Assembly (NCBI GenBank): GCA_022706685.1
Contig: JAKJCA010000001.1
Coordinates: forward strand, 1 to 64,000
DNA length: 64,000 bases
Source of the DNA: Bacillota bacterium
GTDB taxonomy: Bacteria > Bacillota > Clostridia > Oscillospirales > Acutalibacteraceae
Direction of reading: 5' to 3'
The notes under the pieces are model-generated. The model made no database searches. It was not told where the DNA came from and saw nothing but the letters and a program-made list of their open reading frames with translations. Below are positions 1-64,000 of the stretch, in pieces; position 1 is the first letter of the stretch, and each line of letters begins with the position of its first letter. The position numbers were made by a program, and so were the translations under genes.

Positions 1-154
1 CATCGGGCTGCCTCCTTGTGCTTTGTTCGTGTCGTAACCAACAGTTTACAAGAAGTCGCTCCGTTGAGCTATTCTCTTTCTTCAACCGGGGCAGTTGATA
101 TTACAATCCGCGTGATATATTGCTTTCATGTGACGGAAAAAGCTGCTGCGGCGA

Positions 155-183
155 TTGCATTTTGCCCGGTTGCGGTGTATACT
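155..183 (+). promoter_or_regulatory. Candidate sigma-A promoter for the iolG-like gene
   Basis: TTGCAT at 155-160 and TATACT at 178-183 are separated by 17 bases, a good vegetative promoter arrangement. It lies about 75 bases upstream of the dehydrogenase start. The rest of bases 1-258 holds no convincing gene: the short reading frames there have no ribosome binding site and look like chance. Confidence 0.5.
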
Positions 184-261
184 TTTTTGCATCACGGCGC
201 TGTAAAACACAAGATTTGACGTTGCGTTTGCGCCGCTATTTTATTTCAACGGAGGTATATG

Positions 262-1269
262 ATGAAACTGCTCAACATTGGCATTATCGGTGTCGGCCGC
301 ATCGGATCCCTGCATGCGAAATCGGTCACCTATAACATCCCATCGGTCAAAGTGCTCGGGATTACCGATGTCAACGCGGCGAATTCGCAAGCTGTCGCTT
401 CGGAACTCGGGATTGAAAAAATCTATGACGATTACCGCCAGATGCTTGCCGACCCGGAGATAGACGCGGTGATGATCTGCTCTTCGACAGATACCCATGC
501 GGATATCGCGGTGGAAGCCGCGGCGGCGGGGAAACACATTTTTTGTGAAAAACCCGTTGACCTTACACCCGAAAAAGTGTATGCCGTCATCGAAGCCGTT
601 CAGAAAGCGGGCGTCAAGCTGCAGGTCGGTTTTAACCGCCGTTTCGACCATAATTTCGCCCGTATCGAACAAATGACACGCAACGGCGAAATCGGAGACG
701 TCCATATCATTAAAATCACTTCAAGGGACCCTGCGCCGCCTCCGGCTGAATACTCTGCAGTTTCGGGCGGCATGTTCCTGGATATGACCATCCATGATTT
801 TGATATGGCCCGTTTTCTCGCGGGCAGCGAAGTCACCGAAGTTTATGCGAATGCTACCTGTCTGGTTGATCCGGCCATCGGCGAGGCAGGCGATGTCGAT
901 ACGGCGGTCATCAGTCTGACTTTTGCCAACGGAGCCGTCGGTGTGATTGACAACAGCAGAAAAGCGGTTTACGGCTATGACCAGCGTGTGGAAGTGTTCG
1001 GCAGCAAAGGCACGCTTTACGCTCAAAACGATACGCCCAATAACGTGACGTTGATGAACGAATGCAGTGTCAGTTCGGAAAAGCCGCTGTACTTCTTCCT
1101 CGAGCGCTATATGCAGTCCTTCCGCGACGAGGTTTTGCAGTTTATTGACGCTATCCAAAACGGCAAAAACACCCCGACGAGCGTCGATGACGGCTTGAAG
1201 TCCTTACTCGTCGCGCTGGCCGCCAAGGAATCCGTGGCGGCAAAACGGCCGGTACCTGTGAAATACTGA
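262..1269 (+). CDS. iolG: Gfo/Idh/MocA oxidoreductase, probable inositol 2-dehydrogenase
   Basis: This is an NAD(P)-dependent cytosolic sugar/polyol dehydrogenase. The N-terminal Rossmann fold shows GVGRIG near residues 10-15. EKP at 96-98 carries the catalytic lysine, and DMTIHDFD at 174-181 holds the catalytic Asp/His pair typical of myo-inositol 2-dehydrogenases, as does YGYDQR further on. Length (335 residues) is normal for IolG. Two adjacent ATGs exist (259 and 262); GGAGGT at 251-256 is better spaced for 262. No other inositol catabolism gene is nearby, so the substrate is inferred from family motifs only; a related inositol or sugar substrate is possible. Confidence 0.8.
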   Translation: MKLLNIGIIGVGRIGSLHAKSVTYNIPSVKVLGITDVNAANSQAVASELGIEKIYDDYRQMLADPEIDAVMICSSTDTHADIAVEAAAAGKHIFCEKPVDLTPEKVYAVIEAVQKAGVKLQVGFNRRFDHNFARIEQMTRNGEIGDVHIIKITSRDPAPPPAEYSAVSGGMFLDMTIHDFDMARFLAGSEVTEVYANATCLVDPAIGEAGDVDTAVISLTFANGAVGVIDNSRKAVYGYDQRVEVFGSKGTLYAQNDTPNNVTLMNECSVSSEKPLYFFLERYMQSFRDEVLQFIDAIQNGKNTPTSVDDGLKSLLVALAAKESVAAKRPVPVKY

Positions 1270-1291
1270 GCGAAAAGATGATTGCCGACAT

Positions 1292-2896
1292 ATGAAACTA
1301 TCCTTCTACGGCGCCGCGCACGAAGTGACGGGCAGTTGTTACTGCCTCGAAGTGAATGCGAAAAAATATTTGATTGACTGCGGGATGCAGCAGGGGCCGG
1401 ACGAGTATGCCAGCCAAGAAATGCCCTTTGTCCCTTCCGAAATTAACGCGGTCTTCCTGACGCATGCGCACATCGACCATTCCGGAAGAATTCCGCTGTT
1501 GGCGAAATTGGGATTTCGGGACGATATTTACGCGACGGAAGCGACGGCGGAACTTTGCTCCATCATGCTTCGCGACAGCGCGCATATTCAGGAACTTGAA
1601 GCGGAATGGCAGAACCGGAAGAAGCGGCGCGCCGGCGCGGATCAAGCCGAACCGATGTATTCGATGAAAGATGCGGAAACGGCTCTCAGCCTGTTTCGAG
1701 CCTGTGTTTACAATCAAACGATCAACGTCGGCGACGGGGTCGATATTACCTTCATCGATGTCGGGCATCTATTGGGGTCCGCGAGTATTATCGTATCTGT
1801 TAATGAAGACGGCGTCGCAAAGAAGATTGTTTTCTCAGGCGACATCGGCAACATCAACCAACCGCTGATACAAGATCCTTCCTATATCACCGCGGGCGAT
1901 ATTGTGCTGATGGAATCCACATACGGCGACAGGGAGCACGAGCCCGAACCCGATTATGCCCAGGCGCTTGCCGATGTCGTTCAGCGCGTCTTTGACAGGG
2001 GCGGCAATGTCGTTATTCCGTCTTTCGCTGTCGGCAGAACACAGGAGCTGCTCTATTTTTTCAGACAGATTAAAAGCAAAGGCCTTGTGAAAGGGCACGA
2101 CGGTTTCCGCGTGTATGTGGACAGTCCGCTCGCCAATGAGGCGACGAATATTTTCAGGGAGAATGTGGCGGGCTATTATGACGAGGAAGCGCTTGCGCTG
2201 ATTCAAAACGGCATCAATCCGCTTTCTTTCGACGGGCTGTCGATTTCTGTCGGCAGCGATGATTCCAGAGCGATCAACTTCGACCAGGAGCCCAAGGTCA
2301 TTATTTCGGCCAGCGGTATGTGTGAGGCGGGCAGAATCCGACATCATCTCAAGCACAATCTCTGGCGCCCCGAATGCGCGGTTATTTTCGTCGGGTTTCA
2401 GGCTGCCGGCACATTGGGGCGCCTGCTTCTCGACGGCGTGCAGCAGGTCAAACTTTTTGGCGAAACTATCAAAGTCAATGCTGAGATTGTCAAACTGCAG
2501 GGCATCAGCGGCCATGCCGACCGCACGGGGCTGATTAAATGGATTAGCTCTTTTCAGCCGGCTCCCGAGAAAGTCTTTGTTGTTCACGGCGAAGAAAGCG
2601 TGGCGGAAGGGTTTGCCCAACTGCTTCGGGAAAAACTCGCGCTGAATGTCGAGGTGCCCAACCATTCATCGGTTTATGACTTGCTGTCTATGCAGTGCTT
2701 GAATAATGGTATAGCGGTTTCGCCGCAACGAAGCAAGAGCTTGAAAGACAAACGCGGCTCTGCCTTGTATCAGAGGCTACTTGCGGCCTGTGATCGTTTG
2801 ATGCAAGTTGTTCACGCCAACAGAGAAGCCAGCAACAAGGACCTGGCAAAGTTTGCGTCGCAAATCGACGCACTTTCGGAAAAATGGAAAATGTAA
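1292..2896 (+). CDS. Metallo-beta-lactamase fold / beta-CASP ribonuclease-type hydrolase
   Basis: The protein has the metallo-beta-lactamase zinc motif HAHIDH at residues 58-63, followed by SGDIG and the beta-CASP segment starting near ESTYGD. SGMCEAGRIRHHL and SGHAD later in the chain are typical of the CPSF-73-like/RNase family. At 534 residues it is longer than many bacterial members (about 450-530), with a charged, helical C-terminal tail of about 70 residues. Such proteins usually cleave or trim RNA in the cytosol, but the substrate cannot be read here. The ATG at 1292 follows the dehydrogenase by 22 bases with only a weak ribosome binding site, so the two are probably cotranscribed. Confidence 0.8.
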   Translation: MKLSFYGAAHEVTGSCYCLEVNAKKYLIDCGMQQGPDEYASQEMPFVPSEINAVFLTHAHIDHSGRIPLLAKLGFRDDIYATEATAELCSIMLRDSAHIQELEAEWQNRKKRRAGADQAEPMYSMKDAETALSLFRACVYNQTINVGDGVDITFIDVGHLLGSASIIVSVNEDGVAKKIVFSGDIGNINQPLIQDPSYITAGDIVLMESTYGDREHEPEPDYAQALADVVQRVFDRGGNVVIPSFAVGRTQELLYFFRQIKSKGLVKGHDGFRVYVDSPLANEATNIFRENVAGYYDEEALALIQNGINPLSFDGLSISVGSDDSRAINFDQEPKVIISASGMCEAGRIRHHLKHNLWRPECAVIFVGFQAAGTLGRLLLDGVQQVKLFGETIKVNAEIVKLQGISGHADRTGLIKWISSFQPAPEKVFVVHGEESVAEGFAQLLREKLALNVEVPNHSSVYDLLSMQCLNNGIAVSPQRSKSLKDKRGSALYQRLLAACDRLMQVVHANREASNKDLAKFASQIDALSEKWKM

Positions 2897-2951
2897 CCCG
2901 TCGACAAAAGCAATTTTATGCATTTCAGTTGAAAGAGAAAGGTGAGTGCCG

Positions 2952-3455
2952 ATGAAAAAGGTTGCCGTCGTAATGGGCAGCGACAGCGATTATCCGATTG
3001 TATCCGAGGCGGTTAAAACATTGCGCAGCTTTGATGTGGAATGTGAAACCCGCGTCCTTTCGGCGCACAGAAGCCCTTCCGCTGTTGCGCAGTTCGCTTC
3101 GGGCGCCGCGGACAGGGGATTCGGCGTTATCATTGCCGCCGCAGGGAAAGCGGCGCACCTTGCCGGCGTAATTGCTTCGCAAACGCAGCTGCCCGTCATC
3201 GGCATACCCATTAAATCTTCCGCTTTCGAAGGGCTTGACGCTCTTTTATCCACCGTCCAGATGCCTGCGGGCGTGCCGGTCGCTTGCGTCGCTGTCGACG
3301 GAGCGAAAAACGCTGCGCTGCTGGCTGTCAGGATTCTGGCGCTGCAGGAACCGCAACTGCTTCAACGTTTGACGGATTATCGTGATTCGATGACTGCCGA
3401 TATCGCGGCAAAAGATGCCGCTATCCAGGCGAAATGCGCCACCGAGGGATGCTGA
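2952..3455 (+). CDS. purE: N5-carboxyaminoimidazole ribonucleotide mutase PurE
   Basis: PurE carboxylates/rearranges the AIR-derived intermediate in purine synthesis. MGSDSDYP near the N-terminus and SAHRSP are the substrate-binding motifs; the AHR form points to the class I (N5-CAIR mutase) type, which normally needs PurK, yet no purK is in the window. The length of 167 residues is normal. An in-frame GTG lies at 2946, but AGGTGAG just before it is better spaced for the ATG at 2952. It is the first gene of the run purE-purF-purM-purN-purH-purD, and its stop directly abuts the purF start. No purine riboswitch fits in the 49-base gap upstream. Confidence 0.93.
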   Translation: MKKVAVVMGSDSDYPIVSEAVKTLRSFDVECETRVLSAHRSPSAVAQFASGAADRGFGVIIAAAGKAAHLAGVIASQTQLPVIGIPIKSSAFEGLDALLSTVQMPAGVPVACVAVDGAKNAALLAVRILALQEPQLLQRLTDYRDSMTADIAAKDAAIQAKCATEGC

Positions 3456-4889
3456 GTGACCTTTTACAAGGATAAACCGGACGAGGAATGCGGCGTCTTC
3501 GGGATCAGCGGCTGCATGTCGCAACCGGCGGCTTATGAAACTTATCTCGGCTTGTACGCCCTTCAGCACCGCGGCCAAACCAGTTGCGGCATCGCCGTCA
3601 ACAGCGAGGAAGCGGATATCTTCTGCCGTAAAGGGATGGGTACCGTACCGGAAGTATTCGGCGAAGCGGTGATGGATTCCATGACCCGTTCCCATCCGGC
3701 GTCTTGCGCGATCGGCCATGTCCGGTATTCATCGTCGCTGGAAGCCCAGCAAGACAGTACGCAGCCTTTTGTGATGCGATATGCCAAGGGAAGCATCGCT
3801 ATTGCAAACAACGGGTGCCTGGTTAACGCCGATGCTTTAAGGCAAAATCTGGAAAAGGACGGTTCTATTTTTCAAACAGACAGCGATGCGGAACTCATCG
3901 GACATCTCGTCGCCAGGCAAAGACTGCTGAAGGGCACACTCGAGCAGGCGGTACAAGCCGCTATGCCGATGATGGAAGGCGCTTACTGCTGCGTGCTTAT
4001 GTCGCGAAGCAAGCTGATTGCATTCCGCGATCCGCGGGGCCAAAAGCCGTTGTGTCTCGGAAAAGTGGGCGAGGCCTTTGTTGTCGCCAGTGAAAGCTGC
4101 GCCGTCACCAGTCTCGGCGGAGAACTCATCAGAGATGTGGAACCAGGCGAAATACTGGTAATCGGAAAGCAGGGAGTCACGAGCATCAGCACTCCGAAAG
4201 CCGAAAAAGGCGCTTTTTGTGTTTTCGAATATGTCTACTTCGCAAGGCCTGATTCGATCATCAACGGGCTGGGTGTTCACGAGGCGAGATACAACGCAGG
4301 CAGGCAATTAGCCCTCGAACAGCCGGCGGAGGCGGATATCGTGGCAGGAATACCGGACTCTGGTATCGATGCGGCGCTTGGCTATGCTTTCGAGTCCGGC
4401 ATACGTTTCGCGTACGGTTTTGTGAAAAACCGGTATGTCGGCAGAACGTTCATCGAATCCGATCAGATGGCCCGCGAAAAGGCCGTCGCGATCAAGCTCA
4501 ATCCGCTCGCTGCCGAAGTGCGCGGCAAGAGCGTTGTCCTCATAGACGACTCGATTGTACGGGGCACCACGTCGGCCCACATCGTCGAGAATCTGCGCAG
4601 GGCGGGGGCATCCGCGGTTCACATGCGCATATCGTCACCGCCGTTTCTTTATCCATGCCATTACGGCACCGATATCAGCCGGGACGATCTGCTGTTCGCG
4701 CGCAGGCAGGCGGCTGAACACATCAGGCTCCAGATTGGAGCGGATTCCCTCGGGTATCTCAGCATTCGCGGGCTTCGAAAAGCAACCGGGAGCAGCCGGG
4801 GGATCTGCGACGCGTGTTTCACCGGCCATTATCCGGTTGAAGCGGGAAAAAGCGGTGACAAATTCAGCAAAAAACTCGAACGGTTATAA
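3456..4889 (+). CDS. purF: Amidophosphoribosyltransferase PurF, Fe-S type
   Basis: PurF catalyses the committed step of purine synthesis: PRPP plus glutamine to phosphoribosylamine. The N-terminal glutaminase nucleophile is Cys12, in EECGVFGI, after an 11-residue propeptide as in the B. subtilis type. The PRPP loop VLIDDSIVRGTTS lies near residues 360-372. Cysteines in LYPCHYG (about 401) and CDACFTGHYP (about 451-454) fit the [4Fe-4S] ligands that make this class oxygen-sensitive, consistent with an anaerobe. Translation starts at GTG 3456 directly after the purE stop, with GAGGGA as ribosome binding site inside purE. Confidence 0.96.
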   Translation: MTFYKDKPDEECGVFGISGCMSQPAAYETYLGLYALQHRGQTSCGIAVNSEEADIFCRKGMGTVPEVFGEAVMDSMTRSHPASCAIGHVRYSSSLEAQQDSTQPFVMRYAKGSIAIANNGCLVNADALRQNLEKDGSIFQTDSDAELIGHLVARQRLLKGTLEQAVQAAMPMMEGAYCCVLMSRSKLIAFRDPRGQKPLCLGKVGEAFVVASESCAVTSLGGELIRDVEPGEILVIGKQGVTSISTPKAEKGAFCVFEYVYFARPDSIINGLGVHEARYNAGRQLALEQPAEADIVAGIPDSGIDAALGYAFESGIRFAYGFVKNRYVGRTFIESDQMAREKAVAIKLNPLAAEVRGKSVVLIDDSIVRGTTSAHIVENLRRAGASAVHMRISSPPFLYPCHYGTDISRDDLLFARRQAAEHIRLQIGADSLGYLSIRGLRKATGSSRGICDACFTGHYPVEAGKSGDKFSKKLERL

Positions 4890-4912
4890 TTTTTTAACAG
4901 CGGAGGTTTCGA

Positions 4913-5944
4913 ATGGGGACCGACAACTCAAGCTATAAAAATGCGGGCGTGGATGTTCACGCGGGCTACAGATCGGTCGAGCTGATCAAAAAACATGTTG
5001 CCAGAACAAAAATACCCGGCGTGGTTTCAGACATCGGCGGATTCGGCGGGCTTTTTAAGCCGGATCTCAACGGCATAAAAAGCCCGGTGCTGGTATCCGG
5101 CACAGACGGTGTCGGCACGAAACTCAAAGTGGCTTTCCTGATGGACAAACATGATACTGTGGGCATCGACTGCGTCGCCATGTGTGTCAACGACGTTGTC
5201 TGTTCGGGCGCAAAACCTCTGTTTTTTCTCGACTACCTCGCCGTAGGCAAGAATATTCCGGAAAAAATAGCGGACATTGTTTCGGGGGTTGCGGACGGCT
5301 GCCGGGAAGCGGGCTGCGCGCTGATCGGCGGTGAAACTGCTGAAATGCCCGGATTCTATCCGCCCGAAGAATATGATTTGGCAGGATTCTGCGTCGGCCT
5401 GGCAGATATGGAAAGCATTCGGGCACGCGGCAAAGTCCGTCCGGGGGATATCCTCATCGGCCTTCCTTCTTCGGGAGTCCATTCCAACGGTTTTTCACTG
5501 GTCAGAAAACTGTTTAATATCAGCGAAGAACGTTTGCGTATTTATGTTGCCGATTTCGGGAAAACGCTGGGCGAAGAGCTCCTGATGCCGACGAGAATCT
5601 ATGTCACGCAAATCCTGCAGCTTTTTTCAGCCGTCGATATCCACGGCGTATCCCATATCACCGGCGGCGGCTTTTTCGAAAACATTCCGCGTATGCTGCC
5701 GCAGGGGCTTTGCGCGCAGATTGCCAAACGCAACATTCCGCGGCTGGCGGTCTTTTCGGCTATTCAAGCCGAAGGTGTGCCGGAGCGCGATATGTACAAC
5801 ACGTTCAATATGGGCATGGGCATGTGCGTATGCGTTGCGGAAAAACAGGCGCACGAAGCCTTTAAGACCCTTGAAGCGTGCGGCGAGAAACCTTTCGAAG
5901 CGGGCTGTGTCAAGGAAGGGGATGATGGCGTATTGCTTATATAG
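4913..5944 (+). CDS. purM: Phosphoribosylformylglycinamidine cyclo-ligase PurM (AIR synthetase)
   Basis: PurM closes the imidazole ring using ATP to form AIR, the PurE/PurK precursor. The protein (343 residues, usual length) has the family motifs [19 protein letters not shown] and the late glycine motif [13 protein letters not shown]. The ATG at 4913 follows a clear GGAGG. It ends at TAG 5942-5944, inside the region that must encode the N-terminus of PurN, so the two genes overlap or are coupled. PurL and PurQ/PurS, which make its substrate, are not in this window. Confidence 0.96.
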
Positions 5945-6558
5945 ATAAATCCCGGATTGTCCGCGTCGCGGTGCTTGTATCCGGCGGAGGCACCAATTTG
6001 CAGGCGCTGATCAATGCCCAGGCAGCCGGCGAACTCGGCTGCGGCCAAATCGTCTGCGTCATATCCAGCAAACCCGGCGTATTCGCCCTTGAAAGGGCGC
6101 AAAAAGCCGGTATCCCTTACTGTGTAATTGATAAGAAGCAGTACAGCCCCGGCGCATTCGATATGGCTTTACTTGATAAGCTTCAATCCTGCGACGCACA
6201 ACTCGTTGTGCTCGCGGGCTTTCTTCCGATTATCGGAAAGCCGCTGATTGAACATTATCCGGGCAGGATTATCAATGTTCACCCTTCCCTGATTCCGGCC
6301 TTCTGCGGCACCGGCTTTTACGGCCTGAAGGTCCATCGAGCGGCGTTGGAAAAAGGCGTCAAAGTCAGCGGCGCAACCGTCCACATGGTCAACGAGATTC
6401 CGGATGGCGGGGAAATCATTCTTCAAAAAGCAGTCGAGGTCCTGGAAGGGGATAACCCTGAAACGTTGCAGCAGCGAATTATGGAGCAAGCCGAATGGGA
6501 AATCCTTCCCAAAGCCGTAGCGATGCTCTGCAAAAAAATATCGGAGGGAATATTATGA
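5932..6558 (+). CDS. purN: Phosphoribosylglycinamide formyltransferase PurN
   Basis: PurN transfers a formyl group from 10-formyl-THF to [27 protein letters not shown] and [16 protein letters not shown] are the substrate and catalytic (Asn/His/Asp) motifs. The start is unusual. The only ordinary start in frame, GTG 5971, would remove the first beta strand (RIVRVAV) and has no ribosome binding site. An in-frame ATT at 5932, 10 bases after AAGGAAGGGG, would give [14 protein letters not shown], a natural PurN N-terminus. I give the ATT start; an ATA start at 5941 or a one-base sequence error are alternatives. The stop TGA overlaps the purH start ATGATG. Confidence 0.88.
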
Positions 6559-8105
6559 TGAAAAGGGCTCTCATCAGCGTGTCGGACAAAACCGGACTCA
6601 TTGCTTTCGCGCAAAAACTGGCGGAATTCGGTTACGAGATCATCTCCACCGGAGGAACGGCAAAGGCGATTGCCGATGCCGGTATCGGCTGCACGAACGT
6701 ATCGGATATCACCGGTTTTCCGGAGTGCCTTGACGGCAGGGTAAAGACCCTGCATCCCGCCGTACACGCAGGCATTCTCGCGATGCGCGACCACCCTGAA
6801 CACATGGAGCAGCTTGAAAAGCTTCAAATCGACCCGATCGATATCGTTTGCATCAACCTTTATCCATTCAAACAGACCATTCTGAAAAAAGACGTCACGC
6901 TTGAAGAAGCGGTAGAAAATATCGACATCGGCGGACCGACCATGCTGCGAGCCGCCGCAAAAAACTGGAAGGATGTTGCCGTTGTTGTCGATCCGCGCGA
7001 CTATGACACGGTACTTGCGGAACTCGAAGCGCACGGCGAGGTCACAAAACCGACAAAGTTCCGCCTCGCCAACACGGTGTTCGAATATACGGCGCAGTAT
7101 GACAGCATGATCAATACTTATCTGCGCGCGCAGCGGGGCGAAACCTCGATGCCGGATAAATTCACCATGACTTTCGAAAAAATACAGGATATGAGGTACG
7201 GCGAGAATCCGCATCAAAATGCGGCGTTCTATGCGGAAATCGGCTGCGCGGAAAATACGCTGCCCCACGCAGTCCAACTTCACGGAAAGGAACTGTCCTA
7301 TAACAACATCAACGATACCAACGGCGCGCTGGACGTCATCAAAGAGTTCAGCTTCGATATCCCCGTTGCGGTTGCGGTCAAACACGCCAATCCGTGCGGC
7401 GTCGGTACGGGCGAGACTATTTTTGAAGCTTATCAAAACGCCTATGAGGCGGACAAGGTTTCAATTTACGGCGGTATTGTCGCGCTTAACCGCGAAGTGG
7501 ACGCATCAACAGCCGCGGAAATGGCGAATATATTCCTTGAAATAATTATTGCTCCCGCGTTTTCCGCAGAGGCCCTTGAAATACTCAAAGCGAAAAAGAA
7601 TCTCCGGCTGCTTGAATTGCCCGAACTGGCCGAGGCGAACCGTCCGGGAACGCTCGATATGAAAAAGGTCGCCGGAGGCCTGCTCGTACAGGAACTCGAC
7701 ACCAAACTGCTCGATGAAGCAGAACTGGTCTGCGTCACGCAGCGTAAACCGAGCGACACGGAAAAGGCAGATATGATGACGGCATGGAAAGTGGTCAAAC
7801 ATGTGAAATCCAACGCCATTGTTCTGGCAAAAGGCCAACGGACCGTCGGCATAGGACCCGGCCAGACCAACCGCATCACCGCGCTCGAACTGGCTATCAA
7901 GTACGCGGGTGAAAATGCCTGCGGTTCTGTCATGGCCAGCGACGCCTATTTCCCGTTTTCCGATTGTGTGCTGGCTGCTCAGGCGGCCGGAATTACAGCC
8001 ATTATTCAGCCGGGCGGCTCGATCCGGGACGAAGACAGCATTAAAGCGGCCGACGAAGCGGGGATCGCCATGCTGTTTACAGGCATGCGCCATTTCAAAC
8101 ATTAA
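6555..8105 (+). CDS. purH: Bifunctional AICAR transformylase / IMP cyclohydrolase PurH
   Basis: PurH carries out the last two steps to IMP. The N-terminal IMP cyclohydrolase domain (MGS-like fold) begins [13 protein letters not shown], with STGGTAKAI; the C-terminal transformylase domain contains the conserved KHANPCGVG. The product is 516 residues, close to the B. subtilis protein. The start at ATG 6555 (or the adjacent ATG 6558) follows GGAGGG and overlaps the purN stop, indicating translational coupling. purB and purC, which supply its substrate, are not nearby. Confidence 0.96.
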
Positions 8106-8127
8106 TTTTTATTACAAGGCGGTCAAC

Positions 8128-9396
8128 ATGAAAATACTGATGGTTGGCTCCGGCGGAAGGGAACATGCCCTGATTAAAAAATTGAAAGAAAGCGACAGGG
8201 TGAAGCAGGTCATCTGCGCCCCCGGCAACGGCGGGATTGCCTGCGATGCGCAGTGTTTCCCGGTACCGGTTACCGATATCGAAGCCATGGTAGGGCTTGC
8301 TTTGGAAGAAAAAGCGGATCTTGTTTTCGTGGCGCCGGATGATCCGCTCGCGGCCGGCATGGCGGATGCGATGCAAGCGGCAGGCTTGCGTGTTTTCGGC
8401 CCGAGCGCAAAGGCGGCCGAAATTGAAAGCAGCAAGGTTTTTGCCAAGTCGCTCATGAAAAAGTACGCCATTCCTACCGCGGATTATGAAGTTTTCGACT
8501 GCGCGCAAAAAGCCGTCGAATATATCGCGTCTGTCGGCAAATATCCGACGGTTATCAAAGCGGACGGTTTGGCTCTCGGCAAAGGCGTAATCATCGCCGA
8601 GAGTTTCGAACAGGCGCAACGCGCCGTGCAAGACATCATGAACGATAAGGTGTTTGGCGACGCAGGAAGCAAAATCGTCGTGGAAGAGTTTTTAACCGGG
8701 CCGGAGGTATCTGTCCTCGCTTTTACGGACGGGGAAACCGTTTCACCCATGATCTCATCGATGGATCATAAAAAGGCGCTTGAAGGAGATCGTGGCCTCA
8801 ATACGGGCGGTATGGGCGCTATCGCGCCGAATCCTTTTTACACGCAGGAGCATGCCCGCTTCTGCATGGAACATATCTTCCTTCCCACCATTGCCGCGAT
8901 GAACGCCGAAAACAGAAAGTTCAAGGGCTGTCTGTATTTCGGCCTCATGCTGACCGCGCAGGGGCCGAAGGTCATCGAATACAATTGCCGTTTCGGTGAC
9001 CCCGAAACGCAGGTGGTGCTGCCGCTGCTGAAAACACCATTGATAGATGTTGTCGACGCGGTAATCGACGGCAACCTGGCTCAAATGGAGTTGGAATGGT
9101 CCCGGCAAAACAGCGCCTGCGTGATTCTCGCGTCGGGCGGTTATCCCGTTTCCTATGCGAAAGGTTATGAAATTAAAGGTTTGGACAGCCGCGGCTGCGC
9201 AGAGGATGTGACTGTCTATCACGCCGGAACCCTATGCAAAAACGGCGTCTTTTATACCAACGGGGGCAGGGTTTTGGGCATATCAGCGCAGAAGAATTCA
9301 CTGCGTGAAGCGCTCGGCGCGGCCTATCAAGCGATTGATAAAATCAGTTTCGAAGACATGCATTACCGCACCGATATCGGCGCGCGCGCTATTTAA
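8128..9396 (+). CDS. purD: Phosphoribosylamine-glycine ligase PurD (GAR synthetase)
   Basis: PurD joins phosphoribosylamine and glycine with ATP. The N-terminus MKILMVGSGGREHAL is diagnostic, and the ATP-grasp core shows IKADGLALGKGV, EEFLTGPEVS and a late YNCRFGDPETQ metal-binding motif. The 422-residue length is normal. The ATG at 8128 lies 22 bases after purH; longer upstream reading of the frame is purH shadow. It is the last gene of the purine run; no clear terminator follows before the exporter genes. Confidence 0.96.
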   Translation: MKILMVGSGGREHALIKKLKESDRVKQVICAPGNGGIACDAQCFPVPVTDIEAMVGLALEEKADLVFVAPDDPLAAGMADAMQAAGLRVFGPSAKAAEIESSKVFAKSLMKKYAIPTADYEVFDCAQKAVEYIASVGKYPTVIKADGLALGKGVIIAESFEQAQRAVQDIMNDKVFGDAGSKIVVEEFLTGPEVSVLAFTDGETVSPMISSMDHKKALEGDRGLNTGGMGAIAPNPFYTQEHARFCMEHIFLPTIAAMNAENRKFKGCLYFGLMLTAQGPKVIEYNCRFGDPETQVVLPLLKTPLIDVVDAVIDGNLAQMELEWSRQNSACVILASGGYPVSYAKGYEIKGLDSRGCAEDVTVYHAGTLCKNGVFYTNGGRVLGISAQKNSLREALGAAYQAIDKISFEDMHYRTDIGARAI

Positions 9397-9401
9397 ATTT
9401 G

Positions 9402-9435
9402 TTTACAAATTATTTACACAATGCGGCTATTTACA
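9402..9435 (+). promoter_or_regulatory. Tandem TTTACA boxes, possible response-regulator site
   Basis: TTTACA occurs three times in the same orientation, at 9402-9407, 9413-9418 and 9430-9435. The first two are spaced 11 bases start to start, one helical turn, as in PhoP- or WalR-type direct-repeat operators of Firmicutes. The third copy doubles as the -35 element of the promoter below. That a regulator binds here is inference. Confidence 0.4.
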
Positions 9436-9459
9436 CTACCGGGAGGGTTGTAGTATAAA
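9430..9459 (+). promoter_or_regulatory. Candidate promoter for the exporter genes
   Basis: TTTACA at 9430-9435 and TATAAA at 9454-9459 are 18 bases apart, about 38 bases before the membrane-fusion gene. This would separate the exporter pair from the purine run. Confidence 0.5.
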
Positions 9460-9497
9460 TCAGCGGCATTGATTTTTATTATTTGAAAGGGGTTTCC

Positions 9498-11090
9498 ATG
9501 AACGCGTTGAAAAAATGGAGCACAAAAAAGAAGGCGGCGGCTGCAATCGCATCGTTTCTTGTGCTGGCCTGCGTTGCCGGGCTCCTCTATTATATTTTAA
9601 GGCCCGATAAAGGCGAAGCATTCGATATCGTTACGGTCGGCAGGGGAGATGTAACGCAAAAACTGGAAACTTCCGGCACGGTCGAGTCCGGGAAGCAGGG
9701 CAAGTTTGTCCTGCCCGAAGGGGTGAAAGTCGTCGATGTCAGGGTGAAAACCGGCCAGTCTGTGAAAGCCGGCGACGTTCTCGCCACTTTCGACCCGTAT
9801 TCTCTCAATGATGTGCTAGCGGAAAAAAAAGCTTCCTACGCGGCGGCGGACGAGGCCTATGAAAAATATATCGCAAATGCTGCCGATTCAAAAAACGAAT
9901 TGGCAAAGCTCAACAAAGAGATTCCTCTCCTCGAAGAGGAGATTGCCATTCTCCAGAAAAAGGTGGATGCGCAACCGCAGGATGAACCCGGCAGCAATAA
10001 CGACACGGGCAGTGATTCACAAAATGCCGTTTACAAACTGGTCCAATCCATTTTGGGCGACTCGTTGACCGATACGCAGCTCGGCGCTCTTGTTGAGCGG
10101 CTCTTGTCATCGGGCAATAATTCTTCCCAAATCCTTCAAATGCTTCAAGGCCTTATCGGAAATTCGGGCGCTTCTTACGATATTTCCTCCATGTTCGGCC
10201 TATCGAGTGAAGAGACTCAACTGACCCAAAAACAACTCGAGCTGCTGCAGTTAAAAGCCAAGCAGACAATGCTTGAAACACAATCAAATCAAATGCTCGG
10301 CACCGCTTACAAGGCCATTGCGGACGCCGCGAAAAAGTCACTCGACGATACCCAGGCAGCCGTTGATTCGATCAAAAACGGCTGGACAGCCGAAACAAAC
10401 GGGATTGTTCGCGAGGTTAACATCACGGCCGGCGAAGTGTATTCCCCCGAAAGCGGAACTTCATCGGCGGGTTTCGACGTCAATACGATCATCAGCGCGG
10501 TCACCTCGGGTAAAACGGATATCACAGGTATGCTCAGTTCGCTGCTCGGCCAGCAGAAAAGCGCAATCATCATCGAGTATTATCCTTTTGTGGCAAAGAT
10601 TGTACTCGGGCAGTATGACGTGTTAAAAGTGAAAGTGGATCAAAAAGCCGAGATATCTTCGGCAGGCGGCAGCACGTTTCAGGGACGTATCAGCTATATC
10701 AGCCCCGTCGCCACCACAAACGACAGCATCAACATCAGTTCGCTGCTCGGTTCAAGCGGAAGTTCCAGCGGGGTGGAAGCGGAAGTGACGATAGACCAGC
10801 CCGATACGAGTATTATTATCGGTTTCAATGTCGATATTTCCATCCCCATCGCAACCGTCCGTAACGCCTTGCTGATACCGGTCGAATCGTTACAGTTCGA
10901 CAGCAAGGCGGCATATGTCTTTATTTTAGATGAGAAGTCCAACACCGTCCGCCGCGCCGAAGTGAAAACGGGTATTTTCAGCGACGCGTATTATGAGATT
11001 TTATCCGGCTGCAAAGAAGGGGATAAAATTATAAAAGCGCCCAGCGTCCTCCTGGCAGACGGCGATAAAGTCACCCCGAAATATCCGTAA
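9498..11090 (+). CDS. HlyD/MacA-type membrane fusion protein of an ABC exporter
   Basis: An N-terminal membrane anchor spans about residues 14-34, after a basic stretch. A lipoyl/barrel-sandwich half (KFVLPEGVKVVDVRVKTGQ, then VKAGDVLATFDPY) follows. The middle is a long coiled-coil hairpin interrupted by a Gly/Ser/Asn-rich, low-complexity section at about 165-240. The second lipoyl half and beta-barrel come after, ending with the AEVKTGIF segment typical of RND/MacA adaptors. At 530 residues it is longer than the usual 350-450 because of the insertion. ATG 9498 is set by GAAAGGGG; an upstream TTG at 9483 is less likely. The substrate is unknown. Confidence 0.85.
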   Translation: MNALKKWSTKKKAAAAIASFLVLACVAGLLYYILRPDKGEAFDIVTVGRGDVTQKLETSGTVESGKQGKFVLPEGVKVVDVRVKTGQSVKAGDVLATFDPYSLNDVLAEKKASYAAADEAYEKYIANAADSKNELAKLNKEIPLLEEEIAILQKKVDAQPQDEPGSNNDTGSDSQNAVYKLVQSILGDSLTDTQLGALVERLLSSGNNSSQILQMLQGLIGNSGASYDISSMFGLSSEETQLTQKQLELLQLKAKQTMLETQSNQMLGTAYKAIADAAKKSLDDTQAAVDSIKNGWTAETNGIVREVNITAGEVYSPESGTSSAGFDVNTIISAVTSGKTDITGMLSSLLGQQKSAIIIEYYPFVAKIVLGQYDVLKVKVDQKAEISSAGGSTFQGRISYISPVATTNDSINISSLLGSSGSSSGVEAEVTIDQPDTSIIIGFNVDISIPIATVRNALLIPVESLQFDSKAAYVFILDEKSNTVRRAEVKTGIFSDAYYEILSGCKEGDKIIKAPSVLLADGDKVTPKYP

Positions 11091-11129
11091 CGCCATCGCT
11101 TTGATAAATATTATCCCGGGGGACTACGT

Positions 11130-12374
11130 TTGAACATTGCTGAAAATATACGCATAGCGGTTTACAGCATCAGAACGAATATGATGCGCTCGCTGCTGAC
11201 GATGCTGGGCATCATCATCGGCGTAGCGTCCGTGATTGCCATTATCACCGTAGGCAACGGCGGGCGCGACTATATCGTTGGAATGATTCGGTCTCTGGGT
11301 TCCAATACCGTGAGTATCGCGGTGAACACCAGCAATGTCAGCGCCTCGGATTATATCACCCGTGAAGACCTGGCGGCCATCAAAAATATTGACAGCGTGG
11401 AATATGTGTCCCCCGTCGCCATCACCATCGGCAACGCGAGCACAAAAAGGGAAGCCGGATTATGCTACGTTATTTCCGGCACGACGGACCTTAAGCATGT
11501 CATGAGCGCCCAGATCAAATACGGCCGTTTTTTCAACGAAGAGGAATATGCCTCCGCGCGGCCCGTAGCCGTCATTCCGGTTATCAGCGCCGTTGTCATG
11601 TTTGGTTATGAAAACTGCGTCGGCGAGGAGATTGTCCTCAACGCGAACGATAAATTTATTAAGGCGAAGATTATAGGCGTTTTCGAGTCGGCTATGATGG
11701 GGGACCAGGATTCTTCCTCGATACTTTCCAGTTCCAGCAGCCTGATGGGCTCATCCTCGCAGGCCATGTGCATGCTGATGATGCCCGCCACTACAACAGA
11801 CGCCATGATGGGCAGCTCGGGACTGTATGATATGATTTACCTCACCTCGACGACGGACGACAACCTTGACACAGCCGGCAACGCCGCCGCCAATGTTTTA
11901 TATTCCAGGCACGGCAACTTCGGCAGCAAAGCGTATAACGTTGTGAATATGGCCACTTACATCAACCTGCTTGATACCGTCATTCGTGTTTTCACCGCGT
12001 TTATTGCAGCCGTAAGCGCGATTTCGCTTGTGGTCGGCGGCATCGGCGTGATGAATATCATGCTCGTGTCGGTTACGGAAAGAACAAGGGAAATCGGTAT
12101 CCGAAAAGCCCTCGGCGCCAAAACGACAACCATTCTCTTTCAGTTTTTGACCGAGTCGATTATTCTTTGCATGATTGGGGGCACCATCGGTTTCGCCATC
12201 GGTGTCGGCGGAGCCATCGGCGTTTCCGCATATATGCACATACCGATGGATATTGAGTTGACGACCGTTCTCATCGCCGTCGGTTTTTCCTCCGCTATCG
12301 GCGTATTCTTCGGTATTTATCCCGCAAAGAGAGCCGCAGATATGCCTCCCATCGAGGCGCTGCGGAGAGAATAA
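11130..12374 (+). CDS. MacB-like ABC transporter permease (FtsX domain)
   Basis: The layout is that of a MacB/LolC-type permease without its ATPase domain: one membrane helix near residues 20-45 (RSLLTMLGIIIGVASVIAI), a large extracytoplasmic domain, then three helices from about 285 with the conserved GGIGVMNIMLVSVTERTREIG. The start is TTG 11130 after CGGGGGA. The extracytoplasmic domain contains a Ser- and Met-rich loop encoded at about 11700-11820. A partner ATPase is expected but no ATP-binding gene lies in or beside this pair. It ends just before a strong terminator. Confidence 0.85.
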   Translation: MNIAENIRIAVYSIRTNMMRSLLTMLGIIIGVASVIAIITVGNGGRDYIVGMIRSLGSNTVSIAVNTSNVSASDYITREDLAAIKNIDSVEYVSPVAITIGNASTKREAGLCYVISGTTDLKHVMSAQIKYGRFFNEEEYASARPVAVIPVISAVVMFGYENCVGEEIVLNANDKFIKAKIIGVFESAMMGDQDSSSILSSSSSLMGSSSQAMCMLMMPATTTDAMMGSSGLYDMIYLTSTTDDNLDTAGNAAANVLYSRHGNFGSKAYNVVNMATYINLLDTVIRVFTAFIAAVSAISLVVGGIGVMNIMLVSVTERTREIGIRKALGAKTTTILFQFLTESIILCMIGGTIGFAIGVGGAIGVSAYMHIPMDIELTTVLIAVGFSSAIGVFFGIYPAKRAADMPPIEALRRE

Positions 12375-12390
12375 AAAGCTTCGGACATAA

Positions 12391-12419
12391 AAAAACGGCT
12401 CCGTTCGGGAGCCGTTTTC
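12391..12419. terminator. Bidirectional intrinsic terminator
   Basis: A perfect stem ACGGCTCC / GGAGCCGT (12395-12402 with 12408-12415), five-base loop, is flanked by A and T runs on both sides. It can stop transcription of the exporter genes from the left and of the ireB pair from the right, as the two units converge here. Confidence 0.85.
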
Positions 12420-12431
12420 TATGTTCAGCCG

Positions 12432-12734
12432 CTATTTTTCAAGCTTTCTTTCCAACCACACCGACCCGATATCCAGCGCGTTATATAAGCCGCGCTGTTC
12501 CGCTTTGTTGATAATTCGATCCTTCAGTCTCAGGCTTTCATCATTGCTGACAAGCTGTACAATGACCCTGTCGGCAATTTTCAGGCCGTGAACCTCGCGG
12601 GTACCGGTGATGTTGATAATAACAACATAATCCTCGTTCATGTTGCCGTAATAAATGGTGTTTCCGCAGCGAACAAGCGGTTTGCCTTTGTACGTAAGAA
12701 AGCCGCCGCCTTTTTTGGTTTTAATAATGGTCAT
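12432..12734 (-). CDS. Uncharacterised 100-residue protein encoded after ireB
   Basis: I do not recognise this protein. It is small, soluble and basic at its N-terminus (TIIKTKKGGGF), with predicted beta-rich segments (GNTIYYGNMNEDYVVIINITG, RVIVQLVS) and a helical C-terminal part; no signal peptide, membrane helix or cysteine cluster is visible. It starts 6 bases after the ireB stop; GGAG lies directly against the ATG, too close for a normal ribosome binding site, so translation is probably coupled to ireB. The pairing suggests a role linked to IreB, but that is inference from position alone. Confidence 0.75.
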   Translation of the reverse strand: MTIIKTKKGGGFLTYKGKPLVRCGNTIYYGNMNEDYVVIINITGTREVHGLKIADRVIVQLVSNDESLRLKDRIINKAEQRGLYNALDIGSVWLERKLEK

Positions 12735-12740
12735 CTCCGT

Positions 12741-12989
12741 TTATTGTTCTTTGAGGTAATGCTTTACCAGTATCTGCAGCAGTTCATCCCTGTCAATTCT
12801 TCTGACGATGCTGCGCGCGTTGTTGTGCGTGGTGATGTAAGTCGGGTCCTCCGATAGCAGATAACCGACTATTTGGCTGACGGGGTTATAACCTTTCTCC
12901 TGCAGAGCGTTATAGACCTCGAGCAGATTCTTGTGCATCAGTTTTTCGTGTTCGTCTTTAATCGTAAAAGTGATGGTCTTATCCTGCAT
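12741..12989 (-). CDS. ireB: IreB family regulatory phosphoprotein
   Basis: The 82-residue product matches the IreB (UPF0297, YrzL) family along its whole length: ALQEKGYNPVSQIVGYLLS, EDPTYITTHNNARS and the C-terminal RDELLQILVKHYL are hallmark segments. In Enterococcus, IreB is a substrate of the Ser/Thr kinase IreK and modulates cephalosporin resistance; N-terminal Thr residues (KTITFT) are the likely phosphorylation region. The start ATG 12989 follows GGAGGTG. ireB usually sits beside alaS and ruvX; here it stands apart from ruvX (41.0 kb) and is followed by an unknown gene. Confidence 0.93.
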   Translation of the reverse strand: MQDKTITFTIKDEHEKLMHKNLLEVYNALQEKGYNPVSQIVGYLLSEDPTYITTHNNARSIVRRIDRDELLQILVKHYLKEQ

Positions 12990-13009
12990 AAGAACACCTC
13001 CTTTTATTT

Positions 13010-13038
13010 ATTATACACGCATGTCTCGGATTTCTCAA
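13010..13038 (-). promoter_or_regulatory. Promoter of ireB
   Basis: On the minus strand, TTGAGA (13033-13038) and a perfect TATAAT (13010-13015) are separated by 17 bases, about 20 bases before the ireB start. Confidence 0.75.
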
Positions 13039-13065
13039 TATTGAAAAAGCCGGTTTTGAGGGTTG

Positions 13066-15444
13066 TCAGCGCAAAAGTACATTGATTCGGCCAAGTTCTG
13101 CGATGATTTTTTGAATAATGACGTCCGTTTCCTCATCGTTGAGGGTGCGGTCCTGGCAACGAAGGATTAAATGATAAGCCAGGCTTTTTTTGCCCTGCGG
13201 CAATTGCGCGCCTTCATACACGTCAAACAGTCTGATGCTTTCCAAAAGCGGACCCGCGGCAGCCTGTATCGCGTCGGCAAGAACCGCAGATGGGGTGTTT
13301 TTATCACAAATCAACGCCAGATCTCTTTCCGCCGCCGGATATTTGGGCAGCGGTTGATAGGCCTTATTCAAATTTCTGTTCGCAAACAGCGCGTCAAAAT
13401 CGATATCGGCGCAGCAGACGCGCTGTTCGATCGAGCAGCGGGTTAATACGGCCGGATGAACCTCGCCGAAACAGGCAAGCAACTTGCCGCTCAAGGTCAG
13501 TTTCGCGCATCTTCCGGGATGATAGGAAGGGTTGTCATCTGCCGGACTTATTTCATATTGTCGAATACCGGCGGCTTTCATCACCGCCTCTACGACGCCT
13601 TTCAGCGCATAGAAATCGTTTTGAGGGCCATACATTCCCAAAACAAGCCGCTGTTTCTCCTGCGGCAGCCGGTCAAACCCCAAGGGATAATAAACGGTGG
13701 CCAATTCGAAAAACGACGCTTCATCGTTCTTGAAGTTAAGATTTCTCGCGACGACATCAAGCATCGAGGGCAGTGCGGTGGTCCGCATCACGCTGGTGTC
13801 CTCGCCGAGCGGATTGATGATCACGACGCTGTCGCGAAGCGGGCTGTCCGTTGCGAGCGCTATTTTGTCATACGCTTTCGGGCTGATAAAGGAATATGTT
13901 TGAACCTCGTTGAGGCCGCAAGCGAGAAGTGTGCCGCAAATCAGTTTTTCAAAATGCTGCAAAGGCGTCAGCCGTCCGTCGGCAATACCGGCCAGAGGAC
14001 GGTTGGGGATCTTTTCAAAGCCGTAAAAACGCGCTACTTCTTCGGCGATATCTTCAAGACCTTCGATATCTCCGCGGTAGTGCGGGACTTTGACCTGGCC
14101 GCCTTCCACGGTGAATCCGATTCTGCGCAGGATTTCCGCCTGTTCGCCGGCGTCCAGGTTAATGCCGATAAAACGGTTGGTCCAGTCGGGATCAAAAGGC
14201 ACGGTTGCCTCGCCGTCGCAGAAGCGCCCGATATCAGCAACTTGCCCGACCACTTCGCCGGCGCATAAAATATTGATGAGTTCCAACGCCCGATATTCCG
14301 CCGCAAGGCAGCCGCAAGCGCTGAGCCCCTTTTCGAAACGCGAGGAAGATTCGGTCCTGACACCGATTTTTTTCGATGTGTTTCTGACGCTTGCCGCGTT
14401 GAAGCAGGCTGATTCGAAAACGACAACGCTTGTGTCGGGCGCGATGGAACTGAATTCGCCTCCCATGATACCGGCGACGGCAATCGGCTTTACAGCGTCT
14501 GCAATGACAAGGATATCGGTGTCGAGTGTCTTTTCGCTGCCGTCGAGCAGCGTAATCTTTTCACCTTGACGGGCCGTTCTGACATCGATCATCCCCCCCT
14601 CAATCGTACGGATATCAAAAGCGTGCATCGGCTGACCGTATTCAAGCATTACGTAGTTGGTAATGTCGACGATATTGTTGATCGGCCGCACGCCGCTGGC
14701 CCGCAGCCTTTCGCGCATCCATCTCGGCGACGGTTCGATGCTGACGTTCTTGACCACGGCGCCGACATAGCGCGCGCATTTTTCTTTGTCGCTGACAATG
14801 ATTTTAATGTAGTCGTCCACATTTTCATCATTGGAATCGAAACGCGGCAGGGGTTCTTTCATCGGGATACGAAACGTTGCGGCGGCTTCCCGAGCCAAGC
14901 CGGCCACCGACAGGCAGTCGGGCCGGTTGGAAGTGATTTCAAACTCGAAGACCGTGTCGTTCAAGCCTATGGCTTCATGGATGTCCAGCCCGGGTTGGCA
15001 AACGCAATCCTCGCCGAGTATGAAAATGCCGTCTTCGCAGGCGTAAGGGAAGTCGTTGATTGAAAGGCCGAGTTCGGCAAGCGAGCACAGCATGCCGCCG
15101 CTGAAAACGCCCCTGATCATACCAGCGGTAATTCGTTTGCCGGAATATATCGTCGAGCCATCCAGAGCGACCGGCACGTAATCTCCCGCTTTGACATTGG
15201 CGGCGCCCGTTACGATGCCGAGCGGTTCAGCTGTTCCCACGTCCGCAATGCAGAGAGACAGCCGCTGTGAATTCTCTATTCGCTCAACGGATTCTATGTG
15301 TCCGACTACTATACCCGCAAGGCCGCTGCCTTCCTTTTCCCATCCCTCGACCTTGGAGCCGCTCATCGTCATCGCGTCGGCGAACTCTTTCTCGCCGCTG
15401 TTGATATCAACAAAATCGCTCAGCCATTTTTTTGAAAGTTTCAT
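13066..15444 (-). CDS. pheT: Phenylalanine-tRNA ligase beta subunit PheT
   Basis: PheT is the large subunit of the heterotetrameric PheRS. The 792-residue chain has the usual order: N-terminal region, EMAP-like tRNA-binding domain (VVGHIESVERI to about 150), B3/B4 editing domain (EITSNRPDCLSVAGLAREA), B5 domain, catalytic-like core, and the C-terminal ferredoxin-like anticodon-binding domain (YPAAERDLALICD). ATG 15444 follows AGGAGG and is 11 bases downstream of the pheS stop, so both subunits share the T-box controlled transcript. Confidence 0.97.
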   Translation of the reverse strand: MKLSKKWLSDFVDINSGEKEFADAMTMSGSKVEGWEKEGSGLAGIVVGHIESVERIENSQRLSLCIADVGTAEPLGIVTGAANVKAGDYVPVALDGSTIYSGKRITAGMIRGVFSGGMLCSLAELGLSINDFPYACEDGIFILGEDCVCQPGLDIHEAIGLNDTVFEFEITSNRPDCLSVAGLAREAAATFRIPMKEPLPRFDSNDENVDDYIKIIVSDKEKCARYVGAVVKNVSIEPSPRWMRERLRASGVRPINNIVDITNYVMLEYGQPMHAFDIRTIEGGMIDVRTARQGEKITLLDGSEKTLDTDILVIADAVKPIAVAGIMGGEFSSIAPDTSVVVFESACFNAASVRNTSKKIGVRTESSSRFEKGLSACGCLAAEYRALELINILCAGEVVGQVADIGRFCDGEATVPFDPDWTNRFIGINLDAGEQAEILRRIGFTVEGGQVKVPHYRGDIEGLEDIAEEVARFYGFEKIPNRPLAGIADGRLTPLQHFEKLICGTLLACGLNEVQTYSFISPKAYDKIALATDSPLRDSVVIINPLGEDTSVMRTTALPSMLDVVARNLNFKNDEASFFELATVYYPLGFDRLPQEKQRLVLGMYGPQNDFYALKGVVEAVMKAAGIRQYEISPADDNPSYHPGRCAKLTLSGKLLACFGEVHPAVLTRCSIEQRVCCADIDFDALFANRNLNKAYQPLPKYPAAERDLALICDKNTPSAVLADAIQAAAGPLLESIRLFDVYEGAQLPQGKKSLAYHLILRCQDRTLNDEETDVIIQKIIAELGRINVLLR

Positions 15445-15455
15445 CCGTATGCCTC

Positions 15456-16475
15456 CTAAAACTGGCTCAGAAATCTTAAATCGTTCTCGTAAAAAAGGCG
15501 CAAATCATCAATGTTGAAACGGAACATAACCAGCCTTTCAAGGCCCATTCCGAATGCGAAGCCGCTGTATTCCTTCGGGTCGATTCCACCCCTGAGAAGC
15601 ACGTTGGGGTGAACCATCCCCGCGCCCAGGATTTCAATCCATCCTTCTCCTTTACACATCGCGCAGCCCGAGCCGCCGCATCGGAAACAGGAGACATCCA
15701 CCTCGCAAGAGGGTTCCGTAAACTGAAAATGGTGAGGGCGAAGGCGTATTTTCGTTTCATCGCCGTAAAGCCTGCGTGCGAACGCTTCCAGACAGCCCTT
15801 CAGATCGCTCATGGTAATGCCTTTATCGATTACCAGCCCTTCGATTTGATGGAAAAGAGGGGAGTGGGTGGCGTCGACGGAGTCGGAACGGTAAACTCTG
15901 CCGGGTGCGATAATTCTGATAGGCGGCTTTTGCTTTTCCATCACTCTGATTTGCACCGGAGAGGTTTGCGTGCGAAGCAGCATATTTTCCGTGATATAAA
16001 AGGTGTCCTGCGTGTCTCTGGCAGGATGGCCTTTCGGTATATTCAGCGCTTCAAAGTTGTAGTGGTCCCACTCGACTTCGGGTCCGGTGGCGATTTGAAA
16101 CCCGAGGCCGATGAAAATATCCTTCACTTCGTCGAGGACGATGGTCAGCGGATGTTTATGACCGGGCTCCCGCTTTCTGCCGGGCAGTGTTACATCGATT
16201 TTTTCTTCGATAAGCCTTTTGTGGACTTCGGCAGCGCCGATTTCATCTTCTCTGAGCGATAAGGCGCTTTCAATCGACAGCCGTGCTTCGTTGGCGATTT
16301 TACCGACAACCGGCCTTTCTTCGGCGCTTAAACCGCCCATCATTTTAAGCAGCGATGTCAGTTCGCCTTTTTTGCCGAGATATTTCACCTTGACGGCCTC
16401 GAGGTCCGTTCCGCTGCGAGCCGACGCGATTTCCTCAAGCGCGTTCCGCCTTGTTGTTTCAATGCGATCCTTCAT
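15456..16475 (-). CDS. pheS: Phenylalanine-tRNA ligase alpha subunit PheS
   Basis: PheS carries the class II catalytic core. Visible are motif 2 ([20 protein letters not shown]), the cysteine cluster [12 protein letters not shown] typical of Firmicutes PheS, and motif 3 ([13 protein letters not shown]). The N-terminal coiled coil is shown by the Glu/Lys/Ala-rich first 80 residues. At 339 residues the length is standard. The start is ATG 16475 after AAAGGAT; reading further upstream enters the T-box terminator and is not coding. Confidence 0.97.
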
Positions 16476-16489
16476 AGCGACGATCCTTT

Positions 16490-16765
16490 CAAAAAATAAT
16501 AGTCCTCCATCCTTTCTAGGGACGAAGGAATACTCCGCGTTACCACCCTGCGTTTTTGCTTTCAGCATTGCGCGTAAGAGCAAACACTCTATGTTCCGTC
16601 AACGGTGAACAGCCGTCGTTTCATAATCAAGCCGATCGAGCTTTTTCCGAAACGCCGCTCGGGAGTGAATTTCACCGCCTATCCCGCAAGCCCGTTTCAG
16701 CTATGGAGGGCTCTCTCTGGGCGGGTATCCGCGGATACTTGTCTCCGTCATCGCGTTTGTTTGCA
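16490..16765 (-). promoter_or_regulatory. T-box riboswitch (tRNA-Phe) of pheST
   Basis: On the minus strand the leader has the T-box core AGGGTGGTAACGCGG (16535-16549). It is followed by a 9-base-pair terminator stem (16504-16528, CCTTCGTCC with GGATGGAGG) and a T-rich run just before the pheS ribosome binding site. The stem I region upstream contains AGAGAG and the AGTA-like purine motif, and the specifier position reads UUC (16667-16669), followed by A as in other T-boxes. UUC is a Phe codon, matching the downstream genes. Uncharged tRNA-Phe would favour the antiterminator and allow transcription. Confidence 0.93.
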
Positions 16766-16766
16766 A

Positions 16767-16795
16767 AATATAACATAACTTTACGAGAAACGCAA
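16767..16795 (-). promoter_or_regulatory. Promoter of the pheST T-box leader
   Basis: TTGCGT (16790-16795) and TATATT (16767-16772) on the minus strand are 17 bases apart, immediately upstream of the T-box leader and divergent from acpS. Confidence 0.6.
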
Positions 16796-16855
16796 GTATT
16801 ATCCCTCAAATTCTGATATTTCTTCGCTGCCGCGAACGGACGGTCATTCGGTTTG

Positions 16856-16864
16856 TGATATAAT
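16856..16864 (+). promoter_or_regulatory. Extended -10 promoter of acpS
   Basis: TGATATAAT is an extended -10 element (perfect TATAAT at 16859-16864) about 28 bases before the acpS start; there is no good -35. Confidence 0.6.
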
Positions 16865-16892
16865 AAATATCATCTTTTAAGGATGTGCTTAT

Positions 16893-17291
16893 ATGTTTTC
16901 CGCCGGCGTAGACATAATCAGTATACCGCGCATTCAAAAATCGATGCGCAACGCTGCTTTTGTCTCGCGTGTTTTGGGCGGCCGCGAGCGGGAACGCCTC
17001 GAAAAAAAAGGTTTTCCCGCACAGGGTGTCGCGGCGGCTTTTGCCGCGAAAGAAGCATTCGCCAAATGTGTCGGAACCGGGCTCAGCGGTTTTTCGCTTA
17101 AGGATGTCGAACTACTAACCGATGAAAAAGGAAAACCCTACTATGCTTTCAGCGGCAAAGCCGCGCAGCTTGTAAAGGAACTGGGGGTTTCTTTTACGGT
17201 GAGCGTATCGCACGAAGGCACCATCGCTTGTGTCTTTGCATTGGCTTATCCGGCTGCAGCAGTTGATAAGGGAAAGGAGCCTTTGCCTTGA
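16893..17291 (+). CDS. acpS: Holo-[acyl-carrier-protein] synthase AcpS
   Basis: AcpS moves 4'-phosphopantetheine from CoA to acyl carrier protein. The magnesium-binding GVDIISIPRIQ near residue 5 and the second motif FAAKEAFAKCVGTG near residues 49-62 are diagnostic, as is the C-terminal VSVSHEGTIACVFALA. A short Pro/Lys-rich tail makes it 132 residues, slightly long. The ATG 16893 follows AAGGATG. The stop TGA overlaps the TTG start of the next gene (TTGA), as in many Firmicutes where acpS precedes the NAD(P)HX repair gene. Confidence 0.94.
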   Translation: MFSAGVDIISIPRIQKSMRNAAFVSRVLGGRERERLEKKGFPAQGVAAAFAAKEAFAKCVGTGLSGFSLKDVELLTDEKGKPYYAFSGKAAQLVKELGVSFTVSVSHEGTIACVFALAYPAAAVDKGKEPLP

Positions 17292-18841
17292 GAGTGCTGA
17301 CTTCGGCTCAAATGAGAGCCGCCGAACAAGCCGCCTCTATGCGCGGCATCAATGAAATCCGTCTGATGGATAATGCCGGTTCTGCCTGCGCAAGAATCAT
17401 CCGTGAGCGGATATTGCCCGATTTATCCGACGTGCAGACGATTACCGTGCTTTGCGGCAGCGGCAATAACGGCGGAGACGGTCTTGTCATCGCGCGAAAA
17501 CTGGCGGCTGACGGTTATGAGATAAATACAGTTCTGGTTAAAGGTCCGCCGCGCAGTGAAGCCTCCGTTGTAATGCTGAACCTTCTCGAACGGCTTGATA
17601 CGGAAATATTGCACCTTCACGCCGGAGATGCAGGGCTCAGCCGCCTGATTATGCAAAGCGATATGCTCATCGACTGTATGTTCGGCACAGGCTTTCAGGG
17701 GAACGCCCGGCCGGAAGACGCCGAATTGTTCCGAGAAATCAACGAGTCGAAAGCCTGTGTCGTTTCCATTGACGTGCCAAGCGCAATCAATTGCGACAGC
17801 GGATTTTTGCCGGACGCTTGCGTAAAAGCAGACTACTGTATTGCCGTTTCGGTGTTAAAACCCGCCCATGTTCTGCCGCCGGCCAAAGAAAACTGCGGCC
17901 GAATTTTTGTCGGAGATATCGGCTTATCCGATGCGGATTACGACGCGGCGGCTCCGGACTGCGATTTTACCCTTGGCGCAGACGAAATCAAAGCATTCTT
18001 TCCCGTTCACCGCCCGGTATCGAACAAGGGTGATTACGGCCGGGTCTTATCGGTTTGCGGCAGTGTCGGCATGCCCGGCGCCGCCTATTTTGCCGCACAG
18101 GCCGCTGTCGTTTCGGGGGCCGGACTTGTCCAGGCGGCTTTCCCGAAAGAAGCGTACGCGGCGATAGCCGCCAAATTGGCGGAACCGGTTTTGCTGCCGC
18201 TTGATACGTCGCAAAACGGTATGATACGCAAAACCTCTTTGCCGTTACTTTTAAGGCACGCGCAAAGCGCGGACGCTCTGCTCATCGGCTGCGGACTCGG
18301 CGTCAGCGCAGACACGGTCGAAGTTGTCAGGCATCTGCTCGCAAACCTCAAATGTACCGCCGTTCTCGACGCGGACGCGCTCAACATCATCGCCCGCTAC
18401 CCGGATATCCTTGAACCGAATCAAAGCGCGCTGATTTTAACTCCCCATCCGGGTGAAGCGGCAAGACTGCTGGGGACAACCGTCGAAGTTGTCCAGGCCG
18501 ATCGATTCTCCGCGGTGCGCGCGCTGACAAAACGCTTTGGCTGTATCTGCGTGCTGAAAGGCGCCGGGACGCTGATTGCCGCGCCAGATAGAAGCGCGGT
18601 CTGTATCAATACGACAGGCAACCCGGGTATGGCGAAAGGAGGCAGCGGCGATGTTCTGGCAGGTGTCATGGTTTCATTCGCCGCGCAGGGACTCGGTTTA
18701 TTTGAAAGCGCCGCAGCCGCCGCATATATTCACGGTTTGACAGGCGACCGTGTTTCCTCCCTATACTCGATGCGCGGGAATACCCCTTCCGCCTGCCTGC
18801 GCGAACTGCCCGCTGTTCTCGCCGCATTTGAAAGGTTGTAA
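17288..18841 (+). CDS. nnr: Bifunctional NAD(P)HX epimerase / ADP-dependent NAD(P)HX dehydratase
   Basis: This fusion repairs hydrated NADH/NADPH. The N-terminal YjeF/NnrE half (about 1-215) shows CGSGNNGGDGLVIARKL. The C-terminal NnrD half, a ribokinase-like fold (about 225-517), shows NKGDYGRVLSVCGS, LTPHPGEAARLLG and GTGNPGMAKGGSGDVLAGV-like residues (seen here as TTGNPGMAKGGSGDVLAG). At 517 residues it is normal for the fused form. Start: TTG 17288, with AAGGAG well placed upstream, overlapping the acpS stop. Confidence 0.94.
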   Translation: MRVLTSAQMRAAEQAASMRGINEIRLMDNAGSACARIIRERILPDLSDVQTITVLCGSGNNGGDGLVIARKLAADGYEINTVLVKGPPRSEASVVMLNLLERLDTEILHLHAGDAGLSRLIMQSDMLIDCMFGTGFQGNARPEDAELFREINESKACVVSIDVPSAINCDSGFLPDACVKADYCIAVSVLKPAHVLPPAKENCGRIFVGDIGLSDADYDAAAPDCDFTLGADEIKAFFPVHRPVSNKGDYGRVLSVCGSVGMPGAAYFAAQAAVVSGAGLVQAAFPKEAYAAIAAKLAEPVLLPLDTSQNGMIRKTSLPLLLRHAQSADALLIGCGLGVSADTVEVVRHLLANLKCTAVLDADALNIIARYPDILEPNQSALILTPHPGEAARLLGTTVEVVQADRFSAVRALTKRFGCICVLKGAGTLIAAPDRSAVCINTTGNPGMAKGGSGDVLAGVMVSFAAQGLGLFESAAAAAYIHGLTGDRVSSLYSMRGNTPSACLRELPAVLAAFERL

Positions 18842-18865
18842 GCTTTCCCGGCGCTATGGTATAAT
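18836..18865 (+). promoter_or_regulatory. Promoter before the NeuD-like gene
   Basis: TTGTAA (18836-18841, overlapping the preceding stop codon) and TATAAT (18860-18865) are 18 bases apart, with TGG forming an extended -10. Confidence 0.55.
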
Positions 18866-18904
18866 TTTAATAATATTGTCCTCGTTGAAGGGATGCGCTG
18901 ACCC

Positions 18905-19564
18905 ATGAATGACCTTGTTCTTGTTTGTGCCGGCGGATTAGGCAAAGAGACGCTTTTCCAACTCCATGAAATCAATAAGCAAAAGCCCGCCTACCGTATC
19001 CTCGGCTTCGTTGACGACAACGAACAGCTACACGGCAGGGAGATCCACGGCGTACCGGTTATTGGCGCAACAACGTCGCTGTTGCAATACAACAAAGAAA
19101 CATCGGTATGCCTTTGCGCCGGCAGTCCGTTTGTCAGGAATAAACTTTATCAACTTCTGCGAGTCAATCCAAACCTTTCTTTTCCCAGCATCATCGCGCC
19201 GAATGTAATTATGTCAGAATTCGTGCAGATCGGCCGCGGCAGCATTATTGCTTTTTCCTGCGTGCTGACTGCCGATATTGTCATCGGCGACTTTGTGCTC
19301 GTCAGCAATGCCTGCACCATCGGCCATGACGCCCAGCTGGGCGATTATGCGACGCTGTATCCCGCCGTCAATATTTCCGGCGCGGTTAAAATCGGCGAGT
19401 ATGCGCAAGTCGGGGTCGGTTCTCAAATCCTTCAGGGTATTTCAATCGGCGCGGAATCTTTTATCGGCGCAGGATCAGTCGTTTTGAATAATGTCGAACC
19501 CGGTTGCACCGCGGTGGGAGTTCCGGCGAAAATCGTCAAACAAAAAAACAAAGGGGCTTTTTAG
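18905..19564 (+). CDS. NeuD/PglD-like sugar O-acyltransferase (left-handed beta helix)
   Basis: Residues 1-80 form a small Rossmann-like domain (LVLVCAGGLGKETLFQL, ILGFVDDN). The rest is a hexapeptide-repeat left-handed beta helix (IGRGSIIAFSCVLTADIVIG, IGDFVLVSN, IGEYAQVGVG) with the catalytic His in CTIGHDAQLG. This is the architecture of NeuD/PglD-type acetyltransferases that acetylate amino groups or hydroxyls of nucleotide sugars. The expected cell-surface sugar genes are not nearby, so the substrate is unknown. Its stop overlaps the ribosome binding site of hprK, so the two are probably cotranscribed. Confidence 0.85.
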   Translation: MNDLVLVCAGGLGKETLFQLHEINKQKPAYRILGFVDDNEQLHGREIHGVPVIGATTSLLQYNKETSVCLCAGSPFVRNKLYQLLRVNPNLSFPSIIAPNVIMSEFVQIGRGSIIAFSCVLTADIVIGDFVLVSNACTIGHDAQLGDYATLYPAVNISGAVKIGEYAQVGVGSQILQGISIGAESFIGAGSVVLNNVEPGCTAVGVPAKIVKQKNKGAF

Positions 19565-19575
19565 GGGGTATTTCA

Positions 19576-20544
19576 TTGCCGGAAAAATATTCGGTGTCCC
19601 TTTCGAAAATCGTCAACGATCATCTTTTCGAGGTGATATACAGCCCGAAAAACACGGGCGATATTTATATTTCTTCGCAGGACGTCAACCGCCCGGGCCT
19701 TGTATTCGCGGGTTTTTATGACCATTTCGACCCTGCGCGGATAGAGTTCCTGGGCCTTGCCGAACTCGATTACATTACCAGCCTCGGCGAAGACTGCGGC
19801 AGAGAGAGAATGGAAAGTCTTTTCCGCCTGAAACCTTCCTGCGTGCTGATTACCAGAAACCTCGACTTTCCCGGATGCGTGCTTGAGTTTGCCAAACAAT
19901 ACGAGGTGCCTGTTCTGCGGACGCCGGATACAACCTCATCGTGCATGGCGACACTTATTGCCTACCTGGGTATCGAACTTGCGCAGCGTATTACCAGGCA
20001 CGCCGTATTGGTGGAAGTCTACGGCGAAGGCGTCCTCATTCTCGGCGACAGCGGAATCGGAAAAAGCGAGACAGCGCTTGAATTAATGAAGCGTGGCCAC
20101 AGGCTTATCGCCGACGACGCGGTTGAAATCAGAAAAGTTTCTTCGAAAACACTGGTCGGCTCGGCGCCGGACAATATCCGTCACTTTATCGAATTGCGCG
20201 GCATCGGCGTCATTAACGCAAGGCGGATATTCGGTACAGGCGCGGTAAAGCTAACCGAAAAAATCGATATGGTCGTTCAGCTGGAGGTTTGGGACAGTTC
20301 CAAAGTTTACGACCGCATGGGACTCGACGACGAGTTTACCGATATCCTCGGAATCAAGGTTCCGATATCAATTGTGCCGGTCAAGCCCGGCAGAAACCTA
20401 TCCATCATCATAGAGGCTGCCGCGATGAACAACAGGCAGAAGAAAATGGGTTATAACGCGGCGACGGAACTGCTGAACAGCCTGGGTATCGGCGACGATA
20501 TTCAGCCGGGCAAAAACGAAATTGAAGTATGGCAGAATTTCTGA
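19576..20544 (+). CDS. hprK: HPr kinase/phosphorylase HprK
   Basis: HprK phosphorylates and dephosphorylates Ser46 of HPr and controls carbon catabolite repression in Firmicutes. The P-loop GDSGIGKS is at residues 157-164, the conserved His at 142 (RHAVLVEVYG), and the signature LRGIGVINARRIFG follows near 210. The 322-residue length is usual. The start is TTG 19576, six bases after AGGGGGT; further upstream codons belong to the preceding gene. HPr itself is not encoded in the window. Confidence 0.94.
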   Translation: MPEKYSVSLSKIVNDHLFEVIYSPKNTGDIYISSQDVNRPGLVFAGFYDHFDPARIEFLGLAELDYITSLGEDCGRERMESLFRLKPSCVLITRNLDFPGCVLEFAKQYEVPVLRTPDTTSSCMATLIAYLGIELAQRITRHAVLVEVYGEGVLILGDSGIGKSETALELMKRGHRLIADDAVEIRKVSSKTLVGSAPDNIRHFIELRGIGVINARRIFGTGAVKLTEKIDMVVQLEVWDSSKVYDRMGLDDEFTDILGIKVPISIVPVKPGRNLSIIIEAAAMNNRQKKMGYNAATELLNSLGIGDDIQPGKNEIEVWQNF

Positions 20545-20577
20545 TTCACATAAAATAAACATACGGAGGGCACTTTC

Positions 20578-21525
20578 ATGTTCAGAATCGGAGTGGATCT
20601 TGGCGGAACGAACATCGCCGTCGGCGTACTTGGCGAGGATTTGCGGATTATCGGCAGAGCGTCGGTAAAAACCAATATCCCCAGGCCTGCTGACGATATC
20701 TTTGACGATATCGGCTTTCTTGTCAAAAAGGTTGCCGGCGACTTAAATATCGGCATGGACCAAATTCAATCTGTCGGTGTCGGAACACCCGGTTCCGTCA
20801 ACAAGAACACCGGCTATATTGAGTTTGCCAATAACCTTGATTTTCAACAGGTACCCGCCAAAGAAATGCTTGAGAAGAGAATAGGCAAAAGCGTATACCT
20901 TGACAACGATGCCAACTGCGCCGCGCTTGGCGAGGCGGTGGCGGGAGCCGGCAAAGGCGTGTCGAGTTTCGTAGCGATCACGCTGGGCACCGGTGTCGGC
21001 AGCGGTATTGTCCTTGACGGCAAAATTGTCGGCGGCGTCAATTTTGCCGCGGGCGAGATGGGGCACATGGTTATCATGATCGACGGCGAGCAATGCAGCT
21101 GCGGCAGACGGGGCTGTTGGGAGAGATATGCTTCGGCCGTGGCGCTTGTGTCGCAGACCAAAGACGCGATGAAACATCACCAGGACAGCGCTATGTGGGA
21201 TTTGGTCAACAACAACATCGACGCCGTATCCGGCAGGACGGCTTTTGACGCTATGCGCAAAGGCGATGAAACCGCAAAACATGTTGTTGACCGCTATATA
21301 TATTATGTCGCATGTGGAATTATCAACATTGTCAACGCCCTCCAGCCCGAAATTATCTGTATCGGCGGAGGTGTCGGCAACGAAGGCGCTTATCTGCTCG
21401 ATCCGCTGCGCAGGCATGTAGAACGTGAAAGATACAGTATTTATGCCGGCAAACAAACGCAGATTTGCGCGGCGGTTTTAGGTAATGATGCCGGCATCAT
21501 AGGCGCGGCTTTATTAGACTATTAA
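20578..21525 (+). CDS. glcK: ROK family glucokinase
   Basis: The protein phosphorylates glucose with ATP in the cytosol. The N-terminal ATP-binding loop is GVDLGGTNIAVGV, the substrate DNDANCAALGE segment carries the catalytic Asp, and the ROK zinc motif CSCGRRGCWERYAS is present. At 315 residues it is typical for Firmicutes GlcK. It follows hprK by 33 bases with GGAGGG before ATG 20578. Together with pfkA (27.9 kb) it gives part of upper glycolysis. Confidence 0.88.
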   Translation: MFRIGVDLGGTNIAVGVLGEDLRIIGRASVKTNIPRPADDIFDDIGFLVKKVAGDLNIGMDQIQSVGVGTPGSVNKNTGYIEFANNLDFQQVPAKEMLEKRIGKSVYLDNDANCAALGEAVAGAGKGVSSFVAITLGTGVGSGIVLDGKIVGGVNFAAGEMGHMVIMIDGEQCSCGRRGCWERYASAVALVSQTKDAMKHHQDSAMWDLVNNNIDAVSGRTAFDAMRKGDETAKHVVDRYIYYVACGIINIVNALQPEIICIGGGVGNEGAYLLDPLRRHVERERYSIYAGKQTQICAAVLGNDAGIIGAALLDY

Positions 21526-21537
21526 CGGCGGTTGATT

Positions 21538-22443
21538 ATGCGCAACGGGGCACTGCTTGCCGCGCAAGCCGACAAACTGAATATCAAGTACGGCCGCGAC
21601 GTTTTGATGAGCGGTTACACCACGTTTCAGATCGGCGGGCCGGCCGCATTGATGTTTTGGCCTGAAACAAAAGAGGGACTTCAGTCAATCCTGAAAATCT
21701 GTACCGAAATTGAATGCAAAACGTTTGTTCTGGGCAACGGAAGTAATTTATTGGTATCAGATAAAGGCCTCGACGCAGCGGTTATTTGCCTTACCCGGAT
21801 GAATCGATTTGCGCTCAGCGGCGGCAGCGTCATTGATTGTCAGGCCGGTGCAAACCTCTTTTCTTTGTGCCGTTTCGCTGCCGACAACGGTCTTTCGGGC
21901 CTGGAGTTTGCATACGGAATACCCGGAACTGTCGGCGGCGCCGTATACATGAACGCGGGAGCATACGAATGCGAAATTGAAAGCGCAGTTGCGGAATGTT
22001 CCGCTATGGACACTTGCGGAAATTCTCTGACGCACGACCGTTCACAACTGAATTTTGAATACAGAACCAGCACTTTCATGACCATAGGCGAAATCATAAC
22101 GGATGTAGTTTTGCGCTTGCGGCCGGGCAGCCGTGAAACGATTCGGGCCAAAATGGAATCCTTCTACAGCCGCAGAAAGGAAAGCCAGCCGCTCGAATAT
22201 CCGAGTGCCGGCAGCGTTTTTAAAAGGCCGCAAAACCATTACGCCGGCAAACTGGTCGAAGACTGCGGCCTCAAAGGCATGAAGGTTGGCGGCGCACAGG
22301 TCAGCGAAAAGCACGCCGGCTTTATTGTCAATACCGGCGCGGCGACCTGCGAAGACGTTCTGAAACTTATCGCAATCATTCAACAAGAGGTTTTCACACA
22401 AACCGGCATAAAACTTGAAACGGAAATCAAGCATCTTGCCTGA
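21538..22443 (+). CDS. murB: UDP-N-acetylenolpyruvoylglucosamine reductase MurB
   Basis: MurB reduces UDP-GlcNAc-enolpyruvate to UDP-MurNAc using FAD and NADPH. The FAD domain shows YTTFQIGGPAA and LGNGSNLLVSD; YGIPGTVGGAVYMNAGAYE and the proton-donor serine in YPSAGSVFKRP are present. Lack of the long extra loop marks the type IIb form of Gram-positives. ATG 21538 is preferred over an in-frame TTG at 21532 because of GGCGG spacing. It opens the murB-rapZ-whiA run. Confidence 0.95.
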   Translation: MRNGALLAAQADKLNIKYGRDVLMSGYTTFQIGGPAALMFWPETKEGLQSILKICTEIECKTFVLGNGSNLLVSDKGLDAAVICLTRMNRFALSGGSVIDCQAGANLFSLCRFAADNGLSGLEFAYGIPGTVGGAVYMNAGAYECEIESAVAECSAMDTCGNSLTHDRSQLNFEYRTSTFMTIGEIITDVVLRLRPGSRETIRAKMESFYSRRKESQPLEYPSAGSVFKRPQNHYAGKLVEDCGLKGMKVGGAQVSEKHAGFIVNTGAATCEDVLKLIAIIQQEVFTQTGIKLETEIKHLA

Positions 22444-22458
22444 AGCGGGAGGCCCGAT

Positions 22459-23316
22459 ATGAAAGTCATTATTGTAACCGGCCTTTCCGGCGCAGGCAAG
22501 TCGGTGGCCGTGGATGCGCTGGAAGACATCGGCTATTTTTGCGCGGACAATATGCCGCCGAAATTAATCCCGACCTTTGTCGGGCTGGCAGCAGATTCGC
22601 GCGAAAAGCGCGATAAAGTGGCGATTGTCAGCGATATTCGTGCAGGCGGCTCGTTTTATGACCTTTTCTGCGCCATCGACGAATTAAAGACGATGAAATA
22701 TGACGTCAGCGTTCTCTACTTCGACGCCCTCGATGAGGTGCTGGTACGCCGCTTTAAAGAGACGAGAAGAAAACACCCCTTGCTTGAACAGAATAACGGC
22801 TCGGTTATCGACGCCATACAAGCCGAACGTGAAATATTGCAGCCTGTCCGTCAGATTGCAGATTATGTCATTGACAGTAGCAATATTATGCCGGCCGAAT
22901 GCAAGGAAAAGGTTGCTTCCCTGTTTCTCGAAAACCCAAACAGTTCTGTGGGCGTTCATTGCGTGTCTTTCGGTTATAAATACGGCATCCCCGGCGATTC
23001 CGACCTCGTATTTGATGTCAGATGCCTGCCGAATCCATTTTATGAGCTCGACCTGAAGCAAAAGACCGGCCTGGATGAGCCGGTGCGCGATTTTGTTATG
23101 AAATGGCCGCAATCAAAAGAATTTCTTTCCAAAATACTCGATTTGGTGGATTATCTACTTCCGTTCTATAAAAAAGAGGGTAAAAGCACCCTTGTCATTG
23201 CGGTAGGCTGCACGGGAGGTCGTCACCGTTCCGTCGTTTTTGCCGAGAAAATATTCGAGCATCTGAATTGCCGCGGCTATCTGTTGAGCATCAAACACCG
23301 CGACATCAAAAAGTGA
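22459..23316 (+). CDS. rapZ: RapZ/YvcJ family nucleotide-binding protein
   Basis: The P-loop GLSGAGKS at residues 8-15 and the C-terminal IAVGCTGGRHRSVV motif identify the RapZ (YvcJ) family, which binds ATP/GTP and, in enterobacteria, adapts small RNAs to RNase E. In Gram-positives the role is less clear and linked to competence and cell wall precursor metabolism. The gene lies between murB and whiA; the usual third partner yvcK (mgfK) is absent from the cluster. Confidence 0.93.
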   Translation: MKVIIVTGLSGAGKSVAVDALEDIGYFCADNMPPKLIPTFVGLAADSREKRDKVAIVSDIRAGGSFYDLFCAIDELKTMKYDVSVLYFDALDEVLVRRFKETRRKHPLLEQNNGSVIDAIQAEREILQPVRQIADYVIDSSNIMPAECKEKVASLFLENPNSSVGVHCVSFGYKYGIPGDSDLVFDVRCLPNPFYELDLKQKTGLDEPVRDFVMKWPQSKEFLSKILDLVDYLLPFYKKEGKSTLVIAVGCTGGRHRSVVFAEKIFEHLNCRGYLLSIKHRDIKK

Positions 23317-23325
23317 GGGCGGCGG

Positions 23326-24225
23326 GTGTCTTTCTCTTCACGCGTAAAAGATGAACTTGCGCAGGCAAGAACGCTGACTCCTTGCTGTCAAAAAGCGCAG
23401 TCTTACGGACTGCTGCTTTTAGGCAGGGATTTTTCGGTTTCGTCCGTTAAAATCACCACCGAGCACGCGCAAACTGCGGCGTTATACAAACAAGCGCTGG
23501 CCGGAATACCGCTGCCGGAAAACTCGATTTCGACGGTTCAAAAAACGAATTATACGGTCTCCGTCGTCAACGAACCGGCAAGACGCGCTGTCCTGGAATA
23601 TTTCGGCCACAGCGAAACGGATATTTCTTTACGGTTAAACCGGGCCAATCTGGTTAACGATTGCTGCTTTCGCTCCTTCTTGCGCGGCGCCTTCCTATCG
23701 AGCGCCAACATGAGCGAGCCGGAAAAAAGTTATCATCTGGAATTCTCCGTTTCGCGGGCCAAGCTGGCCGGCGATATTGCCGCGTTGTTGAGCGAAATGG
23801 ACCTCAACCCGAAAATCATTGTAAGAGACGGCAAGCACATTGTCTATTTTAAAGACAGCGCCGGTATAGAGGACCTCTTAACGGCTGCAGGCGCGCAAGA
23901 CGCCGCCCTTGAATTGATGAGAATTAAGATTGTCAAGGATTTCATCAACAAATCAAAGCGCCGCCAAAACTGCGATACGGCCAATATCGATAAAAGTGTC
24001 AATGCTGCTGTCAAGCAGGTTGCCGCTGTCAAGAAATTGATGCACAGCAATCGGCTTGACGCTTTGCCGCCTCAATTATTAGAAACAGCCCACATCAGAG
24101 TCGATAACCCATACTCCACGCTTGAAGAAATGATTCGCCTTCATCCCGCCCCGATAACACGTTCCGGACTCAGCCACCGCTTAAAGAGAATCGTTGAGAT
24201 CGCCTCGGAAGACGGAGAAACATAA
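23326..24225 (+). CDS. whiA: DNA-binding protein WhiA
   Basis: WhiA has an N-terminal LAGLIDADG-homing-endonuclease-like fold without catalytic residues, followed by a helix-turn-helix domain (LPPQLLETAHIRVDNPYSTL and SRSGLSHRLKRIVEIA-like residues). It affects cell division, chromosome segregation and, in actinomycetes, sporulation. Length (299 residues) is usual. Start GTG 23326; its TAA is directly followed by the dnaE ATG. The rapZ-whiA order is widely conserved in Firmicutes. Confidence 0.94.
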   Translation: MSFSSRVKDELAQARTLTPCCQKAQSYGLLLLGRDFSVSSVKITTEHAQTAALYKQALAGIPLPENSISTVQKTNYTVSVVNEPARRAVLEYFGHSETDISLRLNRANLVNDCCFRSFLRGAFLSSANMSEPEKSYHLEFSVSRAKLAGDIAALLSEMDLNPKIIVRDGKHIVYFKDSAGIEDLLTAAGAQDAALELMRIKIVKDFINKSKRRQNCDTANIDKSVNAAVKQVAAVKKLMHSNRLDALPPQLLETAHIRVDNPYSTLEEMIRLHPAPITRSGLSHRLKRIVEIASEDGET

Positions 24226-27200
24226 ATGGCATTTGCACATCTGCACGTTCATACGGAGTTCAGCCTGCTTGACGGAGCCGCAAGAATCCGGCATTTATTC
24301 AAGCGCGCAAAAGAAATGGGACAGACGGCTATGGCCGTAACGGACCACGGAGCGATGTTCGGTGTGATTGACTTTTACGACGAGGCATGCAAATGCGGCG
24401 TGAAAGCAATCATCGGCTGTGAAGTGTATGTGGCGGCAAGGTCCCGCTTTGACAAGGAACACGCCATTGACAAAGACAGAAGCCATTTGATACTGCTCTG
24501 TGAAAATAATACCGGTTACAACAATTTGATGCGTATCGTTTCCGATTCCTGGGTGAACGGTTTTTACACCAAACCCCGTGTGGATAAGGATCTTCTCGCC
24601 GCAAACAGCGAAGGTTTGATTGCGCTTTCCGCCTGCCTTGCTGGGGAGATCCCGAAAGCAATTCTATGCGGCGACTTTGAACAGGCAAAAAAAATCGCGC
24701 TGGAATATCAACGGCTGTTCGGCGAGGACCGTTTTTTTCTGGAACTTCAAGACCACGGCCTGGAAGAAGACCGGGTAGTCGTTCCGGAAATCATCAGGCT
24801 TTCGGAAGAAACAGGCATCCCGCTCGCCGCAACCAACGATGTTCATTATATTATGAAAGAAGATGCGAAACAGCAGAAAATCCTGCTGTGCATCCAAACC
24901 AACCATACCGTAGAAGAGGAGAACGGTTTTGAATTCAAAACTGACGAATTCTATCTCAAAAGCGAGCAGGAGATGCTCGCGCTTTTTTCCGCATGTCCGC
25001 AGGCTGTTGAAAATACGCAGAAAATTGCCGACAGATGCCATGTGGAGATTGAGTTCGGCAATACGAAACTGCCTCACTTTGACGTGCCGGACGGTAAAGA
25101 TCATTTCGAATGGTTCCGCAAATTATGCCTTGCCGGTTTTGAACGCCGTTACGGAACAGACTGTCCCGCGGCGTACAGGGAAAGACTGGATTATGAACTT
25201 GGCGTCATCGATTCGATGGGTTTTACCGATTATTATCTGATTGTGCATGATTTTATTACCTTTGCCAAAAGCAGGGGCATTTCGGTAGGGCCTGGACGTG
25301 GCTCGGGAGCCGGCAGCATCGCCGCATACTGTATCGGAATCACGGGCATTGACCCGATGAAATACAATCTGCTGTTTGAGCGCTTTTTAAATCCGGAACG
25401 CATCAGCATGCCGGATTTTGATATTGATTTTTGTTTCGAAAGACGAAGGGAAGTCATTGATTATGTCATATCGAAATATGGTGAAAACCATGTGGCGTAT
25501 ATCATCACTTTCGGTACTTTAGCCGCGAGGGCCGTTATCCGCGATGTCGGCAGAGCGTTGGGCGTTGCGTATTCAGCGGTGGATAATGCCGCCAAACTCA
25601 TCCCTAACGCCAACGGTATCACCATCGAAAAAGCGCTTGAAATGTCAGACGAACTCCGGGAACTTTATCATACAGACGACACCATGAAACTTCTGCTTGA
25701 TACGGCAGCCCAACTGCAGGGAATGCCTCGGCACGCTTCCACGCACGCCGCCGGTATTGTGATCACTCGCGAAGAGGTATGCAAATATGTTCCGCTGGCA
25801 AGGAACGGAGATGATATTGTCACACAATATTCCATGGTGGCGCTTGACCGGCTCGGCCTGCTGAAGGTTGACTTCCTTGGTTTGCGCAACCTGACGGTCA
25901 TCGATAAAACGCAGAGACTTGTGCGGCGGTTTCAACCCGATTTCGACATCGATGAAATCGAACTGGACAGGCCCGAAATCATGCAGATGCTTGCAGGCGG
26001 TTTTACGGAAGGTATTTTCCAGTTCGAGTCGGCGGGCATGCGTTCGCTTCTGGTTCGGCTGAAACCGGAAACGATGGAAGATTTAATCGCCGCCATTTCA
26101 CTGTTCAGGCCGGGCCCGATGGACTCTATCCCGACCTACTTATCAAACCGCCAGCACCCGGAACAAATCCGCTACCCCATTCCCGAGTTGAAAGAAATTC
26201 TGGATGTCACATACGGCTGTATTTTATACCAGGAACAGGTTATGGAGATTTTCCGGAAAATCGGCGGCTACTCCTACGGGGGCGCCGATACGGTCCGAAA
26301 ATATATATCAAAGAAAAAACTTGACGCCCTCGAAAACGAACGGCAGATATTTATTTACGGCAAAACCGACAGCGAAGGCGGAATCATCTGTGAAGGAGCC
26401 GTCAGAAAAGGGATTGACGCCGCCACTGCGAACAAATTGTTTGACGATATGCTGTCATTCGGTTCTTACGCCTTCAACAAATCGCACGCTGCTGCCTATT
26501 CGCTGATAGCCTACCGGACGGCATGGCTGAAACTGAAACATCCTCGTGAATTCATGGCTTGCCAGCTCGGCAGCTTCCTGGACGACTCGGCGCGCGTTTC
26601 ACAGTATATCAACGAATGCGCCCGGCTCGGCATACGCATTTTGCCGCCGAGTGTCAATACCAGTGAAGAAACGTTCACCGTGGAAGGGGAGTGCATCCGT
26701 TTCGGCCTTCTGGCCATTAAAAACCTGGGCCGTGGCTTGATCCAGAGAATTATCGCTCAACGCGAGGAAAAAGGCCCTTACTGCAGTTTTTCAACATTCC
26801 TTGCCCGCATACACGGGAAAGATTTCAACCGCCGCGCCGTGGAAAGTCTGATTAAAAGCGGCGCTCTGGACGGACTCGGCGCAAACCGGCGCGAGATGCT
26901 CTTTGCGCTGCCCGCCGCCATTGACGCCCTTGACGCGGAAAAGCGCAATAATATAGAGGGACAAATCGCCCTGAGCGATCTGGTCGATGATCACGCCACG
27001 ATACGGAAAGACCCCATTCAGCATATGGAGGAAATGCCGCTGCTGGAGCTGCTGGCCTATGAGAAAGAAACGCTGGGCCACTTTTTAACCAACCACCCGA
27101 TGAGCCGTTATGAACAAGACGCGGCCCGCCTGCGCTCGGCAAGAACCGCGGATTTGCTAGCCGCGGGGAGCGACCCGGCTTCCCCTTATCAAGACAACAG

Positions 27201-27783
27201 CACGGTCAGGCTGTTGGGCATTATCACCCAGGCGAAAAGAAAAATTACCAGAAACAACGCCACCATGGCCTTTTTAACCGTGGAGGATATTACCGCCGCC
27301 ATCGAGGTGATTGTGTTCCCGAAGATTTATGAAGAAAAGGCGTCTTTGATCACTGAGGGACGGGTTGTTTTTATTGAAGGCCGCCTGAGTTTGAAAGAGG
27401 AAGAAGATCCCAAGATTGTCTGCCAACGACTGGAGCCCTACTTGGATGGGTCCCGGCGCAATCCTGATGCTTCCAGCGCGGCAAAAGAGCCGGCATCCTC
27501 TTATCCCGTCAATCGAGATTATGAAACGGCCGCGCCGGCGCCGCTTGCCAAAAAAGCAAAAAAGGGGCTGTTTATCAAACTTCCCGGGGCGCAATGCCCC
27601 GAAATGAAACAATGCCAAAGGATTTTGGACCTTTTCAACGGAACCACCCCGGTATATTTTTATTTTTCCGATACGGGTAAATATGTAGTCCCGTCAAACA
27701 ACACGGGTTCCGATCCGAATGAGCCGATGCTTCGGGAACTCAGGCGCATTGCCGGCAGCGGAAACATCATCTATAATCCATAG
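24226..27783 (+). CDS. dnaE: DNA polymerase III alpha subunit DnaE
   Basis: This 1185-residue C-family polymerase begins with a PHP domain (HLHVHTEFSLLDGAARI). The catalytic aspartates sit in PDFDIDF near residues 396-402, after GPGRGSGAGS. A helix-hairpin-helix region and an OB-fold (VRLLGIITQAKRKITRNN) follow near 985-1070, with a lysine-rich linker and a short C-terminal domain. No proofreading exonuclease is inserted, so this is DnaE (DnaE1/DnaE3 style) rather than PolC. It starts directly at the whiA stop. Confidence 0.96.
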   Translation: MAFAHLHVHTEFSLLDGAARIRHLFKRAKEMGQTAMAVTDHGAMFGVIDFYDEACKCGVKAIIGCEVYVAARSRFDKEHAIDKDRSHLILLCENNTGYNNLMRIVSDSWVNGFYTKPRVDKDLLAANSEGLIALSACLAGEIPKAILCGDFEQAKKIALEYQRLFGEDRFFLELQDHGLEEDRVVVPEIIRLSEETGIPLAATNDVHYIMKEDAKQQKILLCIQTNHTVEEENGFEFKTDEFYLKSEQEMLALFSACPQAVENTQKIADRCHVEIEFGNTKLPHFDVPDGKDHFEWFRKLCLAGFERRYGTDCPAAYRERLDYELGVIDSMGFTDYYLIVHDFITFAKSRGISVGPGRGSGAGSIAAYCIGITGIDPMKYNLLFERFLNPERISMPDFDIDFCFERRREVIDYVISKYGENHVAYIITFGTLAARAVIRDVGRALGVAYSAVDNAAKLIPNANGITIEKALEMSDELRELYHTDDTMKLLLDTAAQLQGMPRHASTHAAGIVITREEVCKYVPLARNGDDIVTQYSMVALDRLGLLKVDFLGLRNLTVIDKTQRLVRRFQPDFDIDEIELDRPEIMQMLAGGFTEGIFQFESAGMRSLLVRLKPETMEDLIAAISLFRPGPMDSIPTYLSNRQHPEQIRYPIPELKEILDVTYGCILYQEQVMEIFRKIGGYSYGGADTVRKYISKKKLDALENERQIFIYGKTDSEGGIICEGAVRKGIDAATANKLFDDMLSFGSYAFNKSHAAAYSLIAYRTAWLKLKHPREFMACQLGSFLDDSARVSQYINECARLGIRILPPSVNTSEETFTVEGECIRFGLLAIKNLGRGLIQRIIAQREEKGPYCSFSTFLARIHGKDFNRRAVESLIKSGALDGLGANRREMLFALPAAIDALDAEKRNNIEGQIALSDLVDDHATIRKDPIQHMEEMPLLELLAYEKETLGHFLTNHPMSRYEQDAARLRSARTADLLAAGSDPASPYQDNSTVRLLGIITQAKRKITRNNATMAFLTVEDITAAIEVIVFPKIYEEKASLITEGRVVFIEGRLSLKEEEDPKIVCQRLEPYLDGSRRNPDASSAAKEPASSYPVNRDYETAAPAPLAKKAKKGLFIKLPGAQCPEMKQCQRILDLFNGTTPVYFYFSDTGKYVVPSNNTGSDPNEPMLRELRRIAGSGNIIYNP

Positions 27784-27826
27784 ATTTCGCGGCTCATATT
27801 TTAATTTATTTTTTCTACTGCGGCGT

Positions 27827-27855
27827 TTGACAACAAGCACAGCGGGTTGTATGAT
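27827..27855 (+). promoter_or_regulatory. Promoter of pfkA
   Basis: A consensus TTGACA (27827-27832) and TATGAT (27850-27855) with exactly 17 bases between, 33 bases before the pfkA start. This is one of the strongest promoters in the window. Confidence 0.8.
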
Positions 27856-27887
27856 TTGATGAGTAATTTTTTAGGGAGGTTACCTGT

Positions 27888-28883
27888 TTGAAAACCATAG
27901 GAGTACTAACCAGCGGCGGGGACGCGCCGGGCATGAATGCAGCCATAAGGGCCGTTGTCAGGACGGCGTGTCAAAGCGGTTTGAACGTATTCGGGATCAA
28001 ACGCGGTTATGACGGCCTGATCAATAACGATATGCAAATGATGGACCTGCGCAGCGTCTCCGATATCATTGACCGCGGGGGCACCATCCTTTTTTCGGCG
28101 AGAAGCGAGGAATTCAGGACACAGGCGGGCATTCAAAAAGCGATCGATGTTTGCCGGATGAGAGGAATCGAAGGCCTTGTTGTCATCGGCGGCGACGGCT
28201 CTTTCCGCGGAGCGAAAGAACTCTCCGAACAAGCCGGCGATATCCGCTTTATCGGGATACCCGGAACAATCGACAACGATATTCCCTGCTGCGACTATAC
28301 CATCGGATATGATACCTGCATGAATACAATTATGGAAATGGTGGACCGCATCCGGGACACGTCGGAATCGCACGGCCGCTGTTTTGTCGTAGAAGCTATG
28401 GGCAGGTATGCCGGCCACCTTGCGTTGAATGCGGGCATATCCGTCGGCGCGACGTGTATTCTGGTACCCGAGGTTCCCTATGATTTTGAGGAAGACGTCA
28501 TCAAAAGATTAAAACGCTTTTTGGCTACAGGGAAACAGCATTTCATCATCATGGTGGCCGAAGGCGTTTGGCACGTAAACGGCTCTGATCCAAAGGGCAG
28601 CTGCACCCAAATGGCGAAGGAAATCGAACGCTTAACCGGCATTGAATCGCGCGCGGTGATTTTGGGCCATGTTCAGCGCGGCGGTTCTCCCACCGTACGC
28701 GACAGGGTCATTGCCAGCCGTATGGGATATATGGCTGTCAATCTGCTGATGCAAGGGCAAGGGAACCGTATCGTCGCTATGCAAAATGAAAAACTGCTGC
28801 ACTTCGACATGCATGAAGCGGCCAAGATGACTAAGGGCCTGGACCGCGAACTGTACGATGTGGCGCACATTATTTCGATATAA
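27888..28883 (+). CDS. pfkA: ATP-dependent 6-phosphofructokinase
   Basis: PfkA commits fructose-6-phosphate to glycolysis. Motifs are GGDAPGMNAAIR (ATP), GGDGSFRGA, the catalytic PGTIDNDI and VEAMGRYAGHLA for substrate binding. The Gly of GGDGS and the TIDND region fit the ATP-dependent bacterial type. Length 331 residues. The start is TTG 27888 after AGGGAGGT. pcrA follows 14 bases later, so the helicase is cotranscribed. Confidence 0.95.
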   Translation: MKTIGVLTSGGDAPGMNAAIRAVVRTACQSGLNVFGIKRGYDGLINNDMQMMDLRSVSDIIDRGGTILFSARSEEFRTQAGIQKAIDVCRMRGIEGLVVIGGDGSFRGAKELSEQAGDIRFIGIPGTIDNDIPCCDYTIGYDTCMNTIMEMVDRIRDTSESHGRCFVVEAMGRYAGHLALNAGISVGATCILVPEVPYDFEEDVIKRLKRFLATGKQHFIIMVAEGVWHVNGSDPKGSCTQMAKEIERLTGIESRAVILGHVQRGGSPTVRDRVIASRMGYMAVNLLMQGQGNRIVAMQNEKLLHFDMHEAAKMTKGLDRELYDVAHIISI

Positions 28884-28897
28884 CAAGGCCAGAAAGC

Positions 28898-31261
28898 ATG
28901 TCTGAGCAAAAATTCCTGCAATTGAGAAAACAGGTTTTAGACCGTGTTTTCGATCATCTGAATACGCAACAAAAAGCAGCGGTCTTCTATACAGAGGGCC
29001 CTGTTTTGGTACTTGCTGGTGCGGGAAGCGGAAAAACGACCGTAATCGTCAACAGAATTGCCTATCTGATCCGATACGGCACGGCTTATCACTCCGCAGA
29101 AATACCTGCTGATATTACGCAAGAAATACTGGCCGATATGGCGGCATTTTCGGCCGGGAAGTTGGGAACGACGGCGTCCTTCGATGAAAAGATTGCGGTC
29201 AATCCCGTGAAACCCTGGCAGATTCTCGCGATTACTTTTACCAACAAAGCGGCGAACGAACTCAAAGAACGTTGTGAAGCGCTGCTGGGCGAACAGGCAG
29301 GCGATATATGGGCCAGCACATTTCACGCAATGTGTACGAGAATCTTGCGAAGACACGCCGCTGATACCGGTTTCTCGTCTCATTTCACCATTTATGACAC
29401 GGATGATTCCAAGAAGGCAGCGAAACAGGCTATGCAGGCCGCCGGTATCGATGAAAAAATGATACCCGTGAAAACGGTGTTAAACGAAATCAGCCGCGCC
29501 AAAGACATCCTTGTTTCACCCGCCGAATATCTTGAAGCAAACCAATCGGATTACCGGCTGAGCGCCATCGGCAGGGTTTACGCCGAGTATCAGCGTATGC
29601 TTGCTTGCGCCGACGCTATGGATTTCGACGATATTATCGTCAATACCGTTAAACTGTTGCGGTCGAATGAAGAAATCCGCGAACAATACCGAAATCAGTT
29701 CCGTTACGTTCTGGTCGACGAGTATCAAGATACCAACCATGCGCAGTATATACTGACTTCACTGCTTACCAGCAACCATAATAATTTATTTGTGGTCGGC
29801 GACGACGATCAGAGCATCTATAAATTCCGCGGAGCCGTTATTGAAAATATCCTTGATTTCGAAAAGCGGTACAGGGGGGTGAAAATCATCCGCCTGGAGC
29901 AGAACTACCGTTCCACGCAAAATATTCTTCATGCCGCCAATGAAGTGATAAAGAACAACAGCGAAAGAAAAGGCAAAAAGCTGTGGACGGAGAACGCGGA
30001 GGGGGAAAAGATATTTCTCCACACATTCCCCAGCGAACAAGACGAGAGCGCTTTTATTGCGGCGACAATTGAAAACGCTGCGGGCAGCGGGTCAAAGCTC
30101 AGCGATTTTGCCATCCTTTACCGCTTGACCGCCTTATCCAATTCCGTTGAATACGCACTGATACGCAACGGGATTGCTTACCGTATTATCGGCGGCCGCA
30201 GATTTTATGAGCGGGCTGAAATACGAGTGGCCATCGCCTATTTGTCAGTAATCAACAACCCCTCCGATAATATACGTCTACTGAGAATCATTAACGAACC
30301 GAAAAGGGGCATTGGCAGTTCGGCAATCAACCAGATATCCGCCATCGCGGACGGTTTGGGTGTCAGTCTGTTTGAAGTGATTCGAAACGCCTCCGAATAC
30401 CCCGTCCTTGCAAAATTTTCAAAACATCTGCGGCCCTTTGCGGACATGATCGAAGAATTGTCCGCGCTGGCTGATAAAATCCCCCTTAACGAATTGTACG
30501 CGAAAGCTATGGAGTTAAGCGCCTATCCGCAATCGCTCAGCTGCGAGAAGAATTATGAAGATAGATTAGAGAATCTTCACGAGCTTTTCACCAACCTGAT
30601 CAACTATACCAGAGAAAATGAGAACGCAAGCCTCAACGGTTTTCTTGAAGAGGTAGCGCTTCTGACAGACATTGATCATTACAACTCCGATTCGGATACC
30701 GTTACGCTGATGACCGTTCACACCGCAAAAGGACTTGAGTTCCAGGAGGTTTTTTTAATCGGAATGGAAGAAGGAATTTTTCCCGGAAGCCAGTCGATGT
30801 ATCAGCCGCAGGAAATTGAGGAGGAAAGGCGTCTCGCGTACGTCGGTATTACACGCGCAAAAAGAAAACTGTATGTCACCAACGCATACAGCCGCCAGCT
30901 ATTCGGTAAAACAACCTATAACCCGCCATCCCGTTTTGTCAAGGAAATTCCGGCTCATTTGACGCAATCGCCTTCATGCACCACCTATGCCTATACGGGT
31001 GCCCCGCGGAAAACAGCCGCAGGAGCAAGCGGAAGTGTTTTTATCGACGGTTCGGCTAAAACAAAACAAACACAACCCGACTACATACCTGAGGCGCACG
31101 CCGCGCTGAGACCGGGGGATATTGTCACTCATAAAATGTTCGGCAGAGGACTGGTATTGAGTGTGGAGAAAGCCGGCAACGATTTTATTCTCGAAGTTGC
31201 CTTTGACAAGGCCGGCACGAAAAAGCTGATGGCTAATTACGCAAAATTGGAAAAATTATAA
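28898..31261 (+). CDS. pcrA: ATP-dependent DNA helicase PcrA/UvrD
   Basis: A superfamily 1A 3'-5' helicase in repair and replication. Motif I GAGSGKTT is at residues 41-48, followed by ITFTNKAANELKER (Ia), VDEYQDTNHAQ (II), GDDDQSIYKFRGA (III), RLEQNYRST (IV), VTLMTVHTAKGLEF (V) and VGITRAKRKL (VI). A charged insertion of roughly 40 residues lies between motifs I and Ia, absent from the classical PcrA. The C-terminal Tudor-like RNA polymerase-binding part is present (PGDIVTHKMFGRGLVLSV). The ribosome binding site is weak. Confidence 0.94.
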   Translation: MSEQKFLQLRKQVLDRVFDHLNTQQKAAVFYTEGPVLVLAGAGSGKTTVIVNRIAYLIRYGTAYHSAEIPADITQEILADMAAFSAGKLGTTASFDEKIAVNPVKPWQILAITFTNKAANELKERCEALLGEQAGDIWASTFHAMCTRILRRHAADTGFSSHFTIYDTDDSKKAAKQAMQAAGIDEKMIPVKTVLNEISRAKDILVSPAEYLEANQSDYRLSAIGRVYAEYQRMLACADAMDFDDIIVNTVKLLRSNEEIREQYRNQFRYVLVDEYQDTNHAQYILTSLLTSNHNNLFVVGDDDQSIYKFRGAVIENILDFEKRYRGVKIIRLEQNYRSTQNILHAANEVIKNNSERKGKKLWTENAEGEKIFLHTFPSEQDESAFIAATIENAAGSGSKLSDFAILYRLTALSNSVEYALIRNGIAYRIIGGRRFYERAEIRVAIAYLSVINNPSDNIRLLRIINEPKRGIGSSAINQISAIADGLGVSLFEVIRNASEYPVLAKFSKHLRPFADMIEELSALADKIPLNELYAKAMELSAYPQSLSCEKNYEDRLENLHELFTNLINYTRENENASLNGFLEEVALLTDIDHYNSDSDTVTLMTVHTAKGLEFQEVFLIGMEEGIFPGSQSMYQPQEIEEERRLAYVGITRAKRKLYVTNAYSRQLFGKTTYNPPSRFVKEIPAHLTQSPSCTTYAYTGAPRKTAAGASGSVFIDGSAKTKQTQPDYIPEAHAALRPGDIVTHKMFGRGLVLSVEKAGNDFILEVAFDKAGTKKLMANYAKLEKL

Positions 31262-31267
31262 CAGCCC

Positions 31268-32461
31268 TTAATCAGAAAAAGGCGTCCGAATGCGGCTGAG
31301 GCGGAAGTTGACGGGCGCTCTATCCACACTCGAGCGGTAGATACTCATAATGAAACCGATGCCGATATATATACATAGGTTGGATGACCCGCCCGCGCTC
31401 ATAAACGGAAACGTAATCCCGATACAAGGCAGTAATTTTAGGCACATGCCGATATTGATAATTGCCTGCGCTCCGATCATTGCCGCAACAGCATAGCAGA
31501 TAAGCGTCCCGATAAAATCATTGGAGCGGTAACCGACACGGGCGATTCTTATAATAATGGCAGTCAAAATCAGCAGTAATAAGACGCATCCGATCAAGCC
31601 AAGTTCCTCTCCGACCACGGCGAATATCATGTCACTTTCATCAACGGGTATCAAACCGTTTTGCGTATAAGTGCCTTGGAACAATCCTTTCCCGTGGAGC
31701 CCGCCGGAGCCGATGGCGTTCACACTTTGCATTTGCTGGTAAATCAGCGTTTTATAGACGGATTCTTCGAGTTGCTGCGGGAAATAAACCGCAAGCAGCC
31801 GGTTTCGCTGCATCTGGAAACCTGAAAAAGCTTTTGTCCAAAGCAAAGGCAGCGCGGCAAGTCCCAGAACGCCCCCGGCGGCAAAATAACCGATCTTCAC
31901 TTTCGCCATGAAAAGCATCGTGAGAAAGATGGCGATAAACACAAGCGCCGAGCCGAGGTCGCCGGTCAATATCACCAACGCTACAGGGAAAAGGCCGTGC
32001 GCTATGACGGGGAGTAATATCTTAACCCGGTTGATGTTTTCTTTCACTGCGTCGAGATGCAGTGCGAAGGTGATGATAAAGCCAATTTTCAGCAGTTCCG
32101 ACGGCTGAAAGGTAAATTTCCCGGCGATATTGAGCCATACTTTTGAATCCGACCGGGCGTCCGGCCCGACTCCGATGAAAAACAGCAAAAACATCAGTAA
32201 AAGGCAAACCGCCGCAACTACCGGCCACAGGCGCAGAACGATTTTGTAGTCAATCACTGAAATGGTGATGCACAGCGCGATACCGAGCGCTATGGCGATG
32301 AGCATGGTCAGCAAATCCCCGGACATGACCTGCCCGTCTTTCAGCCCGCTGAGCGTCGCGCTGTAAACCATGACCGCTCCAAAGGCGGAAGCAGCCAAAC
32401 ATAAGGGAAAAAGGACTTTATCCGTCCCTTTGATAAACGACCTGAATTTTGACAACAGCAA
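31268..32461 (-). CDS. rodA: Rod shape-determining protein RodA (SEDS glycosyltransferase)
   Basis: A SEDS-family peptidoglycan glycosyltransferase of the elongasome. The 397-residue chain contains about ten hydrophobic helices. The conserved motifs are GDLGSALVFIAIF, the NPIDEAD-like GLIPVDESDMIFAVVGEELG and the C-terminal PFMSAGGSS. It starts at TTG 32461 after AGGAG. It converges on pcrA with only six bases between the stops and no terminator. Confidence 0.92.
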   Translation of the reverse strand: MLLSKFRSFIKGTDKVLFPLCLAASAFGAVMVYSATLSGLKDGQVMSGDLLTMLIAIALGIALCITISVIDYKIVLRLWPVVAAVCLLLMFLLFFIGVGPDARSDSKVWLNIAGKFTFQPSELLKIGFIITFALHLDAVKENINRVKILLPVIAHGLFPVALVILTGDLGSALVFIAIFLTMLFMAKVKIGYFAAGGVLGLAALPLLWTKAFSGFQMQRNRLLAVYFPQQLEESVYKTLIYQQMQSVNAIGSGGLHGKGLFQGTYTQNGLIPVDESDMIFAVVGEELGLIGCVLLLLILTAIIIRIARVGYRSNDFIGTLICYAVAAMIGAQAIINIGMCLKLLPCIGITFPFMSAGGSSNLCIYIGIGFIMSIYRSSVDRAPVNFRLSRIRTPFSD

Positions 32462-32487
32462 AACAATTCTCCTAATGGTTTGATTGT

Positions 32488-32516
32488 ATTATAACCCCGC
32501 TTCCGGTGAACTTCAA
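32488..32516 (-). promoter_or_regulatory. Promoter of rodA
   Basis: On the minus strand TTGAAG (32511-32516) and TATAAT (32488-32493) are 17 bases apart. It is back-to-back with the tsaE promoter. Confidence 0.75.
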
Positions 32517-32526
32517 GCGAACGGTC

Positions 32527-32555
32527 TTTATCAGGAAAGGTTTCTGTGATATAAT
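32527..32555 (+). promoter_or_regulatory. Promoter of the tsaE-tsaB-rpiB-upp unit
   Basis: TTTATC (32527-32532), 17 bases, then TATAAT (32550-32555) with TGA just upstream making an extended -10. It lies about 20 bases before the GTG start of tsaE. Confidence 0.7.
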
Positions 32556-32575
32556 GATGTGAATTGATTCCATAG

Positions 32576-33022
32576 GTGATAGCGACGGAATTCCGCACAA
32601 AAAACGAAAAGGAAACGCTTCAACTGGGCGAGAAAGTCGGGGAATTGCTCCGGCCGGGCGATGTTGTCGCGTTATACGGCGACATGGGCTACGGAAAGAC
32701 CGTTTTTGTCAAAGGTCTCGCCAAGGGTCTGGGAGTCAAGGATATCATCACAAGCCCGACATACACTTTGGTCCACGAACATCAAGGCAGATGTAAAATG
32801 TATCACTTCGATATGTTTAACATCGACTCGTATGAAGCATTGTACACAACAGGTTTTTTTGATTTGTGCCAATCAGATGCAGTGACGGTCATCGAATGGA
32901 GCCAAAATATCCGCCAATTCCTGCCGGACGGTGCTTTAGAAGTGCGTTTCGATATGTCCAAAGCCGGCGAACGAATCATTTGCATACCGGAGGATAAACG
33001 TTTTGCGGATATTCGCTGTTGA
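32576..33022 (+). CDS. tsaE: tRNA threonylcarbamoyladenosine biosynthesis ATPase TsaE
   Basis: TsaE works with TsaB and TsaD to install t6A37 on ANN-decoding tRNAs. The P-loop is GDMGYGKT (the usual Ala before Gly-Lys is Tyr), followed by ITSPTYTLVHEH and the Walker B-like VIEWSQ. The 148-residue length is normal. Start GTG 32576. It overlaps the tsaB start by 20 bases, so the two are translationally linked. Confidence 0.93.
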   Translation: MIATEFRTKNEKETLQLGEKVGELLRPGDVVALYGDMGYGKTVFVKGLAKGLGVKDIITSPTYTLVHEHQGRCKMYHFDMFNIDSYEALYTTGFFDLCQSDAVTVIEWSQNIRQFLPDGALEVRFDMSKAGERIICIPEDKRFADIRC

Positions 33023-33713
33023 CACGGCAACTCGTACCGCCAGCTGCGCTTTGGCGGAAAACGGAAGAGTCATCTGTGAACTGTTCTCGGATTGCGGCTT
33101 GACTCATTCGCAGACAATCATGCGGATGGCCGAAAATTTGTACGATATAGCCGGCATATCCGTCGAAAGCACCGACGTTTTCGCCGCTACCGTCGGCCCC
33201 GGCTCTTTCACGGGCCTGCGCATCGGTATCGCCGCTGCAAAAGGGATGGCGCAGGCCGTGGGTAAACCATGTGCCGCAATTTCGACCCTGGAGGCGCTGG
33301 CGATGAATGCGTATCCGCTCGACTATATTGCCGCGTGCGCGCTGGATGCACGCAACAATCACGCATACACGGCAACTTTTCGTATAACCGACGAGGCGAG
33401 CGAAAGGCTGAGCGCAGACGCAACGCTGGCTTATGGAGATTTTTCAAAGCAGCTGATGCAAAACCACCCGAATGACAACATTATCATTTTCGGCGACGGC
33501 GCCGGACTGTTGTTTGAAGAAACAAAGAGAACAGGTCTCCACATACGCAAAGCGATTGAATGCGATTTGAATCCGGCCGCGTCCTCCTTTGCGCGCGTAT
33601 TAAGCAGCGGCAGGTATCCCTTGAAATTACTGGATCCCGGCGAGTTATCACCGGTATATCTGAGAGTGCCCCAGGCAGTCAGAACTCTACAAAAAAAAGG
33701 CGGTCATGCATGA
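33003..33713 (+). CDS. tsaB: tRNA threonylcarbamoyladenosine biosynthesis protein TsaB
   Basis: TsaB (YeaZ) is the inactive paralogue that scaffolds TsaD for t6A synthesis. Its ASKHA-fold N-terminus is FAVDTATRTASCALAENG, with GPGSFTGLRIGIAAAKG near residues 63-79. TTG 33003 is set by GGAGGAT eight bases upstream. TsaD and RimI, often next, are not in the window. It ends in ATGA overlapping the rpiB start. Confidence 0.92.
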   Translation: MRIFAVDTATRTASCALAENGRVICELFSDCGLTHSQTIMRMAENLYDIAGISVESTDVFAATVGPGSFTGLRIGIAAAKGMAQAVGKPCAAISTLEALAMNAYPLDYIAACALDARNNHAYTATFRITDEASERLSADATLAYGDFSKQLMQNHPNDNIIIFGDGAGLLFEETKRTGLHIRKAIECDLNPAASSFARVLSSGRYPLKLLDPGELSPVYLRVPQAVRTLQKKGGHA

Positions 33714-34183
33714 TGATTGTTGTCGGTTCCGATCACGCCGGTTTTCACCTCAAAGAAGCGCTGAAACAGCATTTTGAGCAGGAAGGCATTGAGTTTTTCG
33801 ATGTCGGCACTTCTTCAACAGATTCTGTTGATTATCCGCTTATTGCGCAGGCGGGCTGCGAAGCGGTTCTTTGCGGCAAAGCACAATTCGCCATCCTTTG
33901 CTGCGGCAGCGGCGTTGGTATTTCCATTGCCGCCAACAAAATTCAAGGTATTCGCGCCGCCTGCTGCTCGGATACGTACTCGGCCAAGATGTCGCGTATG
34001 CATAACAACGCGAACGTCCTTTGCATGGGCGGCAATGTCGTCGGCCCTGCTCTAGCATTTGATATAGCCGATATTTTCCTGTCAATGCCTTTCGACGCGG
34101 GGGAGCGCCATTGCAGGAGGATAAAATTACTCAGCGAACTGGAAAAATACACACATGACGGAGGAAAAAAATGGGAAAAATAG
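33710..34183 (+). CDS. rpiB: Ribose 5-phosphate isomerase B
   Basis: RpiB interconverts ribulose-5-P and ribose-5-P, feeding PRPP for the purine and pyrimidine genes nearby. The N-terminus [15 protein letters not shown], the catalytic Cys in [16 protein letters not shown] and the [11 protein letters not shown] segment are family hallmarks. At 157 residues it is slightly long. ATG 33710 overlaps the tsaB stop; ATG 33713 is an alternative. Its stop lies inside the start of upp. Confidence 0.93.
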
Positions 34184-34800
34184 TCATCACCAACCATCCG
34201 CTGATTCAGCACAAACTGACTCTTCTGCGCGACAAGAATACCGGTTCAAAGGAATTCCGCTCGCTTGTCGGCGAAATATCCATGTTGATGTGCTATGAAG
34301 CGACGAGAGATTTGCCCTTACAGGAAGTGGAAATCGAGACACCGATTGCCGTTGCCAAAACAAAAGTCATATCCGGTAAAAAACTCGCTTTCGTTCCCAT
34401 CCTGCGGGCCGGCCTCGGGATGGTCGAAGGCGTTGTCGCGCTGGTTCCCTCGGCGAGGATCGGCCATATCGGCTTGTATCGCGACCCCGAAACGCTCAAG
34501 CCGGTCGAATACTACTGCAAGTTGCCTGCGGATATCAACGAGAGAGAGGTTATCGTTCTTGACCCGATGCTCGCAACCGGCGGCTCTGCAGTCGATGCTA
34601 TTACTTTGATTAAAAAACGGGAACCGAAATCCATCAAATTTATGGGCATTATCGCGGCGCCGGAAGGGCTTGAAATGTTGAGCAAAGCACATCCGGATGT
34701 AGATATCTTTTGCGCAGCGCTAGACGAAAAGCTCAATGAACACGGTTATATCGTGCCCGGTCTCGGTGATGCAGGTGACCGGATATTCGGCACAAAATAG
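34171..34800 (+). CDS. upp: Uracil phosphoribosyltransferase
   Basis: Upp salvages uracil with PRPP to UMP. The PRPP-binding [18 protein letters not shown] is diagnostic, and [13 protein letters not shown] ends the protein as in other UPRTases. Length 209 residues. ATG 34171 follows GAGGAA and overlaps rpiB by 13 bases. With hpt (60.6 kb) it provides base salvage; this matters because de novo pyrimidine synthesis may be compromised by the altered CarAB. Confidence 0.96.
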
Positions 34801-34810
34801 ACCGCTCTCG

Positions 34811-34839
34811 TTGTATTTTCCCGCTTTCTAGGTTAAAAT
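34811..34839 (+). promoter_or_regulatory. Promoter of the SCIFF precursor
   Basis: TTGTAT (34811-34816), 17 bases, TAAAAT (34834-34839), ending 20 bases before the peptide start. Confidence 0.65.
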
Positions 34840-34859
34840 AAAATAAAGGAGTGATGACG

Positions 34860-35000
34860 ATGAAACACGTAACAACTGTGAAAAAGGCCAGTCTGAAACA
34901 AAGCGCCAAGACAGGCGGGTGCGGTGAATGCCAGGCGTCCTGCCAGTCCGCTTGCAAAACATCTTGCACTGTTGCCAACCAGAAATGCGAAAAGCACTGA
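34860..35000 (+). CDS. scfA: SCIFF ranthipeptide precursor (six cysteines in forty-five)
   Basis: This 46-residue peptide has a lysine/threonine-rich leader (MKHVTTVKKASLKQSAKTGG) and a core with exactly six cysteines (GCGECQASCQSACKTSC, then QKC). That is the SCIFF pattern, near-universal in Clostridia. The cysteine sulfurs are joined to non-alpha carbons of nearby residues by the maturase to form thioether bridges (a ranthipeptide). ATG 34860 is eight bases after AAGGAG; an in-frame ATG at 34854 is too close. The maturase follows after an attenuator-like hairpin. No dedicated exporter or protease is adjacent. Confidence 0.95.
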   Translation: MKHVTTVKKASLKQSAKTGGCGECQASCQSACKTSCTVANQKCEKH

Positions 35001-35017
35001 CGCGCGTCATAAAACGC

Positions 35018-35046
35018 AGCGGGGCTGATGTGGCCCCGCTTTTTTT
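35018..35046 (+). terminator. Intrinsic terminator/attenuator between SCIFF and its maturase
   Basis: Stem AGCGGGGC / GCCCCGCT (35018-35025 with 35033-35040), seven-base loop, then six T. It sits between precursor stop and maturase start, so readthrough would make less maturase than peptide. Confidence 0.85.
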
Positions 35047-35061
35047 CGAGGGATAACGGAC

Positions 35062-36438
35062 ATGGTACATACCTATCAACTCAACGGCTATTTCATCGCC
35101 GTTGATACGGGCAGCGGGGCGGTTCACAAACTGGACGAATGCTCTTTCGAACTGTTAAATCTGTTCAAAGACGGACTTCCCCGCCGGCTGCCGCCTGTTT
35201 TGCCGTCTAATCTGACAGAGAAGTTTGAAAGGGAATTGTTAGAGGAGGCCTTTGGCGAACTGGGTTCGCTTTCCGAAAACGGAAGCCTCTTTGCAGCGGA
35301 TGACCATTCGGCATTTGCGTGTTCGCTTAAACTGTCGCCGGTCAAATCCATGTGTCTGAACGTTGCGCACGCATGCAATCTGCGGTGCGACTACTGTTTC
35401 GCGTCGCAAGGGGATTTCGGCGGCGGAATTAAACTCATGACAGCCGAAACCGCCTCAAGAGCAATCGATTTCATGGTGAAGGAAAGCGGCGAAAGGCATA
35501 ACCTGGAGGTTGATTTTTTCGGCGGCGAACCGTTAATGAACTTCGATGTAGTAAAAAACACAGTGCTCTACGCAAGAAGCATCGAAAAAACCAAACAAAA
35601 AAACTTCCGTTTCACCATCACAACGAACGGTATGCTGCTTGACGATGAAAAAATCAGCTTTATCAATAAGGAAATGTCCAACGTCGTGCTGTCAATTGAC
35701 GGCAGGAAAGAAGTTCACGACCGTTTCAGGACCTGCGCGGACGGTTCCGGCAGCTATGAACGAATCATGCCGCTGTTCCAAAAACTGGTCCGTGAACGCG
35801 GCGGCAAAGACTATTATGTCAGGGGCACCTTTACCCGGAAAAATCTCGATTTCAGCGCGGATGTTCTGCACCTATACGAAGCCGGTTTTGAACAAATTTC
35901 GATAGAACCCGCCGTAAGCGCACAGGTAACTGACTATTCGATCGACGAAAGTTGTCTGCCGCGTATTTTTGATGAATATGAAATATTAGCGCGCGAAATC
36001 ATCCAAATCAGGAGGGGCGGCGGACATATCAACTATTTTCACTTCATGATCGAACCGGACTCCGAGCCTTGCCTTCTGAAACGGCTCAGAGGTTGCAGCT
36101 GCGGGAATGAGTACGTTGCTGTGACGCCTGAAGGCGATATATATCCTTGCCACCAGTTTGTCGGTATTGATTCGTTCGTCATCGGCAACATCTCGAAAGA
36201 TGAGTTAAACACAGCTTTGCGCGAAAAGTTCGCCACAGCGAATGTCTTCAGTAAAGAGCGATGCAGCAGTTGTTGGGCCAAATACTATTGCAGCGGCGGA
36301 TGCAATGCGAATAATTACGCCTTTTGCGGCAGTATTACACAGCCGCATCCGATCAGTTGTGAAATGGAGAAAAAACGGCTCGAATGCGCTTTTATGATTC
36401 AAGCGGCGCTCATGCCTGCGGATATTCAGGACGGGTAA
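35062..36438 (+). CDS. scfB: SCIFF radical SAM maturase
   Basis: This enzyme forms the thioether crosslinks in the SCIFF peptide. An N-terminal RRE-like region (LNGYFIAVDTGSGAVHKLDE) precedes the radical SAM core with CNLRCDYC (Cys105, Cys109, Cys112) for the SAM-binding [4Fe-4S] cluster. The SPASM domain for auxiliary clusters shows CSCGNEYVAVTPEGDIYPC and CSSCWAKYYCSGGC. Length 458 residues, as usual. ATG 35062 follows GAGGGA. Its 3' end overlaps the converging kinase gene by 13 bases. Confidence 0.95.
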   Translation: MVHTYQLNGYFIAVDTGSGAVHKLDECSFELLNLFKDGLPRRLPPVLPSNLTEKFERELLEEAFGELGSLSENGSLFAADDHSAFACSLKLSPVKSMCLNVAHACNLRCDYCFASQGDFGGGIKLMTAETASRAIDFMVKESGERHNLEVDFFGGEPLMNFDVVKNTVLYARSIEKTKQKNFRFTITTNGMLLDDEKISFINKEMSNVVLSIDGRKEVHDRFRTCADGSGSYERIMPLFQKLVRERGGKDYYVRGTFTRKNLDFSADVLHLYEAGFEQISIEPAVSAQVTDYSIDESCLPRIFDEYEILAREIIQIRRGGGHINYFHFMIEPDSEPCLLKRLRGCSCGNEYVAVTPEGDIYPCHQFVGIDSFVIGNISKDELNTALREKFATANVFSKERCSSCWAKYYCSGGCNANNYAFCGSITQPHPISCEMEKKRLECAFMIQAALMPADIQDG

Positions 36439-38039
36439 TCAATCGTACAGCACCCTTGCGACGGCGTAACGACCTCGGCTCCCATCGGGAGCCCTTTTTG
36501 ATCATAATAGTATGTTTTTAATTTACTGAGCAACCCGGCCGCTTTATTCCTTTCAACCAGCGCGAGAACACTCCCGCCCAAACCCGCACCGGATAGCTCG
36601 CAGCCGAGTACGCCGTCCTGCATGGCAATATAATCAACCAAATCGTCAATTTCACTTGTCGAACAACCGTAACCTCCGGGCTGATAAGCGATATGCGTCC
36701 GGCCGATACCGACGCTTTCGCTCATTGAATGGAGCAGTTGCATTAGATAGCCGTCGCTTACTTCTCCGTTGAACGCGACGCCGCTTTTGTTGATTCGGTC
36801 TCCGTCGTGGCTGATATTCATTAAACGGCCGATTTCATTCAATTTTTTTTGGCGCAACAGGTTAAGAAACAGCGAGGCGCGGGCGCTTTCAGCCAAACCG
36901 TAGAAAACAGTTTTTCTGATATCGTAATATTCAGGCGGCGTATGCGTCTTCAAGACCGTATATATTTCTTCCTTATATTCCGGGAGCATTTTTATCAGTT
37001 CTTCCGGGCTGATTCTTTCCGGCAGGCTACAGAGCATTCGATACAGGTCGCTTTCATTGATGCCTAAATGTTCGCAGTTGAAGTCGCGCAGGCAGCCCAA
37101 TCGGTCGCGATATTGAGGATAATATTTTTTCATCAGCATAAATCCGAATTCATAACACGCGATTTTCATGTTGAATTTGTCTTTTGCGCCGTCGCTTTTC
37201 TTAGCCTGAATAAATGTGTTGGCAAACACCACGCAGTATTCTTCGGGGAAATACTCGCTCGGCCCGATTCCGAACGGGAGAAAATCAAACCGTGTAATCA
37301 TACCGCGCAAACAGCATTTCATCGCGGCGTGATCGCCCCAGCCTCCTCGTGAACCTACAAACCATTCACCCTCGCCGCAAAGCCGTACAAAATCATCATC
37401 GGATAAATCGAAACCGGATATGATTGTCTGCGACAACAGCGAGGCGACGACGATACTTGAGGAAGAAGACAGTCCGGCCGCAACGGGAATATCGCCGTGG
37501 TAACAAAGGTTCATGCCTTTCAACCGCATATCGGGGAATTCAAACTTTAATCGAAGCAGGGGAGCGCGCACATAATTGAGCCATTCGCCTTTTGTCCTTT
37601 CGACAATATCGGCAGCGTACTCGCTGTCCAAAAACTCGCTCCATGTCTGACCTTCGCTCTGCCTGATAAGCGGTTCGATATCAAATGTGTAATCGCCGAA
37701 TTCATCCCTGCAGTTTGTGATGCTGAAAAGGCCGTCAGGCCGTTCGGATGCCGCTACAAGCGTTTCTTTGTCGATGGCCAGTGAATTGATGCAGGAACCT
37801 CGGTGTTCCACGTGTCTTCCCATTAGATTGATGCGTCCCGGGACCCTGAGAAGGCATACCTTTTCATCGCCGAACCGTTCTGCAAAACGGTCGAGCAGCC
37901 TTGTCAGTTCGGCGGCTTTATAGGAGTAAAAATCACTTTTACGTTCGCCGTAGATATTGATCAGCGTTTTTCGCAGAACATCGCTACGCGTTTGAAGCAG
38001 CCACAGCCAATCCGATACAAGAGTTGCTTTAATATTCAT
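36426..38039 (-). CDS. Galactokinase-family GHMP kinase, substrate unknown
   Basis: All three GHMP motifs are visible: PGRINLMGRHVEHRG near residues 67-81 (galactokinases have GEHTDY here), PVAAGLSSSSS near 185-195 for ATP, and GAGLGGSVLAL near the C-terminus. GGWGDHAA supplies the likely catalytic Asp. At about 537 residues it is far longer than galactokinase (about 390), with an extra N-terminal part of about 65 residues and a larger middle. It may act on another sugar or sugar acid. Start uncertain: ATG 38039 or TTG 38069, neither with a strong ribosome binding site. Confidence 0.75.
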   Translation of the reverse strand: MNIKATLVSDWLWLLQTRSDVLRKTLINIYGERKSDFYSYKAAELTRLLDRFAERFGDEKVCLLRVPGRINLMGRHVEHRGSCINSLAIDKETLVAASERPDGLFSITNCRDEFGDYTFDIEPLIRQSEGQTWSEFLDSEYAADIVERTKGEWLNYVRAPLLRLKFEFPDMRLKGMNLCYHGDIPVAAGLSSSSSIVVASLLSQTIISGFDLSDDDFVRLCGEGEWFVGSRGGWGDHAAMKCCLRGMITRFDFLPFGIGPSEYFPEEYCVVFANTFIQAKKSDGAKDKFNMKIACYEFGFMLMKKYYPQYRDRLGCLRDFNCEHLGINESDLYRMLCSLPERISPEELIKMLPEYKEEIYTVLKTHTPPEYYDIRKTVFYGLAESARASLFLNLLRQKKLNEIGRLMNISHDGDRINKSGVAFNGEVSDGYLMQLLHSMSESVGIGRTHIAYQPGGYGCSTSEIDDLVDYIAMQDGVLGCELSGAGLGGSVLALVERNKAAGLLSKLKTYYYDQKGLPMGAEVVTPSQGCCTIDYPS

Positions 38040-38100
38040 TGATGACAATATAATAGACTCCGTCTGCAAATTTATTTAACAACAGGGGAGGGTAGGGGAG

Positions 38101-39090
38101 TTATTTCTTCTCTTCACTTTGTTTCACGCGGCTTAGCGGATTGGATTCCACTGCGTCTTTGAGCTGCTTGTCGACGATATGCGTATAGATTTCGGTTGTC
38201 GACAGGTTTTCATGACCTAAGATGTCTTTGATCAGTAGGATATCGACATCGCCGTATTGGTACATCAGCGTTGCCGCTGTGTGCCTGAGTTTGTGCACCG
38301 AAAAACCCTGTCCGTCAAGATTGGCTTTTTTCAAAAAGTTATTAACGATATTCTGAACGGTCCGCGGGTTAATTCGTCTTCGGTTCCTGCTGATAAACAA
38401 CGCCTCTTTGTCCTTGATGCCGTCGGCCGGCCTGACGGCTAAATATTGTTCAATCGCCCGTACACAAGCGGAGTTCAGGTAAATCAGCCTTTCTTTATTG
38501 CCCTTTCCGGTGATTCTAACCGTGTTGTCATCCCGTATATCCCGCACATTGAGCGAAACCAGTTCGGACAGCCGGATGCCGCAATTAAGAAAAAGAGTGA
38601 TGATACAGTAATCGCGCTGTTTGTATTTGCCGTCCACACAACCGAGTAAAGTGAGGCTTTGCTCCAAAGTCAGGTATTTGGGCAGGCTTTTCTTCAATTT
38701 CGGCGAATCCAGTTCCTGCATCGGGTTTTCATCCAGCAATTTCATCTGAACCGATAAGTAGCGGAAAAACCGTTTAATTGAAATAGCCTTGCGCGCTCTT
38801 GTGACGGCTTCGTTCTTTCTTTCCGATCTGCAATAAGAGAGGAAGGCATACGCGTCGGTAAGCGAAACTGTTTTAAGGAAATTCAGGTCAATACGGGATA
38901 TATCAACCGTTTCGAATTCACATTCCGGGTCTGCAAGGCCGCGGGATTTAAGAAGAAACCGGAAGAAAGTCCGCAAATCATTGGCGTACTCCGCAACGGT
39001 TAAATCGGATTTATTTTTCACCACCTCAAGGTAACGAAGATAATCAACGACCAAAGGCGGCAATTTGTCATAATCCGGCTTTTTCAGCAA
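38101..39090 (-). CDS. xerC: Tyrosine recombinase, XerC/XerD family
   Basis: An N-terminal SAM-like DNA-binding domain precedes the catalytic domain with all active-site residues: Arg in GIRLSEL, Lys in TGKGNKER, His/Arg in HKLRHTAATL, His in LGHENLSTTEIY and the Tyr nucleophile in that same segment. At about 330 residues it is slightly longer than XerC/D. TTG 39090 is five bases from AAGGGG; an in-frame GTG at 39096 overlaps that site. No phage or transposon genes are adjacent, so a chromosome dimer resolution role is likely; a dif-like site lies 34 bases upstream. Confidence 0.9.
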   Translation of the reverse strand: MLKKPDYDKLPPLVVDYLRYLEVVKNKSDLTVAEYANDLRTFFRFLLKSRGLADPECEFETVDISRIDLNFLKTVSLTDAYAFLSYCRSERKNEAVTRARKAISIKRFFRYLSVQMKLLDENPMQELDSPKLKKSLPKYLTLEQSLTLLGCVDGKYKQRDYCIITLFLNCGIRLSELVSLNVRDIRDDNTVRITGKGNKERLIYLNSACVRAIEQYLAVRPADGIKDKEALFISRNRRRINPRTVQNIVNNFLKKANLDGQGFSVHKLRHTAATLMYQYGDVDILLIKDILGHENLSTTEIYTHIVDKQLKDAVESNPLSRVKQSEEKK

Positions 39091-39124
39091 AATCACCCCT
39101 TAAATGCTTATCGAGGTCCCCTGT

Positions 39125-39152
39125 ATTGCGCATAACATTTATTTTGCGAAGT
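39125..39152. other. dif-like 28-base inverted repeat next to the Xer gene
   Basis: Two 11-base arms, ATTGCGCATAA and TTTTGCGAAGT, flank a six-base centre CATTTA, the 11-6-11 layout of dif. The arms are imperfect inverted repeats of each other (8 of 11). The left arm matches the E. coli dif arm at 9 of 11 positions, including GCGCATAA; the right arm matches at 7 of 11. Position beside a Xer gene supports the call, but it could also be part of the xer promoter region. Confidence 0.45.
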
Positions 39153-39589
39153 TAATAGTCGGCGAATTGACATGTGTTTTTTTTAGCCTGATGAATCGGA
39201 CCCTATTGCTCCCTTTGATACTGCAGTCCGATTTTCTGTCCCTGGGTATTTTTGGATGGTCTTAGCCGCAAATTAAAATAATCCGCCCCTTGTTATCGCG
39301 CTGAAGCAAGCGTGTATCAAGTATCACATCGCTATGGAATATTCAAACTTATCATCGAAAAAGTCATTCTTATGCTCATGCCTGCTTCAATACATCTTAT
39401 CAATTGAATAATGTTTTCAACGGATATGAATAAGCGCTCGCGTTAGATATATTTCGATTACAATGACACGGACGAATTCGTTCCCCTTCCGTGCTAATTT
39501 ATTTTTTCGTTGGTATATGGGTGATTATAATACGGGAATATGGAAACCGTGTGTAACGAAAAATGCGAACAAATGTATTGTATCGGGAA
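39153..39589. other. Non-coding AT-rich intergenic region
   Basis: No convincing gene lies here. The region is clearly poorer in GC than its surroundings. It contains an inverted repeat AATCGGAC (39194-39201) / GTCCGATT (39226-39233) with a 24-base loop, and a TTGACA at 39167-39172 without a good -10. A weak CACGGA / TCCGTG repeat near 39466-39491 precedes a T-rich stretch. A 78-codon frame from 39463 overlaps radA and looks spurious. Confidence 0.6.
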
Positions 39590-40963
39590 TTATTTTACCG
39601 AAATCGCATCAAAGGCGTCGCGGATATGGCGAGCGGGATAAATTTCAATTTGACTTTTCAGTTTTGACGGCAGCTTTTTGTAATTATGCGCTGGAATAAC
39701 ACAAGTTTGAAAGCCGAGTTTCACCGCCTCGGCAATTCTTTTTTCGCAGTTGCTTACCGCCCGGATCTCCCCCGCCAGGCCGATTTCGCCGAAGGCAAGC
39801 GCGTCATAGCGCGTGGCGACATCTTTCAGGCCGGAAACAAGAGCGATCGCAACGGCGAGGTCGCTGGCAGGTTCCTCGATTCGAAGTCCTCCGGCGATGT
39901 TGACATAAGCGTCACAGTTGCCGAAATAGTAGCCTGCCCGTTTTTCAAGGACCGCTATCAGCATGCTCATCCTGTTGTAATCAAAACCGTCGGCTATTCT
40001 GCGGGGATTACCGAACGAAGTCGGCGCTACCAGAGACTGGACTTCCGCCAGAATGGGCCTCGTACCCTCCATGACACAACCGACACAAATACCCGAGGTA
40101 TTTTGCGGTCTGCCGGCAATCAGGGTCAGAGACGGATTTTCAACTTCAAGAAGACCTGCGTCGGTCATCTCGAATACGCCGATTTCGTTGGTGGAACCGT
40201 ACCGGTTCTTAACCGCACGAAGAATACGGTAGGTATGGTTTCTGTCGCCTTCGAAATACAGCACCGTGTCGACAATATGTTCAAGCACTTTCGGGCCTGC
40301 AATATTTCCGTCTTTATTGACGTGCCCGACGATAAACATCGGAATATCTCCGGATTTAGCCGTTCTCATCAGCATGGCGGTGGCTTCTCTGACCTGTGTG
40401 ACGCTGCCGGGCGATGATGCCAATTCTCCGACGAGCATGGTTTGAATCGAATCGATGATAACAAGGCCGAAAGCATCGGAGGCGATGCGTGAACAAATCT
40501 CTCCGCAATCGGTTTCGCACATAAAAAAGAGGTTGCCCGTTTTTACTCCCAGCCTGTCCGCTCTGAGTTTTAATTGCTGAATCGATTCCTCGCCCGATAC
40601 ATAAAGGATTTTTTTGCCTGCCGACAATTTCTCGCATATTTGAAGCAGCAGCGTCGACTTTCCGATTCCCGGGTCGCCGCTGACGAGAACCAGCGATCCC
40701 TTCACGATTCCTCCGCCCAAAACGAGGTCCAGTTCTTTCAGCCCCGTATGATAACGCACTTCGGTGTCGGAGATGATGGAGTCGAGCTGGTAAATCTGTG
40801 TTTTCTGTTTTCCTGAAACGCTTTTATGGCTGGCTGAACGGGCGGCTAAAGGTTCTTCGTTCATGGTATTCCATTCGCCGCATCCCGGGCAGCAGCCGAA
40901 CCATTTTGCGTTTTCGAATCCGCACAGTCCGCAAATATATACTGATTTATTTTTATTCGGCAT
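39590..40963 (-). CDS. radA: DNA repair protein RadA (Sms)
   Basis: RadA is a RecA-related branch-migration helicase. An N-terminal zinc finger (CGLC at 11-14, CPGC at 25-28) is followed by the RecA-like domain with Walker A GDPGIGKST, the RadA-specific KNRYGSTNEIG (the usual KNRFG, with Tyr for Phe), and a C-terminal Lon-protease-like domain (RIEEPASDLAVAIALVSGL). At 457 residues it is normal. It is the last gene of the long pbp-pyr-ruvX run, three bases after ruvX. Confidence 0.95.
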   Translation of the reverse strand: MPNKNKSVYICGLCGFENAKWFGCCPGCGEWNTMNEEPLAARSASHKSVSGKQKTQIYQLDSIISDTEVRYHTGLKELDLVLGGGIVKGSLVLVSGDPGIGKSTLLLQICEKLSAGKKILYVSGEESIQQLKLRADRLGVKTGNLFFMCETDCGEICSRIASDAFGLVIIDSIQTMLVGELASSPGSVTQVREATAMLMRTAKSGDIPMFIVGHVNKDGNIAGPKVLEHIVDTVLYFEGDRNHTYRILRAVKNRYGSTNEIGVFEMTDAGLLEVENPSLTLIAGRPQNTSGICVGCVMEGTRPILAEVQSLVAPTSFGNPRRIADGFDYNRMSMLIAVLEKRAGYYFGNCDAYVNIAGGLRIEEPASDLAVAIALVSGLKDVATRYDALAFGEIGLAGEIRAVSNCEKRIAEAVKLGFQTCVIPAHNYKKLPSKLKSQIEIYPARHIRDAFDAISVK

Positions 40964-40965
40964 GA

Positions 40966-41409
40966 CTACTCCCCTGCTACGGGACGGCTTTCCGCCCTGT
41001 TCTTACGGTACCGGATATAATCGTCAAGCAGCATCGCCGCAGCGACAGCGTCAATTTTTTCTTTTCTTTTTTCTCCTCTGATACCCGCCGCGCTTAGTTG
41101 AGCATTTGCGCTTACGGAGGTGAGCCGCTCATCCCAAAGCTGCGTTTGAATGCCGCTGTGCTGTTCTAAAAGCTGCGCGAACTGTCTGCTTTTTTCGGCT
41201 CTGCTTCCATGTGAAGCGTCCATGTTGAGCGGCAGGCCGACGAGAATCAGGCCCGCCTTCCTGGCTTTAGCCAGATCGGAAATCGCGGCAATCAGTTTCG
41301 TCCTCGATTTTTCATTGATTACACAAACCGGAGATGCCAGCATTTCAGTAGCGTCGCAGACAGCGATGCCGGTTCTGGATTCACCGTAATCAACCGATAA
41401 AATAACCAT
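40966..41409 (-). CDS. ruvX: Holliday junction resolvase-like RuvX/YqgF
   Basis: The RNase H-like fold starts ILSVDYGESRTGIAVCD with the first catalytic Asp; the second acidic site is WDERLTSVSA and the third IDAVAAAMLLDDYI. The family processes 16S rRNA precursor or Holliday junctions. The 147-residue length is usual. Its ATG directly abuts the pyrD stop. ruvX usually neighbours ireB; here it is 28 kb away. Confidence 0.92.
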   Translation of the reverse strand: MVILSVDYGESRTGIAVCDATEMLASPVCVINEKSRTKLIAAISDLAKARKAGLILVGLPLNMDASHGSRAEKSRQFAQLLEQHSGIQTQLWDERLTSVSANAQLSAAGIRGEKRKEKIDAVAAAMLLDDYIRYRKNRAESRPVAGE

Positions 41410-42321
41410 CTACCATGCCCTAACTCCGCCGACAATTTCATTGACCGATTTCAAGCGGTTGGCTTCGAGATACTCGTCCAGCCCTTTCAATACTTCCCTG
41501 GGTGTGTAAATATCCGTAAAGTTTGCAGTGCCGATTTGAAAAGCGGCTGCGCCCGCAAGCATGATCTCCACGGCGTCCTGCCAGGAAGAAATGCCGCCGG
41601 CTCCGATAACAGGAATCTTCACTTTTGCCGCTGTCTGCCAAACCATTCTTACGGCAATGGGAAATATCGCGGGGCCAGAAAGTCCGCCGATGTTATTCCT
41701 TAATATCGGCCTTCTTGTTTGGATATCGATTTTCATCGCGGTGATGGTATTGATGAGGGTTAATGCGTCCGCTCCTTCCGATTCCGCAGCGATGGCAATC
41801 TCGGCAATATCTGCCACATTCGGCGATAATTTGACAATCAGCGGTTTTGAACAATGGCTTCGAACCGTCCTGGTAATCTGCGCAACACTTTGACAGGATG
41901 TTCCGAATGCGAGACCGCCGGATTTCACATTCGGGCAGGAGATATTCATTTCCACCATATCGACAGCCGTGTCATTGAACTTTTCCGCCAGAGCGCAGTA
42001 GTCCTCTTGCGTGGAACCGGCAATATTGGCAATAACCACGGCCTTCTGCATGTTAAGCCACGGCAGGTAATCGTTGATAAACCGGTCGGCTCCCGGATTT
42101 TCCAAGCCGACGCTGTTGATGATGCCGCTTGGCGTCTCCGCTATCCGCGGCGGCGGATTTCCGTCCCGTGGTTCCAGCGTTGTTCCTTTACATGCGATGG
42201 CTCCGACGTTCTCGAGCGGATAGAAACGGCTGATTTCCTCGCCGAAACCCGCTGTTCCTGAAGCAAGTATCAAGGGATTGTTGAGTTTAACCCCCGCGAT
42301 GTTCACCTGAAGGCTGCTCAC
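41410..42321 (-). CDS. pyrD: Dihydroorotate dehydrogenase B (NAD+), catalytic subunit PyrD
   Basis: The class 1B enzyme oxidises dihydroorotate with FMN and passes electrons to PyrK. The catalytic Cys lies in NISCPNVKSGGLAFG, and GAGGISSWQDAVEIMLAGA is the phosphate-binding end of the barrel. The length is 303 residues. GTG 42321 overlaps the pyrK stop (GTGA) and is well spaced from GGAGAGGTGG; TTG 42327 is an alternative. Confidence 0.95.
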   Translation of the reverse strand: MSSLQVNIAGVKLNNPLILASGTAGFGEEISRFYPLENVGAIACKGTTLEPRDGNPPPRIAETPSGIINSVGLENPGADRFINDYLPWLNMQKAVVIANIAGSTQEDYCALAEKFNDTAVDMVEMNISCPNVKSGGLAFGTSCQSVAQITRTVRSHCSKPLIVKLSPNVADIAEIAIAAESEGADALTLINTITAMKIDIQTRRPILRNNIGGLSGPAIFPIAVRMVWQTAAKVKIPVIGAGGISSWQDAVEIMLAGAAAFQIGTANFTDIYTPREVLKGLDEYLEANRLKSVNEIVGGVRAW

Positions 42322-43097
42322 GGCCAAACCACCTCTCCGGAACGGAAAACGGGACCGTCTTTACACACGTGACGGTATGACGGCTGTCCATCCTCACTGT
42401 TCACTGTCATGCAAGCGCAAACAAGGCAGGCGCCGATTCCGCAGCCCATGCGCTCTTCCAGCGAGACAAAACAATCGATTTGAAATTCCCGCGCTAGGGC
42501 CGCAACCGCTTTCAACATAGGTACCGGACCGCACGCATATATCGCGTCGCAGGCGCGTGATTGAACCGCCGAGCGTGCGCAGTCAGTGACGTAACCGCAC
42601 TCGCCAAGGCTGCCGTCTTCTGTGGCGATGTGCACTTTGCCGCAGTACTTTGAAAAATCCTGCGTCAGCATGGTGCAGCAGGCATTTTTAAAACCCAGCG
42701 CCGCATCCGCTTTCCCGCCGAAACGTTTTGCTGTTTCAAGCAGAGGAGGCGCCCCCATGCCGCCGCCGATCAGCAGCGGACGGCTGTATTGTTCAAAAGA
42801 GTCAAAGCCGTGGCCGAGAGGCCCGAGAACATCAAGGTATTCCCCCTGTGTTCTGCCGGCAAGCCAAGCCGTCCCCTCTCCCCTGACGTCAAAAACAATT
42901 CGCACGGCCTTGGCAGAGTCAATGATTTCACATACGGATATCGGCCTGCGCAGCACCTTTTCCCCGCAGCGGATATTGAGGAATTGCCCGGGAGAAGCGC
43001 TGTCGGCTATCTTTCCGCCGGCAAGCAGAAAATCGTAACACTGCCCGTATAGGTTTCGCTTGGATAAGATCTCGCATTTTTCCTGATAAGCAGGCAT
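42318..43097 (-). CDS. pyrK: Dihydroorotate dehydrogenase B electron transfer subunit PyrK
   Basis: PyrK carries FAD and a [2Fe-2S] cluster and links PyrD to NAD+. FAD binding is shown by LRRPISVCE and GPLGHGFD; the iron-sulfur ligands are in CGIGACLVCAC and the later HVCKDGPVF. Length 259 residues. The start ATG 43097 follows AAGGAG, 10 bases after carB. Confidence 0.95.
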   Translation of the reverse strand: MPAYQEKCEILSKRNLYGQCYDFLLAGGKIADSASPGQFLNIRCGEKVLRRPISVCEIIDSAKAVRIVFDVRGEGTAWLAGRTQGEYLDVLGPLGHGFDSFEQYSRPLLIGGGMGAPPLLETAKRFGGKADAALGFKNACCTMLTQDFSKYCGKVHIATEDGSLGECGYVTDCARSAVQSRACDAIYACGPVPMLKAVAALAREFQIDCFVSLEERMGCGIGACLVCACMTVNSEDGQPSYRHVCKDGPVFRSGEVVWP

Positions 43098-43107
43098 CTT
43101 CGGCTCC

Positions 43108-46104
43108 TTACGCTTGATTGATATCGATCATGGCGATGTCTTCGACCGAGCGTTTCATGGAAAGGCACAGGGTCAGCGCCAAAGCGGAATCCATTGTCGT
43201 GAAGACCGGGATTTGTTTTTCCAGCGCTCGGCGTCGTATGGCTTTGTCTTCCGAAATAGAATCGCGGTCTTTTTCTGACGAGCAAATTAAATAAACGATT
43301 TTGTTGCTGTTGATGAGATCGATAATATTCGGCGATCCCTCGTGGAGTTTTCTGACAGCGTTTGAAGCAATGTAATTGTGGTTGAGATGATTAGCGGTAC
43401 CCGCAGTGGCATAAATGGTAAAATCAAGTTGAGAAAAACGTTCGGCAACCGGTACTGCCGCCTGCTTGTCTGAGTTGCATACGGTAAACAGCACTCCGCC
43501 GGACCTTTTGATTCTCATGCCCGAAGCAGTCAGGCCTTTCAGCAGCGCGTCTTCGAAACAACCGGCAATACCCATCACTTCACCGGTGGATTTCATTTTT
43601 TTGTCGAGAACGGTGTCGGCGGATTCCAGTTTATCAAAACTGAAAACAGGCACGCGCACCGCATAATTACCCTTTGAAGGCAGCAGCCCCGTACCGTAGC
43701 CGAAATCCGCTGTTTTTTCCCCAAGCATGCAAGCGGCAGCAAAATCAATCAGCGGTATTCCCGTTGCTTTTGAAATATAGGGCACCGTATAAAACGAATC
43801 GGCTGATATACCGGCGACGAAGACGGAATTATCATAGAGTTTCATTTCGACGCGGAACATTCCGGCGGGTAAAACATCGGCCGCCAGTTTAAGGCAGTAT
43901 GTTTCCGCGGCGCGAATTACGCTGTCTTCCAATGAAACGGCCGGCGTTACCGAAATAGAATCGCCGGGATGGATATCGGCTTTTTCAATCAGCTGCGTGA
44001 ATCCGGGAATCAAGCATTCGGAGCCGTCGCAAAGAAGTATCGCTTCAAAACAGGTGGCATTAAAATACTTTTCCTTAATAAAAGGAATATTCGCTTCGAT
44101 GAGCGCGCGTTCCAGGTGTTTTTCGGCAAGCAGACGTGCCGTTTTGCCGCCGCCTCCCAAAACAGGCACGCCGGCGGATTCGGCGGCAGAATCGATTTGA
44201 TTCCGATTCTCGCCGCAATAAGCCGTCACAACAGCGCAAGGCCTTTCGACCGTTATGACATTGACAATATCCTCGGGGCAGATGGGTTCGATATAAAGCC
44301 GGTCAGAAACGGATATGTCTGTTGAAACGGCATTGGGATTGTTATTGACAAGAACCGTATAAAAGCCGCGTTTTTTCAGGGCTTTGATACAGTTTACAAC
44401 ACAGTAATCCAATTCCGCGCCGTAACCGACGCTGAAAGGACCGCTGCCGATGACCAGCACTTTCTTTTTACCCTTTGCCGCAGGATCGGAAAATATTCGC
44501 GCTTCGTTATCCTCATCCCAGGCAGAATAGAAACACGGCTTAACAGCGTCAAACTCGGCCGCGCACGTATCGACCATTTTAAAGCTCGGAGACCAGGCGG
44601 GCAAATGATCGGTGCCGGATAACCGCTTTATAGCGGTATCCGTAAATCCAAGTTCCTTCGCGTGTTTCATGTCGTCTTCCTGCGGAGAGTTTGCAAGAAG
44701 CAGCTCTGTTTCGGCGATATTTTTCATCTTCGTAAGGAACCAGGGGTCAATGCGGGTTATATCGGCAATCTCGGCAACGGGCACTTGTTTTTTTAAAGCC
44801 TGATAAACCGCAAATATCCTTTCGTTATCCGTACTTGCGATGATTTGTATCAGTTCGTCTGCCGTTTTATTTGCGAATTTAGGCAGTGTCGGCGTATCGA
44901 TTCCGATATTCAGAGCGCGTACCGCTTTCATAAACGCCATCTCGAAAGATGTGCCTATCGAAAGCGTTTCACCTGTCGCCTGCATTGCCAACCCGAGCGT
45001 TCTTGAAACGCCCGTGAAATGCTCGAAAGACCATTTCGGGAACTTAACGGCGCAATAGTCGAGAGCCGGTTCATTGCATGCTGTCGTGCAGCCGGTTATT
45101 TCGTTTTTGATTTCATACAGGCGGTAGCCGAGAGCCGCTTTTGTGGCAACTCTCGCAATTTGATATCCCGTCGCTTTCGATACCAGTGCCGATGACCGGC
45201 AAAAGCCCGGTTCGATATTGACAACCGAATATTCGCTTCCGTCGGGTTTTAAGACGAAATGGATATGACAGCCGCCGATTATCTGCAGGCAGGAGATGAT
45301 TTTAAGAGAAGCGGAACGAAGCAGCAAATGCTCGTATTCCGTCAGCGTTTGCGCAGGAATCATAGAAATGCTGTCGCCGGAATGGATACCCGCGGCGTCT
45401 ATATTCTCGATACTGGAGATGCAAATGCAATTACCGGCTGCATCCCTGATCACCTCGAACTCCAATTCCTTCCATCCCGAAACGCTTTTCTCAACCAGAA
45501 CCTGGCCTAAAACGGAAGCGGTTGCATATTTTTCAACTGCCTTGAATAATTCTTCGTCGTTGCGGCAATATGCCAAAGCTGCGCTTTCCGGTGAATACGC
45601 CGGTCTGATAACAATGGGATAACCCGTGTTTTGCGCAAACTCGAGCGCTTGTTCTGCGCCCGATACAATACTGTTTGCCAGGAGCGGAATTCCGATGCCG
45701 CCGAGCATCTCGGCCAATTCCTGCCTGTCCCGCACACAACGGATGAGGTCCGGCGTAACGCTGAGTATTTTCGTTTCAGTACCGTCGAGAAAGCCGTTTT
45801 GGTAGAGCTCCAGCGCCGCTTCCATCCCCTTTTTTCCTCCGAATACCGGAAGAATCGCGTCGGGTTTCTCCTTTTCGACGATACGCCTTAGTGTATCCAC
45901 ATTCAACGGTTCAATATAAACCCTGTCAGCCGCCCCTCGTTCGTTGGTCAGGGAGGTTGGATTTGAATTGACCAGGATTGTTTCGACGCCTTCTTCGCGA
46001 AGCGCTCTGAGCGATTCATAGCAGGCGCAGTCGAACTCCGCCGACGCCCCGATAACCACCGGACCGGATCCGATGACCATTACTTTACGTACGGTTTCTT
46101 TCAA
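43108..46104 (-). CDS. carB: Carbamoyl-phosphate synthase large chain-like protein, catalytically degenerate
   Basis: The fold is CarB: two homologous halves and a C-terminal MGS-like allosteric domain, 998 residues against the usual 1065 or so. The glycine-rich ATP loop of the first half (normally GGSGGG) is SPESAALAY near 170-179. The ligand motif EMNPR is NIEPG near 296-300. In the second half, IGSGPFSVG to IHPGDS spans about 160 residues where the first half spans 229: the piece with RPSYVLGG is missing. EVNPRAARTVP is replaced by GISADSFYTVP. Several structural residues remain (WKELEFEV, IENIDAAGIHSGDS). TTG 46104 follows GGGGAGGGG, directly after carA. Confidence 0.85.
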   Translation of the reverse strand: MKETVRKVMVIGSGPVVIGASAEFDCACYESLRALREEGVETILVNSNPTSLTNERGAADRVYIEPLNVDTLRRIVEKEKPDAILPVFGGKKGMEAALELYQNGFLDGTETKILSVTPDLIRCVRDRQELAEMLGGIGIPLLANSIVSGAEQALEFAQNTGYPIVIRPAYSPESAALAYCRNDEELFKAVEKYATASVLGQVLVEKSVSGWKELEFEVIRDAAGNCICISSIENIDAAGIHSGDSISMIPAQTLTEYEHLLLRSASLKIISCLQIIGGCHIHFVLKPDGSEYSVVNIEPGFCRSSALVSKATGYQIARVATKAALGYRLYEIKNEITGCTTACNEPALDYCAVKFPKWSFEHFTGVSRTLGLAMQATGETLSIGTSFEMAFMKAVRALNIGIDTPTLPKFANKTADELIQIIASTDNERIFAVYQALKKQVPVAEIADITRIDPWFLTKMKNIAETELLLANSPQEDDMKHAKELGFTDTAIKRLSGTDHLPAWSPSFKMVDTCAAEFDAVKPCFYSAWDEDNEARIFSDPAAKGKKKVLVIGSGPFSVGYGAELDYCVVNCIKALKKRGFYTVLVNNNPNAVSTDISVSDRLYIEPICPEDIVNVITVERPCAVVTAYCGENRNQIDSAAESAGVPVLGGGGKTARLLAEKHLERALIEANIPFIKEKYFNATCFEAILLCDGSECLIPGFTQLIEKADIHPGDSISVTPAVSLEDSVIRAAETYCLKLAADVLPAGMFRVEMKLYDNSVFVAGISADSFYTVPYISKATGIPLIDFAAACMLGEKTADFGYGTGLLPSKGNYAVRVPVFSFDKLESADTVLDKKMKSTGEVMGIAGCFEDALLKGLTASGMRIKRSGGVLFTVCNSDKQAAVPVAERFSQLDFTIYATAGTANHLNHNYIASNAVRKLHEGSPNIIDLINSNKIVYLICSSEKDRDSISEDKAIRRRALEKQIPVFTTMDSALALTLCLSMKRSVEDIAMIDINQA

Positions 46105-46105
46105 T

Positions 46106-47194
46106 TCATTCCCCTCCCCTGACCATCGCGGCAAAATCGTCGTAAATCCATGATGTATCGGAGTAAACAGGATTATCGAGGGGCGTGAACTGTATGGAAA
46201 ATGCCGGAATCCCTTTGTATTGTATTGCCTCGACGGATTGATCGTTGATATTGATCATGGTAATTTCGGCCACGCTGTCATCGAGGCTTTCGGCGACGAC
46301 GTCATAGGCGTGATTTTGCAGCGTGCTCATGGTTTGCCCGGCGACGCGCCTTAAGACAGGCTGATTTGAACCCCTGTGCCCTTTGGGCATTTTTGCGATT
46401 TTTCCGCCCATCGCAAGAGCCATCATTTGATGGCCGACGCCTATCCCGAAACTGGGAAGGCCCGATTGAAGCAAAGTGCAGATTTGTTTGATTAGGTCTA
46501 TATCCTCCTCCGGATCTCCCGGGCCGTTGGAGAAAACAATACCGGCAGGTTGCTCGGAGAGTATCTCTTCCGCCGAAGTGCGCGCGGGGTAGACTTTCAA
46601 CTCCAAACCTCTTTGTGAGAGCGCCGCGGCCATCTTTTCAGAATAACCGTAATCTATAACCGCGACGCGGGGGTTGCCTTTTATCGTGTTGATAAGCAGC
46701 GGTTTCGGCACAGTCACAGCATCGACTGCGCCACGGATGGAATATGATTGAATCCTGTCCATCAAAGAATCGAATCCGTCGAGTTTGTCAGTAATGGCTC
46801 CGTTGAAATAACCCTTGTCACGCAGTGCGCGCGTCAAACGGCGTGTATCGATGCCGTAAATACCGACTGTACCGTTTTGCCTGAGGTATTCGTCAATGGA
46901 CAGGACGCTTGAATCGCCCTGCGGTACTTCGCTCCATTCGCGTGCGATATACCCTTTCGCATAGATGCGGCGAGGCAAACGGCCGTCTACGCCGCGCATA
47001 CCGACCAGCGGATAAGTTTGTGCTACCAACTGGCCGTAATAGGATGGATCGCACAAAATATCCTGGAACGACGTGGTACAGGTATTAAACACGACTTCCC
47101 CGACCGCTTCGCCTTTGGCGCCCATGGAATATCCTTTAAAAACCGTACCGTCGGCTAAAACAAGATATGCTCTGGCGCGTTCATCATAATCCAA
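46106..47194 (-). CDS. carA: Carbamoyl-phosphate synthase small chain-like protein lacking the glutaminase triad
   Basis: The 362-residue chain aligns with CarA throughout: VGEVVFNTCTTSFQDIL, GIYGIDTRRLTRALRDKG, FSNGPGDP and QNHAYDV. Yet the glutaminase triad is gone. GICLGHQ is GIGVGHQ, so the nucleophile Cys is Gly252 (codon 46439-46441). QGHPE is QFTPL, so the catalytic His and Glu are Thr337 and Leu339. It therefore should not hydrolyse glutamine. The frame is intact and starts at TTG 47194 after GGAGGT. It sits between pyrF and carB, a normal pyr operon position. Confidence 0.87.
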   Translation of the reverse strand: MDYDERARAYLVLADGTVFKGYSMGAKGEAVGEVVFNTCTTSFQDILCDPSYYGQLVAQTYPLVGMRGVDGRLPRRIYAKGYIAREWSEVPQGDSSVLSIDEYLRQNGTVGIYGIDTRRLTRALRDKGYFNGAITDKLDGFDSLMDRIQSYSIRGAVDAVTVPKPLLINTIKGNPRVAVIDYGYSEKMAAALSQRGLELKVYPARTSAEEILSEQPAGIVFSNGPGDPEEDIDLIKQICTLLQSGLPSFGIGVGHQMMALAMGGKIAKMPKGHRGSNQPVLRRVAGQTMSTLQNHAYDVVAESLDDSVAEITMININDQSVEAIQYKGIPAFSIQFTPLDNPVYSDTSWIYDDFAAMVRGGE

Positions 47195-47212
47195 CGCTTA
47201 TACCTCCGGTCA

Positions 47213-48133
47213 TTATTGTTTTGCCGCATTTCTTAATGCATCTCTCATCGCGATGGCTTCTGTTCTGGCCGCTTGTGTAAAACCTGTTTCCGGAACGCCA
47301 TGCTTTTGATACGCGCACATAATTGCCCTGGAAGAGTTGACGATCACACCCGTCATTTCCCTGCCGAAGGCGCAGGCGATATCTTGCGCCTGACCGCCCT
47401 GCGCTCCATAGCCGGGAATCAGGAACATGGTGTTCGGCAACCTTTCGCGCAGGCGGGCCAGCTGTTCGGGATAAGTGGCGCCGGCAACAATTCCCACGCC
47501 GTTATATCCGTACTTGCCGGGTAATTGCTCGCCCCATTTTTCTGCCAGTTCAGCCACGAGCATATAAAGCGGCAACTCCCCGCAAACGATATCCTGCAGT
47601 TCGCCTGAGGACGGGTTGGACGTTTTGCATAAGACAAATATTCCTTTATCGAATTTCGCGCAAATTTCCGTTAATGGAATAATGCCGTCGCTTCCCAAAT
47701 AAGGGTTGACCGTCAGTGCGTCCGCATTAAAAGCCTCGTTGCTGGACGTTTCGACTTCCGTCTGGCCCAAATAAGCTTGCGCGTAGGCTTCCATTGTGGG
47801 CCCGATGTCGTTCCTTTTTGCGTCAGCGATAACAAACATATTGTTATAACGGGCATATTCTATGGTTTCGGCAAGCGCTTTCATGCCATGCCAGCCAAAC
47901 ATCTCGTAATAGGCGCATTGCGGTTTGACTGCAGGAACAGTATCGCACAACGCGTCAATCAGAGACTTATTGAAACGAAGCACTGCATCGGCCGCCGCCT
48001 CAAGTGTTTTCCCGAACCGTTGATAGGATTGTTCTTTTATAAAGCCGGGAATATATTCGAGCCGCGGATCCAAGCCGACAACAGTCGGGTTGGACATTGC
48101 GGCGACTTTTTCAATCAGCAGATCAAGGGACAT
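47213..48133 (-). CDS. pyrF: Orotidine 5'-phosphate decarboxylase PyrF, type 2
   Basis: PyrF makes UMP from OMP. The catalytic DxKxxD motif is VIADAKRNDIG, and the long form with TVVGLDPRLEYIP marks the type 2 subfamily of about 300 residues. ATG 48133 overlaps the pyrC stop by 11 bases; longer readings start inside pyrC. Confidence 0.93.
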   Translation of the reverse strand: MSLDLLIEKVAAMSNPTVVGLDPRLEYIPGFIKEQSYQRFGKTLEAAADAVLRFNKSLIDALCDTVPAVKPQCAYYEMFGWHGMKALAETIEYARYNNMFVIADAKRNDIGPTMEAYAQAYLGQTEVETSSNEAFNADALTVNPYLGSDGIIPLTEICAKFDKGIFVLCKTSNPSSGELQDIVCGELPLYMLVAELAEKWGEQLPGKYGYNGVGIVAGATYPEQLARLRERLPNTMFLIPGYGAQGGQAQDIACAFGREMTGVIVNSSRAIMCAYQKHGVPETGFTQAARTEAIAMRDALRNAAKQ

Positions 48134-49424
48134 CGGCAGCCATCCTTTCTGATAAAGGGAATACAATTTCGCCATTGCAAACGGTATATTTTACGCGGCC
48201 CGATAACTCGAGGTGTTTAAAGGGCGTATTTGAGCATCTGCCATGCAGTTTTTCGGGTTCGACTCGCCACTTTTCCGAAGGGTCGAACAAAACGATGTCC
48301 GCCGGTTGGCCTTTCGCCAACGTGCCGCCTTGAATGCCCAATATCCGCGCGGGGGCCGTGCTCATAAGAAATATCAGTTTTTCCAGCGTGACATACCTTT
48401 TTTCGACAAGATAAGTGATTCCTGCGCCGAGGGACGTTTCCAGCCCGACGACACCGTTGGGCGCTGTCAAAAAATTCTTCTTTTCCTCGGCGGTATGAGG
48501 AGCATGGTCTGTCGCGATACAATCGATGGTGCCGTCGGTCAGCGCCTCGATAATGGCCATTCTGTCTTCCGGCGTACGCAGAGGCGGGTTCATGCGGTAA
48601 TCGGCGTCTCTGCGAAGCAGCAGTTCTTCGTCAAGCGCAAAATACTGCGGGCAGGTCTCCGCCGTTACCTTGACGCCGCGCTTTTTCGCTTCTTTAATCG
48701 CTTGAACCGCTCCGGCGGTACTGACATGGCAGATATGCAGTCTCGCTTTTATTACCGCCGCGAGTTGAATATCTCTGACAGTGGCTTCGTTCTCCGCCGC
48801 GGCCGGGATGCCGCGAACAGCCAGTTTCTCGGATATCTTTCCTTCGTTTATGAGGCCGCCTGCGGATAACTTCCGTTCCTCGCAGTGCGCAAGAATCAGT
48901 GAACTACTTTCTATTGACTGTTTCAGCGCGGCCGAGAGAACGGCGGAGTCGCTGACCGGATTGCCGTCATCGGAAAACGCGACGGCTCCGGCTCGGCGCA
49001 GCGTTTGCATATCTGTCAATTCTTTGCCTGTCAATCCTTTTGTAACAGCGGCAACCGGATAAACCCTGACGGCCGCCCTGCGGGCTTTTTCAATGATGTG
49101 CTGAAGTACGTCCACACAATCTGCCGGCGGCAGTGTGTTGGGCATGCAAACGAAAGACGTAATACCTCCGGCCGCGGCGCATGCGGCAACCGAAAGAATA
49201 TCGTCCTTATAAGTCTGGCCCGGGTCCCTCGTATGGACATGCATGTCTACGAGTCCGGGTGCCGCAAAGAGGCCTGTTGCGTCAATAGACACATCGGCAG
49301 GTAAAGCAATACCGGGATGAACGGTATCGATCCTGCCGTCGCGTATGAAAATATCGCCATTAACCTTAGCAGAGGAAGCGGGATCGATAATCCATGCATT
49401 TTTAATTATGATGGTCTTTCCCAT
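48123..49424 (-). CDS. pyrC: Dihydroorotase PyrC
   Basis: A class I dihydroorotase that cyclises carbamoyl aspartate. Metal ligands are in VDMHVHTRDPGQTYKDD; further ligands lie in LAHCEE and LHICHVSTA; the catalytic Asp is in ATDHAPHTAEEK. The 433-residue length fits. ATG 49424 is preferred over GTG 49430 for spacing from GAGAGG. PyrB, which would make its substrate from carbamoyl phosphate, is not in the window. It begins 42 bases after the penicillin-binding protein gene. Confidence 0.95.
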   Translation of the reverse strand: MGKTIIIKNAWIIDPASSAKVNGDIFIRDGRIDTVHPGIALPADVSIDATGLFAAPGLVDMHVHTRDPGQTYKDDILSVAACAAAGGITSFVCMPNTLPPADCVDVLQHIIEKARRAAVRVYPVAAVTKGLTGKELTDMQTLRRAGAVAFSDDGNPVSDSAVLSAALKQSIESSSLILAHCEERKLSAGGLINEGKISEKLAVRGIPAAAENEATVRDIQLAAVIKARLHICHVSTAGAVQAIKEAKKRGVKVTAETCPQYFALDEELLLRRDADYRMNPPLRTPEDRMAIIEALTDGTIDCIATDHAPHTAEEKKNFLTAPNGVVGLETSLGAGITYLVEKRYVTLEKLIFLMSTAPARILGIQGGTLAKGQPADIVLFDPSEKWRVEPEKLHGRCSNTPFKHLELSGRVKYTVCNGEIVFPLSERMAADVP

Positions 49425-49466
49425 GCCCACCTCTCTTGACGGCAGTATTCAGGAATATGGTAACGG

Positions 49467-51800
49467 TTAAGGCGGTTGCGTGTTGGGTTTGGTTGTGCCT
49501 GTCGCAGGCGGTTGGGTCGTAACCGGCGCAGTCGTATCCGGCTGAGTCGTGGTGACGGGCGGGAGAGTTGTTTCCGGTTCCGTCGGCACAGTGGTAGGTG
49601 GTTTTGTTGTCGTAACGGCCGGTTTTGTAGTGGTTACCGGCAATGTGGTCGTTGTCGCGCCCTGCTCGTTGCTGTCGTACGATCTGCCGGGGTATTTGCC
49701 ATTGATATACCATCCGAGTTTTGTCGAAGAGCAGCCCGTCAGGTTCAGCAAACCTGTATCCGTGCAGTATCTCCTTAAGACAGTGTCGCCGCTCTTGGGG
49801 AATGTTTTCACTTTCAAGCCCTTATGGATCCTGTTGAATACTTCGTAAAACATTTTACCCGCAGGGTTGGGTCCGACGCGCGGTATCGGTTTCGGTTTGT
49901 CATATCCGTACCAGGTCGCGCTGATATAATAAGGCGTCCCCGCTATTGTCCATCTGTCCTTGTACTCGTCCGTCGAACCGGTTTTTGCCATCACCTGGAA
50001 TTTTCTCAACGTGCTGCCGGAGCCGAAGGAATCGGTATCAACCGTCTGCAAAAGTTCGCACATAACATCCGAAGTGGCGGGAGATATAATCTGTTCGCCT
50101 TTGGGATTGGTTTCCAGCAGTACTTGGCTGCCGGTGCTGTCTGTCACTTTATAATAGCAGTAGGGCGCGTAATACTTGCCGCCATTGCCGAAAGCCGCAT
50201 AAGCCGCCGCCATTTCCAATGTTGTAACGCCGTTCGTCAGAGCGCCGACAGCCAGCGGCGGGGCGGCGATATCCCTATCCGGATCAAGGGTGGTGATGTG
50301 ATATTTATCCCTTAAGTATTCATAACCTGTTTTCGGGGTTACAACGTTAATCAATATTCTGGCCGCGACCGTGTTGACGGATTCCTGGATCGCATATTGG
50401 ACGGTAATTCTGCCGCCGGAACCGAGGGTGCCCGAATAGTTCTGCGGCCATGGCCTGCCGTTGATAAACGAACAGGATTTATCCAGGAATTTGGTTGACC
50501 AGGTGATTTTTCCGCTTTCGATACCCGGCGAATAAACCGACAGAGGCTTAATGGAAGAACCCGGCTGCCTGGGTGAATCCGCGGCGCGGTTCAGGCAGCG
50601 GTTGCTCGGTTTTGGCCCCGCGCCGCCGATGATCCCGACCACGCGGCCCTGGTAGTCCATAATGGTCATTGCAGACTGCGCGGCCGGATTTGCAGCGGTA
50701 CCCTTTTTTTCGGCCATGGTGATGCGGTTATAGTAGACTTCCTCCATTTGTTTTTGGATGTCGAGGTCGACCGCGCAATAAATCTTGAGTCCGCCGTAAT
50801 AAATTTTGTTGGTCGCCTGGTACAGTGAATATCCGTATTTTTCGCGAAGGTCGTCAATGACATTATCAATGACAAAGTCAACGTAGTAGCTCTGGTACTC
50901 CTTTTTCTCCTGTTTCTGTTCCTTATTATCCGAACCCGAAGGGACATAATCAGGGCTGTTGGTGAAAATAACCTTATAGGCGAGCGCCTTTTGATATTCC
51001 TGCTGCGTGATGGCGCCCTGCGCATACATCTCGCGCAGGCAGTATTCCCGCCGCTCTTTGTTATTTTCCGGGTTGGTCAACGGGTCAAAACGCGACGGCG
51101 CCTGGGTGATGGAAGCCAAACAGGCGCTTTCCGTTAAATTGAGTTGCGAAACGGTTTTACCAAAGTATTTTTCGGCTGCGGTTTCAACACCGTAACAGCC
51201 ATTGCCGAGCGGGATTGTATTCAAATACGTTTCCAGAATCACTGTCTTGGAGTAGTTTTTTTCCAGGTTCAGCGCGCTCATGATTTCATTGAATTTACGG
51301 ACAACCGTGACATCTTTTTCGTTGGTAAGATTTTTAATCAGTTGTTGCGTGATGGTGGAGCCGCCCTGGTCGAAGTTGTATTTTGTGATAACTCCGGCAA
51401 AACGGACCCAGTCTACCCCTTTATGCTCGTAAAACCGTTTGTCTTCAAGGCTGATAAATGCCTTCTGAAGGTGCTCGGGCATTTTCTCGATGTCTACCCA
51501 AACCCTGTTCTCTCCGCCGTGCAATCGGGCATACTCTACCGGTTTGCCGTCTTTCCCGTAAGCGAAAATAAAGGATGTCTGGCTTTGTCCGGATTTATAC
51601 TCATCCAGGTTCAGCGCAGGATCGCCGTTGGTATAGGATACGGCATAAGCGAACACATATCCAACGACAACACTCGATACGATCAATACAATCAGCAGCA
51701 CCGAAAGCAGGAAAAAGATGAACTTAACCAGGCCGGTCTTGCACGGACTGGCCTTTTTCTCCTTGCGGTTTGACTTGCGCTGCGTTGTTTTGCCTGCCAT
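49467..51800 (-). CDS. Class A penicillin-binding protein (PBP1A-type)
   Basis: A bifunctional peptidoglycan synthase. A basic N-terminus and one membrane helix (about 25-50) precede the glycosyltransferase domain (SLEDKRFYEHKGVD, GGSTITQQLIKNL, RKFNEIMSALNLE). The transpeptidase domain has the nucleophile in PGSSIKPL (SxxK), SVN and KTGSTDE. The C-terminal 65 residues are a Thr/Pro-rich tail (TTTLPVTTTKP and similar). ATG 51800 is chosen over GTG 51806. It heads the long run through pyrC to radA. Confidence 0.93.
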   Translation of the reverse strand: MAGKTTQRKSNRKEKKASPCKTGLVKFIFFLLSVLLIVLIVSSVVVGYVFAYAVSYTNGDPALNLDEYKSGQSQTSFIFAYGKDGKPVEYARLHGGENRVWVDIEKMPEHLQKAFISLEDKRFYEHKGVDWVRFAGVITKYNFDQGGSTITQQLIKNLTNEKDVTVVRKFNEIMSALNLEKNYSKTVILETYLNTIPLGNGCYGVETAAEKYFGKTVSQLNLTESACLASITQAPSRFDPLTNPENNKERREYCLREMYAQGAITQQEYQKALAYKVIFTNSPDYVPSGSDNKEQKQEKKEYQSYYVDFVIDNVIDDLREKYGYSLYQATNKIYYGGLKIYCAVDLDIQKQMEEVYYNRITMAEKKGTAANPAAQSAMTIMDYQGRVVGIIGGAGPKPSNRCLNRAADSPRQPGSSIKPLSVYSPGIESGKITWSTKFLDKSCSFINGRPWPQNYSGTLGSGGRITVQYAIQESVNTVAARILINVVTPKTGYEYLRDKYHITTLDPDRDIAAPPLAVGALTNGVTTLEMAAAYAAFGNGGKYYAPYCYYKVTDSTGSQVLLETNPKGEQIISPATSDVMCELLQTVDTDSFGSGSTLRKFQVMAKTGSTDEYKDRWTIAGTPYYISATWYGYDKPKPIPRVGPNPAGKMFYEVFNRIHKGLKVKTFPKSGDTVLRRYCTDTGLLNLTGCSSTKLGWYINGKYPGRSYDSNEQGATTTTLPVTTTKPAVTTTKPPTTVPTEPETTLPPVTTTQPDTTAPVTTQPPATGTTKPNTQPP
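49470..49665 (-). repeat. Thr/Pro-rich low-complexity repeat encoding the PBP tail
   Basis: Imperfect tandem units of the form TTTxP/TTKP are encoded here, built from ACN and CCN codons. Such tails in Gram-positive PBPs are flexible, wall-spanning linkers; copy number may vary between strains. Confidence 0.7.
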
Positions 51801-51829
51801 AAGCACCCCCGGACCTTTACTAAAATAAG

Positions 51830-51838
51830 ATTATATCA
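51830..51838 (-). promoter_or_regulatory. Extended -10 promoter of the pbp-pyr run
   Basis: On the minus strand TGATATAAT occurs 30 bases before the penicillin-binding protein start; the -35 (TAAACA) is poor. No PyrR-type attenuator or other leader is visible before pyrC. Confidence 0.5.
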
Positions 51839-51885
51839 CATTATATGTAAAATGTTTATACTATAAGTCTTCACCCTGAAAAAAC

Positions 51886-51927
51886 AAAAAACCGGAGAGA
51901 CAATTTGACGTTTCACTCCGGTTTTTT
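51886..51927. terminator. Bidirectional terminator
   Basis: AAAAAACCGGAG (51886-51897) pairs with CTCCGGTTTTTT (51916-51927) around an 18-base loop. It lies after the Gfo/Idh gene and upstream of the pbp promoter, both on the minus strand, and isolates the two units. Confidence 0.85.
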
Positions 51928-51940
51928 ATTCGATTCAGTA

Positions 51941-53047
51941 TTAGTCCAGTTCCCCTTCCCGGATACCGGTCGGCATCGGTTCGGGCCTTTCGCAACTGGA
52001 CTTCAGAGAATAAAATTGACCGCTCTCATAGGCGCGGCCGAAACCGAGCATAATCTCTAACGCGTGATAGGCCAGTTCACTGTTTGCCCTGTGCTTTCTG
52101 CCGGTTCGCAAAGCCATAGCCATATCGGCTACGGCCAGTCCGCGACAGTTACCGCTGTACACGTGACTGAACGGAATTTCAGTGAATGGTTCGTTGCCGC
52201 GCTGTGCCTTGACAACCCCGCCGAAACCGTTGGGGTCCGGAACCTGAATCGTGCCCTCGCTGCCGTATATTTCAATGCAGGGATGTTCGCTCTTCCACAT
52301 ATCAAATGACATGATGATGGATCCGACCGCCCCGTTGGCAAACTCCATCAGGCCGTTGACGTGGGTATCCACTTCAACGGGGATCACTTTGCCGTACTTC
52401 TCTTTGCTGGTAATGGTTCTGGTTTTGAACATTCTTTTCGAAATGCCGGTTAAACTCTTAACCGGCCCTAAAAGGTTGAGCAAAGCCGTTACATAGTACG
52501 GCCCCATGTCGAGCATCGGCCCTCCGCCAGCTTCGTAATAAAATTCCGGGTCCGGATGCCATGATTCATGCCCGTGGCCTGTCATATACGCGGCGCAGCC
52601 GATGGGTTGGCCGATATAGCCTTCGTCGATCAATTTGCGGCAGGTTTGAATCCCGGCGCCCATAAACGTGTCCGGTGCGACGCCGACAAGAAGGCCTTTT
52701 TCCCTGCTCAGCGAAAGCAGTTCCTGCGCGTCGTCGAGATTGACGGACATCGGTTTTTCGCTGTGCGTGTGTTTGCCGTAGCGCAGCGCTTCTATCGCAA
52801 CGCCGTAATGCTGTTTCGGCGTCGTGAGGTTGAGAATAATCTCGATTTCCTCATCCCTGAAAGCATCATACATCGTTTCGTAAATACAAGGGATATCCCA
52901 GTTTTCGGCTGCCCTGGCTGATCTTTCCGGAATCAGGTCGCACACGCCTTTTACGGTGACAATATCCCGAAATAAATTGGTGAGGTTTTCAAGGTAGATT
53001 GGGCTGATGTTGCCGTTTCCGATGATCGCGACAGTGACCTTTTTCAT
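51941..53047 (-). CDS. Gfo/Idh/MocA family oxidoreductase
   Basis: A Rossmann NAD(P)-dependent dehydrogenase of sugars or derivatives: VAIIGNGNISPIYL at the N-terminus, EKPMSV with the catalytic Lys near residue 97, and GGGPMLDMGPYYVTALLNLLG downstream. The 368-residue length is usual. The start ATG 53047 follows AAGGGG; upstream codons in frame belong to the preceding gene. It is 16 bases after the ThuA-like gene, a pairing often seen in carbohydrate catabolism. The substrate cannot be read from the sequence. Confidence 0.88.
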   Translation of the reverse strand: MKKVTVAIIGNGNISPIYLENLTNLFRDIVTVKGVCDLIPERSARAAENWDIPCIYETMYDAFRDEEIEIILNLTTPKQHYGVAIEALRYGKHTHSEKPMSVNLDDAQELLSLSREKGLLVGVAPDTFMGAGIQTCRKLIDEGYIGQPIGCAAYMTGHGHESWHPDPEFYYEAGGGPMLDMGPYYVTALLNLLGPVKSLTGISKRMFKTRTITSKEKYGKVIPVEVDTHVNGLMEFANGAVGSIIMSFDMWKSEHPCIEIYGSEGTIQVPDPNGFGGVVKAQRGNEPFTEIPFSHVYSGNCRGLAVADMAMALRTGRKHRANSELAYHALEIMLGFGRAYESGQFYSLKSSCERPEPMPTGIREGELD

Positions 53048-53063
53048 AAAAAAACCCCTTTTT

Positions 53064-53792
53064 TTAATACATCTTGGCATTGCTTTCAAACACGGCGGGA
53101 TCCAGGTTGCGGGCAATCGCGATATCTTTGCCTTCGATAGCCCAAAGCATGCCGCGCCGCATAATCTCCTGCGACGCGGGCGCGTCTTCAAATACAATGT
53201 CCGTGTGCCCCAGCGAGGTATAAAATACCCTGCCGTGGCCCCACTTTTTCGTCCATACAACGGGCATATCGACGGGCTTATTGGAGCAATGGTAATAGGT
53301 GGCGAGCGGGAACCTGGTCGTTGCCAAAATCTCAACGGAGGGGTCAAAGTGCAGATAATATTGTTCGCTGAACACGGAGAAATCCTCAATCCCTTCCACA
53401 ATCGGGCTTGAAGAGTTTTTAACGATATTCACGGTGTAATCAATTAATCCGCCGGGGTGGCTGATCCAGTTGCCTCCGGTAATAAACTGCCATTCCGTGT
53501 TTTCGCGGAAGGAATCGCACATGCCGCCGTGATTGCCGGCCATGCCTACGCCCGATGCGAGCGCTTTGCTGACATTGGAACAAAGTTCTCCCGACAGCTT
53601 TCCGCCGGTCCAAATCGGAACGATCAGGTGGAGCGTCTTCAAGAAGTCGGCGTCGGCATACGCTTCCAGCGTATCGGATAAAGTGACTTCGATCCCTTCG
53701 TCCTCAAGAATTTTCTTAAACCGCTGCGAGACCAGTTCGGGTTCGTGGCCTTCCCAGCCGCCATATACGATCAGCGCTTTTTTACCCGACAT
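53064..53792 (-). CDS. ThuA-like domain protein
   Basis: The 242-residue product has the glutamine amidotransferase-like flavodoxin fold of ThuA (trehalose utilisation): KALIVYGGWEGHEPE at the N-terminus, GVGMAGNHGGMCDSF in the middle and KWGHGRVFYTSLGHTD near the end. It works with the neighbouring oxidoreductase in known sugar pathways, but its chemistry is not settled. ATG 53792 follows GGAGGTG. It begins downstream of the secG terminator and has no clear promoter of its own. Confidence 0.85.
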   Translation of the reverse strand: MSGKKALIVYGGWEGHEPELVSQRFKKILEDEGIEVTLSDTLEAYADADFLKTLHLIVPIWTGGKLSGELCSNVSKALASGVGMAGNHGGMCDSFRENTEWQFITGGNWISHPGGLIDYTVNIVKNSSSPIVEGIEDFSVFSEQYYLHFDPSVEILATTRFPLATYYHCSNKPVDMPVVWTKKWGHGRVFYTSLGHTDIVFEDAPASQEIMRRGMLWAIEGKDIAIARNLDPAVFESNAKMY

Positions 53793-53830
53793 TGAAAACA
53801 CACCTCCAAATGATCAGGCTGTTTGTGACC

Positions 53831-53862
53831 AAAGAAATACTGCCCCGTTTCAGCGAGGCAGT
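53831..53862 (-). terminator. Intrinsic terminator of secG
   Basis: Reading the minus strand, ACTGCCTCG and CGGGGCAGT pair (9 base pairs, one G-U) with loop CTGAAA, followed by ATTTCTTT. It lies just after the secG stop and probably lets some transcription continue into the ThuA-like gene. Confidence 0.65.
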
Positions 53863-53870
53863 GGAGCGTT

Positions 53871-54125
53871 CTATTTTTTCAGGAAAGTCAGCAGCAACGT
53901 TGCGGCAAGAACCAGAACGAAAAAGAAGATGGAAATAAACTTTGTTACTTTCACCAGCTTCTGTTCAATCGTACGACCTTTGTTTTTGCCGAAAAATGTT
54001 TCCGCGCCTCCGGCGATAGCGCCTGAAAGGCCGGCGTTCTTGCCTTCCTGCAGCAAAACGACGATCGTGATGAGCAGCGAAGAAATGATCAGCAGAACGC
54101 CGAGAATAATCTCATAATACGTCAT
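53871..54125 (-). CDS. secG: Preprotein translocase subunit SecG
   Basis: The 84-residue protein has two membrane helices (about 5-24 and 58-80) around a cytoplasmic loop with LLQEGKNAGLSGAIAGGAETFFG, the SecG signature. It assists SecYE-mediated export. ATG 54125 follows GGAGGAT; longer readings add four residues only. Confidence 0.95.
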   Translation of the reverse strand: MTYYEIILGVLLIISSLLITIVVLLQEGKNAGLSGAIAGGAETFFGKNKGRTIEQKLVKVTKFISIFFFVLVLAATLLLTFLKK

Positions 54126-54155
54126 AATATCCTCCAAGCTTTAATTTACCGCAGA

Positions 54156-54184
54156 ATTGTATCATAAGGAAAGTTGAAATGCAA
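54156..54184 (-). promoter_or_regulatory. Promoter of secG
   Basis: TTGCAT (54179-54184) and TACAAT (54156-54161) with 17 bases between and a TGA extension. Confidence 0.6.
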
Positions 54185-54232
54185 GCAAAGCAAGGTGTTA
54201 AAGAAACATATCAGGGTGCATTTTATTGTTCG

Positions 54233-56485
54233 TTATACGCCTTCGATTTCAAGCTGCCGAGGCATATCTTCCGCACTGGGAAGCGCACCCGCCGCAGGCA
54301 GATTCTTTGTCTTATAACGGAACGGTTTGGCAAATTCGCCTTTTCTGTATTCGTGCACTCCCGCGACATACTGGCCTTTTTTAAGCGTCATGACGCTGAC
54401 GCCGATCGTATCTTTTGTCGTTTTGGGAGCGATGGCTCCCGTGTCCAGCAGAAGCATCCTGCCGGAACTTGAAACGATAACAAGCTCACAATCTTTTTCA
54501 ATGTATAAAGCGGCCGCAAGCGGTGAGCGTCCGCAATAAGCCTTGATGAGCTTTTTCCTGTTGGTTTTCGTCTCATAAGCGGTTATATCGACTTTAGCGG
54601 CTTTGCCATTGGCAAAGAAGAACATCATATAACCCGTATACTGGTTGATGACCGCCATATAAACCGCGGATTCGCCGGGTTCCATCTCCAGTTTTGAAGG
54701 AACATAATCACCTAAAACGCTCGCCTTGGTGTCTTCAAAATCCGAAGCCCTCGCCTTGTAAACCTGTTGGCGGTCGGTAAAGAAAAGCAACTCGGTTCTA
54801 TTCGTTGATTCGGCCGAGATGAGAATACTGTCGCCGTCTTTCAATTTATGTTCGCCGCCCATTCTCAGAGACAAAGGCGTTATTTTCTTGAAATATCCTT
54901 CCTTTGTAAAGAACAGATGTACTGGATAGTCGGGCACTTCCTCCTCGTTGCTCTGCTCATCAAGATCGGCGGAATAGACGATCTCGCTTTTGCGCGGTTT
55001 CGCATAGGTATTCTTCACGGCCGTCAATTCGTCGATGATGATTTTTTTAACTCTGTCTTTACTGGAGAGAATCGTTTCCATATCAGCGATATCTGCTTTC
55101 AGCGTTTCGATATCCTGAGTTCTTTTTAATATATACTCTCTGTTCAGGTGCCTCAATTTGATTTCGGCGACAAATTCGGCTTGTTTTTCATCGATCATGA
55201 ACCCGACCATCAGGTTGGGAACGACTTCACTTTCTTCCTGGGTATTGCGTACGATGCGGATGGCCTTGTCGATATCGAGCAGGATTTTCGCCAGGCCTTC
55301 CAGGAGATGGAGTTTATATTTCGCTTTTCTGTATTCAAAATGAACGCGCCGTCTGACGCATAATGTACGGAATGCCGTCCATTCCGCGAGCAGTTCCCTG
55401 ATGCCGTACACCTTGGGCGTGCCTTCTACGAGCACATTGAAGTTGCAGGAAAAAGTGTCTTCCAGCGTGGAAAGCCTGAAAAGCTTGAGCATTAACTTAT
55501 CGGGGTCCACTCCCCTTTTGAGGTCGATGGTGATTTTCAGCCCGTTTCGGTCCGTTTCGTCGCGGATATCATTGATTTCCCTTATGGCTCCGGCTTTGAC
55601 ACGCTCGATGATTTTTTCAATGATCACCTCGACGGTGGTCGTCGGAGGGATTTCGGAAATATCGATGCAGTTGTTCTTCGCGTCGACGGCGTATTTGGCG
55701 CGGACTTTGAAACCACCGCGTCCTGTTTCATAGATGCTCTCAAAGGCCTCTCTGTCATATACGATTTGACCGCCGCCGGCAAAATCAGGCGCTTTCAATG
55801 TTTCGAAAAGGTCGTGCCCGGGGTTTTTCAGCAGAGCAACCGCCGTATCGCAGACTTCGCCGAGATTAAACGAGCAAATGGAACTTGCCATGCCCACGGC
55901 AATCCCGGTTGTGGCATTGACAAGAATGGACGGAAACGTGACCGGCAACAGCCGCGGTTCTTTGAGTGTGCCGTCATAGTTGTCGACAAAATCGACGGTA
56001 TCCTTGTCAATATCTCGGAACAGTTCATTGCAGATCGGGTCCAGTTTGGCTTCCGTATATCTTGCGGCCGCCCACAGCATATCGCGCGAATATGATTTGC
56101 CGAAGTTCCCTTTCGACTCAATGTAAGGATGGATGAGCGCCTCGTAGCCTTTCGAAAGCCTGACCATGGCTTCATAGATTGCCGCATCTCCATGCGGGTT
56201 CAACTGCATCGTCCTGCCTACAATATTGGCGGATTTCGATTTGGGCCCTGTCAAAAGGCCCATTCGATACATGGTAAACAGTATTTTTCTGTGAGATGGT
56301 TTGAAACCGTCGATCTCGGGAATGGCCCGCGATACTATAACACTCATCGCATAGGGCATATAATTGACTTCGAGTGTTTCCGTAATCAGTTGATTGACGA
56401 TTTCACCCGAGCCGATAATATGGCCTGAAGCGGTCGCTTCGATTTTAGGCGTGTCGGACGCGTTGTTTTTCTTCTTTGAAGCCAT
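54233..56485 (-). CDS. parC: Type IIA topoisomerase subunit A (ParC/GyrA-like)
   Basis: The breakage-reunion subunit. YAMSVIVSRAIPEIDGFKPSHRKIL, then the active-site Tyr in AARYTEAKL and TGIAVGMASSICSFNL are present. The C-terminal domain is a divergent beta-pinwheel without a recognisable GyrA box, favouring topoisomerase IV-like decatenation over gyrase supercoiling. At 750 residues it is somewhat short. It lies 36 bases after its partner. The pair looks like the extra, divergent topoisomerase of Oscillospiraceae rather than the main gyrase. Confidence 0.88.
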   Translation of the reverse strand: MASKKKNNASDTPKIEATASGHIIGSGEIVNQLITETLEVNYMPYAMSVIVSRAIPEIDGFKPSHRKILFTMYRMGLLTGPKSKSANIVGRTMQLNPHGDAAIYEAMVRLSKGYEALIHPYIESKGNFGKSYSRDMLWAAARYTEAKLDPICNELFRDIDKDTVDFVDNYDGTLKEPRLLPVTFPSILVNATTGIAVGMASSICSFNLGEVCDTAVALLKNPGHDLFETLKAPDFAGGGQIVYDREAFESIYETGRGGFKVRAKYAVDAKNNCIDISEIPPTTTVEVIIEKIIERVKAGAIREINDIRDETDRNGLKITIDLKRGVDPDKLMLKLFRLSTLEDTFSCNFNVLVEGTPKVYGIRELLAEWTAFRTLCVRRRVHFEYRKAKYKLHLLEGLAKILLDIDKAIRIVRNTQEESEVVPNLMVGFMIDEKQAEFVAEIKLRHLNREYILKRTQDIETLKADIADMETILSSKDRVKKIIIDELTAVKNTYAKPRKSEIVYSADLDEQSNEEEVPDYPVHLFFTKEGYFKKITPLSLRMGGEHKLKDGDSILISAESTNRTELLFFTDRQQVYKARASDFEDTKASVLGDYVPSKLEMEPGESAVYMAVINQYTGYMMFFFANGKAAKVDITAYETKTNRKKLIKAYCGRSPLAAALYIEKDCELVIVSSSGRMLLLDTGAIAPKTTKDTIGVSVMTLKKGQYVAGVHEYRKGEFAKPFRYKTKNLPAAGALPSAEDMPRQLEIEGV

Positions 56486-56521
56486 AAACGAATTGTATCT
56501 CCCCGGTTGTCAGTTTTAATG

Positions 56522-58501
56522 TCATGAAACATCCGCAAGGTCGATATATAAATATCCCGTTTCGGAAATATGTTCTTTTCTCGCGGCCAGATTATCCCCA
56601 AGCAGCATGTCGAACATTTCAGCCGTCGCCTCCGCTTTGTCCGGCTCGATTTTAATCAGACGCCTTGTCGCGGGATTCATGGTGGTCAGCGCCATCATAT
56701 CCGGATCATTTTCGCCCAAACCTTTCGACCTCTGAATGGTGTGCTTTTTATCGCCGAGCTGCGCGAGGATATCCGCTTTCTCTTTTTCCGAATAGGCGAA
56801 CCATACCTCGTCGCCGCTGGTGATTTCATATAGCGGAGATTCGGCGATGAAAACCTTGCCCTCGTCGATAAGCGTCGGCATCAGCCGGTAAATCATCGTC
56901 AGAATGAGTGTGCGGATTTGAAAACCGTCAACATCGGCATCGGTGCAGATAATGATTTTGTTCCATCTCAGCTGGGCGATATTGAACGATGATAAATCCT
57001 TGTTGGCCTTTGATTTAACCTCAACGCCGCAGCCGAGTACTTTGATCAAGTCTGTAATAATTTCGTTTTTAAAGATTTTTTCATATTCCGATTTCAGGCA
57101 GTTCAGGATCTTGCCGCGTACGGGAATGATTGCCTGAAATTCTGAATCCCGGGCTTGTTTGCAGGAACCCAGCGCCGAGTCGCCCTCAACGATAAAAATT
57201 TCCCTGATGCTGACGTCACGGCTTCTGCAGTCGACAAACTTCTGGACGCGGTTGGTCATGTCGTTTGAGTTCTGCAACGTTCTTTTCAGGTTTTGCCTGG
57301 TCGCCTCCGCCTTGACACGGCTCCTCATATTCACAAGGATTTGGTCGGTAATCCTGTCCGCATCCGCTTTGTTTTCAATAAAAAAAACTTCAAGCTGGTG
57401 GCGCAGAAACTCCGTCATCGCTTCCTGAATAAAACGGTTTGTAATCGCTTTTTTGGTTTGGTTCTCGTAAGATGTTTTAGTGGAAAACGAAGATATGACG
57501 AGAACCAGACAATCTTCAATATCCTGAAACGTAATTTTGGGGTCGCTCTTAAGGTAACGGTTGTTTTGTTTGAGGTATGCGTCGATTTGGGAAACGAAGG
57601 CCAACCTTGTCGCCTTTTCGGGCGCGCCGCCGTATTCGAGCCAGCTCGAGTTGTGATAATATTCGCGCAGCTGCGTTTTATTGGAAAAAGCGAGGGCGGC
57701 GCTGATTTTCAGCTTGTAATCCTTTTGGTCTTCCCGGTCTCTGCCGACACGTTCCGCATTCCAAAGCTGAACCGGCGCGATCGTATCCCCTCCGACAATT
57801 TCCTCTATATAGTCGCTGATGCCGTTTTTATAAAAATACTCGAATTTTTGAATGCCGTTATCGTCCTCGTACCGCAGCAGAAAACGTACGCCGGCATTCA
57901 CAATCGCCTGCCTTTTGAGCATATCTGAAAAATATTCGAGTTTAACGTTGATATCGGTAAAGACTTTTAAATCCGGCCGCCATTTAATCCGGGTGCCCGT
58001 CTCTCGTTTTGATGAGGGCTCTTTGAGCATTTCTCCGACGGGTTTCCCGGCTTTAAAGCGAAGAAAATATCTGAATCCGCCGCTGAATACCTCCGCTTCC
58101 ATATATTCTGAAGCGTATTGTGTCGCGCATAGGCCCAGTCCGTTAAGGCCCAATGAATACTCGTAGCTTCCGCCCTCGTTGGTGTCGTACTTGCCGCCGG
58201 CGTACAGTTCGCAAAATAACAATTCCCAATTATAGCGCTTTTCCCGGTTGTTATAGTCCACCGGTATTCCTCTGCCGAAATCCTGGACTTCGACGGAAGC
58301 GTCTTTATATCTTGTTACGATAATTTTATCGCCGAAGCCTTCGCGCGCCTCGTCAATGGAGTTCGATATGATTTCAAATATGGAATGTTCGCACCCTTCG
58401 ACGCCGTCGGAACCGAATATCACGGCAGGGCGTTTGCGGACCCTGTCGGCGCCCTTCAGTTGGGTGATGCTTTCGTTGCCGTAGCCTTGTTTTCCGGGCA
58501 T
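56522..58501 (-). CDS. parE: Type IIA topoisomerase subunit B (ParE/GyrB-like)
   Basis: The ATPase subunit: Bergerat fold with ISNSIDEA and DFGRGIPVD, then a TOPRIM domain with IFIVEGDSALGSCKQARD and DADVDGFQIRTLIL. The classical TOPRIM reads EGDSAGGSAK, so Leu and Cys replace two small residues here; the catalytic Glu and DxD are kept. The 659-residue length is normal. ATG 58501 follows GAGGAGG. Confidence 0.88.
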   Translation of the reverse strand: MPGKQGYGNESITQLKGADRVRKRPAVIFGSDGVEGCEHSIFEIISNSIDEAREGFGDKIIVTRYKDASVEVQDFGRGIPVDYNNREKRYNWELLFCELYAGGKYDTNEGGSYEYSLGLNGLGLCATQYASEYMEAEVFSGGFRYFLRFKAGKPVGEMLKEPSSKRETGTRIKWRPDLKVFTDINVKLEYFSDMLKRQAIVNAGVRFLLRYEDDNGIQKFEYFYKNGISDYIEEIVGGDTIAPVQLWNAERVGRDREDQKDYKLKISAALAFSNKTQLREYYHNSSWLEYGGAPEKATRLAFVSQIDAYLKQNNRYLKSDPKITFQDIEDCLVLVISSFSTKTSYENQTKKAITNRFIQEAMTEFLRHQLEVFFIENKADADRITDQILVNMRSRVKAEATRQNLKRTLQNSNDMTNRVQKFVDCRSRDVSIREIFIVEGDSALGSCKQARDSEFQAIIPVRGKILNCLKSEYEKIFKNEIITDLIKVLGCGVEVKSKANKDLSSFNIAQLRWNKIIICTDADVDGFQIRTLILTMIYRLMPTLIDEGKVFIAESPLYEITSGDEVWFAYSEKEKADILAQLGDKKHTIQRSKGLGENDPDMMALTTMNPATRRLIKIEPDKAEATAEMFDMLLGDNLAARKEHISETGYLYIDLADVS

Positions 58502-58537
58502 GGAAACCTCCTCGAGATAACGAAAAATCATTGTAAT

Positions 58538-58565
58538 ATTACACTATATATAGACAAGCTGTCAA
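58538..58565 (-). promoter_or_regulatory. Candidate promoter of the parE-parC pair
   Basis: On the minus strand TTGACA (58560-58565) and TGTAAT (58538-58543) are 16 bases apart, about 36 bases before the parE start. Confidence 0.5.
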
Positions 58566-58596
58566 TCAAATGCGTCAAGTGTTGTGCATAAGGCAT

Positions 58597-58631
58597 AAAA
58601 ACGCCGGCCAGCGGTTGTCGTTTGGCCGGCG
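58597..58631 (-). terminator. Intrinsic terminator after ftsH
   Basis: CGCCGGCC (58624-58631 read on the minus strand) pairs with GGCCGGCG (58602-58609) around a 14-base loop, followed by TTTTT. It closes the dnaB-ftsH run. Confidence 0.85.
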
Positions 58632-58655
58632 CACTTTTCATTTTGTTCCGGTCTG

Positions 58656-60560
58656 TCAGTTGAGCGCCGAGGGATCGCCGCCCTCGCCCTTTTGTTCAGC
58701 TGGCGCCGGCTCGTCGTGCATCAAAGCCAAAAATTCCTCCCCGTCGATCTTCTCCGCCTCCAGCAGCCGCGCCGCAACCTTGTGCAGTTTGTCCATGTGT
58801 TCATTCATGATAGCGCCGGCCCTGCTGTATGCTTCGGAAATAATCCTGTTGACTTCTTCGTCGATTTCTGATGCCACCGACTCGGAATAATTCCTGATAT
58901 GGCTGTAATCCCTGCCGAAAAACACTTCGTCGCTTTCGTTGGCAAAAGAAACGGGTCCGAGTTTGCCGCTCATCCCGTATTTTGTCACCATATCGCGCGC
59001 TGTCTTAGTGGCCCTCGCGATATCGTTGGAAGCGCCGGTTGATATATCGTCGAGCGCAAGCGCTTCGGACACTCTTCCGCCCATCAGCACGACGAGACTG
59101 TCAAGCATTTCTTTCATGGAAGCGTAACTTTTATCTTCTTTGGGTAGATGAAGTGTAAATCCGCCCGCGAGTCCTCTCGGAATAATTGACACCTGGTGGA
59201 CAGGATCCTGGCCTTCCAAATAATAAGTCGCTACCGCATGGCCTGCCTCATGATAAGCTGTCAGCTTTTTCTCTTTGTCGCTCATTTTCCTTGACTTTTT
59301 CTCGCCGCCGACAAGGACCTTTATGGTCGCTTCCTCAATTTCATCCATGGTTATCGCTTTTTTATCCCTGCGTGCGGCGAGCAGCGCGGATTCGTTCAGG
59401 AGGTTCTCCAAATCCGCTCCGGTGAAACCGACAGTCGTACCCGCAATGACAGAGAGATCCACGTCGGGGGCAAGCGGTTTCCCGCGCGCATGGACTTTCA
59501 GTATGGCTTCGCGGCCCTTTTTGTCCGGATAACCGACGACAACCTGACGGTCAAAACGGCCGGGTCTCAGCAGGGCCGGATCCAAAATGTCCGGCCGGTT
59601 TGTCGCCGCGAGGATGATGACGCCTTCGTTGATGCCGAAGCCGTCCATCTCAACGAGCAGTTGATTGAGCGTCTGCTCCCTCTCGTCGTGTCCGCCGCCC
59701 ATGCCGGCCCCGCGATGCCTGCCGATTGCGTCGATTTCATCGATGAAAATGATGGAGGGAGAGTTCTTTTTTGCCTGTTCGAAAAGGTCGCGTACCCTGG
59801 AAGCGCCGACGCCGACATACATCTCGACAAAATCCGCGCCGGATATCGATAAGAAAGGCACACCGGCCTCGCCGGCGACGGCGCGGCCGAGCAGCGTCTT
59901 GCCTGTGCCGGGAGGGCCTACCAGGAGCACCCCTTTCGGGATTCTCGCGCCGAGCGTGTCGAATTTAGACGGTGCCTTAAGGTATTCGACAATCTCCATG
60001 AGTTCTTCTTTTTCTTCTTCGGCTCCCGCGACATCATCAAACGTGGTCTTGCGCTTCTCATCCTTGGCGTTTTTTACCTTTGCTTTGCCGAAACTCATGG
60101 CGCGGTTGGTTTCGCTTGTCATCGTCTGATTCATCCGCCGCGTCATAAACAGGAACAGCAGCACAATGGCCACCAGCAGCAGCGCGGTGGGCAAAAGATT
60201 CCAAAGCCAGGTGCCGGCGCTTCCGGATACATACTTGGCTTTAATAAGGTCGGCAGGATGTGTGCGGTTATGCTCAATGACCTGCGGATGGATGTCTTTC
60301 ATAAACATTTCGACATCCGGCACAGTCAGCTGCTTGTCCGTCGTTTTGCCGTCGTCGCCTTTGAGCTTGTATGTGAAACTGCCATTGCTGAGATTGAGCG
60401 TGTATTCCGGTATCAAGCCCTTCTCGAAATACTGGACAAGCTGGTAATATTCGGTTTTTTCCTGTTTCTGGTAGGTGCTGAAAATGGTCCCGCCGGTAAT
60501 AATCAGCAGCGGGATGAGCACATAGGGCAGAATGGTCAGTATCCTTTTTTTAATATCCAA
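58656..60560 (-). CDS. ftsH: ATP-dependent zinc metalloprotease FtsH
   Basis: A membrane-bound AAA+ protease that degrades misfolded membrane proteins and regulators. Two membrane helices (about 8-27 and 118-139) flank an extracytoplasmic domain; Walker A GPPGTGKT is at 215-222, Walker B IIFIDEID at 270-277, and the zinc site HEAGH at 437-441. The length is 634 residues. Start TTG 60560, nine bases after GAGG; no ATG is close. It ends the tilS-hpt-ftsH run, an order widely conserved in Firmicutes. Confidence 0.96.
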
Positions 60561-60598
60561 AAATCGTTACCTCACCGTAATTATTTTCAATGGGCGGT

Positions 60599-61156
60599 TC
60601 ATGCTGTTTCGGATGAATCGCTTGCATAGATTTCAGGTTTTAATACGCCGAGATACGGAAGATTGCGGTATTTCTCATCGTAATCGAGGCCGTAGCCGAC
60701 GACAAATTCATCGGGCACTTCCGCGCCGGCGTAGTCCGCCTGCAAAGCAACCTGACGTCTGCACGGCTTGTCGAAAAGTGTGCAGATTTTGATGGAATTC
60801 GGTTTTCTTGATTGAAGCAGTTCGAGAATATAGCCCAGAGTCTTCCCGCTGTCAAGAATATCTTCGATAATGACAACGTCATAACCTTCGAGATTGATAT
60901 CCAGGTCTTTGACAATTTTGACAACGCCTGTCGATTTGGAGCCGGAGCCGTAACTGGATACGGCCATAAAGTCAATCCTGCAGGGAATATCGATATTGCG
61001 CATCAAATCGGCCATAAACACTACCGAGCCCTTCAATATGCTGACAAGCAGGAGATTTTTGCCGGCGTAATCGGCGCTGATCCGCTTGCCGAGGCCGCGC
61101 ACAAGTTCTGCGATCTCTTCGCTGTCGAAAAGAATGGCCCGGATATCAGAATTCAT
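60599..61156 (-). CDS. hpt: Hypoxanthine phosphoribosyltransferase
   Basis: Hpt salvages hypoxanthine/guanine with PRPP. The PRPP motif VVIIEDILDSGKTLGY and the N-terminal LLVSILKGSVVFMADLMR are diagnostic; FVVGYGLDYDEKYRNLPYLG closes the active site. The length is 185 residues. ATG 61156 is nine bases after GGAGGA and overlaps the tilS stop by 11 bases. Confidence 0.96.
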   Translation of the reverse strand: MNSDIRAILFDSEEIAELVRGLGKRISADYAGKNLLLVSILKGSVVFMADLMRNIDIPCRIDFMAVSSYGSGSKSTGVVKIVKDLDINLEGYDVVIIEDILDSGKTLGYILELLQSRKPNSIKICTLFDKPCRRQVALQADYAGAEVPDEFVVGYGLDYDEKYRNLPYLGVLKPEIYASDSSETA

Positions 61157-62495
61157 ATGGCTGGGTCCTCCGAAAAGAAAGTATAACGGCAGTGCGTGTT
61201 TGTTGCGTGCAAGCGCATCGCCCTGCGAGGCCGAAGCCTTCGACACAAACGGGGCCTTCGTTATCGGATATAACAGTAATTATACCGCGTTTTTCGGGTG
61301 CAATCATTTTTTCGTTGAAAAGTTTTTTTAAACTTTTTGTGATGCTGCTGCCGTTGAACCGGATCTTATCGCCGGCCTTCCGGCTGCCGGCCGACAAATC
61401 GCCGACAATCTTTTCCGCATCAAGGCAATATTCCAAAATATCGCCGTCATACAGCACGGGCGCGCCGCCGTTATCGATGCTGCCGTATTCTAACACAAGC
61501 GTTCCCGAAGGGACTGAATATTGGCCGCCGCTAATCTTGAAGCTCCAAGGATCCGGCGCCTGACGCGGAAAATCCAGCAGCCCGTGCCTGCAGCGCACGA
61601 TGAAGCCGCCGCCGATTTGGGTCTTTCCGCCGCCGGCAAGGAGGGACTCTACTCTCTCGATGTGCGTATATTCCGGTTGATAACCGCACGCTTTCTTCAA
61701 AATCAGCGAGAGCGTCCGTCTTCTCAAAGCCGGATGCAAACCGCACAGCAGCGAAACATCAAATCCGCCGGGCCTTCTCGCTTGTTCGGCTGTATCCGCA
61801 GCTTTCCGGTCCAGATAATCGTTTTCCGCTGAAAGGATATCGCGGTTTCTTTTGTAAACTGCCAAAAAACCGGGGTTGATGCTTTGCAGAACCGGCGTGA
61901 CGCTGTGTCTGATTTTATTTCTGGCATATACCGGATCCCGGTTGGTCGAGTCTTCGACATAAGCAATGCCTTGTTGCCGGCAATAGTTTTCCACCTGAGC
62001 CCTCGTGCATTCAATCAGCGGCCTGATAATGTTGCCTCGTTTTGCGGGAATTCCGCAAAGACCCGCCATCCCGGTCCCGCGGGCCATGTTGAAAACCGTT
62101 GTTTCAAAACTGTCGTTGAGTGTATGCGCCGTTGCGATGATATCCGCGTCTTCGATACCGGCAAAAAATTCATACCTCACGCGTCTGGCGCACTGTTCAA
62201 TACTTTCGCCGGTATGACGGCTGAGTGTCGGTATATCCGCTCGTTTGATATGTAATTGTACGCCTCGCTGTTCGCAATAATCTTCGACAAAATGCTCGTC
62301 GCGGTCAGATTCAGCCCCCCTGATACAATGGTTGACATGCGCCGCGGCAACATTCAAAGCATATTCGTCTTTCATCGCAAGCAGAATATCCAGAAGAGCC
62401 ATGGAATCGGGCCCGCCCGAAACGGCGGCAAGCACTTTTGCGCCTTGGGAAAGCATCGCGTGGCGCTCGATCGCGGCTCGGACTTCATAAAACAT
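61146..62495 (-). CDS. tilS: tRNA(Ile)-lysidine synthase TilS
   Basis: TilS converts C34 of tRNA-Ile(CAU) to lysidine. The PP-loop ATP motif SGGPDS is at residues 26-31, and VNHCIRGAESDRDEHFVEDYC and ATAHTLNDSFETTVFNMARGTG follow. The C-terminal tRNA-binding domain ends the 449-residue chain. ATG 62495 overlaps the dnaB stop by 11 bases. Confidence 0.94.
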   Translation of the reverse strand: MFYEVRAAIERHAMLSQGAKVLAAVSGGPDSMALLDILLAMKDEYALNVAAAHVNHCIRGAESDRDEHFVEDYCEQRGVQLHIKRADIPTLSRHTGESIEQCARRVRYEFFAGIEDADIIATAHTLNDSFETTVFNMARGTGMAGLCGIPAKRGNIIRPLIECTRAQVENYCRQQGIAYVEDSTNRDPVYARNKIRHSVTPVLQSINPGFLAVYKRNRDILSAENDYLDRKAADTAEQARRPGGFDVSLLCGLHPALRRRTLSLILKKACGYQPEYTHIERVESLLAGGGKTQIGGGFIVRCRHGLLDFPRQAPDPWSFKISGGQYSVPSGTLVLEYGSIDNGGAPVLYDGDILEYCLDAEKIVGDLSAGSRKAGDKIRFNGSSITKSLKKLFNEKMIAPEKRGIITVISDNEGPVCVEGFGLAGRCACTQQTRTAVILSFRRTQPYEF

Positions 62496-63858
62496 CCGGG
62501 ATGTTCTCCCTGAATAAAAAGAGTGTGTGTTCCTTATCCATGGTAAATTCAAGCGTGTCAATCGGGCCATGACGGTTTTTTGCAATAATCAGGTCGATAT
62601 CAACCATCTTTTTGGGATCATGGGAGTTGACGGCCTCGTCCTCGTCGCGCCTGTGAAGCAGGAGGACAATATCGGCATCCTGTTCGATGGATCCGGACTC
62701 CCGCAAATCGGAAAGCATAGGCCTGTGAGAAGACTTGCTTCTGCTTTCCGGATTTCTGGAAAGCTGGGCGCAAACAAAAACGGGAATATTTAAATCTTTC
62801 GCCATCATCTTGAGGCTTCTGGTGATATCCGTCACTTCCTGCACTCTGTTTTCCGTCTTTTTACTGCCCCTGATCAAGCCGAGATAGTCGATAAAAACAC
62901 AGTCGACATTCCGAAGCCGCCTGGTCCGCGCTTTTATTTCCGGCACCGTGATATCTGAACTGTCGTCAAAATAAAGTTCGCACTCGTTAAGAGCCGAAGC
63001 GGCCTCCGCAAGTTTCTGCCAATCTTCGCCGGTGAAGCCGCCGTCCCTCATTTTCTGGCTCGGGAACCGCGCCTCGGTGGACAAAATCCTCTCTGCGAGT
63101 TGGCGCTTGGTCATTTCCAGCGAAAAGAACAGCACTTTTTTCTTTCCAAGCAGCGCGACGTTTCTTGCGATGTTGAGCGCAAGGCTCGTTTTTCCCACTG
63201 AGGGGCGGGCCCCGAGTAAAATCAAGTCTGAACGGTTGAGTCCGCTGATAATCGAATCAAGTTCTTTATAACCGGTCGAAATGCCTTTGTGAAGGGCGGC
63301 GTCGGGCGAATTGATTTGCATCAGATGGTCGAAAACATCGTAGCCGATAATCGCTTCAAGTTTCGTTGGGTCCGTGCTGGTTCTGCCCTGCCGGATGTTG
63401 TAAATCTTTTGTTCGGCATTTTCAAGCACCGTTTCCGCGTCGCTTTCCTGCACGGAAGATTCGGATATGATTTCTCTGGAAATTTCAATCAGCGTCCGCA
63501 GGTAGAATTTATCTTTCACAATCTGCGCGTACGTCAGCGCATTTTCGGCGGATGGAACGTTCAGAGACAGATCCGCCAGATACTTCTTGCCCCCGGCGTC
63601 GTCGAACACCTTGGATGCCTTAAGACGCTCGAGAATGACAAGCGGGTCGATTTTGCCCCCCATGGTGTCTATCGCCACAATGGTGTTGAAAATTTCCCTG
63701 TGCTGCGGGATATAGAAATAATCACCGCGCAGCACCACCTCGATCTCGGGCAGGCAGGAGGGCTTGAGGAGGATGCTCCCCAGCACAGCCTGCTCGGCAT
63801 GCACGCTATGCGGCAGGTTTTCAAAATCAGCCGTCATTCCGGCGTCTGTCTGGCTCAT
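62485..63858 (-). CDS. dnaB: Replicative DNA helicase DnaB
   Basis: The hexameric replicative helicase. An N-terminal helical domain (HSVHAEQAVLGSILL) is joined by a linker to the RecA-like domain with Walker A ARPSVGKTS at 217-225, then VDCVFIDYLGLIRG and the arginine finger region SGSIEQDADIVLLLHR. The length is 457 residues. ATG 63858 has a weak ribosome binding site (AAAGG); it follows rplI by 19 bases, the conserved rplI-dnaB order. Confidence 0.95.
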   Translation of the reverse strand: MSQTDAGMTADFENLPHSVHAEQAVLGSILLKPSCLPEIEVVLRGDYFYIPQHREIFNTIVAIDTMGGKIDPLVILERLKASKVFDDAGGKKYLADLSLNVPSAENALTYAQIVKDKFYLRTLIEISREIISESSVQESDAETVLENAEQKIYNIRQGRTSTDPTKLEAIIGYDVFDHLMQINSPDAALHKGISTGYKELDSIISGLNRSDLILLGARPSVGKTSLALNIARNVALLGKKKVLFFSLEMTKRQLAERILSTEARFPSQKMRDGGFTGEDWQKLAEAASALNECELYFDDSSDITVPEIKARTRRLRNVDCVFIDYLGLIRGSKKTENRVQEVTDITRSLKMMAKDLNIPVFVCAQLSRNPESRSKSSHRPMLSDLRESGSIEQDADIVLLLHRRDEDEAVNSHDPKKMVDIDLIIAKNRHGPIDTLEFTMDKEHTLFLFRENIPDVL

Positions 63859-63877
63859 GACTTGCCTTTCCGGGAAC

Positions 63878-64000
63878 TTATTCTCCCACAATCACATAAA
63901 AAGTTGCCGACACTCCCGGATAAAACTTCATCTCGGCTTCGTATGTTCCGTAATTCTTGATATCTTCGACAGTTATCTTGCGTCTGTCAACCTCAACCCC
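63878..64000 (-). CDS. rplI: 50S ribosomal protein L9 (C-terminal fragment, cut by the window edge)
   Basis: The last 40 residues are visible. DRRKITVEDIKNYGTYEAEM followed by KFYPGVSATFYVIVGE matches the C-terminal rRNA-binding domain of bL9. The stop TAA is at 63878-63880. The rest lies beyond base 64000. Confidence 0.88.
   Translation of the reverse strand, partial: GVEVDRRKITVEDIKNYGTYEAEMKFYPGVSATFYVIVGE

Follow-up and report, generated by a model that had tools for sequence, protein, structure and literature searches.

What does a CPSase do in a pyrimidine operon when the residues for its catalysis are gone? The window analysed here (the whole stretch of 64,000 nucleotides, contig JAKJCA010000001.1 of assembly GCA_022706685.1, from a Bacillota bacterium of the Acutalibacteraceae) raises this question with a carA and carB pair, called pseudo-CarA and pseudo-CarB here, that lies among pyr genes. 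The first-pass annotation had placed CarB at 43108-46104, and this location, its strand and its motifs hold. The genes of the operon, with the pyr genes named by profile matches, are as follows.

48123..49430, minus strand: pyrC (dihydroorotase)
47213..48175, minus strand: pyrF (OMP decarboxylase)
46106..47194, minus strand: pseudo-carA (CPSase small subunit, catalytic Cys and His replaced), 362 aa
43108..46104, minus strand: pseudo-carB (predicted CPSase large-subunit pseudoenzyme), 998 aa from the likely start TTG at 46104; the frame is open from TTG at 46134
42318..43097, minus strand: pyrK (dihydroorotate dehydrogenase electron transfer subunit)
41410..42327, minus strand: pyrD (dihydroorotate dehydrogenase)

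The operon is flanked by what we take to be a penicillin-binding-protein-like gene (49467-51806) and, on the other side, a ruvX-like gene (40966-41409), both named from our reading of the sequence alone. No PyrR-type or other RNA control was found in the window, where a T-box was the sole Rfam match at gathering thresholds.

We compared the two halves of pseudo-CarB, and found that the span from IGSGP to IHxGDS measures 229 residues, from 21 to 250, in half 1 and 159, from 562 to 721, in half 2, matching the contrast of about 229 versus about 160 that had been reported at first. Since the same spans are 229 and 221 residues in the genome's own intact-looking CarB, 62 residues are gone from the second ATP-grasp of pseudo-CarB. 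The gap is real, and its size is 62 residues, not the roughly 70 first estimated. In the alignment with the other CarB the missing residues form gap blocks of 28, 20 and 14. Most of the half-2 ATP-binding part is gone, as had been claimed, the second glycine loop is deleted, and no rearranged copy of the missing ATP subdomain, which the first-pass annotation had named as the finding that would speak against it, was seen. The features of pseudo-CarB, with loop and metal motifs placed by alignment and motif, are as follows.

45568..45594, minus strand: lost glycine loop of ATP-grasp 1, SPESAALAY (LGGTGGGIA when intact)
45565..45567, minus strand: Cys190, fixed in the pseudo clade (28/28), present in 1/19 intact pyr-locus or related CarBs and in 0/17 arg-type CarBs
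45205..45219, minus strand: half-1 metal motif NIEPG (ExNPR in intact CarB)
44080..44148, minus strand: site of the 62-residue loss in ATP-grasp 2, with the short stretch GKTARLLAEKHLERALIEANIPF left between gap blocks
43798..43812, minus strand: half-2 metal motif GISAD (ExNPR in intact CarB)
43198..43458, minus strand: MGS-like allosteric domain with Thr910, Thr913 and Lys929, and with Lys890 just ahead (best PF02142 stretch, 60.9 bits)

The replacement of GGSGGG by SPESAALAY and the alteration of the metal ligands in both halves were thereby borne out, and the MGS-like domain is kept as described. The first ATP site is damaged, not erased, because half 1 in the window retains counterparts of E. 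coli Arg129, Arg169, Glu215 and His243; those of Gln285, Glu299, Asn301 and Arg303 are absent. In E. coli CarB these half-1 residues (Arg129 to Arg303) belong to the first ATP site. Pfam matched D1 in two stretches and D2 in a single stretch within half 1, along with D3 and MGS; an ATP-grasp match was found in half 1 alone. The CarB domain order (preATP-grasp, ATP-grasp, oligomerisation, preATP-grasp, ATP-grasp, MGS) is present, with the second ATP-grasp shortened. In the structure prediction that had been suggested as a check, an AF2 model built on 24 sequences, the predicted fold is CPSase-like and matches E. coli CarB over the whole length.

We also found that the partner subunit lacks its glutaminase residues.

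46439..46441, minus strand: Gly codon of pseudo-carA where the E. coli Cys269 nucleophile stands (alignment, motif)
46184..46186, minus strand: Thr codon of pseudo-carA where the E. coli catalytic His353 stands (alignment, motif)

Glutamine hydrolysis needs both Cys269 and His353 of CarA (PMC6245113), and pseudo-CarA has neither the nucleophile Cys nor the catalytic His of a glutamine-hydrolysing CarA. Among its best 120 homologs (window's own included), from protein searches that for both subunits were limited to scoring the candidates with the most words in common, the nucleophile position is Gly in 119 and Cys in one. At the position of the catalytic His, Thr is the commonest residue (81), and His falls outside the six commonest residues, which account for 111 of the 120. 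GHRGSNQPV and QNHGY are mostly retained in these homologs.

Because residues needed by both ATP sites and by the glutaminase site are lost, the pair is predicted, almost certainly, to make no carbamoyl phosphate. One could argue from two family cut-offs that the pair still works as a CPSase, through an unusual active site, since pseudo-CarB exceeds that of NF003671 (NCBIfam, CarB; 915 versus 599 bits) and pseudo-CarA exceeds that of TIGR01368 (314.4 versus 307.35 bits). We consider it highly improbable: pseudo-CarB falls below the TIGR01369 cut-off (898.9 versus 1027 bits), and it lacks the glycine loops and ExNPR that an active CarB has in both halves. We therefore classed the pair as a CPSase-derived pseudoenzyme and not as an active CPSase, because the ATP-site and glutaminase features tested were absent.

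Comparison with relatives, another proposed check, located the same losses in a single clade. Of the best 120 database relatives of pseudo-CarB (window's own included), 113 have neither GG(S/T)GGG nor ExNPR, and the remaining seven have the loop and two ExNPR. Of the 113, 102 are shorter than 1010 aa; the other 11 measure 1050-1059 aa. Since relatives share the losses, an assembly fault, a frameshift or chance was rejected. The order pyrC-pyrF-carA-carB-pyrK-pyrD-ruvX, with the pseudo pair, is common to seven loci (L010, L011, L013-L016 and L028), and L012 and L029 have the same order up to their contig ends. Within the window's family, at least 10 of 398 genomes carry the pseudo form (G000, G102, G419, G417, G009, G006, G359, G341, G002 and G412); L010, L011 and L015 are apparently contigs of G419, G006 and G385, so that the locus and genome sets overlap. 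With G022 added it spans seven genera, in six of which pseudo-carA is also present. An order-wide sample contained it in at least 4 of 297 genomes, all from the window's family.

In a mixture-model tree of 39 rows, all 23 pseudo rows form one clade (100/100; 200/200 bootstrap trees), which lies within the intact CarBs of pyr loci. Since this tree needs one change, we do not favour several origins of the pseudo form. A larger set had 96 rows, with 20 near-duplicate loci left out, and its pseudo clade holds 31 rows. The outgroup rows L026 and L019 are intact (GGEGGG, GGAGGG, with two ExNPR each), though the motif rule had flagged them as pseudo. The per-residue counts use 28 pseudo rows, some of them close to one another, which are the 33 flagged rows minus L026, L019, G022 (too diverged) and the near-copies L010 and L012.

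The intact CPSases around this clade indicate that the decay was stepwise, because the dead CarB clade sits among pyr-operon CPSases with a Cys-less CarA and an intact CarB. The series reads as beginning with a glutamine-dependent pyr CPSase: G126 carries an intact CarAB with Cys in the same operon place (pyrC-pyrF-carA-carB-pyrK-pyrD), and G292 an intact CarAB with Cys in the order pyrC-pyrF-carA-carB, with no pyrK or pyrD match in that stretch. The second step reads as loss of the CarA Cys with CarB still intact, as in the nearest intact relatives (G035, G430, G053, G514, G444 and G111); in G114 there is no carA between pyrF and carB. Loss of the CarB sites at near-full length (G009, G006 and G002) would be the third step, and deletion of part of ATP-grasp 2, the window type and one change on the tree, the fourth. 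The last step reads as disappearance of pseudo-carA with a more diverged pseudo-carB, since G102 and G022 carry pseudo-carB without an adjoining pseudo-carA, and that of G022 is a 917-aa frame with 22-28% identity.

One genome, G359, departs from its genus-mate G341. Compared with their G341 counterparts, its PyrC, PyrK and PyrD reach only 44, 37 and 51% identity, respectively, and no match to the native PyrF was found; the intact CarBs of the two genomes are 86% identical. The divergent pyrC, pyrK and pyrD belong to a separate cluster that includes a PyrI domain, and the pseudo pair still stands between the usual flanking genes. This is the only one of nine pseudo-bearing genomes in which a PyrI nucleotide-sensing domain was found.

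We then assessed selection on pseudo-carB in pairs above 55% identity. The two best-measured pairs gave dN/dS of 0.032 (L013/L014, dS 1.14) and 0.064 (L015/L016, dS 0.45), compared with 0.059 for the intact carB paralog (G341/G385). The remaining pairs had dS of at least 1.7 or infinite, and those with finite dS gave 0.05-0.11, near saturation. Judged from these ratios, pseudo-carB is under purifying selection. A control within genomes that carry both forms (8 genomes, 28 pairs), with the deleted stretch excluded and domain borders set by motif, showed that the four catalytic segments diverge 5.0-8.6 times faster in pseudo-CarB than in intact CarB, and that the ratio is 2.3 for the oligomerisation domain and 2.1 for the MGS domain. 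Dropping any one genome left these ratios at 4.8-8.8, 2.1-2.4 and 1.9-2.2, respectively. This pattern shows that the catalytic constraint was removed and the fold kept. The absolute divergence is about equal across pseudo-CarB (0.49 in the MGS domain, 0.50-0.60 in the rest), so the MGS domain is not specially conserved. Taken together, catalytic motifs lost, a predicted fold kept and purifying selection are what is found for pseudo-CarB, as for a pseudoenzyme.

These results also bear on whether the pair is a functionless relic decaying in the operon. Pseudo-CarB does diverge faster than its intact paralog, and the missing pseudo-carA of G102 and G022, with the short and dissimilar frame of the latter, points in the same direction. 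We nevertheless find this very unlikely, as the frames are open in all fetched pseudo members, dN/dS is low in every pair with finite dS, the pair outlasted the neighbouring pyr genes in G359, and three residues (Cys190, Ser369 and Arg827) are newly fixed in the pseudo clade, the latter two also in 28/28 rows.

Among the 28 pseudo rows, the glycine loop, Glu761, Asn843 and Arg845 are kept in none. Asn301 is kept in 1, Glu841 in 4, Gln285 in 9 and Glu299 in 10. Higher counts were found for Arg129 (16), Arg169 (17), Gln829 (18), His243 (25) and Glu215 (27). These counts indicate that the decay of half 1 is uneven among members, and that of half 2 is uniform at the metal site. The half-1 residues that are kept, four of them in the window too, could mean that pseudo-CarB has its own chemistry, in which half 1 may bind ATP (for instance as a bicarbonate-dependent ATPase, or to form carboxyphosphate) or Cys190 may serve a new reaction, and the newly fixed residues would fit it. 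The phosphate-binding glycine loop is gone in every row, however, Gln285 and Asn301 are mostly lost, and the window lacks four half-1 residues including Glu299, which leaves this reading quite unlikely.

In Gram-positives, B. subtilis for example, there are two CPSases, each for its own pathway (PMC6245113), and a separate, intact-looking CPSase was found in the window's genome. Contig C68 carries a CarA with AICLGHQ and HPEAS, and a CarB in which neither loop and neither ExNPR motif is lost. An intact and presumably active CarB of at least 1468 bits was detected in 9/9 pseudo-bearing genomes tested. By this measure an active paralog in the same genome, as a prozyme-type arrangement has, is present in all nine. 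The CarA beside the intact CarB has the Cys in G000, G341, G385, G359, G009 and G002, and has Gly (G006, G102) or Ser (G022) instead in the other three.

The MGS domain offers a candidate nucleotide site. Lys954 and Thr974 are nucleotide-site residues of E. coli CarB. Their counterparts, and that of Thr977, are present in 28/28 pseudo rows, and that of Lys993 in 26/28 (two gaps). In E. coli CPSase, the binding of UMP and inhibition by it depend critically on Thr977 and Lys993 (PMC6245113). The counterparts of Asn1015, Thr1016 and Thr1017 in the window are Cys, Ser and Ser, respectively. The initial description, a pseudoenzyme of the CPSase kind whose regulatory domain is intact, is thus the best reading, and it is strengthened by the pseudo-CarA losses, the intact-looking CarAB, the single clade, the purifying selection and these MGS residues.

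Because the pair has oligomerisation and effector domains without working sites, and because an intact CarB accompanies it in 9/9 genomes, we tentatively propose that this pseudo-CPSase may be a nucleotide-sensing regulatory partner of the intact CPSase encoded elsewhere in the genome, a role that we infer and to which we give slightly less than an even chance. Pseudo-CarB would fold like CarB; its oligomerisation domain is retained, and so is the MGS domain, nucleotide-site residues included. It could join the working CarB through these two domains, and through this mixed oligomer the working CPSase could be informed of the pyrimidine state (UMP, or PRPP), the direction of control being our assumption. 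The single working CPSase would then serve both arginine and pyrimidines. E. coli CPSase forms dimers via regulatory domains and tetramers via oligomerisation domains, with UMP favouring the heterodimer (PMC6245113), and these contacts give a possible route to mixed assemblies of pseudo-CarB and CarB. The same source counts against a partner role, as oligomerisation itself is without effect on regulation in E. coli.

Several of our results weaken this proposal. The intact CarB shows no sign of co-adaptation: compared with a sister clade whose genomes may themselves carry a pseudo pair, and with domain borders set by motif, fixed changes were found at 0/142 oligomerisation positions and 2/123 MGS positions, and at 5/402 and 4/385 positions of the catalytic halves. 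The equal divergence of the MGS domain and the changed counterparts of Asn1015, Thr1016 and Thr1017 weigh in the same direction, as do the four ATP-site residues kept in half 1 of the window and the missing pseudo-carA of G102 and G022.

Another candidate role is a scaffold, in which pseudo-CarB, with pseudo-CarA, would hold PyrC, PyrK-PyrD or PyrB together and channel intermediates. The nine loci that keep the pair in one operon with pyrC, pyrF, pyrK and pyrD (two of them cut by contig ends) would suit it, and so would the inactive dihydroorotase-like domain of the fungal URA2 protein (PMC6245113). The replacement of pyr genes in G359 helps to choose between candidate partners, since the pair was retained there though pyrC, pyrK and pyrD sit in a dissimilar cluster elsewhere. 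A scaffold would also not require conserved UMP-site residues, and we regard it as unlikely.

Known systems resemble the pair in part. The B. subtilis pyrimidine-specific CPSase, PyrAA-PyrAB, has the same pyr-operon place, two subunits and the same domains; unlike it, the pseudo pair lost catalytic residues in the glutaminase as well as in each ATP-grasp, the second of which is also partly deleted. Ammonia-dependent, CPS1-like CPSase shares with the window and with the six sister genomes named above a CarA without the catalytic Cys. Those six have both loops and both ExNPR in CarB, and so combine a lost glutaminase Cys with intact CarB sites; the window CarB does not. The nearest concept is the prozyme, a dead paralog activating trypanosome S-adenosylmethionine decarboxylase, with active-site elements deleted and fold and ligand site kept (PMC5201418). 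Like pseudo-CarB it stands beside an active paralog, but it belongs to another enzyme and domain of life, the pseudo pair has two subunits, and its complex with the active paralog is a proposal. In fungal URA2 CPSase-ATCase a pyrimidine unit was likewise kept after catalysis was lost (PMC6245113); that domain is fused inside an active protein, whereas pseudo-CarA and pseudo-CarB are a separate pair. In titles and abstract openings, with few subscription papers covered, we found no CPSase pseudoenzyme, no pseudo-dihydroorotase and nothing on an ammonia-dependent CPSase with CarA.

In its fullest form, which we consider possible yet doubtful, the regulatory-partner proposal says that the pyr-operon CPSase was retired stepwise (glutaminase, both ATP sites, part of a domain) into a dead, two-subunit 'pro-CPSase' that senses UMP or PRPP and, by forming mixed assemblies, exerts control over the arginine-type CPSase. 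Arginine and pyrimidines are both fed by CPSase, a textbook example of an allosteric enzyme. If true, a dead CPSase pair with living intermediates and a nucleotide-site signature would reveal a path from enzyme to dedicated regulator, and the annotation of these CarA and CarB proteins as active would be wrong in these bacteria. If the pro-CPSase reading is true, one working CPSase would feel both pathways.

The Rfam scan of the 64,000-nt window returned nothing over threshold except a T-box leader (RF00230), which scored 109.2 bits. In the genome of the window, PyrB has at its end a zinc domain of the PyrI_C type, which scored 24.8 bits where the cut-off is 23.4, and a search of this genome for the PyrI nucleotide-binding domain found none.

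Window 16515-16760, minus strand: T-box leader
L116:7656-8723 (G000, contig C24): PyrB with the terminal zinc domain

The predicted-inactive CarB of genome G022 is an extreme form, with 22-28% identity to CarB. There is no carA next to it, and its position is retained, with pyrF on one side and pyrK on the other.

L108:7803-10511 (G022): extreme CarB, 917-aa frame

We also found that G359 carries a compact pyr cluster dissimilar to the native operon. Here, pyrC, pyrK, and pyrD were identified by BLAST and PyrI by Pfam, and the genes between them were named pyrF-, pyrE-, and pyrB-like by our own reading. This cluster was possibly acquired from elsewhere.

L169 (G359:C2:147536-152965): compact pyr cluster

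In G173, Pfam confirmed that CarB is fused at its C-terminus to diaminopimelate epimerase (DapF). By motif, the fusion is seen in 18 genomes, G173 and 17 others. The catalytic Cys is absent from CarA in 7/18 of them.

L099:1492-5526 (G173, contig C44): CarB-DapF fusion

Otherwise intact CPSases have repeatedly lost the CarA catalytic Cys. It is replaced by Gly or Ser in G006 (L067), G102 (L072), and G022 (L121), and is likewise missing from CarA at loci L017 and L023. This repeated loss suggests that glutamine use was lost recurrently among these CPSases.
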